From contig NZ_RKHG01000001.1 of NCBI RefSeq assembly GCF_003752415.1, positions 3,348,001 to 3,412,000 on the forward strand: 64,000 nt of DNA, given 5' to 3'. The notes under the pieces were generated by a model. That model made no database searches. It was not told where the DNA came from and was given only the letters and a program-made list of their open reading frames with translations. Shown here in pieces: positions 1 through 64,000 of this stretch. This stretch comes from Luteococcus japonicus (GTDB lineage Bacteria; Actinomycetota; Actinomycetes; Propionibacteriales; Propionibacteriaceae). The first letter of the stretch is position 1; each line of letters opens with the position of its first letter. The position numbers and the translations under genes are program-made.

Positions 1-1240
1 CGCCGAGCACGCCCAGCGAGGAGCGTGGCTGATCCGGGTGGATGACCAGCCCGTGGCGCCACACGCCCACCAGGCTGAGGCTGAGGACCAGCAGGGCCAG
101 GACCGCGACCGGACCATTCTGCGCCGGGCCCAGCGGTGGGATCATGCGCAGGTTGAGCCGGGCGACCGCGGGCACCACGATGGCAATCAGCACCAGGGCC
201 ACCACCGGGGTGAAGGCGGGGAAAGTGGTCACCGTCACCAGTGACGGCCACACCGTGCCCAGCCCGATCCCGATGCCGAAGGCCGCGACGACACACGGCA
301 TGTGCCACAGGTAGGTGGTCATCAGCAGGGCATTGACCACCTCCATGGCCCGGCGGACCCCGGGGCGCTCCAGCACGACCAGCCGTCGCCCGGACAGGAG
401 GCCCAGGACCCCGGTCTGCGCCAGGGCCAGCCAGGCCATCGCCACGGTGGGAGGTTGCAGGTTGGAGACCCACCGGGATCCCATGCCCAGCGCCGGCACC
501 GGCCAACCGCCCATCGCCCCGAAGCGCAGGTGGAGCAGCAGCACGATGGCCGTGGTGCCCGCGGCCACGGCGGCGGCAGCGTGCCAGCGGGGGCCGGTGC
601 GCAGGAAGCCCCGCTGGTGGGCTATGCCGATCTGGTGGCAGGCCAACCACACGAAGGCCAGGTTCCAGTACCGGTGGTCCAGCACGCCGGTGGTGATGGT
701 CCACACGTCCACGGCCGTGGCGGCCCCGAACATCACCATGGGCACCAGCCACCACCACCGGTCGTGGAGCCACACCAGGGCGGGGGCCAGCAGGACCACC
801 AGCAGGTAGCTGACCAGGAACCAGAGCAGTTTGGTGAGGTTGTGGCTGATGGTCACCGCATCCTCGAGGTGGCCCAGCCAAGCGGCCCCCGTGCTGGGGA
901 TCGCGAAGAAGGTGATGAAGACCGTGGTGGGGCCGATCAGTCGTCGTCCACGGTTGGCGTAGTAGTGCGCCAGACCGGTGCCACGCTGCCGCATCTTGTC
1001 CACCACCAGCGCATGGGCGAAGCCGCCCGCGACGAAGAACAAGGGCATCACCATCAGCAGCCAGGAGCCGTACCAGCCCCACGGCCCCAGCTCCATGGTA
1101 CGGGCCTGCCAGCCTGTCTCGGTCCGCCCGACCCGCCACGGGCCGGCGTGGAAGCCCACCACCATGCAGACGGCAAGAGCGCGAGCCGCGTCGATCAGCA
1201 GCTCGCGCTCGGTGCCGGTGGGCGGTGCATCGGGGCTCAC
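1..1240 (-). CDS. acyltransferase-3 family membrane protein (3' part cut by window edge)
   Basis: Reading leftwards from a GTG at 1240, the frame stays open to the window edge, giving at least 413 residues with the C-terminus missing. The N-terminal stretch ELLIDAARALAVCMVVGFHA, with a histidine at the end of the first membrane helix, and a second hydrophobic helix around GSWLLMVMPLFFVAGGFAHA are typical of acyltransferase-3 (OafA/NolL-like) integral membrane proteins, which transfer acyl groups to sugars or other cell-surface molecules. The substrate cannot be told from sequence. The ribosome site before 1240 is weak. The next gene on the same strand (ferritin) ends only 24 bases upstream, so co-transcription is possible. 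Confidence 0.75.
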   Translation of the reverse strand, partial: MSPDAPPTGTERELLIDAARALAVCMVVGFHAGPWRVGRTETGWQARTMELGPWGWYGSWLLMVMPLFFVAGGFAHALVVDKMRQRGTGLAHYYANRGRRLIGPTTVFITFFAIPSTGAAWLGHLEDAVTISHNLTKLLWFLVSYLLVVLLAPALVWLHDRWWWLVPMVMFGAATAVDVWTITTGVLDHRYWNLAFVWLACHQIGIAHQRGFLRTGPRWHAAAAVAAGTTAIVLLLHLRFGAMGGWPVPALGMGSRWVSNLQPPTVAMAWLALAQTGVLGLLSGRRLVVLERPGVRRAMEVVNALLMTTYLWHMPCVVAAFGIGIGLGTVWPSLVTVTTFPAFTPVVALVLIAIVVPAVARLNLRMIPPLGPAQNGPVAVLALLVLSLSLVGVWRHGLVIHPDQPRSSLGVLG

Positions 1241-1264
1241 CCGTTCAGGGTAGGGCCCCTCGGT

Positions 1265-1786
1265 TCAGCCCTGGGTGTTCTCCGTGGCCTGGGTGGGGCG
1301 CTGTCCCAGCTCCTGGTCGAGCCGCAACAGGCCTGGGCCGTCGTCATTGATCATCCTGATCCGGCCGATGATCTCGCTGACGGTGGCCTCCTCCTCGAGC
1401 TGCTCCCCGATGAACCAGCTGAGCAGGGGGCGGGAGTCCAGGTCCCCGGCGGCATCGCCCTCCCGGTACAGGTTGCGGATGGACTCGGAGACCTTCTGCT
1501 CGTGCTCCAGTGCAGCGGTGAAGACATCGAGCGGCGTCATCGTCTGCTGGGCCTTCGGTGCGCTGATGGCTCCGATGCGTGGATGGTTGTCCCGGTCCAG
1601 CAGGTGGTCTATGAACTTGTTGGCGTGCACGATCTCCTCGTCGGCCTGGTGGCGCAGCCAGGCGGCCATGCCCGGCAGGTCCTGGGCGTCGACCTCGATG
1701 GCCAGCTGGCGGTAGACGGTGGAGGCCTCCAGTTCGAGGGTGATCTGGTCGTTGAACAGCTTCTCGAGTTCATTGGACATCTTCAT
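1265..1786 (-). CDS. ferritin
   Basis: Encodes about 173 residues with the four-helix ferritin pattern. It has early E residues in NDQITLELEASTVYRQLA, then the ADEEIVHANKFIDHL helix with an E..H metal-binding pair, then EHEQKV and the GEQLEEEATVSEII helix that supplies further metal-ligand glutamates. Bacterial ferritins oxidise ferrous iron and store it in a 24-subunit shell in the cytoplasm. A longer in-frame extension upstream is proline/glycine-rich and unlike ferritin, so I start at the ATG at 1786; the ATG at 1780 (MSNELEK) is equally plausible. It is divergent from the AEC transporter. No iron box could be identified with confidence. Confidence 0.9.
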   Translation of the reverse strand: MKMSNELEKLFNDQITLELEASTVYRQLAIEVDAQDLPGMAAWLRHQADEEIVHANKFIDHLLDRDNHPRIGAISAPKAQQTMTPLDVFTAALEHEQKVSESIRNLYREGDAAGDLDSRPLLSWFIGEQLEEEATVSEIIGRIRMINDDGPGLLRLDQELGQRPTQATENTQG

Positions 1787-1919
1787 GGGTCCAGCCTGCA
1801 ACGGCGCAGGGCCAGGGAAAAGGAATTTGGCCAAGGGCGAACTGGCGATGGGGCGAGGCGGCGGGGCCCATGGTGGTCATGGTCCGCAAGCCCCGCGGTG
1901 GCCGCCTAGGGTTGGAAGG

Positions 1920-2867
1920 GTGACGGCCGTTCTGGGGGGATTCTTCGCGATCTGGGCCGTCGTGGCCGTGGGCATGCTGTTGGCCCACCTGCGCATCCTC
2001 GACGCCGGCTCTCAGCTGATCCTGAGCAAGCTCAGTTTCTTCGCCGGCAGTCCGGCCCTGATGCTGACGATGATGGCGACGGCCGACCTCAAACGAATCT
2101 TCGCCTGGAACCTGCTGGTGACCGTGCTCGCCACCCTCACCACCGGAGCCCTGGCACTGGCGCTGCTGCGGCTGGTGCTGCGCGAGCCCGACCAGAGGCG
2201 CCCCTCGATGGGGCACACCGTGATTGCCGTCTTCTGCGCCTGCTATGTCAATGCCGGCAACATGGGCCTGCCGATTGCGTCCTATGTGCTGCACGACGTG
2301 ACATGGATCGCGCCCCTGCTGCTGGTACAGGTGGCCGTGCTCCAGCCCCTCGGCCTTGCCTTCCTGGACATCGAGGCGGCCCGCGACGGGGGAGGTCCCC
2401 TCTCGCGTCGGCAGAACCTGCTGGTGCCGCTGCGCAACCCGATGACCCTCGGAGTGCTCGCAGGACTGGCCCTCAACCTCACCGGCGTCACCATCCCGCA
2501 ATGGCTGGACACCCCGCTGACCATGCTCGGTGGTCTGGCCGTGCCCACGATGCTGATCGCCTTCGGTGTCTCCCTGCGCCTGGGGCCGCTTCCGGGACGT
2601 GGGCCGCAGTTCACGGAGACCCTGGTCCTGTGTGCGCTGAAGCTCCTCGTCCAGCCTCTGGTGGCCCTGGCGCTGGCCCGGGCCTTCGCCCTCGACGCCG
2701 TGACGACCCTGGCCGTGATGGTGCTGGCCGGGCTCCCGACCGCGCAGAACATCTTCAGCCATGCGGTGCGCTACCAGCGTCAGGTGGTGCTGGCCCGTGA
2801 CGTGGTCTTCATCACCTCCGTGTGCTCCATCCCCACCATCATGGCGATGGCCGTACTGCTGGGGTGA
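1920..2867 (+). CDS. AEC family transporter (auxin efflux carrier-like permease)
   Basis: A 315-residue, strongly hydrophobic protein starting at a GTG (VTAVLGGFFAIWAVVAVGMLL) just after the purine-rich stretch TTGGAAGGG. It shows the two-half pattern of the AEC/BART family: roughly ten helices with a more polar central linker (about residues 150-175) and NxGN/GLPIA motifs (YVNAGNMGLPIASYVL) in the first half and LPTAQNIFSHA in the second. Family members export malate, other organic acids or uncharacterised anions. The substrate is unknown here. An upstream in-frame extension to 1719 overlaps the ferritin gene antisense and is not credible. The YbjN-like gene follows 25 bases downstream but seems to have its own promoter. 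Confidence 0.85.
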   Translation: MTAVLGGFFAIWAVVAVGMLLAHLRILDAGSQLILSKLSFFAGSPALMLTMMATADLKRIFAWNLLVTVLATLTTGALALALLRLVLREPDQRRPSMGHTVIAVFCACYVNAGNMGLPIASYVLHDVTWIAPLLLVQVAVLQPLGLAFLDIEAARDGGGPLSRRQNLLVPLRNPMTLGVLAGLALNLTGVTIPQWLDTPLTMLGGLAVPTMLIAFGVSLRLGPLPGRGPQFTETLVLCALKLLVQPLVALALARAFALDAVTTLAVMVLAGLPTAQNIFSHAVRYQRQVVLARDVVFITSVCSIPTIMAMAVLLG

Positions 2868-2879
2868 GCCGCGCTGTAC

Positions 2880-2885
2880 TAGGTT
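2880..2885 (+). promoter_or_regulatory. -10 box TAGGTT of a leaderless promoter
   Basis: TAGGTT fits the actinobacterial TAnnnT -10 element and lies exactly 7 bases before the ATG of the YbjN-like gene, so transcription probably begins at the start codon. No Shine-Dalgarno sequence is present, which supports a leaderless mRNA. Confidence 0.6.
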
Positions 2886-2892
2886 TGCCAAC

Positions 2893-3870
2893 ATGGACGA
2901 GGAACTGGTCAGCACCGACGGATTCGACTTCGATGCGAGCACCGCACAGGCGTGGAAGCTCTTCGGTGAACGGCTGGCCGAGGTGGTCTCGATGATCGAG
3001 GACGGTGCCAGCCTGCGGGTGGACACCGTGGCCCCGGACACCCAGACGGCCCCCTTCGTCTGCTTCACCTGTGGTCAGCGCGCGAGCCGTGAGGAGCAAC
3101 CTGTGGTGCTCGTCGAGGCCTCCAGCAATGCCGTGCTGGGCGATGGCCACCAACTGACGACCGCCCAGTTGGACCAGCTCGAGGCCCTCGGCTGGCAGCC
3201 CCCGACCACCGACCAGCCCCACCCGACCGCGAACTTCTGGGCCGAGGAGATCCAGGACGACAGTGACAGGCTGGCCGAGCTGGCCGTCGACACCCTGCGC
3301 GATGTCTTCGGCGTGCAGCACCCGGTCTTCCTCGTTCCCGACCAGCTGGCCGAGATCCTCGCGCCGTCGGCCGCGGTTCGCGAGGAGCTGGACGGTAGCG
3401 AGGCACGCATGGAGTCGGGGCCGGCCGAGGCCCACGACTTCGTGGCCGTCACCGCCCGGGACCGCGATGAACTGCACTCCTTGGTGCGCACCGAGCTCAC
3501 CCACATGTTCGGTCACGAGCCGATCGTCGACGACGAGGGGGACTTCGCCATCCGGGTGGGCTCCTCGATGGTCTTCGTGCGCTGTGCACCCGATGGCCGG
3601 GAGGTGCTGCTCTTCTCAGCCCTCGTCCACGACCTCGAGGGTCGTGGACGGGCGGTCGAGGTGCTCAATGACCTGAACTCGGAATCCCGGTTCGGGCGCT
3701 TCTCGCTCTACCGGGACCGGGTCTTCGTCACCATGAGCCTGCTCACCCGGCCCTTCGTGCCGGCCCACCTGCACGAGGGCGTCCGGATCATCACCCAGAT
3801 CGCCGACGGGATCGACGACGACCTGGCGGCCAAGCTGCGCGGGCGGGTCACCTTCACCGAGCAGGACTGA
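2893..3870 (+). CDS. YbjN domain-containing protein
   Basis: A 325-residue acidic soluble protein without signal peptide or membrane segments. The C-terminal half (from about residue 200, ending around PAHLHEGVRIITQIADGID) has the alpha/beta pattern of the YbjN / type III secretion chaperone-like fold found in many actinobacterial proteins of unknown role. The N-terminal 110 residues include a CxxC pair (FTCGQR is only half of one, so a metal site is not supported). No enzymatic motif is visible. It has its own leaderless-type promoter. It could be a chaperone or adaptor, but no function can be assigned from context. Confidence 0.7.
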   Translation: MDEELVSTDGFDFDASTAQAWKLFGERLAEVVSMIEDGASLRVDTVAPDTQTAPFVCFTCGQRASREEQPVVLVEASSNAVLGDGHQLTTAQLDQLEALGWQPPTTDQPHPTANFWAEEIQDDSDRLAELAVDTLRDVFGVQHPVFLVPDQLAEILAPSAAVREELDGSEARMESGPAEAHDFVAVTARDRDELHSLVRTELTHMFGHEPIVDDEGDFAIRVGSSMVFVRCAPDGREVLLFSALVHDLEGRGRAVEVLNDLNSESRFGRFSLYRDRVFVTMSLLTRPFVPAHLHEGVRIITQIADGIDDDLAAKLRGRVTFTEQD

Positions 3871-3947
3871 TCCGGATACGATCGGGTGGACGGGGTTTGC
3901 CCGAGGGACCGGGCGGGCCACGATCCTGACGAGGAGGGATGATCGGC

Positions 3948-4340
3948 ATGGTGCAGGGTCATTTCGAACAGCTGGATGCCGCCGAGTGCGCCCAGCTGCT
4001 GCGCGAGGCGAGCATCGGGAGGGTGGCCTTCGTCGGGCCGGACGGCATGACCGTCTTGCCCCTGGCCTATGCGGTCGACGGTGAGGACATCATCCTGCGC
4101 ACCGCCGCCGGTACCCAGCTGGCGAGTCTTGGCGCGGGCACTCCGGTCGCCTTCGAGGTGGACGAGTTCGATCCCGAGGTGCGCAATGGTTGGAGCGTGC
4201 TGGCGCGGGGGCGGCTCGGCGTCCTCGACCCATCGCGGGAAGTGCGTGAGGTGCCCGAGCCCTTTGTTCCCGGTGAACGCGAGGTACTCGTGACACTGGC
4301 CGTGGAGAGCCTTTCCGGACGAGCCGTCTCCGGGGACTGA
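3948..4340 (+). CDS. pyridoxamine 5'-phosphate oxidase-like flavoprotein
   Basis: About 130 residues forming one split beta-barrel domain: ECAQLLREASIGRVAFVG, then MTVLPLAYAVDGEDIILRTAAG, then VAFEVDEFDP and GWSVLARGRLGVL. This is the classic order of strands in the PPOX/Rv1155-like flavin-binding family, whose members bind FMN or F420. The substrate is not deducible. The GAGGAGG ribosome site at 3931-3937 touches an ATG at 3939 but sits about 10 bases before the ATG at 3948, so I use 3948. It is followed 10 bases later by the universal stress protein, with which it probably forms an operon. Such pairs are common in stress/dormancy-type loci of actinobacteria. Confidence 0.85.
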   Translation: MVQGHFEQLDAAECAQLLREASIGRVAFVGPDGMTVLPLAYAVDGEDIILRTAAGTQLASLGAGTPVAFEVDEFDPEVRNGWSVLARGRLGVLDPSREVREVPEPFVPGEREVLVTLAVESLSGRAVSGD

Positions 4341-4350
4341 GGAGGAAGAC

Positions 4351-5217
4351 ATGAGCAGCGATTCCGTTCACGAAAGCCCTGAGCTGTCCGGCCCGCGCGT
4401 CCTGGTGGGCGTCGACGGGTCCGAGGATGGCCTGCGGGCCGTGCGCTACGGCGCCCGGGCCGCCCGGTTGGGCCGCGCCACCCTGCATCTGGTGCACGCC
4501 GTGGACGATGCGGTGATGGCGGGTGCCTGGGGTGTCGTCTATGACCCGAGTGCCCTGCAGGAGGCGGGGGAGCACGCCAACCAGGCCGCGCGCGCTGCGG
4601 CCCTCGAAGCGGGGCTGGACGCGCAGCAGGTGCACGACGAAGTGGTGCTGGGCAATGCCGCCGCGGTGCTGGCCCGGTTGAGCGAGGGCGCCGACCTGCT
4701 GGTCACGGGGCGTCGTTCCGTGAGCGGCCTGGAACGCATGTTCATCGGGTCGACCAGCGTCGCCCTGGCCGATGCGGCGCAGTGCCCACTGGTGGTCATC
4801 TCTGCGGCCGCGACTCCGGGAGCCACTGGCGGGCAGAACCACATTGCGGTGGGCATTGACGCGGAGAGCCACTCGCCGAACACCCTGGGGTGGGCGTTGG
4901 CCGAGGCCGAGGCCCGTGGGGCGCGGCTGACGGTGGCCCATGTCTCCCGGCAGGAGGGCCGGGCGGGACAGGTGGATGAGGTGGCGCGCCGGGCCATCGA
5001 CGAGCTCCTGGAGCCCCTGCGGGTCTCCCATCCGCTGGTGGATGTGCAGGTGCAGGTCTCGCACGGCAATCCCGTCGACGAGCTGGTGGACCTGTCCGGT
5101 CAGGTGGACCTGCTGGTCCTCGGCGTGCAGCGGCCCAAGCTGCTGGGAATCCACCTCGGAGGCGTGATGCGCGCCGTGCTGGCGCATGCCCAGAGCCCCG
5201 TGGCACTGGTGAAGTGA
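4351..5217 (+). CDS. universal stress protein with two Usp domains
   Basis: A 288-residue cytoplasmic protein built from two Usp domains. Domain 1 (about residues 14-145) opens with RVLVGVDGSEDGLRA and closes with the ATP-binding signature GRRSVSGLERMFIGSTSVALA (G-x2-G-x9-G-S/T type). Domain 2 (about 158-288) opens with HIAVGIDAESHSPN and ends LVLGVQRPKLLGIHLGGVMRAVLAHAQ, a more degenerate binding loop. The first domain is therefore the likely nucleotide binder. Tandem Usp proteins of this size are typical of actinobacteria and are induced by hypoxia or stationary phase. A good site, GAGGAGGAAG, precedes the ATG. Its stop codon lies inside the palindrome at 5215-5226. Confidence 0.92.
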   Translation: MSSDSVHESPELSGPRVLVGVDGSEDGLRAVRYGARAARLGRATLHLVHAVDDAVMAGAWGVVYDPSALQEAGEHANQAARAAALEAGLDAQQVHDEVVLGNAAAVLARLSEGADLLVTGRRSVSGLERMFIGSTSVALADAAQCPLVVISAAATPGATGGQNHIAVGIDAESHSPNTLGWALAEAEARGARLTVAHVSRQEGRAGQVDEVARRAIDELLEPLRVSHPLVDVQVQVSHGNPVDELVDLSGQVDLLVLGVQRPKLLGIHLGGVMRAVLAHAQSPVALVK

Positions 5218-5226
5218 CAATTATCA
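5215..5226. promoter_or_regulatory. imperfect palindrome TGACAATTATCA, possible operator
   Basis: TGACAATTATCA is a 12-base palindrome with one mismatched pair (positions 4 and 9). It is AT-rich in a GC-rich setting and begins with the stop codon of the universal stress gene. It could be a regulator binding site for the downstream intergenic transcript. No family is assigned. Confidence 0.25.
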
Positions 5227-5410
5227 CACGGCTGGATGTGTCCCCTGATCTCGTGACATGAGGCCTCGGCGCGGCGTGAACGAGGAATTGAAATACCTAG
5301 TCAGGGCCGCGGCCTTGTGGGTGCTCGGGGTGTTGGCTGCGCTCCCGGGCTCCAGCGCGTTCAACGTTAACTTGTCATCAGATTTGATGAACGTGAAACT
5401 GGTCATGTTC

Positions 5411-5620
5411 GAAGGGCACCCGATCGGGGGAGACGGTGCCAGTCATCCGGTTCGGGGGAACCGGTGGCGGTGGAGTGGCCGGATCGGGGGATCGACCACT
5501 CGGGTCTCATCGGGGGATGGGCCTGGGCCGCCCGCAACAATTGCACACGAGCTCGTCCTTCGGGGGAATGGCGAGTTGACGTGATGACGGGTCCGCTGGC
5601 GAGAGCCACCGGGCCCGTCA
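5411..5620 (+). ncRNA. candidate structured RNA with five GGGG-loop hairpins and a terminal long hairpin
   Basis: The octamer TCGGGGGA occurs five times (5424, 5452, 5484, 5510, 5560), each time in or near the apex of an inverted repeat. The hairpins are GGCACC..GGTGCC around copy 1; CCGGTTC-GGGG-GAACCGG; GATC-GGGG-GATC inside GAGTGG..CCACTC; CATC-GGGG-GATG extended by GGTC..GGCC; and CTCGTCCTTC-GGGG-GAATGGCGAG with a single mismatch. A 15-base-pair hairpin with a GAGA loop follows at 5586-5619. Several stems contain T opposite G, which pair as G-U only if the plus strand is the RNA; on the minus strand they would be A-C mismatches. I infer a plus-strand small RNA or long leader. The promoter, exact ends and function are unknown. 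Confidence 0.45.
5586..5619 (+). terminator. strong hairpin, likely terminator of the candidate RNA
   Basis: GACGGGTCCGCTGGC pairs with GCCACCGGGCCCGTC across a GAGA loop: 15 positions with one C-C mismatch and one G-U pair. No T tract follows, which is common for actinobacterial terminators. It separates the hairpin series from the hrpA promoter. Confidence 0.5.
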
Positions 5621-5652
5621 GTGCGTTGTGTGAATTGGCTTGCGCCCGACCG

Positions 5653-5658
5653 TAGTCT
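5653..5658 (+). promoter_or_regulatory. -10 box TAGTCT of the hrpA promoter
   Basis: TAGTCT lies 9 bases before the hrpA ATG and there is no recognisable ribosome site, so the transcript is probably leaderless or has only a couple of leader bases. Confidence 0.5.
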
Positions 5659-5667
5659 TGACGGGTC

Positions 5668-8600
5668 ATGACAGAACCTCGCCAGATGCCCGAACCCCGC
5701 CTGGAATTCGACCCGTCGCTGCCGATTGCCGAGCACGCCGACGAGATCGCCGCATTCATCCGCGAGCACCAGGTGGTTGTCGTCGCCGGCGAGACCGGAT
5801 CGGGCAAGACCACCCAGATCCCCAAGATCTGCCTGGCGCTGGGCCGCGGCCGCATCGCCCACACCCAGCCCCGTAGGATCGCTGCTCGCACGGTGGCCGA
5901 ACGGATCGCGGAGGAGTGCGACACACCGCTGGGGGATCTGGTCGGCTACCAGGTGCGCTTCACCCGCAAGGCCGGCAAGGACACCCGGGTCAAGGTGATG
6001 ACCGACGGCGTCCTGCTCGCCGAGATCACCCACGACAGGGACCTGCGGCGCTACGACACGATCATCATCGACGAGGCGCACGAACGCAGCCTGAACATTG
6101 ACTTCCTGCTCGGTTACCTCAAGCAGCTGCTGCCCAGGCGCCCGGAGCTCAGGGTCATCGTCACCTCCGCCACCATCGACACCGCTCGTTTCGCCGAGCA
6201 CTTCAGCAACACGGCGGGCGAGCCGGCCCCCGTGATCGAGGTCAGCGGCCGTACCCATCCGGTCGAGATGCGCTACCGGCCGCTGGTGGCGGACGGGGAG
6301 ACCGCCGAGGTGGCCGACCAGATCGACGGGATCTGCAAGGCCGTCACCGAACTGTCCCGCGAGGGGGCCGGGGACATCCTGGTCTTCCTGTCCGGCGAGC
6401 GGGAGATCCGCGATGCCGCCGAAGCCGTGAACGGCCTCAAGCTGTCCGACACCGAGGTCCTTCCCCTCTACGCGCGGCTCAGCGCCGCCGAGCAGCACCG
6501 TGTCTTCACCGCGCACACCGGCCGACGCGTGGTGCTGGCCACCAATGTGGCTGAGACCTCCATCACCGTGCCGGGCATCCGTTACGTGATCGATCCGGGC
6601 ATGGCCCGCATCTCTCGCTACTCGGCACGCACCAAGGTGCAGCGGCTGCCCATCGAGCCGGTCAGCCAGGCCAGCGCCAACCAGCGCTCCGGGCGTTGCG
6701 GTCGCGTCGCGCCGGGCATCGCGATCCGTCTGTACAGCGAGCAGGACTTCCTGGCCCGGCCGGAATTCACCGAGCCGGAAATCCTGCGCACCAACCTGGC
6801 CAGCGTGATCCTGCAGATGGCCGAGGCAGGGCTGGGTGACATCGGCTCCTTCCCCTTCGTCGAGGCCCCGGACCGTGGCCAGATCACCGACGGCCTGCGG
6901 CTGCTCGACGAGCTGGGTGCCCTGAAGCCAGGAAGCCATTCGCATCCGAAGCTGACCAGGGTGGGGCACCGGTTGGCCCGGATCCCGCTCGACCCACGGC
7001 TGGGCCGGATGCTGCTGGAGGCTGAACGGCAGGGCTGCGTGCGGGAGGTGCAGGTGCTGGTGGCGGGCCTGGCCATTCCCGACGTCCGCGAACGGCCTGC
7101 GGAGAAGCGGGAGCAGGCGGACCAGCTGCACCGCCGCTTCTGGACCGCGGTGATGCCGCAGCCCGAGCCCGAGCCCGAGGCATCCGAGGGGCCGAAGCGT
7201 CACACCGCCCACACTCGCGCCGCGGAACGCGTGGCCGCCAGTGGTGGCGAACCCGATTCCGGTGGCGACATCATGGCGATGCTGCGTCTGTGGGACTACC
7301 TGCGCTCCCAGAAGAAGGCCCTGTCCGGCAACGCCTTCCGACGGATGTGCCGCGACGAGTTCATCCACTTCCTGCGGGTGCGGGAATGGGAGGACCTGCA
7401 CACCCAGCTGCGCGACATCTCCAAGGAGATCGGGCTGGAGCGCAACAGTGCGCCGGCCCCCGCGGACAAGGTGCTCACCGCCGTCCTGGCAGGCCTGCTG
7501 GGGCACGTCGGGTTGGCCGACCTGCGGGAGCAGGACCAGCCGAAGAAGGACCGCAATGGCAAGCGTCGGCGTCCCGGTCCCAGGGAGTACCTGGGGGCCA
7601 GGGGGGCACGCTTCGCGATCCAGCCCGGTTCGGCGCTGGCCAAGAACCCGCCGCCGCTGGTGATGGCCGTCGAACTGGTGGAGACCAGCCGGCTCTGGGC
7701 CCGCACGGTGGCCGCCATCACCGCCGAACAGGTGGAGGAGGTGGCTGGTGACCTGCTCAAGCGCAGCTATTCGGAGCCGCACTGGTCCACGAACTCCGGT
7801 TCGGTGGTGGCCTACGAGAAGGTCACCCTCTACGGGGTGCCGGTCATCGCAGAACGTCCGGTCAGCTATGCCCGGATCGACCCTGTCGTCGCGCGTGAGA
7901 TCTTCATCCGTTCCGCGCTGGTTGAGGGGCAGTGGCGTACCCGGCATCACTTCTTCCACCACAACCGCAAGGTCCGCGAGCAGGCCGAGGAACTGGAGGA
8001 GCGCAGCCGCCGCCGGGACATCACCGTCGACGACCAGCAGATCTTCGACTTCTACGACGCCCGGATCCCCGCCGAGGTGGTCAGCGTCCAGCACCTCGAC
8101 GCATGGCTGCGTCGGCTCCCGGACAAGCGGCTGCTCGAGATGGGCATGGATGACCTGCTGGCCCCCGAGGCCGACCAGGTGGACGCCGGAGACTTCCCGG
8201 ACCACTGGGTGGTGCCCGCCAGGGATGGTGGCGAACTGCGTTTCGACATCGACTACGTCTTCGACCCGGGCAGCGGCCACGACGGTGTCACCGTGGCGAT
8301 CCCGCTGGCACAGCTCAACCAGATCAGCGCCGAGCCCTTCAGCTGGCAGGTGCCGGGCCTGCGGCACGAACTGGCCACCGAGCTCATCCGGGCCCTGCCC
8401 AAGAGCGTGCGGACCAGCTTCGTGCCCGCTCCCAACCATGCGCGCGCGGCATTGGACTGGCTCGACGAGATGGCCAAGGTCGGTCAGGGGCCGGACCACT
8501 CCACGCGCTTCTGCGACGAACTGGGACGGGCACTGCGCCAGCTGACCTCGGTGACGGTGGAGCCGCAGCAATGGAGTCCCGATGCCGTTCCCGACCACCT

Positions 8601-9597
8601 CCGGATCGCCTTCCGGATCACAGAGAATGGCCGCGAGACCCGCCGCAGCAAGGACTTCGCGGACCTGCGGCAGGACCTGGCCCGCAAGGTCAGCCAGACG
8701 CTGACCCGGGCCAGCGCCAAGAAGGCCGTCACCGGCGCCACCAGCTGGACGATGGGCCCCATCGACCGCACCCTGCAGGTGGAGAAGAGTGGCACGAAGG
8801 CCATCGGCTATCCCGCGTTGAAGGACGAGGGATCCAGCGTCGGCGTCGTCGTGCTGGACACCGCCGAGCGTGCCAGCCAGTCCCATGCGAAGGGTCTTCG
8901 GCGGCTGTTGGTGCTCACCCTGCCGGATCCGACGAAGTGGGTGGTCAGCCACCTGTCCAACCCGGACAAGTTGGCCCTGGGCAATTCCCCGTACGCGTCG
9001 GTGCCGTCCCTGCTAACCGATGCCCGGCTCAAGACCGCCGAGCAACTGGCCAGGCGCTGGGCGCAGGAGAACAAGCTCGGCCTCGATGATGTGCGCGACG
9101 CCCAGACCTACGAGCGTCTGGCCCTGTTCGTGCGCCAGGAACAGGCCGACGCGATGCGCGCGGTCGTCGCGACCGCGGCCGAGGCCCTGCGCAATGCCAC
9201 GGCAGCCCGGTTGGCCATCGGTTCCCATCCGGCGGGCGAGGTGCGCGAGGACGTGACGGCCCAGCTCGACAACCTCGTCTTCACCAACTTCATCAGCGCT
9301 ACGCCGGACCCGTGGTACGGGCACCTGCCGCGCTATGTGAAGGGGATCACGTTGCGCCTGGCTGGCGCCGCCTCCAGCCCGTCACGGGACAGGCAGGGGG
9401 CACTGCTCGTCGACGAGCTGGAGGCCGAGTATGCCCGGCTGTGCGATGCCCAGCCGCCCGGCCCGCTGCCCGCCGCGGTCGAGGAGATTGGCTTCCTGAT
9501 CGAGGAACTGCGGGTGCAGCAGTTCGCCCAGCAGCTGCGCACCGCCGTCACCGTCTCACCCAAGCGGATCCGAAAGGCGATGGCGGAGGCCCACTGA
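5668..9597 (+). CDS. hrpA: ATP-dependent RNA helicase HrpA (DEAH box)
   Basis: A 1309-residue protein of the expected HrpA length. The Walker A motif GETGSGKT is at residues 41-48, the DEAH box at about 135-138 in TIIIDEAHER, and SATI near 167. The second RecA domain has LVFLSGEREIRDA and NVAETSITVPGIRYVID, and motif VI is QRSGRCGRVAPG. A helicase-associated domain follows, then the long C-terminal DUF3418-type region that distinguishes HrpA from short DEAH helicases. HrpA proteins act on mRNA and ribosomes in the cytoplasm, including rescue of stalled or collided ribosomes in E. coli. It is transcribed on its own. The gene immediately upstream is the candidate hairpin RNA. Confidence 0.96.
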   Translation: MTEPRQMPEPRLEFDPSLPIAEHADEIAAFIREHQVVVVAGETGSGKTTQIPKICLALGRGRIAHTQPRRIAARTVAERIAEECDTPLGDLVGYQVRFTRKAGKDTRVKVMTDGVLLAEITHDRDLRRYDTIIIDEAHERSLNIDFLLGYLKQLLPRRPELRVIVTSATIDTARFAEHFSNTAGEPAPVIEVSGRTHPVEMRYRPLVADGETAEVADQIDGICKAVTELSREGAGDILVFLSGEREIRDAAEAVNGLKLSDTEVLPLYARLSAAEQHRVFTAHTGRRVVLATNVAETSITVPGIRYVIDPGMARISRYSARTKVQRLPIEPVSQASANQRSGRCGRVAPGIAIRLYSEQDFLARPEFTEPEILRTNLASVILQMAEAGLGDIGSFPFVEAPDRGQITDGLRLLDELGALKPGSHSHPKLTRVGHRLARIPLDPRLGRMLLEAERQGCVREVQVLVAGLAIPDVRERPAEKREQADQLHRRFWTAVMPQPEPEPEASEGPKRHTAHTRAAERVAASGGEPDSGGDIMAMLRLWDYLRSQKKALSGNAFRRMCRDEFIHFLRVREWEDLHTQLRDISKEIGLERNSAPAPADKVLTAVLAGLLGHVGLADLREQDQPKKDRNGKRRRPGPREYLGARGARFAIQPGSALAKNPPPLVMAVELVETSRLWARTVAAITAEQVEEVAGDLLKRSYSEPHWSTNSGSVVAYEKVTLYGVPVIAERPVSYARIDPVVAREIFIRSALVEGQWRTRHHFFHHNRKVREQAEELEERSRRRDITVDDQQIFDFYDARIPAEVVSVQHLDAWLRRLPDKRLLEMGMDDLLAPEADQVDAGDFPDHWVVPARDGGELRFDIDYVFDPGSGHDGVTVAIPLAQLNQISAEPFSWQVPGLRHELATELIRALPKSVRTSFVPAPNHARAALDWLDEMAKVGQGPDHSTRFCDELGRALRQLTSVTVEPQQWSPDAVPDHLRIAFRITENGRETRRSKDFADLRQDLARKVSQTLTRASAKKAVTGATSWTMGPIDRTLQVEKSGTKAIGYPALKDEGSSVGVVVLDTAERASQSHAKGLRRLLVLTLPDPTKWVVSHLSNPDKLALGNSPYASVPSLLTDARLKTAEQLARRWAQENKLGLDDVRDAQTYERLALFVRQEQADAMRAVVATAAEALRNATAARLAIGSHPAGEVREDVTAQLDNLVFTNFISATPDPWYGHLPRYVKGITLRLAGAASSPSRDRQGALLVDELEAEYARLCDAQPPGPLPAAVEEIGFLIEELRVQQFAQQLRTAVTVSPKRIRKAMAEAH

Positions 9598-9678
9598 GGA
9601 GTGCACAAGGGCGGGAATGGATGGACCCGGGCCGACGGTTGTGTTTCCGGACGACAACACCGATGGAAAGACGAACCA

Positions 9679-10791
9679 GTGATTGACCTCTTTGCCCCCG
9701 CAACCGCAGGCGCCCTGCAGTTGAAGAACCGCGTGACGATGGCTGCGCTGACGCGATCGCGTGCCGGGGCGGACGGCGTTCCCACCGACCTGCACGTCGA
9801 GTACTACGCCCAGCGCGCCACTGCCGGCCTGGTGGTGACCGAGGGCACCCGCACCAGCGGGGTGGGGCAGGCCTTCATCGGGCAGGCGGGCATCCACAGT
9901 CACGAGCAGGTTGCCGGCTGGCGACGGGTCGCCGACGCGGTGCACGCCGCGGGTGGCACCATCGTCATGCAGATCATGCATGGCGGCCGCCTCACCCTGT
10001 CCAGCATCAACAATGGTGAGCAGGCGGAGGCGCCCAGCGCCATCGCCCCGGTGATGCGCGCCCCCCAGGGCGGGGAGGTGCGCGTCAGCCTGCACGGTGC
10101 CGACGGCAGGCAGGACGTCCCCGCGCCCCGCGCACTGGAGACCGACGAGTTGTCGCGCATCGTGGACGAGTTCGTCACCGCGGCCCGCAATGCCGTCGCG
10201 GCGGGTCTGGACGGCGTCGAGCTCCACAGCGCCAACGGCTACCTGTTGCATGAGTTCCTCGCGCCCTCGGGCAACCAGCGCACCGACGAGTACGGCGGCT
10301 CACCGGAGAACCGTGCCCGTCTGGGCGTCGCGGTGGTCCGGGCCGTCGCCGCCGAGATCGGGGCCGACCGGGTCGGCCTGCGCATCTCGCCCGAACACAA
10401 TGTCCAGGGCCTGGTGGAGGACGACCGTGCCGACGTGCTGGCCACCTACGGGGCCCTGTTGGACGGCATCGCGGACCTGGACATCGCCTACCTGTCCATC
10501 CTGCACGCTGACATCGACGGCGACCTGGTGGCAGCCCTGCGCTCCCGGTTCGGCGGGTTCACCCTGCTGAACAGCGGTTTCGGCTCGGTCACCACCCGGG
10601 AGGAGGCCGCTCACATCGTCGAGGACGGTCTGGCGGATGCCGCCGTGGTGGGGCGTCAGCTGATCGCCAATCCCGATCTGGTGCGCCGCTGGCAGGAGGG
10701 TCTTGAGCGCAACACCCCGGACTTCTCGACCTTCTACACCCCCGGAGCACACGGTTACACGGACTACCCCTTCGCGGGACAGGAAGCCTGA
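9679..10791 (+). CDS. alkene reductase, old yellow enzyme family
   Basis: A 370-residue TIM-barrel flavoprotein starting at GTG 9679 (VIDLFAPATAGALQLKNRVTMAAL) after GGAAAG. Family marks include LTRSRAG, the FMN-binding MQIMHGGR, the substrate-binding pattern LHSANGYLLHEFLAP followed by NQRTDEYGGSPENRAR, the glycine-rich NSGFGSVTTREEA, and DAAVVGRQLIANPDL. Old yellow enzymes reduce activated alkenes, nitro compounds and quinones with NADPH using FMN. It follows hrpA by 81 bases and may be read through from it. The next gene (LysR type) is convergent and begins its 3' end 4 bases away. Confidence 0.93.
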   Translation: MIDLFAPATAGALQLKNRVTMAALTRSRAGADGVPTDLHVEYYAQRATAGLVVTEGTRTSGVGQAFIGQAGIHSHEQVAGWRRVADAVHAAGGTIVMQIMHGGRLTLSSINNGEQAEAPSAIAPVMRAPQGGEVRVSLHGADGRQDVPAPRALETDELSRIVDEFVTAARNAVAAGLDGVELHSANGYLLHEFLAPSGNQRTDEYGGSPENRARLGVAVVRAVAAEIGADRVGLRISPEHNVQGLVEDDRADVLATYGALLDGIADLDIAYLSILHADIDGDLVAALRSRFGGFTLLNSGFGSVTTREEAAHIVEDGLADAAVVGRQLIANPDLVRRWQEGLERNTPDFSTFYTPGAHGYTDYPFAGQEA

Positions 10792-10795
10792 ACGG

Positions 10796-11686
10796 CTACC
10801 GGGATGCCGCGATCCGGACCAGTTCCCGGGCCAGCGGCTCGGGAGAGCGGCCGGTCCAGATGGCGCGCAGCTGGCGGGTCAGGACGTCGGGTTCGGCGAG
10901 CTGGACCAGCCTCACCCGGCCCTGCTCGACGGCGCCACGCACCGCCAGCTCGCTGAGCACTGCCGGCCCCGCGCCCGCGGCGCAGGCGCCCAGTACGGCA
11001 TGGTTGCTGCTCAAGACCAGCGACGGGGCGGCCACCGGGTGACCGGCCAGCGCGGCGTCGAGGGTCTCCCGGGTGCCGGAGCCCAGCTCGCGGACCACCA
11101 GTGAGGTCTTCGCCAACTCGGCGAGGCTGAGGGGGCGTCGATGGTGCACCCAGCGATGCTGGGGGTCGACCACGACGCACAATCGGTCGGTGTGCACGGT
11201 GCGCGTGGTGATGCCCGCCGGGAGGTCCGGGGTCTCGATGAAGCCCACGGGCACCTGGTGGGTCAGCACCTGGGCGATCACGGTGCTGGAATTGGTGACC
11301 GTCATGTTCCAGCCGGCATGGGGATCCAGCTGGTGCAGCCGTGCCAGCCAACGGGGAGCCAGGTATTCCGCAATGGTCTGGCTGGCGGCGAAGTCCATTC
11401 GCCGGGAGGCCTGGGTCGACAGGGCCTCGGCCCCGTCGAGGAAGAAGCGGGCCTGTGCCAGCAGCGGTGCGCCCAGGTCCACCAGCTGTCGTCCCGCGTC
11501 GCTGAGCGTCGAGCCTCGGTGGCTGCGCACCAGGAGCGTCAATCCCAGGCGGCGCTCCAGACGGGCAATCGCGCGGCTGGCATTGGGCTGGGCGAGGCCG
11601 AGCTCCCGGGCCGCGGCGGTCAGGCTGCCGGTCCGCGCGGTGGCATCCAGCAGGTCGAGCACGGCAAGCTCTGGCCAATCAGTCAT
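10796..11686 (-). CDS. LysR family transcriptional regulator (YeiE-like position)
   Basis: A 296-residue regulator. Residues about 5-65 form the LysR winged helix (TGSLTAAARELGLAQPNASRAIARLERRLGLTLLVRS), followed by a linker helix and a periplasmic-binding-protein-like effector domain. Binding-domain landmarks are VGFIETPDLPAG, LCVVVDPQHRW and LVVRELGSGTRETLD, the last typical of the CysB/CbbR/YeiE branch. It is divergent from a YeiH-type gene with 69 bases between starts, an arrangement matching yeiE-yeiH of enterobacteria, so regulation of that transporter is likely. A TATCAT box lies 6 bases upstream of the ATG, consistent with a leaderless message. Confidence 0.92.
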   Translation of the reverse strand: MTDWPELAVLDLLDATARTGSLTAAARELGLAQPNASRAIARLERRLGLTLLVRSHRGSTLSDAGRQLVDLGAPLLAQARFFLDGAEALSTQASRRMDFAASQTIAEYLAPRWLARLHQLDPHAGWNMTVTNSSTVIAQVLTHQVPVGFIETPDLPAGITTRTVHTDRLCVVVDPQHRWVHHRRPLSLAELAKTSLVVRELGSGTRETLDAALAGHPVAAPSLVLSSNHAVLGACAAGAGPAVLSELAVRGAVEQGRVRLVQLAEPDVLTRQLRAIWTGRSPEPLARELVRIAASR

Positions 11687-11692
11687 GCGTCG

Positions 11693-11698
11693 ATGATA
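11693..11698 (-). promoter_or_regulatory. -10 box TATCAT of the LysR gene
   Basis: TATCAT on the minus strand ends 6 bases before the ATG. It lies in the 69-base gap shared with yeiH, where a LysR operator is also expected, though no clear T-N11-A site could be singled out. Confidence 0.5.
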
Positions 11699-11755
11699 TG
11701 ACCCGATGGCATCGCCGGTCTTCTGCCGCTCCGGCCCGCTGGCAAGGATGGACAG

Positions 11756-12739
11756 GTGAAGAACCTTCGACGTCTGCTGCCCGGCCTCCTGCTCTGCGCG
11801 GCGGGTGCCGTGCTCGCCGTCCTCGTCAACCGGGCGGTGCCGACGATGAGTGCCCTGCTGGTGGCCATCCTGCTGGGCGTCGCCGTCACCAACCTGGTGC
11901 CGGTCCCACCACGCTTCCAGCCGGGGGTGGCCTGCAGCGCCAAGCGGCTGCTGCGGATCGGTATCGTCCTGCTGGGCCTGCAGCTGGTGCTGGGCGACAT
12001 CGCGCGGCTGGGGGCCGGGATGGGCCTGGTCATCGTCGTGGTGGTCCTGTTCGGCATCCTCGGCAGCTTCGCGCTCGGCCGCGCCCTGGGCATGGCCCAC
12101 ACCCAGTGCCTGCTGATCTCTTCGGGCTTCTCCATCTGCGGTGCGGCGGCCGTGGCCGGGGTGAACAGCGTTGTGGACGCCGACGAGGACGAGGTGGCCA
12201 CCGCCATCGCTTTGGTGGTGCTCTACGGCACCCTGATGATCCCCATCGTCCCGCTGCTGGCGCACCTGTTCGGGCTCGGCACCCTGCCCTCGGGGCTGTG
12301 GGCGGGGGCCTCCATCCACGAGGTGGCACAGGTGGTGGCCGCCGGTGCGGCCCTGGGTCCCGCGGCCCTGAAGGTGGCCGTCGTGGTGAAGCTGGCGCGG
12401 GTCCTGATGCTCGCTCCCGTCGTGGTGGTCATGGGCGCCTGGCTGCGGCGCTCCCGGCCGGCGCAGCCAGGCGCCAACCGCCCGCCGATCGTGCCGCTCT
12501 TCGTTGCGGGATTCGTGGCCATGGTGCTGCTGGCCTCCCTGCACGTGGTGCCCGCGGGCTGGCTGCCCGTCATCAAGATCGTGCAGACGGTGCTGCTTGC
12601 CGCGGCCATGTTCGCCCTGGGGCTGGGAGTGAAGGTCTCCAGCCTGGTGAAGGTCGGCCCCAAGCCCTTCGTCCTCGGCCTGCTCACCACCGTGTGGGTG
12701 GCCGGGATCGCTCTGGCGGGCGTGATGCTGGTCAGCTGA
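11756..12739 (+). CDS. YeiH family putative sulfate exporter (UPF0324)
   Basis: A 327-residue membrane protein with about ten helices and the UPF0324/YeiH signatures: LLVAILLGVAVTNLVPVP near the start, KRLLRIGIVLLGLQLVLGDI, and the central FSICGAAAVAGVNSVVDADEDEVATAIALVVLYGT, which contains the conserved SICG(A)AAV motif. Members are called sulfate or sulfite-related exporters, but the substrate is not firmly established. It starts at GTG 11756 after AAGGATGG. The divergent LysR gene is its likely regulator. No downstream partner shares the operon: the thioesterase follows after 65 bases with its own -10-like box. Confidence 0.88.
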   Translation: MKNLRRLLPGLLLCAAGAVLAVLVNRAVPTMSALLVAILLGVAVTNLVPVPPRFQPGVACSAKRLLRIGIVLLGLQLVLGDIARLGAGMGLVIVVVVLFGILGSFALGRALGMAHTQCLLISSGFSICGAAAVAGVNSVVDADEDEVATAIALVVLYGTLMIPIVPLLAHLFGLGTLPSGLWAGASIHEVAQVVAAGAALGPAALKVAVVVKLARVLMLAPVVVVMGAWLRRSRPAQPGANRPPIVPLFVAGFVAMVLLASLHVVPAGWLPVIKIVQTVLLAAAMFALGLGVKVSSLVKVGPKPFVLGLLTTVWVAGIALAGVMLVS

Positions 12740-12792
12740 CCGCGGGCCGGAACACACAGCGAACCTTCCACGGCTCCCCAACACGATGGTGG

Positions 12793-12798
12793 CACACT
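12793..12798 (+). promoter_or_regulatory. -10-like box CACACT before tesB
   Basis: CACACT ends 6 bases before the GTG start. This is the same spacing seen for the TACCCT boxes of parE and the APC permease, so a leaderless transcript is plausible although the first base deviates from TAnnnT. Confidence 0.35.
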
Positions 12799-12804
12799 GT
12801 CTGC

Positions 12805-13662
12805 GTGCCACAGACCACCGAAGAACTCGTCCAGCTGCTCGACCTCGAGGAAATCGAGATCGGACTCTTCCGCGGAGCCCAGCCCCAGACCGAGCTGCAG
12901 CGCACCTACGGCGGGCAGGTGCTCGCCCAGTCCCTGATGGCCGCCTACGGCACCGTCACCGAGGACCGGATGTGTCACTCGCTGCACGCCTACTTCCTGC
13001 GCGGCGGCATGCCGGACAAGCCGATCATCTACGACGTGGAGAATGTCCGCGACGGCGGGGCCTTCAGTTCCCGACGCGTCGTCGCCCGCCAGGGTGGCCG
13101 CCCCATCTTCAACATGAACGCCAACTTCCACATCAACGAGGGTGGGCTGGACCACTCCGACCCGATGCCGCGTGGCGTCCCCGCACCCGAGGACTGCCCC
13201 TCGCTGGTGCAGATGATGAAGGAGCGCTTCGGGGCCTCGTCGAGCTTCTTCAGCGAGTGGGATGCGCTCGACGTGCGCTTCGCCGGTGACTCGGGACATT
13301 CCAAGCAGATCGAGCGGGGCGCCCACCAGGCCCACATGCGGGTCTGGGTGCGCACCACCAGCGCCCTGCCCGATGACCAGCGGCTGCACCAGGCCGTGCT
13401 CGCCTACCTCTCGGACATCACGATCCTGAGCGTCTCGACCGTTCCCCACGAGGTCGTCTTCCACTCACCGTCGATGAGCATCGCGTCGCTTGACCACGCC
13501 ATGTGGTTCCACCGGCCCGTGCGTGCCGACGAGTGGGTGCTCTACGACCAGGTCTCGCCGTCGGCCAGCAATGCGCTGGGCTTCTCGACCGGTCGCCTGG
13601 TGCAGGGAAATGCCCTCATGGCCTCGTGCAGCCAGGAGGGCATGATCCGGGTGGTGAAGTAG
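12805..13662 (+). CDS. tesB: acyl-CoA thioesterase II
   Basis: A 285-residue double-hotdog protein of typical TesB length. The N-terminal hotdog has FRGAQPQTELQRTYGGQVLAQSLMAA (the GGQ.LAQ helix) and HSLHAYFLRGG. The C-terminal hotdog has HQAVLAYLSDITIL, with the catalytic-type D, and SIDHAMWFHRPVRADEW with a change to SLDHAMWFHRP. The enzyme hydrolyses medium- and long-chain acyl-CoA to free CoA and fatty acid in the cytoplasm. Start GTG 12805 gives VPQTTEELVQLLDLEEIE; longer extensions would run into yeiH antisense. The gene ends in a gap holding a large palindrome shared with the convergent sigma gene. Confidence 0.94.
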   Translation: MPQTTEELVQLLDLEEIEIGLFRGAQPQTELQRTYGGQVLAQSLMAAYGTVTEDRMCHSLHAYFLRGGMPDKPIIYDVENVRDGGAFSSRRVVARQGGRPIFNMNANFHINEGGLDHSDPMPRGVPAPEDCPSLVQMMKERFGASSSFFSEWDALDVRFAGDSGHSKQIERGAHQAHMRVWVRTTSALPDDQRLHQAVLAYLSDITILSVSTVPHEVVFHSPSMSIASLDHAMWFHRPVRADEWVLYDQVSPSASNALGFSTGRLVQGNALMASCSQEGMIRVVK

Positions 13663-13679
13663 GCGCCCGCCCCAACTGG

Positions 13680-13749
13680 GACGCCGCGATGGTTCTTCGA
13701 CGTAGCTGACCTCGCTGGGGTCGCAACGTCGAACAACTATCGTGACGTC
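13680..13749. repeat. dispersed palindrome, copy A (convergent tesB / sigma gap)
   Basis: The left arm starts GACGCCGCGATGGTTCTTCG and continues to ACCTC at 13713. The right arm (13717-13749) is its imperfect reverse complement, ending in CTATCGTGACGTC. The arms are about 33 bases with a very short loop. The same core (GTTCTTCGACGT, GC, ACCTC) occurs in the palindrome at 40513-40580. Both copies lie between convergent genes. They may act as bidirectional terminators or represent a REP/MITE-like family. Confidence 0.6.
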
Positions 13750-13776
13750 CGCAGTGGTGGCCCTGCGCGAGTCAGG

Positions 13777-14697
13777 TCAGGCGGCGTCGCGCAGCTGGGC
13801 GAGCGCATTGCGCTCGATCTGGCGCACCCGCTCGGCCGTGATGCCCCAGACGGCGCCGATGTCGGCCAGCTTCGCCTGGCGCCCGTCGGACAGGCCGTAG
13901 CGACGCCGCACCACGTCGGCGGAGCGGTCGTCCAAGCCGGCGAGCATGTCCTCCAGGACCTGCCGCTCCTCGGCATCCAGCACCATCTCGTCGGGGCCGG
14001 GAGCGGTCTCCTTGGCTATCAGGTCGCCCAGGGAGGTGTCGCCGGACTCCTCGACAGGGGCGTCCAGGCTGATGTGGTCCCGGCTGTAGCGGATCAGGTC
14101 CACCACTCGTTCCTGCTCCAGGCCCAGCTCGTCGGCGATCTCGGCGACTTCGGGTTCGCGGCCCAGCTGGCGCTCCAGGTTGCGGCGCACGGCGTTGACC
14201 TGGTTGACCTGCTCGGCGACATGTACGGGCAGCCGCACGATCCGGCCCTGCTGGGCGATTCCGCGGCTGATGGCCTGGCGCACCCACCAGGTGGCGTAGG
14301 TGGAGAACTTGAAACCCTTGGTGTAGTCGAACTTCTCCACGGCGCGGATGAGGCCGGTGTTGCCCTCCTGCACGAGGTCCAGCAGGGGCATCTGCGCCCG
14401 GCCGAACTTGCGGGCCACGGACACCACCAGACGCAGGTTGGCCTGGACGAAGCGCTGCATCGCGGCATCGCCCTCGTCGACCATCAGTTGCAGCTGTTCG
14501 GTGGTCACCTTCTTGCGGGTCTTCAGCTCACCGTCGAGCAGGGCACGTGCGTAGAGCCCCAGCTCGATCGTGCGGGCCAGCTCCACCTCGTCGGCGGCGC
14601 TCAGCAGGGGAGTGCGGGCGATCGACTCGAGGTAGAGGCCGACGGAGTCCTTGCCGTCGATGCCCTCGCTGCTGCGAACTCGCGTTCGTGTGTCCAT
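13777..14697 (-). CDS. RNA polymerase sigma factor, group 2 (SigB/HrdD-like)
   Basis: A 306-residue sigma-70 protein lacking the long N-terminal region 1.1. Region 1.2 is SVGLYLESIARTPLLSAADEVELARTIE. Region 2 is [57 protein letters not shown]. Region 3 follows, and region 4 carries RRRYGLSDGRQAKLADIGAVWGITAERVRQIERNAL. This is the primary-like stress sigma of actinobacteria (SigB of mycobacteria/corynebacteria, HrdA/C/D of streptomycetes). The true start is ATG 14697, 8 bases after GAAAGGTGG; the upstream GTG at 14709 lies inside that ribosome site. It is convergent with tesB across a palindrome. The principal sigma gene lies 2.5 kb away, beyond oligopeptidase B. Confidence 0.93.
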   Translation of the reverse strand: MDTRTRVRSSEGIDGKDSVGLYLESIARTPLLSAADEVELARTIELGLYARALLDGELKTRKKVTTEQLQLMVDEGDAAMQRFVQANLRLVVSVARKFGRAQMPLLDLVQEGNTGLIRAVEKFDYTKGFKFSTYATWWVRQAISRGIAQQGRIVRLPVHVAEQVNQVNAVRRNLERQLGREPEVAEIADELGLEQERVVDLIRYSRDHISLDAPVEESGDTSLGDLIAKETAPGPDEMVLDAEERQVLEDMLAGLDDRSADVVRRRYGLSDGRQAKLADIGAVWGITAERVRQIERNALAQLRDAA

Positions 14698-14833
14698 GGG
14701 ATTGACCACCTTTCACCGGTTCTTCAACCCCCACAACGCATGACATTCCCGAAACGATCCACGAAAGTGCCCACGGATCGTGAAATCACGCTGTGAGCGG
14801 ACAAGGCGGGACCGTGGTCGTAGGAATACGACG

Positions 14834-14863
14834 GCGGGGCTCAGGGTTTTCCCTGAGCCCCGC
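14834..14863 (-). terminator. terminator hairpin after oligopeptidase B
   Basis: GCGGGGCTCAGGG pairs perfectly with CCCTGAGCCCCGC across a TTTT loop: 13 base pairs. It lies 19 bases past the stop codon of the minus-strand peptidase gene and upstream of the sigma gene promoter region, so it should isolate the two. Confidence 0.8.
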
Positions 14864-14881
14864 GAGCACTGCCTGGTTCGG

Positions 14882-17014
14882 TCAGCCGGTGATCTGGCTG
14901 ATGATCCACGCCAGTTCGAAGGCCTCCTCACGCCAGCCGCCGTATCGGCCGCTGACCCCACCGTGTCCGGCGACCATCTCGGTCTGCAACAGAATGGGGC
15001 GCTGCGGATCCGGCTCGACGGTCTCCCGCAGCCGGGCCACCCACTTGGCGGGCTCGGTGAACAGCACACGGGTGTCGTTCAGGCTCGTGGTGGCAAGGAT
15101 CGCCGGGTAACGGACCGCGCGGATGTTCTCGTAGGGGGTGTAGCCCTTCATGCAGGCGTAGACCTCCGGGTCCTCCATCGGATTGCCCCACTCCTCCCAC
15201 TCGACGACCGTCAGCGGCAGCTCCGGCTTCAGGATCGTCGTCAGCGCGTCGACGAAGGGCACGCCGGCATGCACCGCGCGGAAGAGCTCCGGCGCCAGGT
15301 TGGTCACCGCACCCATCAGCAGACCGCCGGCGCTGCGGCCGCGGGCGGCCAGGCGGTCGGGGGAGGTCCAGCCCAGGTCCACCAGGTGCCGGGCGCAGGA
15401 GACGAAGTCGCTGAAGGTGTTCGGCTTGGACAGCTCCTTGCCCTGTTCGTACCAGGCCCGGCCCATCTCGCCGCCGCCGCGCACATGGGCGATGGCGAAG
15501 ACGATGCCGCGCTGCAGCAGGGACAGCCGTGAGATGGAGAAGGACGGCGGGATGCAGGCCTCATAGGAGCCGTAGCCGTAGAGCAGGCAGGGGGCGCTAC
15601 CATCGGCGACGACGTCCTTGTGACGCACCAGGCTGATTGGCACCCGGGTGCCGTCCTCGGCGGTGGCCCACAGCCGCTCCTGCACGTAGTCCGCCGGGTC
15701 GTAGGCACCGTGCACCGGATGGTCCAGGACGGGGGTGCGACGCAGCAAGGTGGTGCCCAGGCCGTCCAGGTCCAGTTCCAGCACGCCGGGTGGCGTCACG
15801 AGGGAGGTGTGGAAGACGCGCACCGTCGCACTGCCGTAGTCCTGTTCGGAGTGCGGCTGCACCTCGAGCAGTGGCTCGTCGAAGCCAACCCAGCGGGGCT
15901 CCAGGAAGTCCTCGCCGTCACGGGGCAGGACAGCGATGGCGCTGAGCCCCTCGCGCCGCCCGCTGAGCACCACGTGCCCGGCATAGGCGTCGACGCTCTC
16001 CAACCGGGTGCCTGTCTGGCCGTCCACGACGGTCCTCCAGTGTTCGGCACCGGGGGAGTGCAGCGAAGCGGTGGACAGGCTGTAGTCCGCACAGTCCCGG
16101 TTGTGCAGCAGCAGGACACGGTCCCCTGCCACCTCCGCCTGGTACTCGACGCCCTCGATCCGGCCGGCGACGGTACGTGGTGCGCCGGTGGGCTCGTCGG
16201 TGGACAGCAGCCAGCACTCGCTGGTCAGCTTTGATCCGGCCATGAAGACCAGCTGGGTCCGGTCACGGCACTCGTCGACGCCCAGCCAGAAGCGGTCGTC
16301 GTCCTCCTGCAGCAGCAGCACGTCCTGCTCGGGGTCGGTGCCAAGCTGGTGGCTGAAGACCTGGAAGGGCCGCCAGGCCTCGTCGACGCGTGAGTAGACG
16401 ACGTGCTCATTGCCCGCCCAGCACAGGCCATGGGCCAGGTCCGTGTGAACCGGGCCGAAGTCCTTCCCGGTGGACAGGTCACGGACATATGAGGTGAAGC
16501 GCTCGTCACCGGCATGGTCGACGGACCACGCAAGCAGCCGGCCATCCGGCGAGACGCTGAAGGCGCCCAGCGCGAAGAAGTCGTGTCCGGCCGCCTCGGC
16601 ATTGCCGTCCAGCAGCACCTGCTCGTCCGCAAGGGCGCGGGTGGGGTCGGGGCGGATGCCATCGGTGTCGGGGACGCGGCAGCGGAGGGGATAGTCCTGG
16701 CCCTCGACGGTGCGGCTGAAGTACCACCAGCGGCTCTCGCCCTGCTCGTCATGGTGAGTGACGTGCGCCGGCACGCTCAAGTCGGTCTGCTGGGTGCGTG
16801 CCGAGATGTCGTCGAAGATCTCCTGACGCAGCCGGGCCAGGCTCGCGGTCATGGCCTCGGTGTAGCCGTTCTCCGCCTCGAGGTGTGCGATCACCGCAGG
16901 ATCGGCCTTGTCACGAAGCCATTCGTAGTCATCGGTGACGTCATCACCGTGGAAGCTGCGGATGATCGGGTGCTTGGCGGCGACGGGCGGCTGCGGCGTC
17001 GTGGTGTCAGTCAT
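14882..17014 (-). CDS. ptrB: oligopeptidase B (S9A prolyl oligopeptidase family)
   Basis: A 710-residue cytoplasmic serine peptidase. The N-terminal beta-propeller (about 60-410) is followed by an alpha/beta-hydrolase domain. The nucleophile elbow GRSAGG places Ser at residue 561. Asp 647 sits in SLNDTRV and His 684 in VAGHGG, completing the triad. The acidic EWEEWGNP segment near residue 605 is the hallmark of oligopeptidase B, which cuts short peptides after Arg or Lys. There is no signal peptide. A TAGGCT box lies exactly 7 bases before the ATG, indicating a leaderless transcript, and a strong hairpin terminates it. Confidence 0.94.
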   Translation of the reverse strand: MTDTTTPQPPVAAKHPIIRSFHGDDVTDDYEWLRDKADPAVIAHLEAENGYTEAMTASLARLRQEIFDDISARTQQTDLSVPAHVTHHDEQGESRWWYFSRTVEGQDYPLRCRVPDTDGIRPDPTRALADEQVLLDGNAEAAGHDFFALGAFSVSPDGRLLAWSVDHAGDERFTSYVRDLSTGKDFGPVHTDLAHGLCWAGNEHVVYSRVDEAWRPFQVFSHQLGTDPEQDVLLLQEDDDRFWLGVDECRDRTQLVFMAGSKLTSECWLLSTDEPTGAPRTVAGRIEGVEYQAEVAGDRVLLLHNRDCADYSLSTASLHSPGAEHWRTVVDGQTGTRLESVDAYAGHVVLSGRREGLSAIAVLPRDGEDFLEPRWVGFDEPLLEVQPHSEQDYGSATVRVFHTSLVTPPGVLELDLDGLGTTLLRRTPVLDHPVHGAYDPADYVQERLWATAEDGTRVPISLVRHKDVVADGSAPCLLYGYGSYEACIPPSFSISRLSLLQRGIVFAIAHVRGGGEMGRAWYEQGKELSKPNTFSDFVSCARHLVDLGWTSPDRLAARGRSAGGLLMGAVTNLAPELFRAVHAGVPFVDALTTILKPELPLTVVEWEEWGNPMEDPEVYACMKGYTPYENIRAVRYPAILATTSLNDTRVLFTEPAKWVARLRETVEPDPQRPILLQTEMVAGHGGVSGRYGGWREEAFELAWIISQITG

Positions 17015-17021
17015 GTCCGCC

Positions 17022-17027
17022 AGCCTA
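17022..17027 (-). promoter_or_regulatory. -10 box TAGGCT of oligopeptidase B
   Basis: TAGGCT on the minus strand is 7 bases before the ATG at 17014. No ribosome site is present. Confidence 0.6.
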
Positions 17028-17220
17028 GTGCGGCCCCTCGGAACCCGGGTTTGGGTTGAGGGACGGAGCGTGTAAAGATGTGTGCGGGAGTACTCTTGAC
17101 TTTCACCGGCCTGTTCACGCCCTGAATTCAGGCGAGTTCGGTTCCGCTAGCAGTGCCCCCGCCGTCGCCGCCTCCATGCGGTGCGGGAGAACACCCCGGA
17201 CTCCCCGAGAGGATCCTTCG

Positions 17221-18564
17221 TTGACGCCCACCTCTTCCAAGAAGGCAGCAGCCACCGACGACGCCGTCGTCGAGCAGCCTGCCGCCAAGAAGACCGCTGC
17301 CCGCAAGACGACCGCCCGCAAGACGGCCTCCGCGGCCGCGGGCACGGCCAAGAAGGCCACCAAGCGCACCACCAAGGCCGCCGCCAAGAAGGGCGCGCCC
17401 GGTGAAGAGGTCGTCACCATCGGTGGAGCGGTCGAGGGTGAGAACCTCGAGGTCGTCGTCAAGCGTGATGGCGATGACGTGGTCCTCACCGTCGGCGGCA
17501 AGAAGCGCACCCTGGACGACGTCGACGAGGCCGCCTTCAAGCCCGAGGAGACCGCCAAGGAGGAGAAGGAGCTCGTCGAGGAGTCGAAGGGCTTCGTCGT
17601 CTCCGACGCGGATGACACCGACGAGCCCGAGCAGCAGGTCATGGTGGCCGGTGCCACCGCAGACCCTGTCAAGGACTACCTGAAGCAGATCGGCAAGGTT
17701 GCCCTGCTGAATGCCGAGATGGAGGTGGAGCTGGCCAAGCGCATCGAGGCTGGCCTCTTCGCCGAGGAGCAGATCAACGACCCGGCCATCAAGGTGAAGG
17801 CCTCCGACCTGGAGGACTTCGAGTGGATTGCCGCCGACGGCAAGCGCGCCAAGAACCACCTGCTGGAGGCCAACCTGCGTCTGGTGGTCTCGCTGGCCAA
17901 GCGCTACACCGGCCGCGGCATGCTCTTCCTGGACCTGATCCAGGAGGGCAACCTGGGCCTGATCCGTGCGGTTGAGAAGTTCGACTACACCAAGGGCTAC
18001 AAGTTCTCCACCTATGCAACCTGGTGGATCAAGCAGGCCATCACCCGCGCCATGGCAGACCAGGCCCGCACCATCCGTATCCCGGTGCACATGGTCGAGG
18101 TCATCAACAAGCTGGCCCGCGTGCAGCGCCAGATGCTCCAGGACCTGGGCCGCGAACCCACCCCGGAGGAGCTGGCCAAGGAACTCGACATGACCCCCGA
18201 GAAGGTCGTCGAGGTGCAGAAGTACGGGCGCGAACCCATCTCCCTGCACACTCCGCTGGGCGAGGACGGCGACAGCGAGTTCGGTGACCTGATCGAGGAC
18301 TCCGAGGCCATCGTTCCGGCGGATGCCGTGAACTTCACGCTGCTGCAGGAGCAGCTGCACGACGTGCTGGACACGCTCAGTGAGCGTGAGGCCGGCGTGG
18401 TCAGCATGCGCTTCGGCCTGACCGACGGCCAGCCGAAGACGCTGGACGAGATCGGCAAGGTCTATGGCGTCACCCGCGAGCGCATCCGCCAGATCGAGAG
18501 CAAGACGATGAGCAAGCTGCGTCACCCGTCGCGCTCCCAGGTGCTGCGGGACTACCTCGACTGA
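17221..18564 (+). CDS. rpoD: principal RNA polymerase sigma factor RpoD (SigA/HrdB)
   Basis: About 447 residues from a TTG at 17221 placed after GAGAGGATCC. The N-terminal 60 residues are a Lys/Ala/Thr-rich tail ([20 protein letters not shown]), followed by acidic region 1.1, typical of HrdB-type principal sigma factors. Region 1.2 begins [29 protein letters not shown]. Region 2 has [44 protein letters not shown]. Region 3 covers [13 protein letters not shown]. Region 4 has [44 protein letters not shown]. It recognises housekeeping promoters. An upstream ATG (17176) and GTG are in frame, but the intervening residues are not conserved-looking, so the start is the main uncertainty. Confidence 0.95.
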
Positions 18565-18637
18565 GCACCCGCCCTGCCTCAAGGCGGCCGTCCGGACTCC
18601 ACGGGGCGGCAGCTTTTCGCTGTGCGTCGGCTCTCGC

Positions 18638-18643
18638 TAGGCT
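18638..18643 (+). promoter_or_regulatory. -10 box TAGGCT of the GNAT gene
   Basis: TAGGCT lies exactly 7 bases before the ATG at 18651, with no ribosome site, indicating a leaderless transcript. Confidence 0.6.
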
Positions 18644-18650
18644 CACGGGC

Positions 18651-19172
18651 ATGTCCAAGACCCCGTACCGCATCAAGCGCGCAGAGCACCCCGTCGAGAT
18701 CGAGGGGGCCGTGCGGGCCGTGGCGCAAGCCTGGCAGGAGTCCTTCGCGGACCTGTTGCCCGCCGAGGTGCTCGAGGCCCGCGGCCGTGAGGGTGTCGTG
18801 CAGCGCCGCGCCATGGAATGGGCGCTGGCCAGCCAGGAGGGCAGCTGGTTCTGGATCCTGATGGACTCGCGCGACCAGCGGGTGGTGGGCACGGCCTGCG
18901 CCCTGCCAGCCCGAGACGACGATGCTCCCGAGATCCTCGAACTGGTGACCCTGTACATCACCGACGAGGTGAAGGGCTCCGGCGCCGCGGCCGCCATCCT
19001 GGAGATGGCGATCGGCGACATGGATGCCTACCTGTGGGTGCTCGAGGGCAATGACCGGGCGATCGCCTTCTACCGCAAGCACGGATTCGAGCTGGACGGT
19101 GCCAGCCGTTCCAGAGACGATCTGTGTGGTGCCACCGAGCTGAGGATGGTCCGTCACAGTACCGGCGACTGA
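18651..19172 (+). CDS. GNAT family N-acetyltransferase
   Basis: A 173-residue single-domain acetyltransferase. The fold order is visible: an N-terminal helix region with AQAWQESFADLLPAEVLE, central strands with VVGTACALPARDD and ILELVTLYITDEVKGSGAAAAILEMA (motif A; the R/Q-x2-G-x-G/A loop is replaced by KGSGAAAAI), then WVLEGNDRAIAFYRKHGFELDG, the usual motif B with its Asn, Tyr and Gly-Phe. Members move an acetyl group from acetyl-CoA to an amine; the acceptor is unknown here. It stands alone between rpoD and a convergent FUSC gene. Confidence 0.88.
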   Translation: MSKTPYRIKRAEHPVEIEGAVRAVAQAWQESFADLLPAEVLEARGREGVVQRRAMEWALASQEGSWFWILMDSRDQRVVGTACALPARDDDAPEILELVTLYITDEVKGSGAAAAILEMAIGDMDAYLWVLEGNDRAIAFYRKHGFELDGASRSRDDLCGATELRMVRHSTGD

Positions 19173-19187
19173 CACGGGCAGGCCGCG

Positions 19188-20600
19188 TCAGCTGCTTCTC
19201 CGGGTCTTCCGCTCGGCTTCCATGGCGGCCAGCGTCTTCGCGTCCAGCCGCGGCAGGACCTGGGTGGCCTCGTCGTCGTCGAGGAAGTCGACGGCCGTGG
19301 TGGGCGTGTTGCGGCGCCGCAGGGCACGGGCACGCATCCGTTCGTGGCGGAAGCGGTCGACGGTGTTGGTCCGTGGCCCGATTCGCCCGTCGGTGAGGCG
19401 ACGGCCGAGCTGGGAGGCCTTCCAACGGTCGCGCACCCGGACGCGGGCGTCGACGTCTAGTTGCTGCAGTACCTGGTCGAGTGAGGCGAGGATCCCTCCG
19501 CCCAGCAACCACTGGTCCCCGAGATGATCGGCGGCCGCCATCAGCTCGGCGATCTGGGCCCGGGTGTCGCGTAATTGGCGATAGTTGACCACGAAGGCCT
19601 GGTGGGCCTTGGCCTCGTTCCCGTTGGCCTCGGCCTCCACCATCGTCCCGAAGGCATCCAGGCAGTCTCCGAGCCGACGCAGCATCATGGCCACGGCCTG
19701 CTGGACGTCGTCGTCGAAGGGCTGGTCGGGGCGGGTGGCGAGGCCGAGCGACGGATGTACGGGGGAGGGCGCATGCCGTTCCATGGCCAGGAAGATGCCC
19801 CGCAGGCTGAGCAGGCAGCTCTCCAGGGTGTTCAGGCCGCTGGTGAGGATCGGGGAGATGTCCGCGGTGCCGACGGCGCGGGTGTTGAACTTGCGCACAT
19901 CGCTCAGCCTGGTCACTTGCTGGCCGGCCTTCGAGAGCTGCGTGGTGAGCGAACGGGCCTCGTCGATCCACCCCGCCACGACTGGTCGGTCGACCCGTCC
20001 CGTCTCCATTGACTCTGCCGCCCTGTGCAGCAGGTCGCGTTGGGAGCTCGCTGCCCGGCGTACTGCCGAAGACGCGGACCGGAAGGGGACTGCCGGGGGT
20101 AGCAGGATCGGGAAGACGATGCCCACCACGGTGCCGATCAGAGTGGCCACGACGCGGGTTTCGGCGGCCACGTCGGTTCCCTGGCCCAGGATCAGCATGG
20201 CGGAGATCGGCATCTCGAGCGCCGAGTCGCCCAGCCGCAGGAGCCGGGCCAGCGCCAGCGCGCTGAAGATCACCAGACCAAGGCTCCACCAGTGCATGCC
20301 GAACAGGTAGGTCGTCAGCAGGGCCAGACCCACGCCGGAGCTGACCGCCACCACGCGCAAGGCGCCCTTCTTGAAGGTGCTCGCCACGCTCGCCTGCATC
20401 ACCAGCAGGGCGGTCAGCGAGCTGGTGAGGTCGATCGGGCCATGGACCAGGGCACGGGTGAGGACATGGGCGAGAACCGAGGCGATCGCGAGCTTCGCCA
20501 TGTTGCCGAGGACCGGCGCGACCCGCGCGAGCACCTCCTGGCGTCCCGCCGGGCGGGTGGGCCACAGGAGGTCCAACAGGCGCTTCCACTGCTCATTCAT
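19188..20600 (-). CDS. FUSC family (aromatic-acid-exporter-like) membrane protein
   Basis: A 470-residue protein. The N-terminal 180 residues contain about five or six hydrophobic helices (LAIASVLAHVLTRALVHGP, VVAVSSGVGLALLTTYLFGM, LGLVIFSALALARLL, VVATLIGTVVGIVFPILLPP) in the layout of FUSC/ArAE proteins. The remainder is a helical cytoplasmic domain with long coiled segments, ending in a basic tail (EAERKTRRSS). Family members export aromatic carboxylic acids or related compounds, but the substrate here is unproven. A TAGACT box lies 9 bases before the ATG. It is convergent with the GNAT gene, whose stop is only 15 bases away. Confidence 0.82.
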   Translation of the reverse strand: MNEQWKRLLDLLWPTRPAGRQEVLARVAPVLGNMAKLAIASVLAHVLTRALVHGPIDLTSSLTALLVMQASVASTFKKGALRVVAVSSGVGLALLTTYLFGMHWWSLGLVIFSALALARLLRLGDSALEMPISAMLILGQGTDVAAETRVVATLIGTVVGIVFPILLPPAVPFRSASSAVRRAASSQRDLLHRAAESMETGRVDRPVVAGWIDEARSLTTQLSKAGQQVTRLSDVRKFNTRAVGTADISPILTSGLNTLESCLLSLRGIFLAMERHAPSPVHPSLGLATRPDQPFDDDVQQAVAMMLRRLGDCLDAFGTMVEAEANGNEAKAHQAFVVNYRQLRDTRAQIAELMAAADHLGDQWLLGGGILASLDQVLQQLDVDARVRVRDRWKASQLGRRLTDGRIGPRTNTVDRFRHERMRARALRRRNTPTTAVDFLDDDEATQVLPRLDAKTLAAMEAERKTRRSS

Positions 20601-20609
20601 ATGACGTCC

Positions 20610-20615
20610 AGTCTA
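20610..20615 (-). promoter_or_regulatory. -10 box TAGACT of the FUSC gene
   Basis: TAGACT on the minus strand is 9 bases upstream of the ATG at 20600. The intervening bases do not form a ribosome site. Confidence 0.5.
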
Positions 20616-20686
20616 GGAGGGCCTTCCATGTCTCCGCTGTGGATCCGCCGACAGCGTGCTGAGTGGTGACATCTCACGAAAAGGTC

Positions 20687-20692
20687 TAGTGT
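20687..20692 (+). promoter_or_regulatory. -10 box TAGTGT of the GST-like gene, with GTGACA as possible -35
   Basis: TAGTGT is exactly 7 bases before the ATG at 20700. GTGACA at 20666-20671 is a plausible -35 element with a short 15-base spacer. A leaderless transcript is expected. Confidence 0.55.
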
Positions 20693-20699
20693 TGGTTGA

Positions 20700-21671
20700 A
20701 TGAGCAATCAAGAGCGCGCCGAACAACATCAGGGTGGGGTCTACTCCTCCAAGGGGAACCCATTCGAGCGGGACACCCGCTACATCACCACTCGGATCGT
20801 GCGCCAGCCGACGCCCGGCCAGGATGCCGTCGCGGTGGAACCCGGCCGCTACCGCCTGATTGCGGCCAAGGCCTGCCCCTGGGCCAACCGAGCCCTGATC
20901 GTGCGTCGTCTCCTGGGCCTGGAGGAGGTCATCTCCGTGGGGATGCCCGGTCCGACCCACGATGCCGACTCGTGGACCTTCGGCCTGGATCCCGACGGCC
21001 TGGACCCGGTGTTGCGCATCCCGCGGATCAAGGACGCCTATCGGGCGCGTGACCCGCACTACTCGCGCGGGATCACGGTGCCCGCCATCGTCGACGTGAC
21101 CACTGGCAAGGTCGTCACCAACGACTACGCCCAGATCACCCTGGACTTCTCGACCGAGTGGACCGAGTTCCACCGCGAGGGCGCTCCCGACCTCTACCCC
21201 GAGCACCTCCGCGAGGAGATGGACGCCGTGATGAAGCGCATCTTCACCGAGGTGAACAATGGCGTCTACCGCTGCGGCTTCGCCGGCACGCAAGAGGCCT
21301 ACGATGCCGCCTACGACCGGCTGTGGACCGCGCTGGACTGGCTTGAGGAGCGACTGGCGAGGCAGCGATTCCTGATGGGCGAGAACATCACCGAGGCCGA
21401 CGTGCGGCTGTTCACCACCCTGGTGCGCTTCGATGCCGTCTACCACGGCCACTTCAAGTGCAATCGCAACAAGCTGGCCGAGATGCCGGTGCTGTGGGGC
21501 TACGCCCGCGACCTCTACCAGACCCCCGGATTCGGCGACACCGTCGACTTCCAGCAGATCAAGGAGCACTACTACGTGGTGCACACGGACCTGAACCCGC
21601 TGTCGATCATCCCCAAGGGGCCGGACCTGTCTGGGTGGCTGACGCCGCACGGACGCGAGGCCCTGTCCTGA
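20700..21671 (+). CDS. glutathione S-transferase-like glutathionyl-hydroquinone reductase (YqjG/ECM4 family)
   Basis: A 323-residue protein of the Xi-class GST family. The thioredoxin-like domain contains the catalytic ACPWANR motif (Cys 59) and the cis-proline loop GITVPAIVDVTTGKVVTNDY. The all-alpha C-terminal domain has EEVNNGVYRCGFAGTQEAYDAAY (as FTEVNNGVYRCGFAG) and LMGENITEADVRLFTTLVRFDAVYHGHFKCN, diagnostic of this family. In other bacteria these enzymes reduce glutathionyl-hydroquinones. Actinobacteria generally use mycothiol, so the physiological thiol here is uncertain. It is a monocistronic gene with its own leaderless promoter. A broken carnitine-acyltransferase-like gene begins 77 bases downstream. 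Confidence 0.9.
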   Translation: MSNQERAEQHQGGVYSSKGNPFERDTRYITTRIVRQPTPGQDAVAVEPGRYRLIAAKACPWANRALIVRRLLGLEEVISVGMPGPTHDADSWTFGLDPDGLDPVLRIPRIKDAYRARDPHYSRGITVPAIVDVTTGKVVTNDYAQITLDFSTEWTEFHREGAPDLYPEHLREEMDAVMKRIFTEVNNGVYRCGFAGTQEAYDAAYDRLWTALDWLEERLARQRFLMGENITEADVRLFTTLVRFDAVYHGHFKCNRNKLAEMPVLWGYARDLYQTPGFGDTVDFQQIKEHYYVVHTDLNPLSIIPKGPDLSGWLTPHGREALS

Positions 21672-21748
21672 CGCGGATTCGCCGCGAGTGTCTGCAGCAG
21701 CGGCCACACCGAGGTGAGCCCTGAGCACCAGTAGCCCAAGGAGTCATC

Positions 21749-23460
21749 GTGACCCGCCTGCCCGTACCCCCACTCGAGTAGTCGCTGACGAGCTTCCTCG
21801 ACGCAACCCGCGTGCTGCTCGACGACGAGCAGTACCAGCGAACCCAGCAGTTGGTGCGCGACTTCTCTGAGGGCGAGGGCACCCAGTGCCAGGCTGAGCT
21901 CGAGGGCTTCGCCGAGGCTGAGTGCGCCGAAGGGCGCAACTGGATGTCCGAGATGTGGCTCGAGGCCTATCTGGCCGGCCGCACCCCGGTCACCCTCACC
22001 AGCAATGTCGGCTTCTCCCTGCCCCTGACCACCGACGAGTCGCTCGGCGACCCGATCGAGCGGGCCGCGGACCTGTTGGTGCGCTGCGCCGCCACCCATC
22101 TGGAGCACCTGCGCAGCGAGACGTCCGAGCAGCTCACCGCGCGAGGCGCACCGCTGTGCATGCAGCGATGGCGATATCTCGCCGGTGGCGCCCGTCACCC
22201 GCCTGCTGACATCGACGGCTTCCTGCCCGGGCCAACCGACGCGGCCAACGCAGCGTGCTGGTGCTGTGGAAGGGCAATGCGGCCACGGTGGCGATCAGCG
22301 ACGCACACGGCCAGCCGCTGTCGCGCGCAGCCGTCGGCGCTGCCCTGCGCGAGATCACCGCCCTGGCGCCCGTCGACGGTCTGGGCTTCGCGGACATGTC
22401 CTTCCTGGGTGGGGAGCAGCTCGCCCCGCATCTGGCGCAGCTGTGTTGTGACGAGCTCAATGCCGCCACCTACCGCGCCGTCACCGAGGCCGTCTTCGGC
22501 TTCACCCTCGACGACCGGCCCGCAGACGAGGACGAGCACCTGCGCCGCTCCGTCTTCCAGGTGGGCATGGCCTGGGCCTACAAGCCGTCCACCTTCCTGG
22601 TCAGCCTGGCCGACGACTTCGTCGGGATGCACGTGGAACACACCATCGTGGACGGTGGGACCCTCAAGACCTCGATCGAGCGCGCGCAGCAGCTGGTCGC
22701 CGACACCACCGCCACCGAGCAGGTGGCGCGATGGCAGCAGCTCGCCTGGGCCTGGCCCGAGGCCCTTGAGGAACAGGTCGCCGACCAGATCGACCAGGTC
22801 CGTCATGCTGCGGCGAGCCACCGCGTCCGGACGCACCGTGTACCGACGCTGCCGCAGGCCGAGATCGGCATCAGGATGAGCCACGACGCCGGCATTCAGT
22901 TCGTGCTGCTCTATGCCCAACTGGCGACCTATGGCCGGGTGCGCAGCACCTATGAGGCGGTCGACATGCGCGAGTACCAGGCGGGGCGCACCGAATGCCT
23001 GCGTCCCAACACGATCGCCGCCGTCGCCCTCGCCACCGCCATGCGCGACGGCGACGCCACCGTCGAGCACCTGCACGCTGCACTCGCCGCCCATCGCGCC
23101 GGCGTGATCGCCTGCAAGACCGGACAGGCCTTCGACCGCCACCTCTTCGCCCTCCGGTCCGTCGCCCGGAAGCTGGGCCACAACCCGCAGCTGTTCGCCG
23201 GCGAGGGCTACCGGGCCCTGACCAGCGACCTGCTCAGCACCACCTCCTTGGGGGACCAGGCCCAGATCGTGCGCTATGCCTTCGCACCCGCCATCACCGG
23301 CGGCATCGGCGTCGACTACAACGCCTTCGATGGCGAGTACGAGTTCTGCCTCAGCGTGGATGACGCCACGGTGGAGCGCCTCGACGAGTTCGTCGCGAAT
23401 CTCCACGAGGGGGCGCGTCGACTCTTCGAAGTGGTCGTCAGCGCAGGCCGGGCAGCCTGA
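21749..23460 (+). pseudogene. choline/carnitine O-acyltransferase-like gene, disrupted by a nonsense codon and a frameshift
   Basis: From GTG 21749, preceded by AAGGAG, the frame reads VTRLPVPPLE then TAG (21779-21781), then SLTSFLDATRVLLDDEQYQRTQQLVRDF, matching the usual N-terminus of the family. Near 22200-22250 the family-like sequence moves to another frame and continues to 23460. That part holds VEHTIVDGG (the region of the catalytic His), the YEAVDMREYQAGRTECLRP motif and a GIGVDYNAFDG C-terminal motif. Both lesions must be bypassed to make a full-length product of about 570 residues, so this looks like a pseudogene. Sequencing error for either lesion cannot be excluded. Functional members transfer acyl groups between CoA and carnitine or choline. 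Confidence 0.8.
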
Positions 23461-23496
23461 ACCGGGCCGGGCACCCGCCCCGGCTCCGGCTCAGGC

Positions 23497-25293
23497 TCAC
23501 AGCGACGGGCTGTGGGCCAACAGGTCGCGGGTGTAGGGGTGCTGCGGGCGGTCCAGCACGTCGCTGACCGCCCCCGCCTCCACCAGTCGGCCATGCTGGA
23601 GCACCAGGACCCGGTCGGCGATGGAACGCACCAGTGGCAGGTCATGGGTGACGAAGAGCATCGAGACCTTCCTCTCGGCCTTGATCCGTGCCAGCAACTC
23701 CACGATCGAGCCCTGGATGGACACGTCGAGGGCGGAGGTGATCTCGTCGCAGACCAGCAGGTCGGGACGGGTGGCGAGGGCGCGCGCGATGGCGACGCGC
23801 TGGCGTTCACCGCCCGAGAGGCGGTTGGTGCGCAGGGTCAGCAAGCCGGCGTCCAGCTGCACCTGGTCGAGGAGCTCCGCGGCCTGTTCGCGGGCGTCAC
23901 GTCCCTTTGCGATCCCGAAGAGCTCAAGCGGACGCACCAGGATCTGTTGCACCGTGCGTCGGGGGTTCAGCGAGAGGTAGGGGTTCTGGAAGATGTACTG
24001 GACGCGCTGGCGTTGCTCGCTGGTGCGCCGGCGTGCGGCAGGCGCCAGCTGCTCACCGTCGACGGCGATCGAGCCCTGCCACTGCTTGTGGATGCCGCCC
24101 ACACAGCGCGAGATGGAGGTCTTACCGGACCCGGACTCGCCCACCAGCGCCACCACCTCCTGCCGGGCGACGTCGAAGCCGACGTCGTGCACCACCTGGC
24201 TGGCGCCGTAGTGCACGTCGAGGTGCTCAACGCTCAGCACCACCTCGCGCGGCCGGTCGGCGGGGGTGTCGGACACGACGCGATCTCGGGGGTCCCAGTC
24301 GCCCAGTTCGTTGGTTCGCAGACAGCGCGCACGATGGGCGGGGCCCACCTCGACATCGGCGGGGGACGTGCTGGCGCAGGACTCGACGGCGAAGGTGCAG
24401 CGGTCGTGGAAGCGACAGCCCTGGGGCCGATCACCCGGCGAGGGGGTGCGGCCGGGGATGCCACTGAGCAGCCAGGCGACGTCCAGATGTGGGATGGCGG
24501 CCAGCAGGGCGCGGGTGTAGGGGTGACGCGGGTTGCGGAAGATCTCCTGCACCGGGCCCTGCTCCACCACCTGCCCCGCGTACATCACGGCGACGCGCTG
24601 CGCGATGGTGGACACCACGGCCAGGTCGTGGCTGACGTAGAGCGCGCCCACCTCGAAGCGGCGGCACAGCTGCAGCAGCGTCTCCAGCACCATCGCCTGG
24701 GTGGTCACGTCCAGCCCGGTGGTGGGCTCGTCGAGCACCAGCACCTTGGGTCGCGGCAGGAACATCATCGCCAGGGCGACGCGCTGCACCTGTCCGCCGG
24801 ACAGCTGGTGGGGATAGCGCGCCAGGAAGTCGTCGTCGGCCTCCAGGCCCACCTCGGGCAGGATCTCGCGGATCCTGCGGTCGCGCTCGGAGGGGGTGCC
24901 GATGGCATGCAGGTCGAGCAGCTCGCGCAGCTGGGCACCGATGCGGATGGCCGGGTTGAGCGCGGAACTGGGGTCCTGGGGCACGTAGCCGATCTCCACC
25001 CCGCGCAGGCGACGGACGGAGCTCGGGTCCAGCTCGCGGATGCTGTGGCCTGCCACCCGGATGTCACCCCCGGTGATCCGAGCCCCGGTCCGGGCGTAGC
25101 CGAGCAGGGCAGTGCCGGTGGTCGTCTTCCCGGACCCGGACTCGCCGACCAGGCCGAGCACCTCGCCGGGGTACAGCACCAGGTCGACGTCCTCGACGAC
25201 GGCCACCCCTGTGCGCTCGAGACTGACCTGCATTCCGGTGACCGTGCTGATGGGTCGTGCATTGGCCGTGGCGACCTCGTCGGTGGTGTTCAT
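23497..25293 (-). CDS. dipeptide/oligopeptide-type ABC transporter, fused double ATPase
   Basis: A 598-residue protein with two complete ABC ATPase domains, equivalent to DppD plus DppF in one chain. Domain 1 has GESGSGKTTTG (about 50-60), LSGGQVQRVALAM and VLVLDEPTTGLD. Between the domains is the peptide-importer-specific insert CRFHDRCTFAVESCAST with its cysteines. Domain 2 has GESGSGKTSISR, LSGGERQRVAIARAL and LLVCDEITSALD. It powers import through the two permeases encoded just upstream. It is the last gene of the four-gene operon and begins one base after the previous stop region. It lies convergent to the acyltransferase pseudogene. Confidence 0.93.
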   Translation of the reverse strand: MNTTDEVATANARPISTVTGMQVSLERTGVAVVEDVDLVLYPGEVLGLVGESGSGKTTTGTALLGYARTGARITGGDIRVAGHSIRELDPSSVRRLRGVEIGYVPQDPSSALNPAIRIGAQLRELLDLHAIGTPSERDRRIREILPEVGLEADDDFLARYPHQLSGGQVQRVALAMMFLPRPKVLVLDEPTTGLDVTTQAMVLETLLQLCRRFEVGALYVSHDLAVVSTIAQRVAVMYAGQVVEQGPVQEIFRNPRHPYTRALLAAIPHLDVAWLLSGIPGRTPSPGDRPQGCRFHDRCTFAVESCASTSPADVEVGPAHRARCLRTNELGDWDPRDRVVSDTPADRPREVVLSVEHLDVHYGASQVVHDVGFDVARQEVVALVGESGSGKTSISRCVGGIHKQWQGSIAVDGEQLAPAARRRTSEQRQRVQYIFQNPYLSLNPRRTVQQILVRPLELFGIAKGRDAREQAAELLDQVQLDAGLLTLRTNRLSGGERQRVAIARALATRPDLLVCDEITSALDVSIQGSIVELLARIKAERKVSMLFVTHDLPLVRSIADRVLVLQHGRLVEAGAVSDVLDRPQHPYTRDLLAHSPSL

Positions 25294-25294
25294 C

Positions 25295-26110
25295 TCAGGC
25301 TCCCTTGGCGCTGCGCTGGCCCAGGCCGTCGGCCAGGAGGTTGGTTCCGATGGTGAACAACCCGATCACCAGGACGGGGGCGAGCACGCCCCAGGGCTGC
25401 ACCAGCAGTCCCAGCCGGTTCTCGTCGGTCATCTTTCCCCAGTCGGCGGACCCCGGGTCGGTGGAGAAGCCGAGGAAGCCGATGCTGGCGATCATGCCGA
25501 TGGAGTAGGTGAGGCGCAGGCCGGCCTCCGCCAGCAGCGGCACCACCAGATTGGGGCCCAGTTCGGTGGTCAGGATTCGCCAGCGGTGCTCGCCGATCGC
25601 CTCCGCGGCGGCGATGAAGTCGTCGTCGACATAGGTGAGTGCCACGCCCCGAGCCACCCGGGCCACGCGGGGCGCGTGGGAAATGCCGACCACGGAGACG
25701 ACCACCCACCCGGTGGGCTGCTCGACGGCACTGAGCACCAGCAGGGTGATCAGGATCTGCGGGATGGCGAGCATGACGTCGTTGAGCCGCATCAGGGCCT
25801 CGTCGAGCCATCCACCCAGATAGGCGGCGAGAACACCCACCAGAACGCCGAGCGCGACGCCCAGGACGGTGGCGAGCAGCGCGAGCGTCAGGATGGAGCG
25901 ACCTCCCCACAGCAACCGGCTGAGCACGTCCTGCCCAAGGTGGTCGGTGCCCAGGAAGGCACCGGCGTCGGTGAAGGGCTTGCCGACGATGTCGTACTGC
26001 CCGTACGGAGCCAGCCAGGGGCCCGCCAGGGCCAGCGCCAGCACCACCAAGGTGATGGCGCCCCCGATGGCGATGCGCGGATCACGCAGCACGCCCACGA
26101 GGCGGCTCAT
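25295..26110 (-). CDS. ABC transporter permease, DppC-like
   Basis: A 271-residue inner-membrane permease with an N-terminal helix (IAIGGAITLVVLALALAGPWLAP), the DppC-type signature FLGTDHLGQDVLSRLLWGGRSIL, a hydrophobic core of four to five more helices, and the EAA-like loop AAEAIGEHRWRILTTELGPN that docks on the ATPase. Its ATG overlaps the stop of the preceding permease in an ATGA, indicating coupled translation. With its partner it forms the membrane channel of a peptide/nickel-family importer. Confidence 0.92.
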   Translation of the reverse strand: MSRLVGVLRDPRIAIGGAITLVVLALALAGPWLAPYGQYDIVGKPFTDAGAFLGTDHLGQDVLSRLLWGGRSILTLALLATVLGVALGVLVGVLAAYLGGWLDEALMRLNDVMLAIPQILITLLVLSAVEQPTGWVVVSVVGISHAPRVARVARGVALTYVDDDFIAAAEAIGEHRWRILTTELGPNLVVPLLAEAGLRLTYSIGMIASIGFLGFSTDPGSADWGKMTDENRLGLLVQPWGVLAPVLVIGLFTIGTNLLADGLGQRSAKGA

Positions 26111-27111
26111 CGGGCCATCCCCGTCCGGGCACGCGGGGTGAACAGGATCGAGAGCACGTCGGCGACGAGGTTCACCACCACGTAGACGGCGGCGATGACC
26201 ATCGTGAGCGCCTGCACGACGGGGAAGTCGCTGTTCTTGACGGCGTCCACCATGGTGGCTCCGATCCCGGGGTAGTTGAACAGGTACTCGACCATCACCG
26301 CGCCTCCCACCAGCCAGGCGAGTTGCAGGGCCGTCACCTGGATGGTGGGCACCACGGTGTTGGGCAGGGCGTGGCGACGCAGCACCCGGGCCTCGGGAAC
26401 ACCCTTCAGGCGAGCCAGTTCCACGTAGTCGGAGTCGAGCACCTCCACCAACGAGCTGCGCAGCATCCGGGTCAGATAGGGCGTCACGGCGATCACCAGG
26501 GTGGCCACCGGCAGCACCATCGACGCGGGCCGGTTCCATGGCCTGGTGCCAATCGGCAGCACCGTGACGGCGGGGAGCCAGTGCGCCACGCTGGTGCTGA
26601 GCAGCGCCACCAGCAGGATGCCGGTGACGAACTCGGGCACTCCTGCGAGGGCGAGGGTGACCACTCCGACGGCGTGGTCGACCGGACCGCTGCGGTGGCG
26701 TCCGCTGAGCGTGGCGAGCCCCGTCGCCAGCGGCAGCATCACGATGGCCACCAGCAGCACCAGGAAGCCGCTGTTCACGATCTTGTCACCGACCAGCTTT
26801 CCCACCGGAAGGTTGTTGGCCACCGAGGTTCCCAGATCGCCGTGCAGCAGACGAGAGAGCCACCTGCCGTAACGCACCAGCAAGGGCCGATCCAGGGCAA
26901 GCGTCTCGCGGATCGCGGCCACCCGGTCGGGGCTGACCGCATAGTCCTTGCCGAGGATGGCGCGCACCGGATCGCCCAGGGCCGAGGTGGCGAGGAAGAC
27001 CAGCAGCGAGACCAACCACAGGGTGAGGACGGCCAGGGCGGTGCGCCGCAGCAGCCAGAGCGTCCAGCCACGCGCCGCGGAGGGACGACGGACCTTCGTG
27101 GCGCCCATCAT
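26107..27111 (-). CDS. ABC transporter permease, DppB-like
   Basis: A 334-residue permease. The first helix (LRRTALAVLTLWLVSLLVFLATSALG) is followed by an extracytoplasmic loop (VSPDRVAAIRETLALDRPLLVRYGRWLSRLLHGDLGTS) characteristic of DppB. Further helices follow, together with the EAA loop LARLKGVPEARVLRRHALPNTVVP. The ATG at 27111 overlaps the stop codon of the binding-protein gene (ATGATG), so translation is coupled. A longer upstream frame overlapping that gene is not used. Confidence 0.92.
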   Translation of the reverse strand: MMGATKVRRPSAARGWTLWLLRRTALAVLTLWLVSLLVFLATSALGDPVRAILGKDYAVSPDRVAAIRETLALDRPLLVRYGRWLSRLLHGDLGTSVANNLPVGKLVGDKIVNSGFLVLLVAIVMLPLATGLATLSGRHRSGPVDHAVGVVTLALAGVPEFVTGILLVALLSTSVAHWLPAVTVLPIGTRPWNRPASMVLPVATLVIAVTPYLTRMLRSSLVEVLDSDYVELARLKGVPEARVLRRHALPNTVVPTIQVTALQLAWLVGGAVMVEYLFNYPGIGATMVDAVKNSDFPVVQALTMVIAAVYVVVNLVADVLSILFTPRARTGMAR

Positions 27112-28721
27112 GACTGCACCGGCTTGACCAGGTTGAAGCGGTAGTCGGAGACTGGCAACTGGCGTGCCGGTTGCAGCCCGGTGACGGAGTTGGAGTAGGC
27201 GTCCACCTGGTTCTTGAAGGCCCACACGATGTAGCCGCCGCGCTCGTGCTCGATGCGTTGCGCGTCCTGCAGCAGCATGGTGCGTCGCCGCGCGTCCATG
27301 GTGCGGTTGGCGGTGGTCACCAGTTCGATGAACTGCGGATCGTTCCAGTGGGTCTCGTTGTAGGGCGAGCCCTTCAGGCCGCAGGCCGCCACCTGGGGCA
27401 GGTAGAGCCTGGTCTCCCAGAAGTCCTGGGCGAAGGGCCAGGAGAGGTACTGGTCGCCGTAGAAGATGCTGCCGTCGAGCACCCGCAGCCGCACCTTCAC
27501 CCCTGCCTTCGCAGCCTGCTGGACGAAGAGGCTTGCCGACTCGACGCCTCCGGCACCGACGGCGGTGGAGGTGGTGAGCTCGATGCGCAAGTCGGACTGG
27601 CCTGCCTGCCTCAGCAGTGCCTTCGCCTGGTCGATGTCCTGCTCCCGCTGGGGAAGCTGCTCGCCGATGTAGGAGGGGTCGAAGGGGGAGTGGAGGTCGT
27701 TGGCGACGCGGCCGAAGCCGTTGAGCGCCTGCTCCACCATCTGGTGACGATCGGCGATCAGGCGCATCGCCTGTCGCACCCGCACGTCGGAGAAGGGCTG
27801 GACGTCGACCCGCATGGTGAACGGGATCCAGGCACCGGTCTGGCTGACCAGCGCCGTGGCCCCCTGACTGTCCACCGCCTCGCTGAGATAGCCGGGAAGG
27901 TTGTCGATGCTCTGCACCTGGCCTGCGAGCAGGGCGTTGACCTTGGCGGCGTCGTCGGTGAAGTCGATGATGGTCAGGGCGTCGAAGGTGGCGCGCGTGT
28001 CCCAGTAGTCGTCGTATCTGGTGAAGACGCTGCGCTGCCCCGGGACGAAGACGTCCGCCCGGAAGGGGCCGGTGCCCACAGGATTCCTGGGGTCGAAGTC
28101 GGCGGGGATGATGCCCAAGGGGTAGGAGGCGAGCATCGCGTCGAGGATCGCATAGGGCTGGGTGAGGTGGAGCTGGTAGGTGCGCTCGTCGAGCACCCGC
28201 GAGGACTTCAGGTTGGCGATCGGGGCGACGGTGGACAGGAAGGGGGCGGGATTCTTCGGGTCGAGCATCCGCTCCAGGCTGGCCTCGACGTCGGTGGCGC
28301 GCACGCTCTTGCCGTTGTGGAAGGTGACGTCCTGGCGCAGCCGGATGGTCCAGATGGTGCCGTCTGCATTGTGCTCGATCGACTCGGCCAGACCGGGCTG
28401 CACCTTCATCTGGGTGTCATAGCGCAGCAGCGGCTCGTAGAGCTGTCGCACCCGGGCGATGTCGGGGATGGTGACGGGGAAGTGGGGGTCGAGCGAGTCC
28501 TTGAGGCTGCCGCCGGTGGCGCCGTGGGCGAGCATCGCGGTGGAATTGGCCTGTGCGGTGTTGCATCCCGACAGGCCGGTGGCCGCGGCAATGCCGAGTG
28601 CAGCGCCCTGCAGGGCTCGTCGTCGGGTGAGGACGCGGGGGCGGTGCACCCCGGATGCCGGGGCATCCTGAGGCGGGGTAGGTGTCGGGTGAAGCGTGGA
28701 TGGGGCCGGTGGAGCGCCCAT
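27108..28721 (-). CDS. ABC transporter substrate-binding lipoprotein, peptide/nickel family 5
   Basis: A 537-residue exported protein. After a proline-rich N-terminus, an RRRALQGAALGIAAATGLSGC segment gives a lipobox (LSGC, Cys near 53) with a possible twin-arginine signal. The mature part has the family-5 pattern: QLYEPLLRYDTQMKVQPGLAESIE, TIRLRQDVTFHNGKSVRATDV (the conserved F..G...A.DV motif), GTGPFRADVF, and RVRQAMRLIADRHQMV. It captures the substrate outside the membrane for the following permeases. The real ligand (peptide, metal chelate or other) is not deducible. It is the first gene of the operon; the start codon is uncertain because signal-peptide length varies. Confidence 0.9.
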   Translation of the reverse strand: MGAPPAPSTLHPTPTPPQDAPASGVHRPRVLTRRRALQGAALGIAAATGLSGCNTAQANSTAMLAHGATGGSLKDSLDPHFPVTIPDIARVRQLYEPLLRYDTQMKVQPGLAESIEHNADGTIWTIRLRQDVTFHNGKSVRATDVEASLERMLDPKNPAPFLSTVAPIANLKSSRVLDERTYQLHLTQPYAILDAMLASYPLGIIPADFDPRNPVGTGPFRADVFVPGQRSVFTRYDDYWDTRATFDALTIIDFTDDAAKVNALLAGQVQSIDNLPGYLSEAVDSQGATALVSQTGAWIPFTMRVDVQPFSDVRVRQAMRLIADRHQMVEQALNGFGRVANDLHSPFDPSYIGEQLPQREQDIDQAKALLRQAGQSDLRIELTTSTAVGAGGVESASLFVQQAAKAGVKVRLRVLDGSIFYGDQYLSWPFAQDFWETRLYLPQVAACGLKGSPYNETHWNDPQFIELVTTANRTMDARRRTMLLQDAQRIEHERGGYIVWAFKNQVDAYSNSVTGLQPARQLPVSDYRFNLVKPVQS

Positions 28722-28837
28722 GGTCTGTCCCGTCCGGTCGACAACGTTGCCGGCCTTGGGCCGAACCCTAACGGACTCTTGCCTGCACCACGTCCAGAGA
28801 CGTCCTGGTCCGCCCCGCGACGGAGGGCCTGGTCGGC

Positions 28838-29371
28838 TCAGCAGCCCTTCGCGATCGCCGCGAACATCAGCGCGGCGATGGTCTCGCCGTCACGGATTTC
28901 CCCGTGGGCGACCATGGACAGCGCCTCGGTCCAGGGAATCGGACGGGCGGAGGTGATGCCCTCTGCGTCGGGCTCCACCAGATCAGTGGCCGCGGAAGAG
29001 AGCCCGGTGGCGAGGAAGACATGCTCGGGGGCCTCGCAGATGCCGTTGAGGGCATCCATCTCGCCGATCTTGCGCCAGTGCTCTGCGACCAGACCGGTCT
29101 CCTCTGCCAGTTCCCGCTGGGCGGCCACGAGCGGCTCCTGTCCGTCGCTGCCGCCACTGGGCACCTCCAGCGAGGGCCCGACGGTGTGGCGGTCGACCTC
29201 GACCATCCAGACGCACTCGTCCTCGGTGAGCGCGACGACGAAGACCGACGCATTGCGCACCGTCATCACGCCGAAGATGCCCGGGGTGCCGTCGGGACGG
29301 ACCACCCGGTCCTCGCGGACACTCATCCAGTTGTTCGCGTACTTGGTCTCGGTGCTGGTGACGGGCCACAT
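28838..29371 (-). CDS. Nudix hydrolase (ADP-ribose pyrophosphatase-like)
   Basis: A 177-residue protein with a Nudix box around residues 73-95: GGSDGQEPLVAAQRELAEETGLV. The REL.EETG core is intact, although the spacing from the preceding glutamate is one residue shorter than the textbook motif. The preceding VGPSLEVPSGG resembles the strand of ADP-ribose/NDP-sugar pyrophosphatases, and APEHVFLATGLS is typical of that subgroup. It probably hydrolyses a nucleoside diphosphate linked to another moiety, with Mg2+. A TAGGCT box sits exactly 7 bases before the ATG. It is divergent from the disrupted SRPBCC-like gene. Confidence 0.88.
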   Translation of the reverse strand: MWPVTSTETKYANNWMSVREDRVVRPDGTPGIFGVMTVRNASVFVVALTEDECVWMVEVDRHTVGPSLEVPSGGSDGQEPLVAAQRELAEETGLVAEHWRKIGEMDALNGICEAPEHVFLATGLSSAATDLVEPDAEGITSARPIPWTEALSMVAHGEIRDGETIAALMFAAIAKGC

Positions 29372-29378
29372 GCTGGCG

Positions 29379-29384
29379 AGCCTA
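29379..29384 (-). promoter_or_regulatory. -10 box TAGGCT of the Nudix gene
   Basis: TAGGCT on the minus strand ends 7 bases before the ATG at 29371. The surrounding CTAGTGCGGC is nearly the same as that upstream of oligopeptidase B. Confidence 0.6.
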
Positions 29385-29429
29385 GTGCGGCGGCTCCAGA
29401 CAGCCGCGTCGCGATGGCACGATGATCCA

Positions 29430-29825
29430 GTGACCACCCACCTCGTCATCCGCCGACGCAGCCCCTTGCCTCCGGCTGAGGCCCTCTCGCGGGTGCTCGA
29501 CCTGCGGCGACACCGCCCGCCGTTCACCACGATCACCGCCCCCTTCCCGCTCGAGGCCGGATCCGTGGTGGTGGCCCGCACATCCTTGGGGTGGTGGTCC
29601 TTTGATGACGTCATGCACGTGACGCGCCGTGACGAGCGCACGGCCTAGCTGGTGAAGGCCGGTGGACTGGTGCGCGGTTCCTCTGTGATCGAGGCGACGC
29701 CACTGCGCCAAGGGAGCACGGTGACCTGGGGGCAGGAGATCGGCGTGCGGGGCATTCCCGACTGGATCGTCGCTCTTCCCGCGCGGATCTTCTACCGGCT
29801 GCTGGTCTTCCAGTCCCTGCGCTGA
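29430..29825 (+). pseudogene. SRPBCC/polyketide-cyclase-like gene interrupted by one amber codon
   Basis: From GTG 29430 an uninterrupted reading of 131 codons is broken only by TAG at 29646-29648 (codon 73). Upstream it reads VTTHLVIRRRSPLPPAEALSRVLDLRRHRPPFTTI through VVVARTSLGWWSFDDVMHVTRRDERTA. Downstream it continues LVKAGGLVRGSSVIEATPLRQGSTVTWGQEIGVRGIPDW to TGA at 29823. The beta-strand pattern (START/SRPBCC-like, with VIEATPLRQGSTVTWGQEI) runs across the stop, which argues for a single recent nonsense mutation or a base-calling error rather than two genes. The remaining product of 72 residues would lack half the fold. Confidence 0.55.
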
Positions 29826-29866
29826 CGGCTGTTCCCGCGGCCTCGTCGGGGGCTGGGGTGACGGTC

Positions 29867-29872
29867 TAGGGT
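29867..29872 (+). promoter_or_regulatory. -10-like box TAGGGT upstream of the YdcZ-type gene
   Basis: TAGGGT lies 34 bases before the ATG at 29907, implying a short leader of about 27 bases. No other promoter-like element is visible in the gap. Confidence 0.35.
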
Positions 29873-29906
29873 GGCCTGCGCCTGTTGCCTCGACCCGGGA
29901 GCCCCG

Positions 29907-30869
29907 ATGACCACAGCCCACCCCGAACGCTCCTCCGTCGTCCTGTTCGCGCTGGCAACCCTGGCAGCCGGGGCCGGGGCCGCGGTGCAGGCGAAGGCCA
30001 ACGGGGCACTTGCCACCCGACTCGGGGCGCCCGTCGAAGCTGCCCTGTGGAGCTTTGGCTCCGGCTGGCTCGTCCTGGCCCTCGGTCTGGCGCTGCTGCC
30101 CGCTGCGAGACGAGCCCTGGCCGACGTCGCCCGGGCGGTCCGTCGCCAGAATCTGCAGTGGTGGGAGGTGCTGGGCGGGCTCTTCGGCGGCTTCTTCGTC
30201 GCCGTGCAGTCCTTCGCCGTGCCGCAGATGGGCGTGGCGCTGTTCACCATCGCCATGGTGGGCGGGCAGACGGCCAATGCCCTGCTCGTCGACAGGATCG
30301 GCCTGGGGCCGGCGGGTCGCACGCCTCTGTCGATGCCGCGCGTCCTCGCGGCGCTGGCCACCTTCGTCGGTGTCGCCGTCGCCTCCAGCGCCCGGGGCGG
30401 CACCGTTCACGCCCTCAGCCTCACGGCGCTGCTGCTGACCGTCGCAGCCGGTGCGGGCATGAGCATCCAGCAGGCCATCAACGGCAAGGTGAACCTGGCC
30501 TCGGGGCATGTCGTGGCCACCACTTTCGTCAACTTCACCTGGGGTTTCACTGCACTGTGTGGGTATGCCATGGCCCTGTTCGCCACCGGTCGCCTGCATG
30601 CCCCGCGCACCCTCGACGTGCCGTGGTGGTCGCTGGTCGGCGGCGTCATCGGCGTGGTCTACATCGCCATCGCTGCGGCAGCCGTGCGACATCTCGGCGT
30701 CCTCGTCACGGCCCTGATGTCACTGACCGGGCAGCTGGTGACCGCAGTCCTGCTCGACATCGTCACCCGTGCCGCCCCCGTCACCGCCCAGCTCCTCGCA
30801 GGCGTCGCCATCACCCTGATGGCCGCCGCGGCAGCGGGCCTCGCAGCCCAGCGGGCGAAGCGCGACTGA
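29907..30869 (+). CDS. DMT family transporter, YdcZ/DUF606 type (tandem)
   Basis: A 320-residue membrane protein with ten predicted helices made of two homologous five-helix halves. The half-repeat signature appears in LATLAAGAGAAVQAKANGALATRLGAPVEAALWSFGSGWLVLAL and again in TVAAGAGMSIQQAINGKVNLASGHVVATTFVNFTWGFTALC (Q..N..L / F..G). This identifies the YdcZ branch of drug/metabolite transporters, usually encoded as two short genes or one fused one. The substrate is unknown. A luciferase-like oxidoreductase follows 36 bases downstream and may share the transcript. Confidence 0.88.
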   Translation: MTTAHPERSSVVLFALATLAAGAGAAVQAKANGALATRLGAPVEAALWSFGSGWLVLALGLALLPAARRALADVARAVRRQNLQWWEVLGGLFGGFFVAVQSFAVPQMGVALFTIAMVGGQTANALLVDRIGLGPAGRTPLSMPRVLAALATFVGVAVASSARGGTVHALSLTALLLTVAAGAGMSIQQAINGKVNLASGHVVATTFVNFTWGFTALCGYAMALFATGRLHAPRTLDVPWWSLVGGVIGVVYIAIAAAAVRHLGVLVTALMSLTGQLVTAVLLDIVTRAAPVTAQLLAGVAITLMAAAAAGLAAQRAKRD

Positions 30870-30905
30870 CGGAATACTCGTGCTGGCGCCCGGGTTGCAC
30901 CAGGC

Positions 30906-31919
30906 ATGAGCACCCTTCCGCTGAGCGTCCTGGACCTCGTCACCGTCACCGAGGACACCACCACACCGCAGGCCCTGCAGCGTGCCATCACCTTGGCCAA
31001 GGCAGCCGATGAGCTCGGCTACCAGCGCTACTGGGTTGCGGAGCACCACAACATGCCGGCCGTCGCCTCGACCAGTCCGGCGGTGATCATCGCGGCCCTC
31101 GGCGCCCACACCGATCGGATCCGCGTCGGCTCCGGTGGCGTGATGCTCCCGAACCACGCCCCCTATGTGGTGGCCGAGCAGTTCGCACTGCTCGAGGGGC
31201 TCTATCCGAACCGGATCGACCTCGGCATCGGGCGGGCCCCGGGAACCGACCAGCGCACCGCCCAGGCGCTGCGTCGCGGGCCCGACGCCCTGGGTGTCGA
31301 AGAGTTCCCGCAGCACGTCCTGGAACTGATGAGCTGGCTGGGTGACACTCGCCTGGAGGAGCCGATGTCGGCCACCCTGGCCGCCACTCCGAAGCCTGAG
31401 ACCTACCCCGACGTGTGGCTGCTGGGCAGCTCGGCCTACTCCGCGCAGCTGGCCGGCATGCTCGGTCTTCGCTACTGCTACGCCCACCACTTCGGCCAGA
31501 TGGACGAGGTCTCGGTGATGGAGGCCTATCGCGCCCGCTTCGAGCCGTCGCCGGTGCTCGCCGAGCCCTACGCCATGATCGCGACCTCGGTGATCACCGC
31601 TGCGGACACCGACCGTGCCGAGTACCTGGCGGGGCCCGCCAAGCACATGGCGCTGGCCCTGCGCACCAATCGTCTGACGCCCGTGATCTCGCCCGAGACC
31701 GCCGTCGAGCGCGGGCTCTCGCCGCTCGACGAGCAGATGATGGGGCACCTGCCCGCCACCAAGTTCGTCGGCACCCCCGAGTCGGTCAAGGCCCGGTTGC
31801 AGTCGCTGGTCGACCGCACCGGGGTGCAGGAACTGATGCTCGCCGCCACCACGTACGACGTGGGCACCCGCATCGGCACCCTGCGCGACGTGCGGTCGAT
31901 GGGGCTGCAGCAGGGCTGA
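30906..31919 (+). CDS. LLM class flavin-dependent oxidoreductase
   Basis: A 337-residue luciferase-like TIM-barrel protein. Recognisable parts are STLPLSVLDLVTVTEDTTTPQALQRAITLAKAADELGYQRYWVAEHHNMPAVASTSPAV near the start, IRVGSGGVMLPNHAPYVVAEQFALLEGLYPNRIDLGIGRAPGTD, which is the strong YhbW/MsnO8-group signature, and a C-terminal EQMMGHLPATKFVGTPESV segment. Such enzymes use FMN (or F420) and oxygen to oxidise unknown substrates. No dedicated redox partner is encoded nearby. It ends 64 bases before cstA, across a strong hairpin. Confidence 0.9.
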   Translation: MSTLPLSVLDLVTVTEDTTTPQALQRAITLAKAADELGYQRYWVAEHHNMPAVASTSPAVIIAALGAHTDRIRVGSGGVMLPNHAPYVVAEQFALLEGLYPNRIDLGIGRAPGTDQRTAQALRRGPDALGVEEFPQHVLELMSWLGDTRLEEPMSATLAATPKPETYPDVWLLGSSAYSAQLAGMLGLRYCYAHHFGQMDEVSVMEAYRARFEPSPVLAEPYAMIATSVITAADTDRAEYLAGPAKHMALALRTNRLTPVISPETAVERGLSPLDEQMMGHLPATKFVGTPESVKARLQSLVDRTGVQELMLAATTYDVGTRIGTLRDVRSMGLQQG

Positions 31920-31937
31920 GCGCAGGATCTCAGACAA

Positions 31938-31978
31938 TGGGCCACTATGCGAGACGTACGGTCTCACATGGTGGCCCA
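31938..31978 (+). promoter_or_regulatory. long hairpin just upstream of the cstA start, hiding the ribosome site
   Basis: TGGGCCACTATGCGAGAC (31938-31955) pairs with GTCTCACATGGTGGCCCA (31961-31978) across GTACG. This is an 18-position stem with one G-U pair and one C-A mismatch. The only ribosome-site-like sequence before the ATG at 31984, GGTGG, lies in the 3' arm. It could be a terminator of the previous gene or a translational control element of cstA. Confidence 0.5.
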
Positions 31979-31983
31979 CTGTC

Positions 31984-34323
31984 ATGCTGGGGCGTCGCAA
32001 CCCACAGAGAGGCCCCAGCGTCTCCAGCTCCGCCCCACCCGTGCCGCAACCGCAAGAGATCCGTACCAGGCAGGACCTGCCCCCGGTCGCCGTCGTGCAG
32101 GACCACGTCGTAAGTGGCCGCGAGAAGGCCGTCTTCGGTGTGGTCGGCATCGTCGCCGCCGTGGCATGGTTCGTGATCGCCGTCCAGCGCGGTGAGCGGG
32201 TCAGCGCCGCCTGGTTCGTGCTCGCCGCGGTCGGCAGCTACCTGTTGGCACTGCGCTTCTACGGCAAGCTGATCGAGCGAAAGCTGCACCGGCCGGACGA
32301 CACCCGCGCCACCCCGGCCGAGGAGTTCGCCAACGGCAAGGACTTCATGCCCACCCACCGGGTGGTGCTCTTCGGCCACCACTTCGCCGCCATCGCCGGC
32401 GCCGGGCCGCTGGTCGGCCCCGTCCTCGCGGCCCAGATGGGCTACCTGCCTGGCACCCTCTGGATCGTCTTCGGCGTGATCCTGGCCGGTGCGGTGCAGG
32501 ACTACATGGTGCTGCACCTGTCCATCCGCCGTCGCGGCCGCTCGTTGGGCCAGATGGCCAAGGACGAGCTCGGCACCGTCGGTGGCTGGTTCGCCATCCT
32601 GGGTGTCACGAGCATCATGATCATCCTCATCGCGGTGCTCGCCATCGTCATCATCGGCGCCCTGGCCCACAGCCCCTGGGGCGTCTTCTCCATCGCCATG
32701 ACCATCCCGATCGCCCTGCTGATGGGCGTCTACATGCGCTACATCCGCCCCGGCGCGGTCGGCGAGACCTCCGCCATCGGCATCGTGCTGCTGATCGCCG
32801 CCATCGCCGGTGGCTCCTGGGTGAGCCACCACCCGACGCTGGCCGAGGTCTTCACGCTCAGCCCGGTGCAGCTGGCCTATGCCATCGCCATCTACGGCTT
32901 CTTCGCTGCAGTGCTGCCCGTCTGGCTGCTGCTGGCACCCCGCGACTACCTGAGCACCTTCATGAAGGTGGGCACCATCGCCTTCCTGGCGCTGTCCATC
33001 CTGGTGGTGCTGCCCTTCATGAGCATGCCCGCGGTCACCAGCTTCGCCCACACCGGCACCGGCCCGGCCTTCGCCGGAAACCTGTTCCCCTTCCTGTTCA
33101 TCACCATCGCCTGTGGCGCGCTCAGCGGCTTCCACTCCCTGATCAGCTCGGGCACCACGCCCAAGATGATCCAGAAGGAGTCGCAGGCCCGCGTCATCGG
33201 CTACGGCGGCATGCTCACCGAGAGCTTCGTCGCGATGATGGCCATGATCACCGCCTGCGTGATCGACCAGCACATGTACTTCGGCATGAATGCGCCGCTG
33301 GGCCTCACTGGTGGCACGCCGGAGTCCGCCGCCACGTACACCAACGGGCTCGGCCTGGTGAGCCCCGGCGGCGCACCGCTGCCGCCCGCCACCCCCGACA
33401 TGTTCAGCACGGCCGCGCACGAGGTGGGGGAGACCACGATCATCTCCCGCACCGGTGGCGCGCCGACGCTGGCCTTCGGCATGGCCCAGATCTTCGGCGA
33501 GATCCCGCTGATCGGCGCCGCCAAGGCCTTCTGGTACCACTTCGCCGTCATGTTCGAGGCGCTGTTCATCCTCACCACCATCGACGCCGGCACCCGCGTC
33601 GCCCGCTTCATGATCAGCGACATGCTGGCCAATATCCCGGGCCTCAAGAAGTTCGGCGACCCGTCGTGGCGCACCGGTGCCTGGATCACGACGCTGGCCA
33701 CCGTGCTGGGCTGGGGCTCGATCGTCGTGATGGGCGTCACCGACCCGCTGGGCGGCATCAACATGCTCTACCCGCTGTTCGGCATCGCCAACCAGCTGCT
33801 CGCCGCGATCGCCCTCACCCTTTGCTTCGTCGTGGTCATGAAGAAGGGCCTGTTCAAGTGGGCCTGGATCCCCGGCCTGCCACTGGCCGTCTTCATCACC
33901 ATGTGGGCCAGCTACGAGAAGATCTTCTCCAGCAACCCGAAGATCGGCTACTGGAGCAACCACGCCGCAGCCAAGGCGGCCAAGGAGGCGGGCAAGACCA
34001 CCTACCTGACGGCCAAGACACCCCACGAGATCGACATGGTGATCCGCAACACCTTCGTGCAGGGAACGCTGAGCATCGTCTACGCGGTGCTGGTGCTGGT
34101 GGTGCTCGCCATCGGCCTGCGGATCGCCTGGCAGGCGTGGCGGGCCGGCGGGCTGCCCGATACCGAGGCCCCGCACACCCCGTCGGAGATCTTCGCGCCG
34201 TCCAGCTTCCTGCCGACGCAGGAGGAGAGGCGCGTGCTGGCCCAGTGGAAGGCGGCAGGGTTGGATGCCAGCGGCGAGCACCTGGACCACCGTGTCCATG
34301 CCCACGAGGTGGCGACGTCGTGA
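31984..34323 (+). CDS. cstA: carbon starvation protein A family pyruvate/peptide transporter
   Basis: A 779-residue integral membrane protein of about 16-18 helices. CstA hallmarks include ATPAEEFANGKDFMPTHRVVLFGHHFAAIAGAGPLVGPVLAAQMGYLPGTLWI, VILAGAVQDYMVL, CGALSGFHSLISSGTTPKMIQKES and ETTIISRTGGAPTLAFGMAQIF. E. coli CstA and its paralogue BtsT import pyruvate (and CstA perhaps peptides) under carbon limitation, helped by a small YbdD-type protein, which is encoded here immediately downstream. The N-terminus could instead begin at GTG 32041 (just before PQPQEIRTRQDLPPVAV), as the residues before it are not conserved-looking. Leader hairpin as described. Confidence 0.94.
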   Translation: MLGRRNPQRGPSVSSSAPPVPQPQEIRTRQDLPPVAVVQDHVVSGREKAVFGVVGIVAAVAWFVIAVQRGERVSAAWFVLAAVGSYLLALRFYGKLIERKLHRPDDTRATPAEEFANGKDFMPTHRVVLFGHHFAAIAGAGPLVGPVLAAQMGYLPGTLWIVFGVILAGAVQDYMVLHLSIRRRGRSLGQMAKDELGTVGGWFAILGVTSIMIILIAVLAIVIIGALAHSPWGVFSIAMTIPIALLMGVYMRYIRPGAVGETSAIGIVLLIAAIAGGSWVSHHPTLAEVFTLSPVQLAYAIAIYGFFAAVLPVWLLLAPRDYLSTFMKVGTIAFLALSILVVLPFMSMPAVTSFAHTGTGPAFAGNLFPFLFITIACGALSGFHSLISSGTTPKMIQKESQARVIGYGGMLTESFVAMMAMITACVIDQHMYFGMNAPLGLTGGTPESAATYTNGLGLVSPGGAPLPPATPDMFSTAAHEVGETTIISRTGGAPTLAFGMAQIFGEIPLIGAAKAFWYHFAVMFEALFILTTIDAGTRVARFMISDMLANIPGLKKFGDPSWRTGAWITTLATVLGWGSIVVMGVTDPLGGINMLYPLFGIANQLLAAIALTLCFVVVMKKGLFKWAWIPGLPLAVFITMWASYEKIFSSNPKIGYWSNHAAAKAAKEAGKTTYLTAKTPHEIDMVIRNTFVQGTLSIVYAVLVLVVLAIGLRIAWQAWRAGGLPDTEAPHTPSEIFAPSSFLPTQEERRVLAQWKAAGLDASGEHLDHRVHAHEVATS

Positions 34324-34508
34324 CCGTCCGTGAGGCCGCGCACCTGGTGGCGCGGGTGTGGAAGGGGATGAGCGGCCTGGACGCCTACGAGCGCTACCTG
34401 GCCCACCATCGCCATGCCCACCCGGGCACCCCGGCCCCCAGCCGGGCCGACTTCTACCGCGCCAAGTGGGACCACGAGTCCACCTCGCCGACGGCACGCT
34501 GCTGCTGA
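34320..34508 (+). CDS. YbdD/YjiX family small protein, CstA partner
   Basis: A 62-residue protein whose GTG overlaps the cstA stop (GTGA), giving coupled translation. The sequence VWKGMSGLDAYERYLAHHRHAHPGTPAPSRADFYRAKWDHE, ending in RCC, is the full YbdD/YjiX pattern. These proteins are required for the activity of CstA/BtsT-type pyruvate transporters. The last seven codons and the stop lie inside a direct repeat that occurs again at 36942-36969, so this 3' end marks the left edge of the inserted defence island. The copy used here is complete and in frame. Confidence 0.9.
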   Translation: MTVREAAHLVARVWKGMSGLDAYERYLAHHRHAHPGTPAPSRADFYRAKWDHESTSPTARCC

Positions 34509-34511
34509 ACG
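34463..34511. repeat. left direct repeat (attL-like) at the 3' end of ybdD
   Basis: The 28 bases at 34484-34511 (CTCGCCGACGGC, A, CGCTGCTGCTGAACG) recur at 36942-36969 with a single difference. Similarity extends leftwards through CAAGTG.GA.CACGAG to 34463 with a few mismatches and one indel. The repeat covers the last codons and stop of ybdD. Confidence 0.75.
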
Positions 34512-34512
34512 C

Positions 34513-34548
34513 ACAACAGCCCTCGCCCCCATGGTCGGGGGCTGTTGT
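34513..34548 (+). terminator. terminator-like hairpin after ybdD
   Basis: ACAACAGCCC pairs with GGGCTGTTGT around a C/G-rich loop. Placed 5 bases after the ybdD stop and 2 bases past the direct repeat, it belongs to the inserted segment and would end cstA-ybdD transcripts before the island genes. Confidence 0.6.
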
Positions 34549-34568
34549 ACGTGGCGTGCGTGTTGGTC

Positions 34569-34592
34569 CCTACTCAAACGCCCTCGAGTAGG
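34569..34592. promoter_or_regulatory. inverted repeat CCTACTC-N10-GAGTAGG upstream of the island operon
   Basis: Seven-base arms separated by ten bases sit in the 200-base gap before the ATPase gene. A TAGAGT box at 34652-34657 is a candidate -10. The repeat could be an operator or a small hairpin; no regulator gene is in the island. Confidence 0.3.
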
Positions 34593-34752
34593 CGCGAATG
34601 CACCGAAGACATGAGACTTTGAGAAGAGGCACCTGTCCAGAGACTCTTGGCTAGAGTGTCGTGAGGTTCTATGACGCTCAGGAGACTACTAGCTGAGTTC
34701 GGTGAACCTGCCAGCCTCGATTTCGGGGATTTTTGGTCGGACAGGAGAGATT

Positions 34753-36114
34753 GTGAGCGACGATCAAATCGTTAGGATTGAAGCATCTGGGGTCCTCAAT
34801 GAGTTTGACTATTGCATCACCTTCGATGATGAGGTCGGTGAAGGACGCCTTGCGGTGATTTATGCAGAGAATGGCCGGGGTAAGACAAATCTACTGCGTG
34901 CCATTTCATTCCTGCTAACGCCTACAATGGAGAGCATCGAAACACTAATTGAAGTTCCGGTGCAACATATTGCCATTCAATTTGCGAGTGGCGGTGTGAT
35001 CTCGATGGTTCGTGAGGACGCATTTCGTGGCTCGCTCAGGCTTAAGGTCTCCTCAATTCCGAGTGTCGTATTCCAGGATGATGAATCGAGCGCCGAGATG
35101 TTCGGGCTCGAGGAGGAAGCAGAGTTAATTGAACGAGAGTTCACCGTCGAGGCGTCGGACTTCGCTGGCCGGCTCTATCGTCGAGCGCTCGAGGATCGGC
35201 GCGAGTTTCTTGAGTATATGAACCTAGCGGCTCGCCAGTCGTCCGGTGCACTCTTTATCGGCGATACGCGGTTGGCGGTGCCTGTGGGGGAGGAGGTTTC
35301 GAGTGAGTCAATTGGCCGATCGATCTCGCGTCGGCCGCGCTCAATGGTCTCGCGGCTACTAGAACAAGCGGAGCGGACCCTCTCTAGGGCTGCTTTTGAG
35401 GGTCTGAAGCGTGATTCAAGCGGCCAAGGCGTTTACGTTGATATTGCAAAGCGGACCTTGCTTGCGAGAAGTGGGCCTAGTATTTCCAATACAGATGCTT
35501 ATGAATCGATGGTCGAGCAAATTTCGAGAATTGAGCGTAGTGGCGCACTTCATGAGAATTACGGTCTGATTTCACTTCGCCAAGTTCGGGGAATTTCCCA
35601 ACTCTTGTCCACGGCTCGCCGCAACGGCGCCAATAACGCAACATTACACTCGATTTTGAACCCATTTTTGGTTAACATCGAGAGTCAGATTGAGACGCTG
35701 TACCCGGCGGTTCGACAGATCGACACTTTCGTTGCAGGCGTTAATAAATTCCTAGAGCGCAAGGAATTAGTTTACTCGACAAATGGGGGGATTGAGCTGC
35801 GCGATGGGGCGGCAAGATTGCTCGATCCCGACTCTCTATCGAGCGGCGAACGGCATCTCCTTGCGCTGATGTGCCACGCTGTTATTTCTACCGCAAGCGC
35901 ACCGCTAATGATCATTGATGAGCCTGAGATTTCACTCGGTCTAGATTGGCAACGAATGCTATTGGCTGAACTCTTGAATGTGACGGCAGATTCTCAAGTG
36001 AAGATATTGGCGGCATCTCATTCAGTTCAAGTGATGGGAGTTGTTCCGCACAATAAGATCATTCAGCCTACCGAAGTCGGGGGGGAGATTGATGCCGTTT
36101 CAGACGGTCGGTGA
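34753..36114 (+). CDS. ABC-type AAA ATPase, PARIS AriA-like anti-phage defence protein
   Basis: About 453 residues from GTG 34753, which follows AGGAGAG at 5 bases; an upstream GTG (34702) lacks a ribosome site. Walker A is AENGRGKTNLL (about 38-48). The ABC signature LSSGERHLLAL is at about 362-372, Walker B MIIDEPE at 386-392, and an AASHS switch histidine near 423. This is the SMC/OLD/AAA_15-like arrangement. The long middle is helical and poorly conserved. It overlaps the DUF4435 gene by 23 bases. This pairing is the one known for PARIS, where AriA holds AriB until a phage anti-restriction protein triggers release. GC is near 50 per cent, unlike the flanks. Other ATPase-TOPRIM systems remain possible. 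Confidence 0.7.
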   Translation: MSDDQIVRIEASGVLNEFDYCITFDDEVGEGRLAVIYAENGRGKTNLLRAISFLLTPTMESIETLIEVPVQHIAIQFASGGVISMVREDAFRGSLRLKVSSIPSVVFQDDESSAEMFGLEEEAELIEREFTVEASDFAGRLYRRALEDRREFLEYMNLAARQSSGALFIGDTRLAVPVGEEVSSESIGRSISRRPRSMVSRLLEQAERTLSRAAFEGLKRDSSGQGVYVDIAKRTLLARSGPSISNTDAYESMVEQISRIERSGALHENYGLISLRQVRGISQLLSTARRNGANNATLHSILNPFLVNIESQIETLYPAVRQIDTFVAGVNKFLERKELVYSTNGGIELRDGAARLLDPDSLSSGERHLLALMCHAVISTASAPLMIIDEPEISLGLDWQRMLLAELLNVTADSQVKILAASHSVQVMGVVPHNKIIQPTEVGGEIDAVSDGR

Positions 36115-36901
36115 GTACCTGCGAGAAGTGTCGCTCTCTCGGCGTAAGCATGTCGTGGTCGAGGGATCCTCGGATCGTAGGACTTGGGAGGTCTGGGCGG
36201 ATCGTCACGCGCTCGGTAACCAGCTGACCTTTCACGAGGTTGCGGAGCTGCACGTCCCCTATGAACTCCTCGTTAGTAATTCGCTGGGTGCTGGTCGTCG
36301 TGCTGAAGTTCTCGGCGTAGCTCTTGAGGCTACAGCGCAGGGAATTGACATGAAGTGCATCGCCGACCGCGATACGGGTGAACTGGTCCATGAATTGACT
36401 CTTCCGGTGTTATTGTGGACGGATTATCCAGCGTTGGAGAGTTATTCATTCTGCCCTAAAGTAATTGACGCGGCTAATCGGTTGAACTTCCGGGAAAGGT
36501 TGCCAAAGGGCGAGGCTGTCGTGGCTCTACTTAGTGGTCCCATGGCGGAGTTGTTTGCCCGTCGCTGTGAAAATGTGAACCTCCGGAATCCAAATTTTGC
36601 GCGCGGGGTGACTTCAGTGGCGAATGGATTTTCCTTCGATGCTACTGTGGCAACGGGCGTGACCTTAATTGATTCAACACGGGTGGATTCGTTGCTCTGT
36701 GGGTCGGACGCGAGGGGATGGGCTCATGGGCATGATATTTCAGCGCTAATCTTTTTCGCATTCCAAGGGGAGTTCTCGGGAAGTGGGACGTCCGGAGTCA
36801 AAGGGGTCGAAGCGGCGCTGGTGGCGGCGATGCATTCTTCTGGAGAGTTGGATGAATCGCCCCTTGCTCGGCGGCTCGCGGGGTGGATCAAGAAGATCTG
36901 A
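36092..36901 (+). CDS. DUF4435 TOPRIM-like effector, PARIS AriB-like
   Basis: A 269-residue protein starting at ATG 36092 behind GGGGGGAG, inside the end of the ATPase gene. TOPRIM-type acidic residues are visible. Glu 24 is in HVVVEGSSDRRTWE, Asp 92 and Asp 94 are in CIADRDTGEL, and the DUF4435 hallmark T-D-Y....E-S is in LLWTDYPALESY (110-117). In PARIS, AriB is a TOPRIM nuclease that cuts host tRNA once released from AriA, stopping phage growth at the cost of the cell. Here the key residues appear intact, so an active nuclease is inferred. Low GC matches its partner. Its stop is only 20 bases from the right direct repeat, so the pair fills the island. Confidence 0.7.
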   Translation: MPFQTVGEYLREVSLSRRKHVVVEGSSDRRTWEVWADRHALGNQLTFHEVAELHVPYELLVSNSLGAGRRAEVLGVALEATAQGIDMKCIADRDTGELVHELTLPVLLWTDYPALESYSFCPKVIDAANRLNFRERLPKGEAVVALLSGPMAELFARRCENVNLRNPNFARGVTSVANGFSFDATVATGVTLIDSTRVDSLLCGSDARGWAHGHDISALIFFAFQGEFSGSGTSGVKGVEAALVAAMHSSGELDESPLARRLAGWIKKI

Positions 36902-36921
36902 ATCCAGCGAGATAGCGATCG

Positions 36922-36969
36922 CAAGTGCGATCACGAGCCCACTCGCCGACGGCCCGCTGCTGCTGAACG
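36922..36969. repeat. right direct repeat (attR-like), relic of the ybdD 3' end
   Basis: The segment 36942-36969 repeats 34484-34511 with one base changed (C for A). The change is synonymous in the ybdD frame (GCC versus GCA, Ala), and the copy still spells the final SPTARCC and stop. Similarity continues left to 36922 with substitutions and a one-base deletion. Confidence 0.75.
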
Positions 36970-37004
36970 ACGCGGTGCGACGCCGGCCTCCGCCGGGAAT
37001 GACA

Positions 37005-37042
37005 ACGAGGGAGCCCCCACCGATCGGTGGGGGCTCCCTCGT
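37005..37042. terminator. perfect 17-base-pair bidirectional terminator
   Basis: ACGAGGGAGCCCCCACC and GGTGGGGGCTCCCTCGT are exact reverse complements across GATC. It lies between the right end of the island and the convergent DUF7455 gene, and was probably the original terminator of cstA-ybdD before insertion. Confidence 0.8.
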
Positions 37043-37078
37043 GTCTGCTGGGCTGGCGCTGGCTGGGCGGCAGTGGCC

Positions 37079-37276
37079 TCAGCTGATCCTTGCCGTCTCG
37101 TCCTGGATCTTGAGCGCGACCTGCTGCAGCTTCTCCTGGTGGGCCCGCGCGTGGTGGGCGCAGAAGAGCAGCTCCCCGCCGGACGCGAGGATGACGCGCA
37201 GGTAGGCCTGGGCGCCGCAGCGGTCGCAACGGTCCGTCGCGTCGAGCGAACGGTCCTCGATGACTGTGGTGGTCAC
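37079..37276 (-). CDS. DUF7455 small zinc-ribbon-like protein
   Basis: A 65-residue protein with one predicted metal site: CDRCGAQAYLRVILASGGELLFCAHH (C-x2-C and C-x2-H). It begins at a GTG preceded by TGGAGG. Proteins of this family are conserved in actinobacteria, commonly near the principal sigma factor and ParE genes as here, but their function is not known. It might bind zinc and act as a small regulator; that is inference only. Confidence 0.85.
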   Translation of the reverse strand: MTTTVIEDRSLDATDRCDRCGAQAYLRVILASGGELLFCAHHARAHQEKLQQVALKIQDETARIS

Positions 37277-37481
37277 GTGGCCTCCAATGTTTCTGGCGGG
37301 CGAGCCCGCAATAGGTGAACAAGGGGTTCAACGAAAGGTTCGTCGTCTTTGTTCCCCTCCAGCCTATCCCGCCCCGGGGCGCCTGCCCGGGTGGCAGCGC
37401 CTGATGTTCCACTGGACGTCCGGCCGGGCCCCGGAACCGGCCTCGCGGCGTGGAGGGCCGAAAACTGTCGGCGCGCCCGAG

Positions 37482-37487
37482 TACCCT
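37482..37487 (+). promoter_or_regulatory. -10 box TACCCT of parE
   Basis: TACCCT ends 6 bases before the GTG at 37494 and no ribosome site is present. The APC permease gene has the same box and spacing. Confidence 0.5.
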
Positions 37488-37493
37488 GTCGGG

Positions 37494-39590
37494 GTGCCAG
37501 AAGCGAAGACTCCCACCAGCAAGACCGCTGCCCAGCCCGGGCGTGACTACGAGGCCAAGCACCTTCTGGTCCTGGAAGGGCTGGAGGCGGTGCGCAAGCG
37601 CCCCGCCATGTACATCGGCTCCACGGACACCAAGGGCCTGATGCACTGCCTCTGGGAGATCATCGACAACGCCATCGACGAGGCCCTCGGTGGCTCCGGT
37701 GACGCAATCGAGATCTTCCTGCACTCCGATGGCTCGGTGCAGGTGGACGACCACGCCCGCGGTATGCCGGTGGACACGGAGCCCCGCACCGGCCTTTCCG
37801 GTGTCGAGGTGATCTTCACCAAGCTGCACGCCGGCGGCAAGTTCGGCGGCGGCGCCTACAACGCCACCGGTGGTCTGCACGGCGTTGGCGCCTCCGTGGT
37901 CAACGCCCTGAGCTCCCGGTTGGACGTCCAGGTGGACCGCGCGGGCAAGACCTACGAAATGAGCTTCCGGCGCGGCACGCCGGGTGTCTTCGACGGCGAC
38001 GGCCCAGACGCTCCGTTCACCCCGCAGGGTGGCCTTCGCGTGGTGGGCAAGGCCAAGCGAGGCGTCACCGGTTCGAGGGTCCGCTACTGGCCGGACCGGC
38101 AGATCTTCCTCAAGGACGCCCAGCTCAATGTCGACTCGTTGCTGGCGCGCGCCCGGCAGTCCTCCTTCCTGGTGCCCGGGCTGAGGTTCACCGTGACCGA
38201 CAGTCGCAGTGGCGTCGACGAGGTGGAGGTCTTCCACCACCAGGGTGGCATCAGCGAGTTCTGCGACTACCTCTCGCAGGGAGCCCCGATCAGCGACGTG
38301 CTGCGGCTGCAGGGTTCCGACGTGTTCACCGAGACGGTGCCGATGCTGGATGCCGCCACCGGCGCCATGACCCCGCAGGACGTGGAGCGGGAGCTGACCG
38401 TCGACATCGCCGTGCGGTGGAGCAATTCCTATGACACCACGCTCAAGAGCTTCGTGAACATCATCTCCACCCCCAAGGGCGGCACCCACGTGCAGGGCTT
38501 CGAACGCGCCCTGACCAGGACCTTCACCAAGGCGATGGAGGGAACCCGCCTGATGAAGGCGGGCGACGACATCATCAAGGACGACTGTCTGGAGGGCGTC
38601 ACTGCCGTCGTGACGGTGCGCCTTGCCGAGCCCCAGTTCGAGGGTCAGACCAAGGAGGTACTGGGCACCCCGCCGGCCACCCGAATCGTGCAGCGCGTCG
38701 TCGAGCGCGAGCTGGGGGACTTCCTGGCCTCCACCAAGCCGGCGCAGAAGGCTCAGGCCCGTCAGGTGATGGAGAAAGTGATCGGAGCCTCGCGTACTCG
38801 CGTGGCCGCCCGCGCCCACAAGGAGAACCAGCGCCGCAAGAATGCCCTGGAGAGCTCCACCCTGCCGCCCAAGCTGAAGGACTGCCGCAGCAATGACTCG
38901 GAGCTGACCGAGCTGTTCATCGTCGAGGGTGACTCGGCGCTCGGCACCGCCGGCCGGGCGCGCAATTCCGAGCACCAGGCCCTGCTGCCGATCCGCGGCA
39001 AGATCCTCAATGTGCAGAAGGCCTCGGTGGGAGACATGCTCAAGAATGCCGAGTGCGCCGCCATCATCCAGGTGGTCGGGGCAGGTTCCGGACGTACCTT
39101 CGACGTGGACCAGGCGCGCTACGGCAAGGTCATCTTCATGGCCGACGCCGACTCCGACGGGGCCCACATCCGCTGCCTGTTGGCCACGCTCTTCTTCCGC
39201 TACATGAGGCCGCTGGTGGAGGCCGGGCGGGTCTACTCCGCAGTGCCCCCGCTGCACCGCTTCGAGCTGACCAACCCGAAGAAGGGCATGGACAAGTACA
39301 TCTACACGTACTCGGATGCCGAGTACCAGCGCAAGATGGCCGAGCTCACCAAGAAGGGCATCAACTTCAAGGAGCCGCAGCGATACAAGGGTCTGGGCGA
39401 GATGGACGCCGACCAGCTGCAGGAGACCACGATGGACCCGCGGCACAGGGCGCTGCGCCGGATCACCGTCGACGATGCCGAGACCGCGGAGAAGACCTTC
39501 GAGATCCTGATGGGCAATGAGGTGGCGCCGCGCAAGGAGTTCATCGTCGAGGGTGCCTACAAGCTGGATGCCGACCAGATCGACGCCTGA
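37494..39590 (+). CDS. parE: DNA topoisomerase IV subunit B / GyrB-type ATPase subunit
   Basis: A 698-residue type IIA topoisomerase B subunit. The GHKL ATPase has VRKRPAMYIGSTDTKGLMHCLWEIIDNAIDEAL and GGLHGVGASVVNALS. The transducer domain is followed by the TOPRIM core LFIVEGDSALGTAGRARNSEHQALLPIRGKILN and the MADADSDGAHIRCLL metal-binding motif, then the C-terminal KGLGEMDADQLQETTMDP. The distance from parC (43.1-45.7 kb) and the shared neighbourhood indicate the ParE/ParC pair used in many actinobacteria to decatenate chromosomes, rather than the gyrase near oriC. It probably starts leaderless at GTG 37494. Confidence 0.93.
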   Translation: MPEAKTPTSKTAAQPGRDYEAKHLLVLEGLEAVRKRPAMYIGSTDTKGLMHCLWEIIDNAIDEALGGSGDAIEIFLHSDGSVQVDDHARGMPVDTEPRTGLSGVEVIFTKLHAGGKFGGGAYNATGGLHGVGASVVNALSSRLDVQVDRAGKTYEMSFRRGTPGVFDGDGPDAPFTPQGGLRVVGKAKRGVTGSRVRYWPDRQIFLKDAQLNVDSLLARARQSSFLVPGLRFTVTDSRSGVDEVEVFHHQGGISEFCDYLSQGAPISDVLRLQGSDVFTETVPMLDAATGAMTPQDVERELTVDIAVRWSNSYDTTLKSFVNIISTPKGGTHVQGFERALTRTFTKAMEGTRLMKAGDDIIKDDCLEGVTAVVTVRLAEPQFEGQTKEVLGTPPATRIVQRVVERELGDFLASTKPAQKAQARQVMEKVIGASRTRVAARAHKENQRRKNALESSTLPPKLKDCRSNDSELTELFIVEGDSALGTAGRARNSEHQALLPIRGKILNVQKASVGDMLKNAECAAIIQVVGAGSGRTFDVDQARYGKVIFMADADSDGAHIRCLLATLFFRYMRPLVEAGRVYSAVPPLHRFELTNPKKGMDKYIYTYSDAEYQRKMAELTKKGINFKEPQRYKGLGEMDADQLQETTMDPRHRALRRITVDDAETAEKTFEILMGNEVAPRKEFIVEGAYKLDADQIDA

Positions 39591-39628
39591 ATCGACCTCC
39601 CTCCGTTGGCCGAGCTTCCCGAGGCCCT

Positions 39629-39665
39629 CCATATCGATTATCGTTGCTAACGAAAAGCGATATGG
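39629..39665. promoter_or_regulatory. 37-base dyad before the DUF2975-HTH operon, likely operator
   Basis: CCATATCG and CGATATGG flank an inner CGTT-GCT-AACG dyad, all AT-rich within GC-rich DNA. It overlaps the expected promoter and start region of the DUF2975 gene. The HTH protein encoded second in the operon is the natural candidate to bind it. Confidence 0.5.
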
Positions 39666-39676
39666 ATGGAGTTGTC

Positions 39677-40285
39677 GTGGAACTTTCGGAGCACAGGGGT
39701 CAGGTCCGTCCGGGACGTCTGGACGGGCCCAGCATCATGGCCCTCATCTTCGCAGGGCTCGTGCTGCTGTACGCGGCATGCAACGCGGTGGCCGTCGTCA
39801 TGGCGGGCGAGGTGATCCTGCGAGTCCAGAATGGCGGCGGTGAACTGGCGCTGGCGAACCTGCCGGCTGGTGTGGAGCTGGTCTGGCCCTACCAACTCTC
39901 CGTCCCGGGGGCGCTGGCCCCGCTGGGCAGCGTCGTGCTGCTCAAGCTCGCCGAGGCACTCATCCCGCTGCTGTGGGGCGGCGTACTGCTCGGGATCGGT
40001 CTGCTGCTCAGGGAGGCCTCCGGCGTGGACACCATCTTCGACGGGGGAGTGGCGCGACGCGTCGCCACCGTTCGCTGGCTGTTGGTGGTGCTCGCCGTCG
40101 TGCCCCATGGGCTGCGGGTGCTGGGTTCCAACTGGGCCCTCGGGGGCCTGGGCACCGGCTTCTCCACGTCCACCAGGTTGGGTGACATGTTCATCCCGTT
40201 GTTCGGCTTCTACCTCTGTCTGGCCTTCGAGTTCGTCCTGCGACGTGGCGAGGCCCTGCAGGGTGAGCTCGACGAGGTGATCTGA
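39677..40285 (+). CDS. DUF2975 membrane protein
   Basis: About 202 residues from GTG 39677 behind GGATGGAG; ATG 39662 is an alternative start but lies inside the palindromic operator. Four hydrophobic helices are apparent: IMALIFAGLVLLYAACNAVAVV, LAEALIPLLWGGVLLGIGLLL, TVRWLLVVLAVVPHGL and DMFIPLFGFYLCLAFEFVL. DUF2975 proteins are almost always encoded with a small Cro/C1-type HTH protein, as here (the stop and next start overlap in TGATG). Their function is unknown. The pair resembles a self-regulated membrane/regulator module. Confidence 0.8.
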   Translation: MELSEHRGQVRPGRLDGPSIMALIFAGLVLLYAACNAVAVVMAGEVILRVQNGGGELALANLPAGVELVWPYQLSVPGALAPLGSVVLLKLAEALIPLLWGGVLLGIGLLLREASGVDTIFDGGVARRVATVRWLLVVLAVVPHGLRVLGSNWALGGLGTGFSTSTRLGDMFIPLFGFYLCLAFEFVLRRGEALQGELDEVI

Positions 40286-40506
40286 TGCCGGCCGACGAGC
40301 ATCGCGTCGTCTGCCATCTTGACGAGCTGCTGACGGCCCGGGGGATGACACTGGCCGAGCTGTCCGAGCGGGTCGGCCTGAGTGTGGTGAACCTTTCGAT
40401 CCTGAAGAACAACCGCGCAAAGGCGGTGCGCTTCACCACGCTGACTGCCCTCTGCGACGCCCTGGACTGCTCCCCGGGGGACCTGTTCAGCGTCGAGGAG
40501 GGGTGA
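40285..40506 (+). CDS. small Cro/C1-type (YozG-like) HTH regulator
   Basis: A 73-residue protein consisting of one helix-turn-helix domain: LLTARGMTLAELSERVGLSVVNLSILKNNRAKAVRFTTLTALCDALDCSPGDLF. This matches the HTH_26/YozG family that accompanies DUF2975 genes. It overlaps the preceding gene by one base, so the two are co-translated. It probably represses its own operon by binding the dyad at 39629-39665. It ends 7 bases before a long palindrome shared with the convergent SRPBCC gene. Confidence 0.88.
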   Translation: MPADEHRVVCHLDELLTARGMTLAELSERVGLSVVNLSILKNNRAKAVRFTTLTALCDALDCSPGDLFSVEEG

Positions 40507-40512
40507 AACGCG

Positions 40513-40580
40513 ACGTCGCTACAGTTCTTCGACGTTGCGTACCTCGTGAGGTCAGCGACGTCGACGAACTGTAGCGACGT
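40513..40580. repeat. dispersed palindrome, copy B (convergent HTH / SRPBCC gap)
   Basis: Two 33-base arms with a 2-base loop match at 29 of 33 positions. The left arm runs ACGTCGCTACAGTTCTTCGA to ACCTC; the right runs GAGGTCAGCGACGTCGACGA to CGACGT. The core GTTCTTCGACGT..GC..ACCTC is the same as in copy A at 13680-13749. Both copies sit between convergent genes. Confidence 0.65.
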
Positions 40581-40590
40581 GTGAAGTGGA

Positions 40591-41052
40591 TCAGCCGAGC
40601 ACTTCGGCGATCTTCGCGAGGGAGGCCTCGAGGTTCGACTCGATGGCGAACTTCTCCTTCGCCAGCGCCTGCACCTGCGGGTTCTCGATCTCGGAGGAGT
40701 CGTAGGTCAGGGAGAGCTTGCTGGTGGTGGCATCGACGGGCTCCAGTTCGTAGAGCCACTTGGATCCCACCTCGACGTCGCTGGTGAGGTTCTTCATGTT
40801 CTGCCACCCGATGACGCGGTCCGGCACGAGGGCGAAGACCTTGTTCTCGGTCTGGTACTCGGAGCCGTCGCCCTTGACCATGTTCATCCGGAAGGTGTCG
40901 CCCACGTGCTTGAGGCGCTCACCCTTGTCGGTGGAGACCACGCCGCCCGACGGGTCGGTCTCATGGTGGCGCGCCGGGTTGCTGAGCAGGTCGAAGATGT
41001 CCTTCGGCGCGGCATTGATCTCGCGGCTTGCGGTGGTCCTGGTTTCGGTCAT
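40591..41052 (-). CDS. SRPBCC family protein (polyketide cyclase/dehydrase-like)
   Basis: A 153-residue single-domain protein. The START/SRPBCC pattern runs from ASREINAAPKDIFDLLSNPARHHETDPSGG, a typical first strand and helix-grip, through YQTENKVFALVPDRVIGWQNM to the C-terminal helix EKFAIESNLEASLAKIAEVL. Such proteins bind hydrophobic ligands; no catalytic residue or ligand can be assigned. Start ATG 41052 is chosen although the ribosome site is weak. Its 3' end lies 10 bases from the palindrome copy B. Confidence 0.85.
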   Translation of the reverse strand: MTETRTTASREINAAPKDIFDLLSNPARHHETDPSGGVVSTDKGERLKHVGDTFRMNMVKGDGSEYQTENKVFALVPDRVIGWQNMKNLTSDVEVGSKWLYELEPVDATTSKLSLTYDSSEIENPQVQALAKEKFAIESNLEASLAKIAEVLG

Positions 41053-41185
41053 GACACCACGCAACCACGGGCAAGCGGCCAGATCAAGCGATTCCGCGGC
41101 CCGCGTACAAGCCCGGCAAGCCTGGCTTCTCCCCGGGCATGACCGCGGCCCGGCAGCCGTTCACGAAACGGACGCCGACTGCCGC

Positions 41186-41191
41186 TAGCGT
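41186..41191 (+). promoter_or_regulatory. -10 box TAGCGT of the MFS gene
   Basis: TAGCGT is exactly 7 bases before the GTG at 41199. There is no ribosome site, so a leaderless transcript is expected. Confidence 0.55.
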
Positions 41192-41198
41192 GCCACCT

Positions 41199-42527
41199 GT
41201 GACCACTCCTTCTCCGGCCGCCGCCAGCCTCGCCCCCGGGGGCCTGGCCCTCGACGAGTCATCCGCTCCCCGCAAGGTCGTCGCGGCCTGGAGCGCCTAC
41301 GACTTCGGGGGCAATGCCTTCAACACGGTGATGCTGAGCTTCGTCTACTCCGTCTACGTCACGGGCACCGTCGCGGCCGACAAGGCCCACGGGCAGGTGG
41401 TCTGGTCGAACTTCCAGACCGCCGCAGGCCTGGTGCTGGCCCTGCTGGCCCCGCTGATGGGTGCCTGGGCGGACCGGGTGCGGCGCCGCCGGCTGATGTT
41501 GGCGGTCTCGACGCTGGTGACCGTCTCCGCGATGGCGGCCTGCTTCTTCGTCCGGCCGGAGAATTCCTACCTGTACCTGGGCGCCGGACTGCTGGCCTTC
41601 GCGAGTGTCACGCAGGACATTGCCGGGGTCTTCTACAACGGGATGCTGCCGCACGTGTCCACCCCGAAGACCGTCGGACGGATCTCCGGCACGGCCTGGG
41701 CGCTCGGCTACTTGGGTGGCGTGGTCTGCCTGGTGCTGGCGCTGTTCGGCTTCATCCTCAAGGGCGGCATGCTGGGCCTGCCCACCGATGACGCCTTCAA
41801 TGTGCGCTGCGTGGCCCTGCTGTGTGCGGTCTTCATGCTGGCCTTCAGCCTGCCCATCATGCTGATGGGGCCCGACGGGGAACCGCGCGAGGGTGAGCCC
41901 TTCCGCATCGGCGCTGCCTATCGGGACATCGCCCGACGCCTCGCCGGGATGTGGTGGCACGAACGGGGCCTGCTGCACTTCCTGGTCTCGGCCGCCATCT
42001 ACCGAGACGGGCTCAACGCCGTCTTCGCCTTCGCCGGGGTGATCGCCGCCACCGCCTACGGGTTCAGCAAGGAGGAGGTCATCTACTTCGGGTTGGCCGC
42101 CAGCGTCTCCGCCGCCCTGGGCACCTGGCTCTTCGGTCGTCTCGACGACAGGCTGGGGCCGAGGCCGGTGATCCTGGCCAGCCTGTCCGCCATCGTCGCA
42201 TTGGGGTTGGGCATCGTCGTCGCCAACCGGGCAAGCGTCTTCTGGGTGGGCGGCATCCTGATCAGCTTCCTGGTGGGGCCGGTGCAGTCGGCCAGCCGTA
42301 CCCTGCTCACCCGGATCATCCCGGCGGGGGAGGAGAACGAGACCTTCGGGCTCTACGCCACGGTTGGCCGGGTGGTGAGCTTCATCGCCCCCGCCCTGAT
42401 CGGGGCCTTCACCGCGGCCTTCGGGGTCCGGTGGGGAATCATGGGGATCGTGGTCACCCTGATGTTGGGCCTGGCGGCGTTCTGGCCGCTGCGGATCGAC
42501 GGGGTCACCCACCGCCAGGCCCGCTGA
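41199..42527 (+). CDS. MFS transporter, UMF1 family
   Basis: A 442-residue membrane protein with 12 apparent helices. The N-terminal region KVVAAWSAYDFGGNAFNTVMLSFVYSVY is the UMF1/Atg22-like signature. The loop 2-3 motif is LLAPLMGAWADRVRRRRLML, and the pattern VTQDIAGVFYNGMLPHVSTPKTVGRISGTAWALGYLGG is also diagnostic. The second half includes FGRLDDRLGPRPVIL. Substrates of bacterial UMF1 proteins are largely unknown; yeast Atg22 exports amino acids from the vacuole. It is convergent with the carbonic anhydrase gene, with only 3 bases between stops. Confidence 0.9.
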   Translation: MTTPSPAAASLAPGGLALDESSAPRKVVAAWSAYDFGGNAFNTVMLSFVYSVYVTGTVAADKAHGQVVWSNFQTAAGLVLALLAPLMGAWADRVRRRRLMLAVSTLVTVSAMAACFFVRPENSYLYLGAGLLAFASVTQDIAGVFYNGMLPHVSTPKTVGRISGTAWALGYLGGVVCLVLALFGFILKGGMLGLPTDDAFNVRCVALLCAVFMLAFSLPIMLMGPDGEPREGEPFRIGAAYRDIARRLAGMWWHERGLLHFLVSAAIYRDGLNAVFAFAGVIAATAYGFSKEEVIYFGLAASVSAALGTWLFGRLDDRLGPRPVILASLSAIVALGLGIVVANRASVFWVGGILISFLVGPVQSASRTLLTRIIPAGEENETFGLYATVGRVVSFIAPALIGAFTAAFGVRWGIMGIVVTLMLGLAAFWPLRIDGVTHRQAR

Positions 42528-42530
42528 GCG

Positions 42531-43025
42531 TCAGTAGACGTGGGCGAGCTTGCCGGAGTCCACGTCGTAGATGAAGCCGCCGATCTTCGTGCGGGGCTTG
42601 ATCGCTGGGTGCGTCTTGAGCAGGTGCACGTCGAAGTCCAGCGTGCGGTCCTGGTCCGGGTTGGCCCCGAAGGTCATACCGCGCAGGTCCATCTTGCTGG
42701 ACTCGATGATCTTGTCCGCCACCTCGGCATCGGTGCCGGAAGCCATCGCACACCGGGTGTGCTGCACCACCATGATGCGGTTCACGTTGAGCAGGTGGGA
42801 TCCCACGATGCAGCCGGTGAGCACGTCCGGGGTCACCCGACCGCCGGGGCTGCGCAGGATCTTGGCGTCCCCCAGCTTCAGGCCGAGCATGCCCAGTGGT
42901 TCGATGCGCGAGTCCATGCAGGTGATGACGAGCACGCCGGCCTTGGCGATGCCGTCGAACCCGCCGTCGGAGAAGGTCTCGGCGTAGAGGTCATTTGCTT
43001 CCAGGAGGTCGTTGAAGTCACCCAT
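42531..43025 (-). CDS. beta-class carbonic anhydrase
   Basis: A 164-residue enzyme interconverting CO2 and bicarbonate. Zinc ligands are Cys 36 in ITCMDSR (with the Asp 38-Arg 40 catalytic dyad), His 89 and Cys 92 in VVQHTRC. The strand VLVITCMDSRIEP, GGRVTPDVLTGCIVGSHLL and the final GGFIYDVDSGKLAHVY fit the short actinobacterial beta class (Rv1284-like). A TAGGTT box lies exactly 7 bases before the ATG at 43025, so the transcript should be leaderless; the longer frame to 43067 is not used. Confidence 0.94.
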   Translation of the reverse strand: MGDFNDLLEANDLYAETFSDGGFDGIAKAGVLVITCMDSRIEPLGMLGLKLGDAKILRSPGGRVTPDVLTGCIVGSHLLNVNRIMVVQHTRCAMASGTDAEVADKIIESSKMDLRGMTFGANPDQDRTLDFDVHLLKTHPAIKPRTKIGGFIYDVDSGKLAHVY

Positions 43026-43032
43026 GGAGGGA

Positions 43033-43038
43033 AACCTA
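43033..43038 (-). promoter_or_regulatory. -10 box TAGGTT of carbonic anhydrase
   Basis: TAGGTT on the minus strand is 7 bases before the ATG at 43025. Confidence 0.6.
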
Positions 43039-43091
43039 CCGCGCGACGAGGCGTGCCGGACAGTCATCTCGCCCCGTCCGGCACGGCTCGG

Positions 43092-45659
43092 TCAGATCAG
43101 GGTGTCCTGACCGTCCTGGTCGTGCGCGTCGCCGCTGCTTGCGGACTCGGCCAGCTCGTCCTGGCGTTCGTCGGCCTGCTCCGCCGCAGCATCCGCACTG
43201 ACCCGCAGCCCGAGCGTGCGGGTCGAGACCGCGGCGATGGGCTGCAGGGTCGGCGTGCCGGACCCGTCGCGACGGCCCGTGGCAGGCGGCAGGTCGATGG
43301 CGGCCCCGCTGCCGGCGGCGGCGACGGCCGGATCGGGTCCCACCCAACCCAGCACCAGCGCATCCTCTCCCCGCAGGAAGCGGTGGCAGCGCACGCCGCC
43401 GGTCGCACGGCCCTTGGCAGGGTATTCGTCGAAGCTGGTGACCTTCACCGAGCCCACCTCGGTGCCGGGAATCGCGTCGGAGGAACCGGAGACCGTCACG
43501 ACCACCGCGTCGTGGGTCGGGGTCGCGCCGAACCAGATGGCCTTGGCGTCCTTGCCCAGCTTGATGCCCGCCACGCCACCGCCGGAGCGGCCCTGCGGAC
43601 GCACCAGCGAGGCGGGGAAGTGCAGCATCTGCGCATCGGAGGCGACGAAGACCAGGTGGTGCGAGGCGTCGGTGAGTTCCACCGCACCCACCAGCTCGTC
43701 CTTGTCGTCCAGCCGGATGACCTCCCACGAGTCCTTGTTCAGCACCTCGGGATTGACGCGCTTGACCACGCCATTTCGCGTGCCCAGCGCCAGGCCAAGG
43801 GAGTCCTCACGCAGGCTGGTGAGCCCGATCGGCTTCTCGCCCTTCTGGAAGGCGTAGAGCTCGCCGGCCCGCGATCCCCCCTTCAGGTTGGGAGAGGAGG
43901 CGGTGGGCACGACGGTGGGCAGTTCGATGGCGCGCGCCTTGATCAGGCGGCCATGGTTCGTGATCACCCCGAAGTCGGCATGGCTGGTGGTGCGGATGGC
44001 GCTGATGATCACGTCGTGCTGGGCCCGGCCGCCGCCGATGCTGATCTCGTCGGCCGTGTCCATCCGGGCCATCAGCCCGGCGGAACCCATCATCACCCAG
44101 CAGGGCTCGTCGGGGACCTCCAGCGGGGTGGCGCTGGAACTGGTGACCTCACCGGAGGAGGCCAGCAGCACGGTGCGCCGGGGATCTCCGTAGGTCTTCG
44201 CGACGGCGACCAGCTCGGAGCTGACCAGGTCGCTGAGCACCTCGTGGTTCTCGATGATCTCGGTGAGGGCCTTGATGGTCTCGTTGAGCTCGTCGCGTTC
44301 CTTCTCCAGTTCGATGACGCTGAACCTGGTCAGGCGGCGCAGCGGGATGTCCAGGATGTCATTGGCCTGCACCTCGGTCAGCTCGAAGGCATCCATCAGG
44401 CGCTCGCGGGCCTGCCCGGCGTCGTCGGAGCTGCGGATGATGGCGATCACGTCGTCGATGTCGACGATGGCCAGCAGGCGGCCCTCGACGATGTGCAGAC
44501 GGTCGGTGGCCTTGCCCAGCCGGAACTGGGTGCGGCGCAGGGTCACGTCGAAGCGATGGGCCAGGTAGACCTCCATCAGCTCCTTGAGGCCCAGGGTCCG
44601 CGGCTGGCCTTCGACCAGAGCGACATTGTTGATGCCGAAGGAGTCCTCCAGCTTGGTGCTCTTGTAGAGCTGCTGCAGGATTGCCTCGGGATTGATGCCG
44701 TTCTTGACCTCGATCACCAGACGGGTGTGGTTGTTGATGTCGGACAGGTCCTTGATGTCCGCGATGCCGGTGAGCTTCTTGTTCTGCACAAGGGTCTTCA
44801 CCTGCTCGATGATCTTCTCCGGGCCCACCGCATAGGGAAGCTCGGTGACCACGATGCCCTTGCGGCGCGGGGTGACCTGTTCGATGCGGGCGGTAGCGCG
44901 GATCTTGAAGGTGCCGCGGCCCGTGGCATAGGCATCGGCGATGCCGTCCAGGCCAATGATCTTGCCGCCGGTGGGAAGATCCGGGCCGGGGATGAAGCGC
45001 ATCAGCTCCGGCAGGTTCGCATCGGGGTGCTTGATCAGGTGGCGCAGGCCCTGCACCACCTCGGCCAGGTTGTGCGGTGGCATGTTGGTGGCCATGCCGA
45101 CGGCGATGCCGGTGGCACCGTTGACCAGCAGGTTGGGGAAGGCCGACGGCAGCACGGAGGGCTCGTCCTGCTTGCCGTCGTAGTTGGGCTTGAAGTCGAC
45201 GGTGTCCTCGTCGAGGCCGCCGGTCATCGCCAGTGCGGAGGGCGCCATCCGGCACTCGGTGTAACGCATGGCGGCCGGTCCGGCGTCGAGGGAGCCGAAG
45301 TTGCCGTGCCCGTCCACCAGCGGCAGGCGCATGGACCAGGACTGGGCGGTGCGCACCAGGGCGTCATAGATGGCGGTGTCACCGTGGGGGTGCAGCTTGC
45401 CCATCACCTCGCCGACGACGCGGGCGGACTTCACGTGGGACTTGTCCGGGCGGATGCCCATGTCGTCCATCGAGTAGAGGATGCGGCGCTGCACCGGCTT
45501 GAGGCCGTCGCGGGCATCGGGCAGTGCACGGGCGTAGATCACCGAGTAGGCGTATTCCAGGAAGCTGGACTCCATCTCGCTGGAGACGTCGACGTCGATG
45601 ATGCGCTCGGTGAAGTCCTCATCGGATTCGTCGGTGGGACGGTTCTTCCTGGCGGCCAA
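43092..45659 (-). CDS. parC: DNA topoisomerase IV subunit A / GyrA-type subunit
   Basis: About 855 residues. The breakage-reunion domain begins [39 protein letters not shown]. The catalytic tyrosine lies in [17 protein letters not shown], and the quinolone-pocket region is [38 protein letters not shown]. The C-terminal domain has six-bladed pinwheel repeats but no clear GyrA box (QRRGGKG), which supports topoisomerase IV. The start is probably TTG 45659, 9 bases after AAGGAG; a TTG at 45677 overlaps that ribosome site. With ParE it forms the decatenating enzyme. Its 3' end faces the carbonic anhydrase promoter. Confidence 0.93.
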
Positions 45660-45702
45660 GGCGGGGTGCTCCTTCAATCAACGGACCCCACATTGTCTCC
45701 GA

Positions 45703-46773
45703 TCAGGGGGTGGGCGGCGAATCAGGCTCGCCGGAGCCATCCAGGACGGCCTTCAGCTTGGGCCACAGGGCATCGCCGTCGGGGGCGCGGACCTCCGGCG
45801 CCTTGTCCGGGCTCCACGTCACATGGTCGTCGTCGGCGAGCACCGTGGTGGAGCCGTGGGCCAGCACCTGTTCGGTCATGGACAGCTCGCGGATGGCGAT
45901 GGCGCGCACCCGGTCCGGCTGCAGCTCGGCGAACTCTGCGTAGAGACCGGGATCGTGCTGGCCGTCGTCGCCCACCAGTACCCACTTGACCTTGGGGAAG
46001 TCCCGCGCGAGTTCCCGCAGGGACTGGCGTTTGTGGTCCGGGCCGCTGCGGAACCAGCCGGTATTCGTCGGGCCCCAGTCGGTCAGCAGCATGGCGCCCT
46101 CGGGGAAGCCATGACGGTGCAGGAAGCGGCTCAGGAAGGCGTGGGTGTTCCAGGAGCCCGTCGAGACGTAGATCACCGGGGCACCGGGGTGTTCCGACAA
46201 CAGCTGCTGGTACATCCTGGCCATGCCGGGCACGGCCCTGCGTCCTTCCTCGGTGACGACGAAGGAGTTCCAGGCCGCGATGAACAGGCGGGGCAGGGAG
46301 GTGGAGATCACGGTGTCGTCCAGGTCACTGACAAGGCCAAAGGTCTCCTCGGCGGAGAAGACCTGGATCGGCACCTGCTTGGTCCGGCCGCCGGAGATGA
46401 CCACTTCCGCCTGGTGCAGACCCGGCTGCAGGCCCTCGGTCCGCAGACGCACGTCCACATAGCCGCCGCGGTCCGCGCGTACCTCGACGCTGGAGCCCTT
46501 GAGCTTGACGGTCACTTCTGCGCGCGGCACCGGGGCTGCGACGAAATTGCGCCAGCCACGCTGGCTGAGGAAGGAGTCGGCCGCCATGCCCAGGTGGGTC
46601 TGGGGCTCCGCAGGGCGCAGCACGATCCGGGCCAGAACCCGGACATGGTCCGTGGTTCCGTATCCGATGAAGGGAATCACGCTGGGCCGCCAGTGCGCGT
46701 CCTCCAGCCGCGCATTCACGCGTCGCATCACGATTTCCTCCGCGCGGGCGCCGATGAAGGGTCTGGTCGACAT
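45703..46773 (-). CDS. App1 family phosphatase (DUF2183)
   Basis: A 356-residue soluble protein. The C-terminal half carries the HAD-like motif I LVSDLDDTVIST (DxDxT), then VIYVSTGSWNTHAFLSRFLHRHGFPEGAMLLTDWGP and KRQSLRELARDFPKVKWVLVGDDGQHDPGLYAEFA, the full set of conserved DUF2183 motifs known from yeast App1, a phosphatidate phosphatase. The N-terminal part is a beta-sandwich-like region with GYGTTDHVRVLARIVL. In bacteria the substrate is unproven. A TACAGT box lies exactly 7 bases before the ATG. It is divergent from DUF5998, with 34 bases between starts. Confidence 0.9.
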   Translation of the reverse strand: MSTRPFIGARAEEIVMRRVNARLEDAHWRPSVIPFIGYGTTDHVRVLARIVLRPAEPQTHLGMAADSFLSQRGWRNFVAAPVPRAEVTVKLKGSSVEVRADRGGYVDVRLRTEGLQPGLHQAEVVISGGRTKQVPIQVFSAEETFGLVSDLDDTVISTSLPRLFIAAWNSFVVTEEGRRAVPGMARMYQQLLSEHPGAPVIYVSTGSWNTHAFLSRFLHRHGFPEGAMLLTDWGPTNTGWFRSGPDHKRQSLRELARDFPKVKWVLVGDDGQHDPGLYAEFAELQPDRVRAIAIRELSMTEQVLAHGSTTVLADDDHVTWSPDKAPEVRAPDGDALWPKLKAVLDGSGEPDSPPTP

Positions 46774-46780
46774 GCGACCG

Positions 46781-46786
46781 ACTGTA
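46781..46786 (-). promoter_or_regulatory. -10 box TACAGT of the App1-like gene
   Basis: TACAGT on the minus strand is 7 bases before the ATG at 46773, within the short gap shared with the divergent DUF5998 gene. Confidence 0.55.
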
Positions 46787-46807
46787 CCGACATGGGACCA
46801 TGGTCGG

Positions 46808-47401
46808 GTGAACCCGACCGCGATGCTGCCCTCCGACCTGCGACAAGAGATCGATGCCTGTGGCTATTTCCCACAGTTCATCGAGGACTCGGTGGCACTG
46901 GCCCTGGGTGACGAGCAGGTCACCAGCCACCTGGTGCACCACGAGGCCAGCTTCGCCAATGACGAGATCTCCCGTCATGTCACCGTGATCGTCGTGACCG
47001 GGACGCGTCTGCTGGTGGTCCACACCGACGACGGCCCGGCGGTCGACGCCCTGGGCCGGCCCAGCCCTGCGGGGCGCGCGATCACCTCCTGTGAGACGAT
47101 CCCACTGGCCAACCTGAAGCAGGTGTCCTTGTCCCGGGCGGTGTCGAACCCGCAGGACTTCGGCGCGCCCGGTTCCGAGGTGGTGGAGACCTGGTTGACG
47201 CTGGGCTGGGGAACGATGCGCCGGATGGACCTGGAGCCGGCTGCCTGCCCGGACCCCACCTGTGAGGCGGACCACGGCTACACCGGCACGGTGGTCGGGG
47301 ACGACATCACGATCCGGATGAGCGCCGCCGCGGACGGGGCTGACAAGGTGGGGCGCCTGGTCGCCTTCGCCACGGGTCTCCAGCGCCTGCTGGGGAAGTG
47401 A
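46808..47401 (+). CDS. DUF5998 family protein
   Basis: A 197-residue protein conserved across actinobacteria next to the following phosphodiesterase-like gene. It opens LRQEIDACGYFPQFIEDSVALALGDEQVTSHLVHHEA and has a central strand-rich domain with ISRHVTVIVVTGTRLLVVHTDD. The Cys-containing CPDPTCEADHGY could bind a metal but is not a recognised site. No enzyme motif is seen. GTG 46808 is used; the ATG at 46823 (MLPSDLRQ) is an alternative. It probably begins the run DUF5998, alkaline-phosphatase-like gene, thymidine kinase, sulfurtransferase. Confidence 0.82.
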   Translation: MNPTAMLPSDLRQEIDACGYFPQFIEDSVALALGDEQVTSHLVHHEASFANDEISRHVTVIVVTGTRLLVVHTDDGPAVDALGRPSPAGRAITSCETIPLANLKQVSLSRAVSNPQDFGAPGSEVVETWLTLGWGTMRRMDLEPAACPDPTCEADHGYTGTVVGDDITIRMSAAADGADKVGRLVAFATGLQRLLGK

Positions 47402-47414
47402 CCGGCACCACACC

Positions 47415-48572
47415 ATGAGGCTGCCCGACGAATTCGTCCTGCCCCGGCACGGACACTCCACCCTCAGTGACCTGCTGCCCGCCATCGGCGCCCATCTGGG
47501 CGTTACCGGCTGTCTGGACGACGCGCTGGGCCTGCCGTCGACGAGTCGTTATGTGGTGCTGCTGGTCGACGGCCTGGGTCACCACCTGCTGCGCGGCAGC
47601 CTGCGCCACGCCGGCTACTTCAGCGAACTCTTCGGCGACACGATGACGCTCACCAGCGGCGTCCCGTCCACCACGGCCACCTCACTGACCTGTCTGGGCA
47701 CCGGGCTCGAACCCGGCCAACACGGGATGGCCGGTTACTCCTTCCTTGATCCCACCGGAAGTCACGCCATGAATGCGTTGACCTGGGAGGGCGGACCCCC
47801 GGACCCGGTGGCCTTCCAGCCACGCCAGACGATGTTCGAACGGGCGGCTGCGGCCGGAGTTGAGGTCAGCGCCGTGGGCCCCGCCCGCTTCGAGACCTCC
47901 GGCCTGACCACGGCGGCCCTGCGCGGCCCCGACTTCAGGGCGGCCGACGAGAGCGCCCACGCAGACCGGATCGAGGTGGCCGTCGAGGCCAGCCGTCTGG
48001 GCGAGCGCAGTCTGGTCTACGTCTACGAACGCAGCCTGGACCACACGGGTCACGGCAAGGGCGTGGCCTCGCGGCAGTGGCTGGAGACCCTCGGTGCGGT
48101 GGACAGTTTCGCGTCCGAGCTGCGCGAGGCCCTGGATGACGAGGTCTGCCTGTTGGTCACCGGTGACCACGGCATGCTGGACGTCCCCCCGGAGCGTCAC
48201 GTGCTGGTGGAGGACCACCCCGCGCTGCTTCGTGGCGTGGAGCTCTTCGCCGGAGAGGGACGCCTGAGGCAGTTGTGGGTGGCCGATGCCGGGGGTCCTG
48301 GGCCGGAACGGGTGGCTCGGCGCTGGGCCCTCGAACTTGGCGAGCGCGCACACGTCGTCACCCGCGACGAGGCGGTGGCCGACGGCTGGTTCGGGCGGGT
48401 GGATGACCGGGTACGCAGCCGCTTCGGTGACGTGCTGGTGGCTATGCGTCAGGACTGGGCCGTGATGTCGCGAGCCCTGGAACGTGAGCTCTCCTTGGTG
48501 GGCCAGCACGGCTCGCTGACGGAGCAGGAGATGATGGTGCCCTTGCTGGTGGACCACCCGGCAAGCTGGTGA
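47415..48572 (+). CDS. alkaline phosphatase superfamily protein (nucleotide pyrophosphatase/phosphodiesterase type)
   Basis: A 385-residue enzyme of the AP/NPP superfamily. The first metal site is YVVLLVDGLGHHLL, and the nucleophile threonine lies in SGVPSTTATSLTCLGTG. Further metal ligands lie in YVYERSLDHTGHGKG and LVTGDHGMLDV, and the last histidine in GQHGSLTEQEMMVPL. The set is complete, so an active two-metal phosphohydrolase or phosphodiesterase is expected; there is no signal peptide. It follows DUF5998 by 13 bases and overlaps the thymidine kinase leader, indicating one operon. The substrate is unknown. Confidence 0.9.
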   Translation: MRLPDEFVLPRHGHSTLSDLLPAIGAHLGVTGCLDDALGLPSTSRYVVLLVDGLGHHLLRGSLRHAGYFSELFGDTMTLTSGVPSTTATSLTCLGTGLEPGQHGMAGYSFLDPTGSHAMNALTWEGGPPDPVAFQPRQTMFERAAAAGVEVSAVGPARFETSGLTTAALRGPDFRAADESAHADRIEVAVEASRLGERSLVYVYERSLDHTGHGKGVASRQWLETLGAVDSFASELREALDDEVCLLVTGDHGMLDVPPERHVLVEDHPALLRGVELFAGEGRLRQLWVADAGGPGPERVARRWALELGERAHVVTRDEAVADGWFGRVDDRVRSRFGDVLVAMRQDWAVMSRALERELSLVGQHGSLTEQEMMVPLLVDHPASW

Positions 48573-48586
48573 GAGGAAGGCGAACG

Positions 48587-49252
48587 GTGGCGGATCTGGT
48601 CTTCTTCACGGGACCCATGGACTGCGGCAAGTCCACCCTGGCGCTGCAGATGGACTACACCCAGAGCAGTCATGAACGGGTGGGTCAGTTGTTCACCCGC
48701 TTCGACCGTGCTGGCGCGGCGGTGATCACCAGCCGCATCGGGCTCTCCCAACCGGCCATCGAGGCCGGTGACGACTTCGACTTCTGGGAGCACGTCGTCG
48801 GGCACCTCACCTCCGGTGGCCGTCTGGACTACCTCATCTGTGACGAGACGCAGTTCTTCGTGCCGGACCAGATCGACCAGCTGGCCCGGATCGTAGACGA
48901 CCTGGGCATCGACGTCTTCGCCTTCGGCATCCTCAGTGACTTCAGGACCGAGATGTTCCCGGGATCCAGGCGCCTGGTGGAATTGGCCGATCGTGTCGAA
49001 CAGCTGCAGGTGCAGCCGCTGTGCTGGTGCGGCGCCCGGGCCACCCACAATGCCCGCACCATCAATGGTGTGATGGTCGTGGAGGGCAGTCAGGTCGTCG
49101 TCGGTGACGTCGCCGGCTCCCACACCGATGACGTGCCCACCGTGCGCTACGAGGTGCTGTGCCGCAAGCACCACCGCCAGCAGCTCACCAAGGCCCGTTC
49201 CGGGCAGGAGCTGCATCCGGACCAGTTGCCCTTCGAGAACCAGGAGAAGTGA
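48587..49252 (+). CDS. tdk: thymidine kinase
   Basis: A 221-residue type II thymidine kinase. The P-loop FFTGPMDCGKST is at residues 6-17, the Walker-B-like DYLICDETQFF lies in the middle, and the lasso region with zinc cysteines is LCWCGARATHNARTING with a later LCRKHH. It phosphorylates thymidine to dTMP in salvage. GTG 48587 follows GAGAGGAAGG at a good distance; an earlier in-frame GTG (48569) would start inside that site and inside the previous gene's end. The stop overlaps the next ATG (TGATG). Confidence 0.95.
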   Translation: MADLVFFTGPMDCGKSTLALQMDYTQSSHERVGQLFTRFDRAGAAVITSRIGLSQPAIEAGDDFDFWEHVVGHLTSGGRLDYLICDETQFFVPDQIDQLARIVDDLGIDVFAFGILSDFRTEMFPGSRRLVELADRVEQLQVQPLCWCGARATHNARTINGVMVVEGSQVVVGDVAGSHTDDVPTVRYEVLCRKHHRQQLTKARSGQELHPDQLPFENQEK

Positions 49253-50091
49253 TGGAGCCTCTCGTCAGCGCGGAGGAACTGGCCGGCCTGTTGGCCCAGC
49301 CGGGAAGCCTCGTGGTCATCGACGTCGGATACCAACTGGGCCAGCCGGGCTGGGGACGTGAGCAGTACCTGGCCGGCCACATTCCCGGCGCCCACTTCGT
49401 CGACGTCGAGACCGAGCTGTCGTCGCACCGCAGCGACGGGACCGGTGGACGTCACCCGCTACCGGAGCCAGAGGACTTCCAGCGCGTCATGCGCCGCTGC
49501 GGGGTGGACGCGGACTCGACGGTGGTGGTCGTCGACCAGGAAACGATGCTGTCGGCCGGCCGGTTGTGGTGGCTGCTACGCCATCACGGGCACGGCGCGG
49601 TCCGGGCCCTCAACGGGGGGATGCGCGCCTGGACCGGGGCCGGGGGAGTGGTGAGCACCGTCGAGCCCGAGGCAGCCAGCGGCGACTTCAAGGCCAACCC
49701 CGGAGGGCTGCCGACGGTGGACGCAGAGCAGATCCCCGCGCTGCTCGCGGCGGGAGGTCGCCTGGTGGACGTGCGCGCCGCCGAGCGCTTCCGCGGTGAC
49801 AGTGAGCCGATAGATCCCGTTGCCGGGCACATTCCCGGTGCCACCAATCTGCCCGCCTCGCAGCTGATGGCCCCCGACGGTGGTTTCCTGCCCGTCCAGG
49901 TGCTTCGTGAGCGGCTGGACGGGCTGCGCCCCGGTGACGCCGTGAGCTGTGGTTCGGGGCTGACGGCCAGTCAGGTGCTGCTGGCTGCGGATGCCGCCGG
50001 TCTTGCCGATGTGGCGCTGTACCCGGGATCGTGGTCCGACTGGATCACCGATCACAGTCGACCCGTGGCGACGGCGAGTCGGGCGACCTGA
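49252..50091 (+). CDS. sulfurtransferase with two rhodanese domains
   Basis: A 279-residue protein with tandem rhodanese modules. The N-terminal module (about 1-125) has [18 protein letters not shown] but an Asp ([14 protein letters not shown]) where the catalytic Cys would be, so it is structural. The C-terminal module has [17 protein letters not shown] and the active loop SCGSGLTAS with Cys 233. The CGSG(V/L)TA loop resembles 3-mercaptopyruvate sulfurtransferases more than thiosulfate ones. It moves sulfane sulfur to thiols or proteins. Translation is coupled to thymidine kinase. Confidence 0.93.
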
Positions 50092-50222
50092 CAGACTGGA
50101 GCCCGAGAGCACCCCACGGCTTTATGCAAGGCCACCACTGTGACAAAAGTGCCACGCCGGTGGAAGATGGAGGTGGCGTCCGCCCGAGGTGTTGGATGCC
50201 ACGTGACGAGAAAGGACACAGC
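50092..50222. promoter_or_regulatory. leader/promoter region of aceE
   Basis: A 131-base gap with CACTGTGACAAAAGTG, a partial dyad around 50139-50154 that resembles half of a CRP/GlxR-type TGTGA site, followed by a longer purine-rich stretch and GAAAGGA before the GTG. No certain -10 box was found. Regulation by a CRP-like protein is only suggested. Confidence 0.25.
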
Positions 50223-52988
50223 GTGATTCCACGCGAGGAACCCGGCCCCATCATCAACGGCCTGCCGACCAACCTGCCGGATGCAGATCCGCAGGAGACC
50301 TCCGAGTGGCTCGAGTCCCTCGACGGCATCATCGACGCCGAGGGCCGCAACCGCGCCCGCTACGTCATGCTCAAGCTGCTGGAGCGCGCCCGCGAGCGCC
50401 AGATCGGCGTCCCGTCGCTGACCAGCACCGACTACGTCAACACCATTCCGGCCGAGACCGAACCCGCCTACCCCGGCGACGAGGACCTCGAGCGCGGCTA
50501 CCGTCGCCTGCTGCGCTGGAATGCCGCCATGACGGTGCACCGCGCCCAGCGTCCCGGCGTCGGCGTCGGTGGCCACATTGCCTCCTATGCCTCCGCGGCC
50601 ACCCTCTACGAGGTGGGCCTCAACCACTTCTGGCGTGGCCAGGACCACCCCGGTGGCGGCGACCAGATCTTCTTCCAGGGTCACGCCAGCCCCGGCATGT
50701 ACGCGCGCGCCTTCCTCGAGGGTCGCCTGTCCGAGACGGACCTGGACGGCTTCCGCCAGGAGAAGAGCCACATCGTCGACGGCCAGATCCGTGCGCTGCC
50801 GTCCTACCCGCACCCGCGCCAGCTGCCCAACTTCTGGCAGTTCCCGACGGTGTCCATGGGCCTGGGCCCGATGAATGCCATCCACCAGGCGCAGTTCAAC
50901 CGCTACCTGCACAACCGCGGCATCAAGGACACCTCGCAGCAGCGCGTGTGGGCCTTCCTCGGCGACGGAGAGATGGACGAGCCCGAGTCGCGCGGCATGC
51001 TGCAGCTGGCCGCCAATGAGAACCTCGACAACCTGACCTTCGTCGTCAACTGCAACCTGCAGCGCCTCGACGGCCCGGTGCGTGGCAATGGCAAGATCAT
51101 CCAGGAGCTGGAGGCGCAGTTCCGTGGCGCCGGCTGGAATGTGATCAAGGTGATCTGGGGTCGTGGCTGGGATCCGCTGCTGGCCAGTGACACCGAGGGT
51201 GCGCTGGTGAACCTGATGAATGCCACCCCCGATGGTGACTACCAGACCTTCAAGGCCAATGACGGCGCCTACGTGCGCGAGCACTTCTTCAACCGTGATC
51301 CGCGCACCGCGGCGATGGTGGCGGACTGGAGCGACGAGGAGGTCTGGAACCTCAAGCGCGGCGGTCACGACTACCAGAAGGTCTACGCAGCCTACAAGAG
51401 CGCCACCGAGTTCACCGGTGCTCCCACCGTGATCCTGGCCCAGACCATCAAGGGCTACTTCCTGGGCACCCACTTCGCGGGCCGCAATGCGACCCACCAG
51501 ATGAAGAAGATGGCGCTGGACGACCTCAAGGGCTTCCGCGACCGTCTGCAGATGCCGATCACCGACGCCCAGCTGGAGGAGAACCCCTACCAGCCGCCGT
51601 ACATCAACCCGGGTCCGGAGGATCCGCGGATCAAGTACATGATGGAGCGTCGCCGCGAGCTGGGTGGCTTCATCCCCGAGCGTCGGCACAGCCCCAAACA
51701 GGCCCTGGCGCTTCCGGAGGAGAAGGCCTACGCCGGTGTGAAGAAGGGTTCGGGCAACCAGCAGATCGCCACCACGATGGCCTTCGTGCGCCTGCTCAAG
51801 GACCTGATGCGGGACAAGGCCTTCGCGCCGCACGTCGTCCCGATCATCCCCGACGAGGCCCGCACCTTCGGCATGGACTCGTTCTTCCCGACGATCAAGA
51901 TCTACAACCCGAACGGGCAGAACTACACGCCGGTGGACCACGAGCTGATGCTCAGCTACCGCGAGGCCACCAATGGCCAGATCCTGCACATGGGCATCAA
52001 CGAGGCCGGTTCGATGGCGGCCTTCACCGCGGCCGCCACGTCCTACTCCACCCACGGCGTGCCGATGGTTCCGATCTACATCTTCTACTCGATGTTCGGA
52101 TTCCAGCGCACCGGTGACTCCATGTGGGCCGCCGCCGACCAGCTCGGCCGCGGCTTCCTGATCGGCGCCACTGCCGGCCGCACCACCCTGACCGGCGAGG
52201 GTACCCAGCACATGGACGGCCACAGCCCGCTGCTGGCCGCCACCAATACGGCAGTCAAGTCCTATGACCCCGCCTATGCCTACGAGATTGCGCACATCGT
52301 CAAGCGCGGTCTGGAGGAGATGTACGGCGAGGACCCGAAGGACGTCATCTACTACCTGACGGTCTACAACGAGCCCATCGTGATGCCCAAGGAGCCGGAG
52401 GGCATTGACACCGAGGGCATCGTGAAGGGCATGTACCTGCTCAAGGAGGGCAGCTTCGAGGGCGTCGGCCAGGACGCACGCCGTGCACAGCTGCTCTCCT
52501 CGGGTGTCGGTGTGGCGTGGGCGCTGGAGGCCCAGGAGCTTCTGAAGCGGGACTTCGGTGTCGTTGCCGACGTGTGGAGCGTCACCAGCTGGGGCGAGCT
52601 GCGTCACGACGGCCTGGCGTGCGACGAGCACAACTTCCTCCACCCCACCGAGGAGAAGCGGGTGCCCTACGTCACCCAGTGCCTGGAGGGACGTCCCGGC
52701 CCGGTGGTCGCGGTCAGCGACTACATGCGCCAGGTGCAGGACCAGATCGTCAACTGGGTGCCGGGTGACTTCGTCAGCCTGGGTGCCGACGGATTCGGTT
52801 TCTCCGACACCCGCCAGGCAGCCCGTCGCTTCTTCCACATCGACGGACCGTCGATGGTCGTGCGGACCCTGCAGCAGCTGGCCGCGCGGGGCGAGGTGCC
52901 CGCAGAGTGGCCGCTGCAGGCAGCCGAGAAGTACAACCTGCTCGACGTGAATGCCGGAACCTCCGGCAATGCGGGTGGCGACGCCTGA
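50223..52988 (+). CDS. aceE: pyruvate dehydrogenase E1 component, homodimeric
   Basis: A 921-residue E1 of the AceE type, which decarboxylates pyruvate with thiamine diphosphate and passes the acetyl group to lipoyl-E2. Landmarks are [27 protein letters not shown] and [23 protein letters not shown]. The thiamine-binding segment is [36 protein letters not shown] (GDGE..NN-type), followed by [11 protein letters not shown] and the long C-terminal transketolase-like half with [17 protein letters not shown] 50223 is preceded by GAAAGGA. E2/E3 genes are not in the window, the usual actinobacterial arrangement. DUF3052 lies downstream, as in many relatives. Confidence 0.96.
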
Positions 52989-53025
52989 CCTGAGTCGTGC
53001 TCCCCGAGCTTGTTCCGGGGGGATG

Positions 53026-53057
53026 GTGCCCGTTCCTCCGCGTGGAGGAGCGGGCAT
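53026..53057 (+). terminator. terminator hairpin after aceE
   Basis: GCCCGTTCCTCC pairs with GGAGGAGCGGGC (one G-U) across GCGT, 12 base pairs, about 40 bases after the aceE stop. Confidence 0.65.
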
Positions 53058-53164
53058 CGTCGCATTCTTGGCGGGGCCCACTACCACCTGCACCGGGTGA
53101 TCTGGCAGGCTTGTGCCCATTGGACGTGCTGGGAATGGGTCCCGGCCAAGCAGGAAAGTGGGAA

Positions 53165-53596
53165 TTGACGGTGGTGACCGCGGCGCAGCCGGGGAGCGAT
53201 GCCAAGCGCATCGCACAGATGGGGCTCAGCGAGGGCATGGTCGTGCAGGAGATCGGCTGGGACAGCGATGTAGACGAGGACCTGCGCAATGACGTGATGG
53301 ATGCCATCGACGCGGACCTGGTCGAGGAGGCCCTCGAAGCCGTCGACATGGTTCTGCTGTGGTGGCGGGAGGACGACGGCGACGTCGTCGACGGGTTGGT
53401 GGATTCGCTGACCGACCTGGCCAGCGGTGGCATCATCTGGCTGCTCACCCCGAAGGTGGGACGCGAGGGCTACATCGACCCCGCCGACATTGCCGAGGGG
53501 GCGAAGACGGCCGGGCTTGCCCTGAGCAGCCCCGCGAACCTGTCGCAGGACTGGCAGGGCCACAAGTTCGTCCGCCCCAAGGGCGGCAAGAAGTAA
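53165..53596 (+). CDS. DUF3052 family protein
   Basis: A protein of about 143 residues, acidic and soluble, with the conserved DUF3052 pattern: RIAQMGLSEGMVVQEIGWDSDVDEDLRNDVMDAI, then VDMVLLWWREDDGDVVDGLVDSLTDLASGGIIWLLTPKVGREGYIDPADIAEGAKTAGL. The family is actinobacterial and typically adjacent to aceE. The fold is not enzymatic in any recognisable way and the function is unknown. The start is uncertain: TTG 53165 sits about 7 bases after GGAAAG, with GTG codons at 53171 and 53174 as alternatives. Confidence 0.85.
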   Translation: MTVVTAAQPGSDAKRIAQMGLSEGMVVQEIGWDSDVDEDLRNDVMDAIDADLVEEALEAVDMVLLWWREDDGDVVDGLVDSLTDLASGGIIWLLTPKVGREGYIDPADIAEGAKTAGLALSSPANLSQDWQGHKFVRPKGGKK

Positions 53597-53600
53597 CGGC

Positions 53601-55436
53601 TCACGCCGTGATGTCGAACTCCTTGAGCTTCTTGCGGTCCCGCTTGCTGCCGGCCGCCTGGAGCGCGAGGAGTTCGGCGTAGATGCCGCCGGACCGCGCC
53701 AACTCCTCCGGGGTGCCGATCTCGTCGACACGGCCCTTGCGCAGCGTGACGATCCGGTCCACTGAGGCGATGGTGCTCAGCCGGTGCGCGATGATCACGC
53801 TGGTCCGGCCGTGCATCAGCCGGTCCAGCCCCTCCTGCACCAGGCGTTCGCTCTTGGAGTCCAGGGCGCTGGTCGCCTCGTCGAGCACCAGGATCGGGGC
53901 ATCTTTCAGCATGGCCCGGGCCACGGCGATGCGCTGTTTCTGTCCGCCGGACAGCTTGAGGCCGCGCTCACCGATCAGGGTGTCGTAGCCCTCGTCGAAG
54001 CCCATGATGAAGTCGTGGGCATTGGCCTCCACGGCCGCAGCACGGATCTGCTCGTCGGTGGCCTGCGGGTTGGCGTAGGCGATGTTCTCGCGGATGGTGC
54101 CGCTGAACAGGCTCGCGTCCTGGAAGACGACGCCCACACTGCCGCGCAGCAGTTCGGTGGGGGTCTCGGTGATGGAATTGCCCGCCACACGCACCTGCCC
54201 ATGGTCCAGCGGGTACAGGCCCAGCAGCAGGCTGACCAGGGTGGTCTTGCCGCCACCGGACTCTCCGACGAAGGCAACCCGCTCGCCCTGGGCGATGGCG
54301 AAGCTCACGTCGTGCAGCACCTCGTGGCCGTCCTCATAGCCGAAGCTTGCCTCCCGGAACTCGATCATCGGCTCGCCGTCGCCCAGCGGTCGCGGCTCGG
54401 CAACCACCGGAGCGGCCAGGGCCTCGCGCTCCTGCTCCTCGGCCATCACCGCGAAGTAGTCGCGGCTACCGGCGATGGCGCGCTGGGCGGTGTCCACCAG
54501 GTAGCTCATCATCATGGCGGGCTGCTTGGCGAGGCTGACCAGCTGGATCAGCAGCACCATCACGCCCACCGTGAAGGCGCCCTGCATGGTGCGCACGAAG
54601 ATCAGGGCGTGGATCCCGAAGAAGATCACGTTCATGGCCCCACGGCGGGCGGCATCCATCGCGTGCCAGTAGCGCGACTGCTGCCTGGTGAGACCCACCG
54701 TGGCGTCGTAGTGCTGGCCGAAGCTGAGCAGTTCCCGCTTCTCCTGCACGAAGGACTTCACGACGCGGATCTGGCCGATCACCTCGGCGAAGCGGCCACC
54801 GGCGATGTCGACGTGGGTGTTCTTCTCCGCCTCCAGCTTCTGCCACTTCTTGCTGGTCAGGGTGGTCAGCCACATGTAGGTGGGGAAGATGACCAGCAAC
54901 AGCAGGGAGATCCAGGGCGAGTACCAGGCAGTGATCACCAGAGAGGCGGCCAGGGTCAGCAGCATCGGGAAGAAGTTGTTGCTGAAGCTCTGCAGGAACT
55001 GGGTGGTCTCGGTGATGGAGCGCTGCAGACGGCTGATGATGGTGCCGGTCAGGGCAGTGTCGTAGTAGCGCTGGGGGAGGGTGAGCAGCTTGCGGAAGTA
55101 GCGTTGGCTGAGCCGGGCGCGCAGCCGGGCGGCCATCACGTCACCCAGGTAGCCGCCGATGTTGCTGATCACCGTGTTGGCCAGGTCCGCCGCCAGAAGT
55201 GCGACGGCCAGCCAGATCACCACGCCGATGCCGCGGCTGTTGCCCTGGAGACTGCCGACGACCTCGTCGGTGGCCGCCTTGATGATGAAGGGCGTGAGCA
55301 GCCCGGTGACGGCGGTCAGCACCGAGCAGACGATGATGCCGGTGTAGAACCAGCGCAGCTCCTTCACTGCGGCGAGGATCTGGACGAGACTGCGCACAAC
55401 TGGCTCCTGGGGTGGGGGCGGGCGTCGCCGGGGCAT
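53601..55436 (-). CDS. ABC transporter, fused permease and ATPase (MsbA/MdlB-like exporter)
   Basis: A 611-residue half-transporter. Residues about 25-330 form the six-helix exporter domain (FYTGIIVCSVLTAVTGLLTPFIIKAATDEVV and onward, with the coupling-helix region SITETTQFLQSF). Residues 355-600 form the ATPase with Walker A GESGGGKTT, signature LSGGQKQRIAVARAM, Walker B ILVLDEATSALD and switch IIAHRLSTI. It should act as a homodimer exporting lipids or drugs. It is convergent with DUF3052 by 4 bases and divergent from a small membrane protein gene. Confidence 0.93.
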   Translation of the reverse strand: MPRRRPPPPQEPVVRSLVQILAAVKELRWFYTGIIVCSVLTAVTGLLTPFIIKAATDEVVGSLQGNSRGIGVVIWLAVALLAADLANTVISNIGGYLGDVMAARLRARLSQRYFRKLLTLPQRYYDTALTGTIISRLQRSITETTQFLQSFSNNFFPMLLTLAASLVITAWYSPWISLLLLVIFPTYMWLTTLTSKKWQKLEAEKNTHVDIAGGRFAEVIGQIRVVKSFVQEKRELLSFGQHYDATVGLTRQQSRYWHAMDAARRGAMNVIFFGIHALIFVRTMQGAFTVGVMVLLIQLVSLAKQPAMMMSYLVDTAQRAIAGSRDYFAVMAEEQEREALAAPVVAEPRPLGDGEPMIEFREASFGYEDGHEVLHDVSFAIAQGERVAFVGESGGGKTTLVSLLLGLYPLDHGQVRVAGNSITETPTELLRGSVGVVFQDASLFSGTIRENIAYANPQATDEQIRAAAVEANAHDFIMGFDEGYDTLIGERGLKLSGGQKQRIAVARAMLKDAPILVLDEATSALDSKSERLVQEGLDRLMHGRTSVIIAHRLSTIASVDRIVTLRKGRVDEIGTPEELARSGGIYAELLALQAAGSKRDRKKLKEFDITA

Positions 55437-55500
55437 TTCAACGACAGATCAGTCTACGCCCACGTTACGATGGGCGCCCGACGGCAGAAGGGACTCCGCC

Positions 55501-55713
55501 ATGGCACGGGCACGAGAGCTGGACCGCAACGCACGCTGGGTGAACATCGGGATGATCTTTGCGATGGCGTGCACCATCGCCAGCCAGGCCTTGCAATTGA
55601 AGGGTGGGGTCACTTCGGTCTGGCCCCGCGTCGCCCTCATCGCGGCCTGCGCCGTCGTGCTGGTTGTCTTCGCCGTGCGGCTCCTTCGGGCAAGGAGAAA
55701 TGACTATGTCTGA
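55501..55713 (+). CDS. small two-helix membrane protein
   Basis: A 70-residue protein with ATG 55501 behind AGAAGGGA. Two hydrophobic helices (NIGMIFAMACTIASQALQL and RVALIAACAVVLVVFAVRLL) and basic ends suggest a small integral membrane protein of unknown function. Its end overlaps the nitrilase start by 8 bases, and AAGGAG within its last codons serves that gene, so the two are translationally coupled. It is therefore likely to be real despite lacking a recognised family. Confidence 0.65.
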   Translation: MARARELDRNARWVNIGMIFAMACTIASQALQLKGGVTSVWPRVALIAACAVVLVVFAVRLLRARRNDYV

Positions 55714-56497
55714 GACCCTCACCGTCGCACTGGCCCAGATCAGGGCTGGCAAGGATCCCGGCCAGAACCTGGAGCTGGTGCGCGAGCACACGGCCCGGGC
55801 CGCGGGGCTGGGGGCCCAGCTGGTGGTCTTCCCGGAGGCGACGATGGTGCGCTTCGGGCCGGACCCCCGCGAGGCGGCCGAGCAGTGGTCCGATCGCTGG
55901 CTCGCCGCGCTGCCGGAGATTGCCCGGGAGCACGGCGTCGTGCTCATGGTGGGGATCTTCGTGCCCAGCGCCGACGGCCGGGTCCGCAACCGCGTCGTGG
56001 TCACCGACGGCAGCGGCGTGGACGCCCACTATGACAAGGTGCACCTGTTCGACGCGATGGGCACTCGGGAGTCCGCACACACCGAGGCCGGGAACGGCTA
56101 TGTCGTCGTCGACGCCCTGGGGACCCGGATTGGGCTGGCCACCTGTTACGACGTGCGCTTCGCGGAGCAGTTCGCGGCACTGGGACGGGAGGGGGCGGAG
56201 CTGGTCTGCCTGCCCACGGCCTGGGCCGACGGCCCGCGCAAGGCCGAGCAGTGGAATCTGTTGGTGCGTGCCCGCGCCATGGACGCCCAGGCCTGGGTGC
56301 TGGGGTGTGACCAGGCCTTCGACCCCGACGCCAGGCTGAGCTTCGGGGTGGGGCGCTCACTGGTGTCGGGGCCGCTCGGTGAGGTCATCGCCGAGGCCGG
56401 TGCCGACGAGGATGTCCTCGTCGCGCAGATCGATCTGGACGAGGTGCGCCGCGTCCGGCGCGATGTCCCCGTCCTGTCTGGCAAGGAGATGGCATGA
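55706..56497 (+). CDS. nitrilase/amidase family carbon-nitrogen hydrolase
   Basis: A 263-residue nitrilase-superfamily enzyme. The catalytic triad is complete: Glu 44 in VVFPEATMV, Lys 111 in YDKVHLFDA and Cys 147 in ATCYDVRF. The sequence RGTRESAH-like loop (GTRESAHTEAG) and the C-terminal DEVRRVRRDVPVL fit the omega-amidase/deaminated-glutathione-amidase (Nit1) branch, which repairs wrongly deaminated amides; the exact substrate is inference. It is translated from AAGGAG inside the small membrane gene, and its stop overlaps the next gene in ATGA. Confidence 0.92.
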   Translation: MSETLTVALAQIRAGKDPGQNLELVREHTARAAGLGAQLVVFPEATMVRFGPDPREAAEQWSDRWLAALPEIAREHGVVLMVGIFVPSADGRVRNRVVVTDGSGVDAHYDKVHLFDAMGTRESAHTEAGNGYVVVDALGTRIGLATCYDVRFAEQFAALGREGAELVCLPTAWADGPRKAEQWNLLVRARAMDAQAWVLGCDQAFDPDARLSFGVGRSLVSGPLGEVIAEAGADEDVLVAQIDLDEVRRVRRDVPVLSGKEMA

Positions 56498-57123
56498 GGC
56501 TCACCACGGTCGAGTCGCCCGAGACCCGCGACCACTTCGGCCCCAATCCGTGGGCGCCGGGCGAACGTCGCCTGACCTTCCACCTGACCCTGCAGGCGTC
56601 GCCAGAGGTCTACGACGCCGCGCTGCGCGTGCAGGACGTCCTGGAAGGGCAGGAGCACGTCCGTCCGGTGCCGCGGGCCTGGTTGCACCTGACCATGTCG
56701 AGCCTGGGCCGCGAGGACGCGGTGGACCGCGTGGACCTGGCCGATGTGGCGGACAGGGTCTTCGACCAGTGGCCTCGGTTCGCGGGTGAGCGCATCGTCT
56801 ACGAGCAGCTGCTCATCGCCGACGAGTCCGTGATGCTCATGGCCCGCGATGACCAGTGGCTGCAGGACCTCGCCGAGGTGCAGCGACGCGCGGTGGACGG
56901 CCTGCTGGGCGAACGGCCGTGGCGACGTCTGCAGCCGCACACCTCGCTGGCCTACCTCAACGGTCCGGTTCCGGTTGCCGGCCTGGCCGAGCGGCTCGCC
57001 CCGGCGGCCGCCAGCCTTCCGGAGGTCATCGCGGGGCCGCCCGTGCTCACGCTGATGTCGCTGTCGCGTGAGACGGGTGACTACACCTGGCAGGTGCTGC
57101 GCGACGAGGGGCCGGTGGGCTGA
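56494..57123 (+). CDS. 2'-5' RNA ligase / 2H phosphoesterase family protein
   Basis: A 209-residue protein with the two HxT/S motifs that define the 2H phosphoesterase fold: RAWLHLTMSSLG in the first half and QPHTSLAYLNG in the second. Members act on cyclic phosphodiesters or 2'-5' linkages in RNA, and some are RNA-repair enzymes. It has an N-terminal segment, ETRDHFGPNPWAPGERRLTFHL. The ATG overlaps the nitrilase stop (ATGA). The operon ends here, 3 bases before a convergent gene. Confidence 0.82.
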   Translation: MRLTTVESPETRDHFGPNPWAPGERRLTFHLTLQASPEVYDAALRVQDVLEGQEHVRPVPRAWLHLTMSSLGREDAVDRVDLADVADRVFDQWPRFAGERIVYEQLLIADESVMLMARDDQWLQDLAEVQRRAVDGLLGERPWRRLQPHTSLAYLNGPVPVAGLAERLAPAAASLPEVIAGPPVLTLMSLSRETGDYTWQVLRDEGPVG

Positions 57124-57126
57124 GGC

Positions 57127-57912
57127 TCAGCGCTTCGTCGGGGCCGCCGCGGGTGTGGGGCCCTTGGTGGCAGGATCTGCATCGGGTGCCAGTTCGGTGG
57201 GCACCACGACGAGCTCCTTGTCCCACCGGGGATCGCTGAGCAGCGCAGCCACCTGCTGCTGCGTCAGCAGATGTCCCGGCCGAGTGACCTTGTGCTCGAG
57301 GGCACCCTGCTGGCCGAACCAGATGACGCGCTGGTCGGGGCGTTGCAGGTAGCTCCACATGCCCTGCCCCGCCTTCTCCGTGTCGATCGAGGTGGCCATC
57401 GTGGCCGCGCCGACCTTGGTTGTGACGCACCCCGCCTGGCGGCAGCTGGCTGCCGAATAGGGATGCCAGCGCACGTCATCCATGCCAATCGCTGCCCACG
57501 ATGTGCCCTTGACGTCGGTCACCTCCATGCTGAGCGCCTGGATCTCCTGGGAGTAGGTGTACTTGATCGACTTGCCGGGCAGATGGCTGGCGACGATGGC
57601 CTTCATGCCGGGTGTGGCGGGGATCGGCCGCCCCGGATCGGGGACGCTGGCTGGCAACGGGGTCTGACTCGTGACGGGCAGCGGGCTGGGCTGCGCGGCC
57701 ACGTCGACCTGCTCCCGCGGGATGGCCGACCAGCCCAGGCCCACCGTCGCGACGGCGGCAGCCGTGATTCCGGCGCCTGCGACGAGGCGACGTCGCTGCA
57801 CGGTGCGCCGGCCAGTGGCCAGGGCACCGGTGACAAGTTCGTCCTCGAACCAGAGGGGGGAGTCGAGGTGGTCGGCAAGGGCGGACAGGATGGGGTCCTT
57901 GTGCGTGTTCAT
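57127..57912 (-). CDS. membrane protein downstream of an ECF sigma gene, putative anti-sigma or sensor partner
   Basis: A 261-residue protein with a cytoplasmic N-terminal segment (MNTHKDPILSALADHLDSPLWFEDELVTGALATGRRTVQRRR), one transmembrane helix (LVAGAGITAAAVATVGLGWSAI) and an extracytoplasmic domain of about 180 residues with a possible disulphide (SCRQAGC). No zinc-type HxxxCxxC anti-sigma motif is present. Its position directly after the sigma gene, with a good site AAGGACACACC, implies a partner role such as membrane-bound anti-sigma factor or sensor. That is inference; the sequence belongs to no family I recognise. Confidence 0.65.
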   Translation of the reverse strand: MNTHKDPILSALADHLDSPLWFEDELVTGALATGRRTVQRRRLVAGAGITAAAVATVGLGWSAIPREQVDVAAQPSPLPVTSQTPLPASVPDPGRPIPATPGMKAIVASHLPGKSIKYTYSQEIQALSMEVTDVKGTSWAAIGMDDVRWHPYSAASCRQAGCVTTKVGAATMATSIDTEKAGQGMWSYLQRPDQRVIWFGQQGALEHKVTRPGHLLTQQQVAALLSDPRWDKELVVVPTELAPDADPATKGPTPAAAPTKR

Positions 57913-57928
57913 GGTGTGTCCTTCGACG

Positions 57929-58414
57929 TCAGGGGATGGTGGTGAGGGCGGGGCTGGTGCGCAGGCTGGCCAGGGCACGGCTGGACGTGGTGCGAACCCA
58001 ACCTTCGGAACGGCCGAACATGCCTGCCACCTGCTTTACCGGTAGGTCATCGATGTAGCGAGCCACCACGAGCGCCCGCAGATCGGGTTCGAGTTGGACC
58101 AGGGCCCGTGCCAGGTCGAGTCGCAGCTCCGTGTCATCGACGGGGCCGCCGGCCTCGGGCAGCGCTTCACTGGGAAGTTCGCCGGATGACCGTCGCCGAG
58201 AGTGGTCAATCGCCAGCCGGTAGAGGATCGTGAACGCGTAACCGCGCGGATTGTCCTGTGTGCGTACCCGTCGGAAGTTGACGTACAGCTTGGTCAGGGT
58301 CTCCTGCGTGAGGTCCTCGGCGAGCTGTGGGTTGCGGGTGATCAGCAGGGCCCGTCTGTACAGGCCGGCGGCGATCTGTCCTGCCAGCTCGCAGAATTCC
58401 GCGTCGCGGTTCAT
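57929..58414 (-). CDS. ECF/SigE-family RNA polymerase sigma factor
   Basis: A 161-residue sigma factor with only regions 2 and 4. Region 2 is LYRRALLITRNPQLAEDLTQETLTKLYVNFRRVRTQDNPRGYAFTILYRLAIDHSRRR. Region 4 is LEPDLRALVVARYIDDLPVKQVAGMFGRSEGWVRTTSSRALASL. This matches the actinobacterial SigE-family (SigM/SigE-like) extracytoplasmic-function group. ATG 58414 follows an excellent AAGGAGGTGCGC. A longer frame to 58435 lies upstream of that site. The downstream membrane protein (16 bases on) is its probable regulator. Confidence 0.92.
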   Translation of the reverse strand: MNRDAEFCELAGQIAAGLYRRALLITRNPQLAEDLTQETLTKLYVNFRRVRTQDNPRGYAFTILYRLAIDHSRRRSSGELPSEALPEAGGPVDDTELRLDLARALVQLEPDLRALVVARYIDDLPVKQVAGMFGRSEGWVRTTSSRALASLRTSPALTTIP

Positions 58415-58504
58415 GCGCACCTCCTTTGCCATCATGTCCGTGTGTGCCCTGTACTACGCACGGGCCGCCGGATTCGTCACAGATCGGTTTGCAAGACTGG
58501 GGAC

Positions 58505-59500
58505 ATGACCGGATACCTCGCTTCCCCCGACCGCTATGACCAGATGCCCTACCGCGGCTGTGGGAAGTGGGGCCTCAAGCTGCCCGTGCTGAGCCTGGGC
58601 CTGTGGCACAACTTCGGTGACCTGACGACGGGCGATACCCAGCGTGCCATCGTGCGTCGCGCCTTCGACGCCGGCATCACCCACATCGACCTGGCCAACA
58701 ACTACGGCCCGCCCTATGGCCAGGCCGAGCTGAACTTCGGCCGGCTCTTCGCCGATGACCTCAAGCCCTACCGCGACGAGCTCATCATCTCCACCAAGGC
58801 CGGCTACGACATGTGGCCCGGCCCCTACGGCCAGGGCGGCGGCACCCGCAAGTACCTGCTGGCCAGCCTGGACCAGTCGCTGGAGCGGATGGGCCTGGAC
58901 TACGTCGACATCTTCTACAGCCACCGCTTCGACGCGGACACGCCGCTGGAGGAGACGATGATGGCCCTGGACCAGGCGGTCCGCAGCGGCAAGGCCCTCT
59001 ATGTCGGCATCTCCTCCTACAGCCCGGAGCAGACGGCCCAGGCCAACACGATCGCCCGGGAGCTGGGTACCCCGCTGCTGATCCACCAGCCCAGGTACTC
59101 CATGCTCGACCGTTGGGTGGAGGACGGCCTGGTCGATGAGTGCGAGCAGCAGGGGATGGGCATCATCGCCTTCAGCGCAATGAATCAGGGCATCCTCACC
59201 GATCGTTACCTGGACGGCATCCCGGCGGACTCGCGGGCGGCACGGGTGGACAAGCTCGCCGGCCAGCTGGACCGGGCCACGCTGGACAAGGTCCGAGGCC
59301 TGGACGAGATGGCCAAGGAACGTGGCCAGAAGTTGGCCCAGATGGCCCTTGCCTGGGTGCTGCGTGACGAGCGGGTCACCTCGACGCTGGTCAGCGCCAG
59401 CTCCCTGGCCCAGCTGGAGGACAACCTCAAGACCCTGGACAACCTGGCCTTCGAGGACGCAGAACTGGCCAGGGTCGACGAGATCCTGGCCAGTTCATAG
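58505..59500 (+). CDS. L-glyceraldehyde 3-phosphate reductase-like aldo/keto reductase (YghZ family)
   Basis: A 331-residue TIM-barrel oxidoreductase. YghZ/MgrA features are RYDQMPYRGCGKWGLKLPVLSLGLWHNFGD, THIDLANNYGPPYGQAE with the catalytic Tyr, IISTKAGYDMWPGPYGQGGGTRKYLLASLDQSLERMGLDYVDIFYSHRFD, and the NADPH-site end VSASSLAQLEDNLKTL. E. coli YghZ reduces L-glyceraldehyde 3-phosphate and methylglyoxal. ATG 58505 lacks a ribosome site; AAGACT 6 bases upstream may be a -10 of a leaderless transcript. It is divergent from the sigma gene. Confidence 0.92.
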   Translation: MTGYLASPDRYDQMPYRGCGKWGLKLPVLSLGLWHNFGDLTTGDTQRAIVRRAFDAGITHIDLANNYGPPYGQAELNFGRLFADDLKPYRDELIISTKAGYDMWPGPYGQGGGTRKYLLASLDQSLERMGLDYVDIFYSHRFDADTPLEETMMALDQAVRSGKALYVGISSYSPEQTAQANTIARELGTPLLIHQPRYSMLDRWVEDGLVDECEQQGMGIIAFSAMNQGILTDRYLDGIPADSRAARVDKLAGQLDRATLDKVRGLDEMAKERGQKLAQMALAWVLRDERVTSTLVSASSLAQLEDNLKTLDNLAFEDAELARVDEILASS

Positions 59501-59501
59501 G

Positions 59502-59522
59502 CAAGGGGGACGACCCCCCTTG
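59502..59522 (+). terminator. terminator hairpin after the aldo/keto reductase
   Basis: CAAGGGGG pairs with CCCCCTTG across ACGA (one extra C), beginning 1 base after the stop codon. It should terminate transcription from this gene, and may serve the convergent permease as well. Confidence 0.6.
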
Positions 59523-59585
59523 AACCCCCGGGCACTCGCGCGCACCGCCGCTCGCAGGCTCGCGGCTGCGCTCGTGTGAGGAACC

Positions 59586-61565
59586 TCAGCCGCCGACGTG
59601 CAGCTGGGGCCGCCAGCGTTCCTCGGGCTGGGTACGACGGATGATCTCGTGCACCAGCGGGGGAGTATCCCCCTCTCCGGTGACCAGGAAGCGCAGTGCG
59701 CTCTGCACCGGCCCCTTCTCCGACCACTCGAAGTAGCAGTGCGGCGGCTCATTGGTGCGTGAGTTCACGTCCAGCAGGACGGCGGCCAGCACATTGGGCA
59801 CCGCCGTGCCCTTGGCCCGCAGGATCCTGTGCCGGCCCACGACGGAGGAGGTCACCTCAACCGGTGCCTCGAAGTCCGATGCGTCGGAGATGACGGCCTC
59901 CAGGAAGAGGGTGGCGGACTCGTTGGGGATGTGGTTGTCCAGACGAACCTCGAGGGCCTTGTAGTTGTACTCGTCCTCGTCGCCGCTCTCCCGCTTGTTG
60001 GCGATGAAGCGCACCGGGCACGGCTTGGCCTGGGCCTGGGCGATCGCGTCGTCGAGCATGGCGCGGGCGCCTTCGTCCCAGATCACGGCGTTGACGCGCA
60101 GTTCAAGACTGCGATTGGTGCGGGACCAGATGGAGACCACCATGATGGCCGCCACGAACATCAGCGAGATCCACAGCCCACCGGGGTGGGTCAGCACGTT
60201 CTGGACGAAGGTGTAGATGAAGATGGCGCTGATCAGGCTGAAGTAGCAGCCCGGCAGCCAGTGCTTGCGTCGCAGTTCGGTGAGGGCGACGGCCACGGCA
60301 GCAGAAGTCATCAGGGCCAGCACACCGGTGGCGTAGGCCGCGGCCTGGTCGTCGACGCTGGCCTTGAAGATGATCGTGACGACGGCGGCGATTCCCCAGA
60401 TCACCACGACCAGGGGGCGCACGGCCTTGGCCCAGTCGGGGGCCATGCCGAAGCGGGGCAGGTAGCGGGGCACCACGTTGAGCAGACCGGCCATCGCCGA
60501 GGCGCCCGCGAACCACAGGATCAGGATGGTGGAGACGTCATAGGCGGTGCCGAAGCCCTCGCCGAGGAATTCGTGCGCGAGGTAGGCCAGGGCACGGCCA
60601 TTGGCCTCGCCTCCGGGCTGGAACTCGGCGGGCGGGATCAGCAGGGTGGTGGCCAGCGAGGAGCCGATCAGCAGGACGCTCATCATGAGTGCGGCGGTGG
60701 CCAGGAGCTTCTTCGCATTGCGGATCCGGCCGGCGGGGTTGCCGCGGGTGTCCGTGGCGTCCCCCTTGACCTGCGGCATGACGAGCACGCCCGTCTCGAA
60801 GCCGGACAGGCCCAGCGCCAGGGCGGGGAAGACGAGCATGGCCGCGCCGAAGACGCCCAGCCAGTTGCCGTTCTGCGCGACGGCGTGCTCACTCCACTGC
60901 GAGATCAGCGATGCGTGGCGGAAGACCTCCATCAGGCCGCGGACGATCACGACGATCGACAGGCCCAGGTAGGCCACCACCAGCACGACGGCGACGCCGA
61001 TCGCCTCGCTGAAGCCCTTGAGGAAGACCGCGGCAAGCAGGGTGAGCAACAGCAGGGTGATGATCACCTGCTTGCCCTCCAGCGACTCCTTCAGCAGGGG
61101 GTTCTCCACCATGTGTGCCGTGGCATCGGCTGCCGACAGGGTCATGGTGAAGATGAATCCGGTGGCGATGAAGCCGATCAGTCCCAGCACCAGCATCTTG
61201 CTGGGCCAGTAGCTGAGCAGTTTGGCCAACATGGACAGCGAGCCGTCGCCATTGGGGCTCTCCTTGGCGACGCGGCGGTACATGGGGAGCGCCCCGAAGA
61301 GCGTGATGAGCACCAGGACCAGGGTCGCGACGGGAGCGAGGATGCCGGCCGAGACGGCGGCGATGCCGGGCTGGTAGCCCAGGGTGGAGAAGTAGTCGAC
61401 GCCCGTGAGGCACATCACGGCGTACCACGGCTTCACATGGTGTTGGCTGACGGCCTCGTCGGGATTCTCGTAGGGGCCCTGGGCGTCGGTCTCGTCCCGC
61501 TCGAGGAACCATCGGCTGAAGCGCGACTGCGTCTTGTGCGCACGCGCACCAGTTGCTGAACTCAC
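59586..61565 (-). CDS. APC superfamily permease (large actinobacterial type)
   Basis: A 659-residue protein with about 12 transmembrane helices followed by a soluble C-terminal domain. The helices begin with [33 protein letters not shown], the APC helix 1 with its unwound GYQPG-like break, and continue through [21 protein letters not shown] and [21 protein letters not shown]. The C-terminal region (about 490-659) contains [24 protein letters not shown] and probably regulates transport. The start is taken as GTG 61565, which follows a TACCCT box at 6 bases; the upstream ATG at 61604 precedes that promoter. The substrate (amino acid or cation) is not assigned. Confidence 0.85.
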
Positions 61566-61571
61566 TGCACA

Positions 61572-61577
61572 AGGGTA
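61572..61577 (-). promoter_or_regulatory. -10 box TACCCT of the APC permease
   Basis: TACCCT on the minus strand ends 6 bases before the GTG at 61565. parE has an identical box and spacing. Confidence 0.5.
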
Positions 61578-61646
61578 GGGCCAGCGCATCGGCTGGGATG
61601 ACACGGCCCTTGGGCTTCTTCTGGGCCTCTCAGCGAGGGCGGTTGT

Positions 61647-61719
61647 GGGCGCAGAGGGACTCGAACCCCCGACATCTTCCTTGTAAGGGAAGCGCTCTAA
61701 CCAACTGAGCTATGCGCCC
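61647..61719 (-). tRNA. tRNA-Val(UAC)
   Basis: A 73-base cloverleaf on the minus strand. The acceptor stem is GGGCGCA/TGCGCCC, the D arm GCTCAGTTGGTTAGAGC, and the anticodon stem CTTCC/GGAAG with loop CTTACAA (anticodon TAC, read by Val codons GUA and GUG). The T arm is GGGGG-TTCGAGT-CCCTC with one G-T pair. CCA is not encoded. All invariant bases checked are present. Confidence 0.97.
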
Positions 61720-61770
61720 GGGTGCTGCGGACCATTGTGGCAGGCCGCAGCGGCAGTGCAAGCCAAGGAC

Positions 61771-62235
61771 TCAGGACAGGGCGGTCTTGACCATGCCGGA
61801 GATGGTCTTGCCGTCGGAGCGTCCCTCGGTACGTGCGGTGACGGCCTTGATGATCTGTCCCATCTGTCGCATGGTCGGCTTCTCGCCGTCGGTGCTGGCG
61901 GCGGCCACCTCCTCGTCGACCAGGGCCTGCACCTCGTCCGTCGTGAGCGGCGTGGGCAGGTACTTGGCGAGGAAGTCGGCCTCGGAGGCCTCCTTGGTGG
62001 CCAGGTCCTCGCGGCCCCCGGCTCGGTATGCCTCGGCGGAGTCCTTGCGCTTGTTGACCTCCTTGGTGACCACGGTGGTCTCCTCGGCGTCGGTCAGCTC
62101 GCGTGCGACGTTGCCGGCCACCTCCTCGGTGTGGATGGCGGCCAGTGCCATGCGAATGTTGCTCTTCGCGGCATCGTCCTTGGCCTTCATGGCGGTCACC
62201 AGATCGGTCTTCAGCTGGTCCTTCAGGGCTCCCAC
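61771..62235 (-). CDS. GatB/YqeY domain-containing protein
   Basis: About 154 residues. The YqeY pattern is full-length: [82 protein letters not shown], and [29 protein letters not shown]. The fold matches the tRNA-binding tail of GatB amidotransferase, and a role in tRNA-dependent amidation or misacylation control is presumed, not shown. The start is GTG 62235, 6 bases after AAAGGA; the ATG at 62241 abuts that site. Confidence 0.9.
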
Positions 62236-62306
62236 GAGCATTCCTTTCGTCTGTCAGTCACAGTCTTTCATGTTCCGGCACGGACAAGGAGGTAGACTCC
62301 GGCGAC

Positions 62307-63419
62307 GTGGCTCTTCCTGATCTTTCCGACACCCTCACGACCCTCGAGACTTCACTGAAGTCGATCGAGGCGGTCATCGACCCCGACGCCAAGAAGGCCG
62401 AGATCCGGGACCTGGAGGAGCAGGTGGGCGCGCCCGACCTGTGGGATGACCAGGCCAATGCGCAGCGGGTCACCTCCCGCCTCTCCAGGCTGCAGGCCGA
62501 CGTGGAGCGCGTCGAGGACCTGCGCACCCGTCTGGACGACGTCCAGTTGATGCTTGAGATGGCTGCCGAGGAGTCCGACGCCGAGGCGGCGACGGAGGCG
62601 CAGTCCGAGCTGGCCAAGCTCAAGACGGACATCGAGGCGCTGGAGGTCCGGACCCTGCTCTCCGGCGAGTACGACGAGCGCGACGCGGTCGTCACCATCC
62701 GCGCCGGTGCCGGCGGTGTCGACGCCGCAGACTTCGCCGAGATGCTGCTGCGGATGTACACCCGATGGGCCGAGCGACACGGCTATGCCGTGACGCTGAT
62801 GGACACGTCCTATGCGGAGGAGGCGGGCCTCAAGTCCTGCACCTTCGAGGTGAGCGCCCCCTTCGCCTACGGCACGCTGAGCGTGGAGAGCGGCACCCAC
62901 CGTCTGGTGCGGATCAGCCCCTTCGACAACCAGGGCCGTCGCCAGACCTCCTTTGCCGCCGTGGAGGTGATCCCGCTGATCGAGGACACCGACCACATCG
63001 ACATCCCCGAGTCCGAGATCCGCGTCGACGTCTTCCGCTCCAGCGGTCCCGGTGGTCAGTCGGTCAACACCACCGACTCGGCGGTGCGCCTGACGCACAT
63101 CCCCACCGGTGTCGTGGTCTCGATGCAGAACGAGAAGTCCCAGATCCAGAACCGTGCCGCCGCGATGCGCGTCCTGCAGTCCCGTCTGCTGCTGCTCAAG
63201 CAGCACGAGGAGGAGGCCAAGAAGAAGGAACTGGCCGGTGATGTGAAGGCCAGCTGGGGAGACCAGATGCGCTCCTATGTCCTCAACCCGTACCAGATGG
63301 TCAAGGACCTGCGCACGAACTTCGAGGTGGGCAATCCTGAGGCGGTCTTCGACGGAGAGATCGACGGCTTCATCGATGCCGGCATTCGCTGGCGCATGAA
63401 GGATCCCGACGAGATCTGA
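62307..63419 (+). CDS. prfB: peptide chain release factor 2
   Basis: A 370-residue class I release factor. The SPF stop-recognition tripeptide lies in [12 protein letters not shown], and the peptidyl-hydrolysis motif GGQ is at residues 249-251 in [24 protein letters not shown]. It reads UGA and UAA codons. The frame is uninterrupted from GTG 62307, so unlike E. coli there is no programmed +1 frameshift. AAGGAGGT lies 14 bases upstream, too far for an ordinary ribosome site, while TAGACT at 62293-62298 is 8 bases before the start and may be a -10 box of a leaderless message. Confidence 0.96.
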
Positions 63420-63503
63420 GGACATGCCCCGATCGGGTATGACGAGCGGTTGAACTTCTGCCGCCCGAGGTGTGTCACGCCGCTCGTCGTCGCGATCGAC
63501 CCC

Positions 63504-63509
63504 TAGACT
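63504..63509 (+). promoter_or_regulatory. -10 box TAGACT upstream of ftsE
   Basis: TAGACT fits TAnnnT and would give a leader of about 52 bases before the ftsE GTG, containing the palindrome at 63524-63537. No clear -35 was found. Confidence 0.4.
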
Positions 63510-63523
63510 CCTTTGCGGCCGTC

Positions 63524-63537
63524 CTGAGAATTCTCAG
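63524..63537. promoter_or_regulatory. perfect palindrome CTGAGAATTCTCAG in the ftsE leader
   Basis: A 14-base exact palindrome just downstream of the putative -10 box. The position suits an operator, or a small transcribed hairpin. No regulator is assigned. Confidence 0.35.
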
Positions 63538-63567
63538 ACCTTCCCCAAGACGCGGCCGAGGACAATC

Positions 63568-64000
63568 GTGATCACCTTCGATGACGTCACCAAGATCTAC
63601 GACGGCCAGAGCAAGCCAGCCCTGCGCAATGTCAACGTCCAGATCGACAAGGGCGAGTTCGTCTTTCTCGTGGGCCAGTCCGGCTCCGGCAAGTCCACCT
63701 TCATGCGCCTGGTGCTGCGCGAGTACCGTCCCACCACCGGAACGATCCACGTGGCGGGCAAGGACCTCGGGCGGCTGCGCAGCTGGAAGGTCCCGGCACT
63801 GCGGCGCCAGATCGGCACCGTCTTCCAGGACTTCCGGCTCCTGCCCGGCAAGAATGTGCACGAGAACGTCGCCTTCGCACTGCAGGTCATCGGCAAGCCG
63901 AATGCGGAGATCAAGCAGCTCGTCCCCGAGACCCTGGAGATGGTGGGCCTGACCGGCAAGGGGCATCGCCTGCCGGAGGAGCTGTCCGGTGGTGAGCAGC
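63568..64000 (+). CDS. ftsE: cell division ATP-binding protein FtsE (3' end beyond window)
   Basis: The first 144 residues of FtsE, cut by the window end. It starts at GTG 63568 ([58 protein letters not shown]) with the Walker A at about 34-41, then the Q-loop [25 protein letters not shown], whose [14 protein letters not shown] is diagnostic of FtsE, and the beginning of the signature LSGGEQ. FtsE with FtsX forms the divisome complex that activates peptidoglycan hydrolases. Linkage with prfB upstream is the standard actinobacterial order. Confidence 0.95.

Follow-up and report, generated by a model that had tools for sequence, protein, structure and literature searches.

The window analysed here, a stretch of 64,000 nucleotides (positions 3348001-3412000 of a 3.45 Mb one-contig genome, G000:C1), contains a region between two genes in which one short G-rich word recurs at the tips of successive predicted hairpins. 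This locus, array A, raises the question of whether it encodes a small RNA of its own and what such an RNA would do, or whether the hairpins belong to the leader of the next gene, act at the level of DNA or have come together by chance. Judged from its sequence, A is probably a member of a family of stand-alone plus-strand small RNAs that has five loci in this genome and is unmatched in Rfam.

A cluster of five hairpins ahead of hrpA

Copies of TCGGGGGA begin at 5424, 5452, 5484, 5510 and 5560, all on the plus strand and with a first-to-last span of 144 bases. The total for the window, seven copies on both strands, is ordinary (shuffle mean 4.97; at least seven in 23 of 100 shuffles). It is the clustering that is unusual: by a second-order Markov estimate, 1.35 copies are expected per strand and, given one copy, the probability of another four within 145 bases is about 4e-12. 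In the predicted fold of 5395-5640, GGGG is unpaired in all five plus-strand hairpins, namely A1 (5415-5440, tip UCGGGGGA at 5424-5431), A2 (5442-5468, tip 5452-5459), A3 (5473-5501, tip 5484-5491), A4 (5501-5525, tip 5510-5517) and A5 (5550-5577, tip 5560-5567). A3 is seen as a local hairpin, with an outer stem that has a longer-range fold as competitor and has its greater strength on the minus strand. The array is closed by a terminal hairpin of 15 bp (5585-5620, plus strand), which is terminator-like and lacks a clear T run.

The predicted small RNA would start past a proposed -10 hexamer and end with the terminal hairpin (5401-5621, plus strand, about 215-221 nt, with a presumed 5' end). 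Upstream lies a gene for a universal stress protein with two Usp stretches (4351-5217, plus strand), and downstream, outside the RNA, a gene for a HrpA-type ATP-dependent helicase (5668-9597, plus strand; DEAD, Helicase_C, HA2_C, OB_NTP_bind and DUF3418). The first-pass annotation had described five hairpin-apex copies, a 15-bp terminal hairpin and a helicase gene after the array, and in all three respects it was borne out. A coding repeat was rejected at A because none of the tip spacings (28, 32, 26 and 50) is a multiple of three and the 108-aa frame across the array is without a Pfam match.

Four further arrays in the genome

When the own genome was searched for two tips 10-70 bases apart, four unlinked arrays were found besides A, and the reversed pattern gave no matches. 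These are B (1675444-1675615, plus strand, six tips), C (2420365-2420503, minus strand, five tips), D (1348777-1348833, minus strand, two tips) and E (1244604-1244674, minus strand, two tips). Another two-copy place, L152 (C1:2057535), was read and, being a likely short repeat, dropped. The A-E collection holds 20 tips, of which 18 consist of the same eight letters, UCGGGGGA, and the other two, B2 and C2, have six and seven G in a row; this sameness is partly by construction, since the tips were collected by searching for that word and two variants. In the typical family hairpin, as read from the folds, a small internal loop separates the outer stem from an inner NUC/GAN stem, on which the GGGG sits.

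A covariance model built from 18 of the hairpins (R1) recovered 19 of the 20 family hairpins among its 42 matches in the own genome, 18 of these 19 being the hairpins that built it. The other 23 matches are all single by eye, and of nine that were read, L221 and L226 are in leaders and the remaining seven inside long open frames. A mobile element was rejected as an explanation of the arrays, as the arms are unrelated between copies, plasmids are without a match to A and phages without a match to B. The terminal hairpin of B has one 48-base match, to a Nonomuraea record in the plasmid collection. Beside B, a thiolase-like gene (L160 1743-2600, minus strand) reads in two frames by eye and may be a pseudogene or reflect a sequence error.

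Pairing is kept while the stems vary

The 18 hairpins used for the pairing tests were picked by their tip and not by their pairing, with B2 and C2 left out. With the arms in register, 123 of 180 positions were paired, against 74.4 +/- 6.6 in shuffled arms (0 of 20,000 shuffles reached this value); with Watson-Crick pairs only the figures were 108 and 56.9, and the pair adjoining the tip is present in 16 of the 18. B-E alone, which were not the source of the idea, gave 90 of 130 against 52.3 +/- 5.8 (0 of 20,000), and the result held when L152 was added (125 of 200 against 80.0, 0 of 20,000). Average identity between hairpins is only 0.31 and 0.28 for the arms, so kinship does not account for the pairing. 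The early observation that the stems vary with pairing kept is thus supported across the paralogs, the signal in A alone being modest (33 of 50 against 25.0 +/- 3.6; 505 of 20,000 shuffles).

The covariation evidence comes from paralogs within one genome. In a structure count that omits two internal-loop columns per side, chosen after the alignment was seen, 76.7% of cells were paired against 53.2% in shuffles (0 of 500), and 49 cells were changed on both sides against 23.7 (0 of 500). The covariation score was 0.548 against 0.174 +/- 0.037 (0 of 500), and the best slid control reached 0.241. Two other measures were not above shuffles: pairs with change on both sides numbered 8 against 7.7 (344 of 500), and further pair types 24 against 21.9 (131 of 500). 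If the reading is true, the arrays would be a clear case of unrelated stems covarying within one genome.

Strand, upstream motif and accessibility of the tips

The plus-strand fold of 5395-5640 is more stable than expected (z = -3.6), with no equally stable fold in 200 shuffles. The fold of the minus strand of A likewise exceeds chance in stability (z = -3.9, 0 of 200), so the strand is not given by folding alone. Nor is it given by G-U pairs, which had at first been read as confined to the plus strand: this was wrong in detail, as the G-U pair of hairpin A3 (5473-5501) exists on the minus strand only, and the best folds of the 20 family hairpins contain 14 G-U pairs on the plus and 13 on the minus strand. 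In the fold of the whole RNA, A3 is only half formed, with a probability of 0.46 for its closing pair and of 0.67 for an unpaired tip. Across the predicted whole RNAs, the mean unpaired probability is at least 0.67 for 17 of 20 tips; the exceptions are B4 and C3, which are mostly paired, and E1, which is poorly formed.

A promoter-like motif, TTAACTTGTCATCA, lies upstream of A at 5367-5380 on the plus strand. It includes a proposed -35 hexamer TTGTCA (5372-5377), and a proposed -10 hexamer GAAACT (5395-5400, plus strand) follows 19 bases after the 9-mer TTAACTTGT, by eye as in B, D and E. At zero or one mismatch, TTAACTTGTNTTCA has four matches in the genome, and these are A, B, D and E only, where it is located 56-62 bases ahead of the first tip; all six matches at two mismatches are without an array. 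Aligned by eye, TTGTNT and GAnnnT hexamers occur at constant spacing in the same four loci. The shared motif is absent from C, and a sigma-70 consensus scan of A, B and C gave no promoter. An inverted repeat TCATCA/TGATGA (window positions 5375-5390) overlaps the proposed -35 hexamer and spacer of A and by eye is not present in B, D or E; it is possibly an operator.

Terminal hairpins following the G strand of A, B, C and E have energies of -29.8 to -41.5 kcal/mol, against -12.9 to -20.0 kcal/mol for the best on the opposite strand, and D terminates in its own long second hairpin. A terminator consensus scan of A, B and C scored at B only, with none at A or C. The upstream motif, the one-sided terminal hairpins and a more stable plus-strand fold in 17 of the 20 family hairpins agree in pointing to the plus, G-rich strand as probably the right one. 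A structured plus-strand small RNA with a repeated tip and varied stems, as first proposed, is thereby supported at the level of prediction, and more strongly than could be known earlier because of the four paralogous loci and the promoter-like motif common to four of the five.

Occurrence in relatives

The DNA of A matched one of 57 genomes, its own, and hrpA is present in 37 of 37. Of these 37 loci, 30 were covered, namely the own, that of the same-genus genome G001 and those of 28 other relatives. In about 730 bases upstream of hrpA, no array of the exact tip (four to six G) was found in the 29 relatives' loci; arrays with other tips would escape such a reading. One relative's locus (L195) has a single tip copy before hrpA. 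In G001 the usp-hrpA neighbourhood is kept and the array is absent by eye, and this assembly, which is 79% complete, contains no three-tip cluster. The expectation that the stems would be kept in close relatives thus failed at A.

A three-copy pattern was met in 14 of 198 family genomes and in 13 of 394 class genomes, the own genome included in both cases, as well as in at least 117 stretches of genome contigs and 55 viral stretches. In all loci together 197 clusters were scored, and the best 40 of the 197 by lowest unit identity (0.38-0.69) were examined. In three of the own arrays, unit identity is low (0.43-0.50) and pairing high (0.66-0.75). Eleven places outside were read, of which L126, L009, L010 and L319 are array-like leads and L357, L340 and L257 were rejected as repetitive or coding in look. 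The best outside lead is L126 from Schumannella (Microbacteriaceae), with four tips, a paired fraction of 0.75 and a unit identity of 0.60. L009 (G142, 0.53) comes next, and L010 (G145, 0.43) and L319 (G434, 0.43) are weaker; in these three the paired fraction is not above that of other clusters. The four UCGGGGGA hairpins of L126 lie at 7625-7732 (Schumannella sp. 10F1B-5-1), and in the last of them, as in D, the tip forms the loop of a 12-bp stem. In L319, from another actinomycete family, three tips stand on the minus strand from 1500, shortly before a small frame that by eye looks WXG100-like.

In a stricter scan of 51 loci for at least three stable GGGG hairpins within 230 bases, for which D and E have too few tips to qualify, only A, B, C, L126 and L009 were kept. 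Applied to the 198 family genomes, R1 matched 164 of them at E up to 0.3, and by eye there was no cluster outside the own genome among the matches listed. Matches in so many genomes suggest that the E-values of R1 are too optimistic here. Perhaps the family is young, or the tip may differ between lineages; what was searched for was the exact tip or a model derived from it.

A putative family of decoy RNAs

What would five such loci do? We see the chances as evenly balanced that A-E are five small-RNA genes of one family acting as multivalent decoys for one partner. Each locus would give a non-coding RNA of about 110-250 nt from its G-rich strand, carrying the tip, nearly always UCGGGGGA, two to six times on hairpins whose outer stems vary freely and are often set off from the tip by a small internal loop. 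Because a promoter-like element is common to them, A, B, D and E would probably be made under the same condition. Titration would be the likeliest role: several like sites per RNA would soak up one partner that reads UC-GGGG-GA, which would lift or impose control on the targets of that partner. The partner would be somewhat likelier a protein than a C-rich RNA, the latter being a serious rival; a protein is slightly favoured because the loop has only four bases and the stem is kept but free in sequence.

Alternatively, the RNAs could work by loop pairing, with the UCGGGGGA tips binding C-rich stretches of mRNAs or sponging a small RNA with C-rich loops, a mirror image of 6C RNA. The near-uniform eight letters of the A-E tips, partly a product of the way in which they were collected, would suit such pairing, but four-base loops beneath a closing stem are short for antisense, and a weak search of the own genome (150 of 1634 candidates scored; one of 14 controls positive, and that below the cut-off) gave no 6C RNA. 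This reading is possible, if on the unlikely side.

That A is a leader or attenuator of hrpA, and each array one of its next gene, appears improbable. The start of hrpA 47 bases past the terminal hairpin and a same-direction GNAT gene downstream of C would fit a leader. However, B lies between a thioesterase gene and opposite-strand reading frames that run towards it, D by eye runs towards an opposite-strand gene, and the 29 relatives' loci have no array before hrpA. A DNA-level element, with palindromic binding sites or cruciforms, is very unlikely: the pairing arms would make DNA palindromes too, both strands fold and G-U counts are about equal between strands, but terminal hairpins and upstream motif are one-sided, the motif keeps a near-fixed distance, and the varied arms surround a tip that is not palindromic. 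That the copies cluster by chance, or reflect low complexity in a GC-rich genome, can practically be set aside, for although single TCGGGGGA copies are common and many clusters of at least three were scored, the low unit identity and high pairing of three own arrays, the shuffle tests and the coincidence with a promoter motif all speak against it.

If the arrays act as decoys, single tips elsewhere in the genome could mark the targets of their partner. The word WTCGGGGGAW occurs 42 times in the own genome, 14 times within A-E; the other 28 occurrences were classed, and 12 of them plus L226 were read. A few single tips stand just ahead of start codons, and these are a lead only, since GGGGGA also resembles a Shine-Dalgarno site. 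At L278 (G000:C1:1594160-1594169, minus strand), TTCGGGGGAA ends eight bases upstream of what appears to be the ATG of a YceI-like gene (PF04264), its GGGGGA sitting at the Shine-Dalgarno position, and this gene is a candidate target. Two further genes, named here from reading their translation, have a single UCGGGGGA hairpin in their leader: one is small membrane-protein-like (L226, G000:C1:2260778-2260805, minus strand) and the other sugar-nucleotidyltransferase-like (L267, G000:C1:331565-331574, minus strand). One TTCGGGGGAT precedes a cobB-like gene at L289 (G000:C1:2317475-2317484, minus strand), within what by eye seems a cobalamin riboswitch, and is probably unrelated to the arrays.

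Extended further, the decoy reading would make the arrays part of a Csr-like global system in Actinomycetes, in which an RNA-binding protein reads UC-GGGG-GA hairpins, is held in check by five co-induced decoys and has single-tip mRNA leaders as targets (yceI-like, rfbF-like and small membrane-protein-like candidates). We regard this extension as doubtful. Should the decoy reading be true, a clade where CsrA was not found here would have a decoy system of multi-hairpin RNAs and, with it, a new recognition element. The same clade is also not known to have Hfq or ProQ. The tip would be a ready bait for the partner, and five loci, four of them with one promoter-like motif, would provide a handle on the signal.

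Comparison with known RNA families

The covariance search called for in the first-pass annotation was run and left A and B-E unmatched. In the window, Rfam 15 gave a single match at the gathering cut-off, a tRNA, and at 5200-5800 RF01066 was without a match at E up to 5. At the B-E loci the sole matches were two tRNAs near D, and RF01066 had no match at E up to 1. The L126 locus gave one match, to ASpks and below the cut-off. A shallow literature search found no report on this motif in bacteria, and UCGGGGGA was not linked to a bacterial RNA by title.

LhrC and the streptococcal csRNAs are multi-copy small RNAs that repeat a short, C-rich anti-Shine-Dalgarno motif. A-E are likewise multi-copy with one motif, which is G-rich whereas theirs is C-rich. 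ANTAR-target RNAs are protein-recognised hairpin pairs in Actinobacteria whose six-base loops have A1 and G4; the hairpins of A-E are likewise actinobacterial and are set apart, by description, by their different loops. The 6C RNA (RF01066) is also an actinobacterial small RNA with homopolymer loops, and by sequence the arrays are its mirror image. It is described as having two hairpins with C runs in the loops on the transcribed strand (PMC4046766), whereas the arrays have G loops, up to six hairpins and five loci. Membership was rejected, as RF01066 has no match at A or B-E and the loops are GGGG on the strand with the terminal hairpins.

CsrA recognises a site with the consensus RUACARGGAUGU, mostly in a six-base loop (PMC7652899), and this differs from the UC-GGGG-GA tip of A-E with its four-base loop, a tip word that is set by construction. 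A search of the own genome for CsrA (PF02599), positive in three of 14 controls (E. coli, B. subtilis and T. maritima), did not find it. Membership in CsrB/RsmZ was rejected on these two grounds, and the same two restrict "CsrB-like" to a way of working. Thus, the CsrB-like logic suggested at first stands for the design, which a repeated tip on varied stems fits, and not for CsrA or its site. CsrB/CsrC and RsmX/Y/Z carry several like motifs at hairpin tips and have sibling copies per genome, as described (PMC7652899, PMC4211561). A-E also repeat one tip motif on several hairpins in sibling loci, a feature found in all five arrays, with non-coding character established for A alone.
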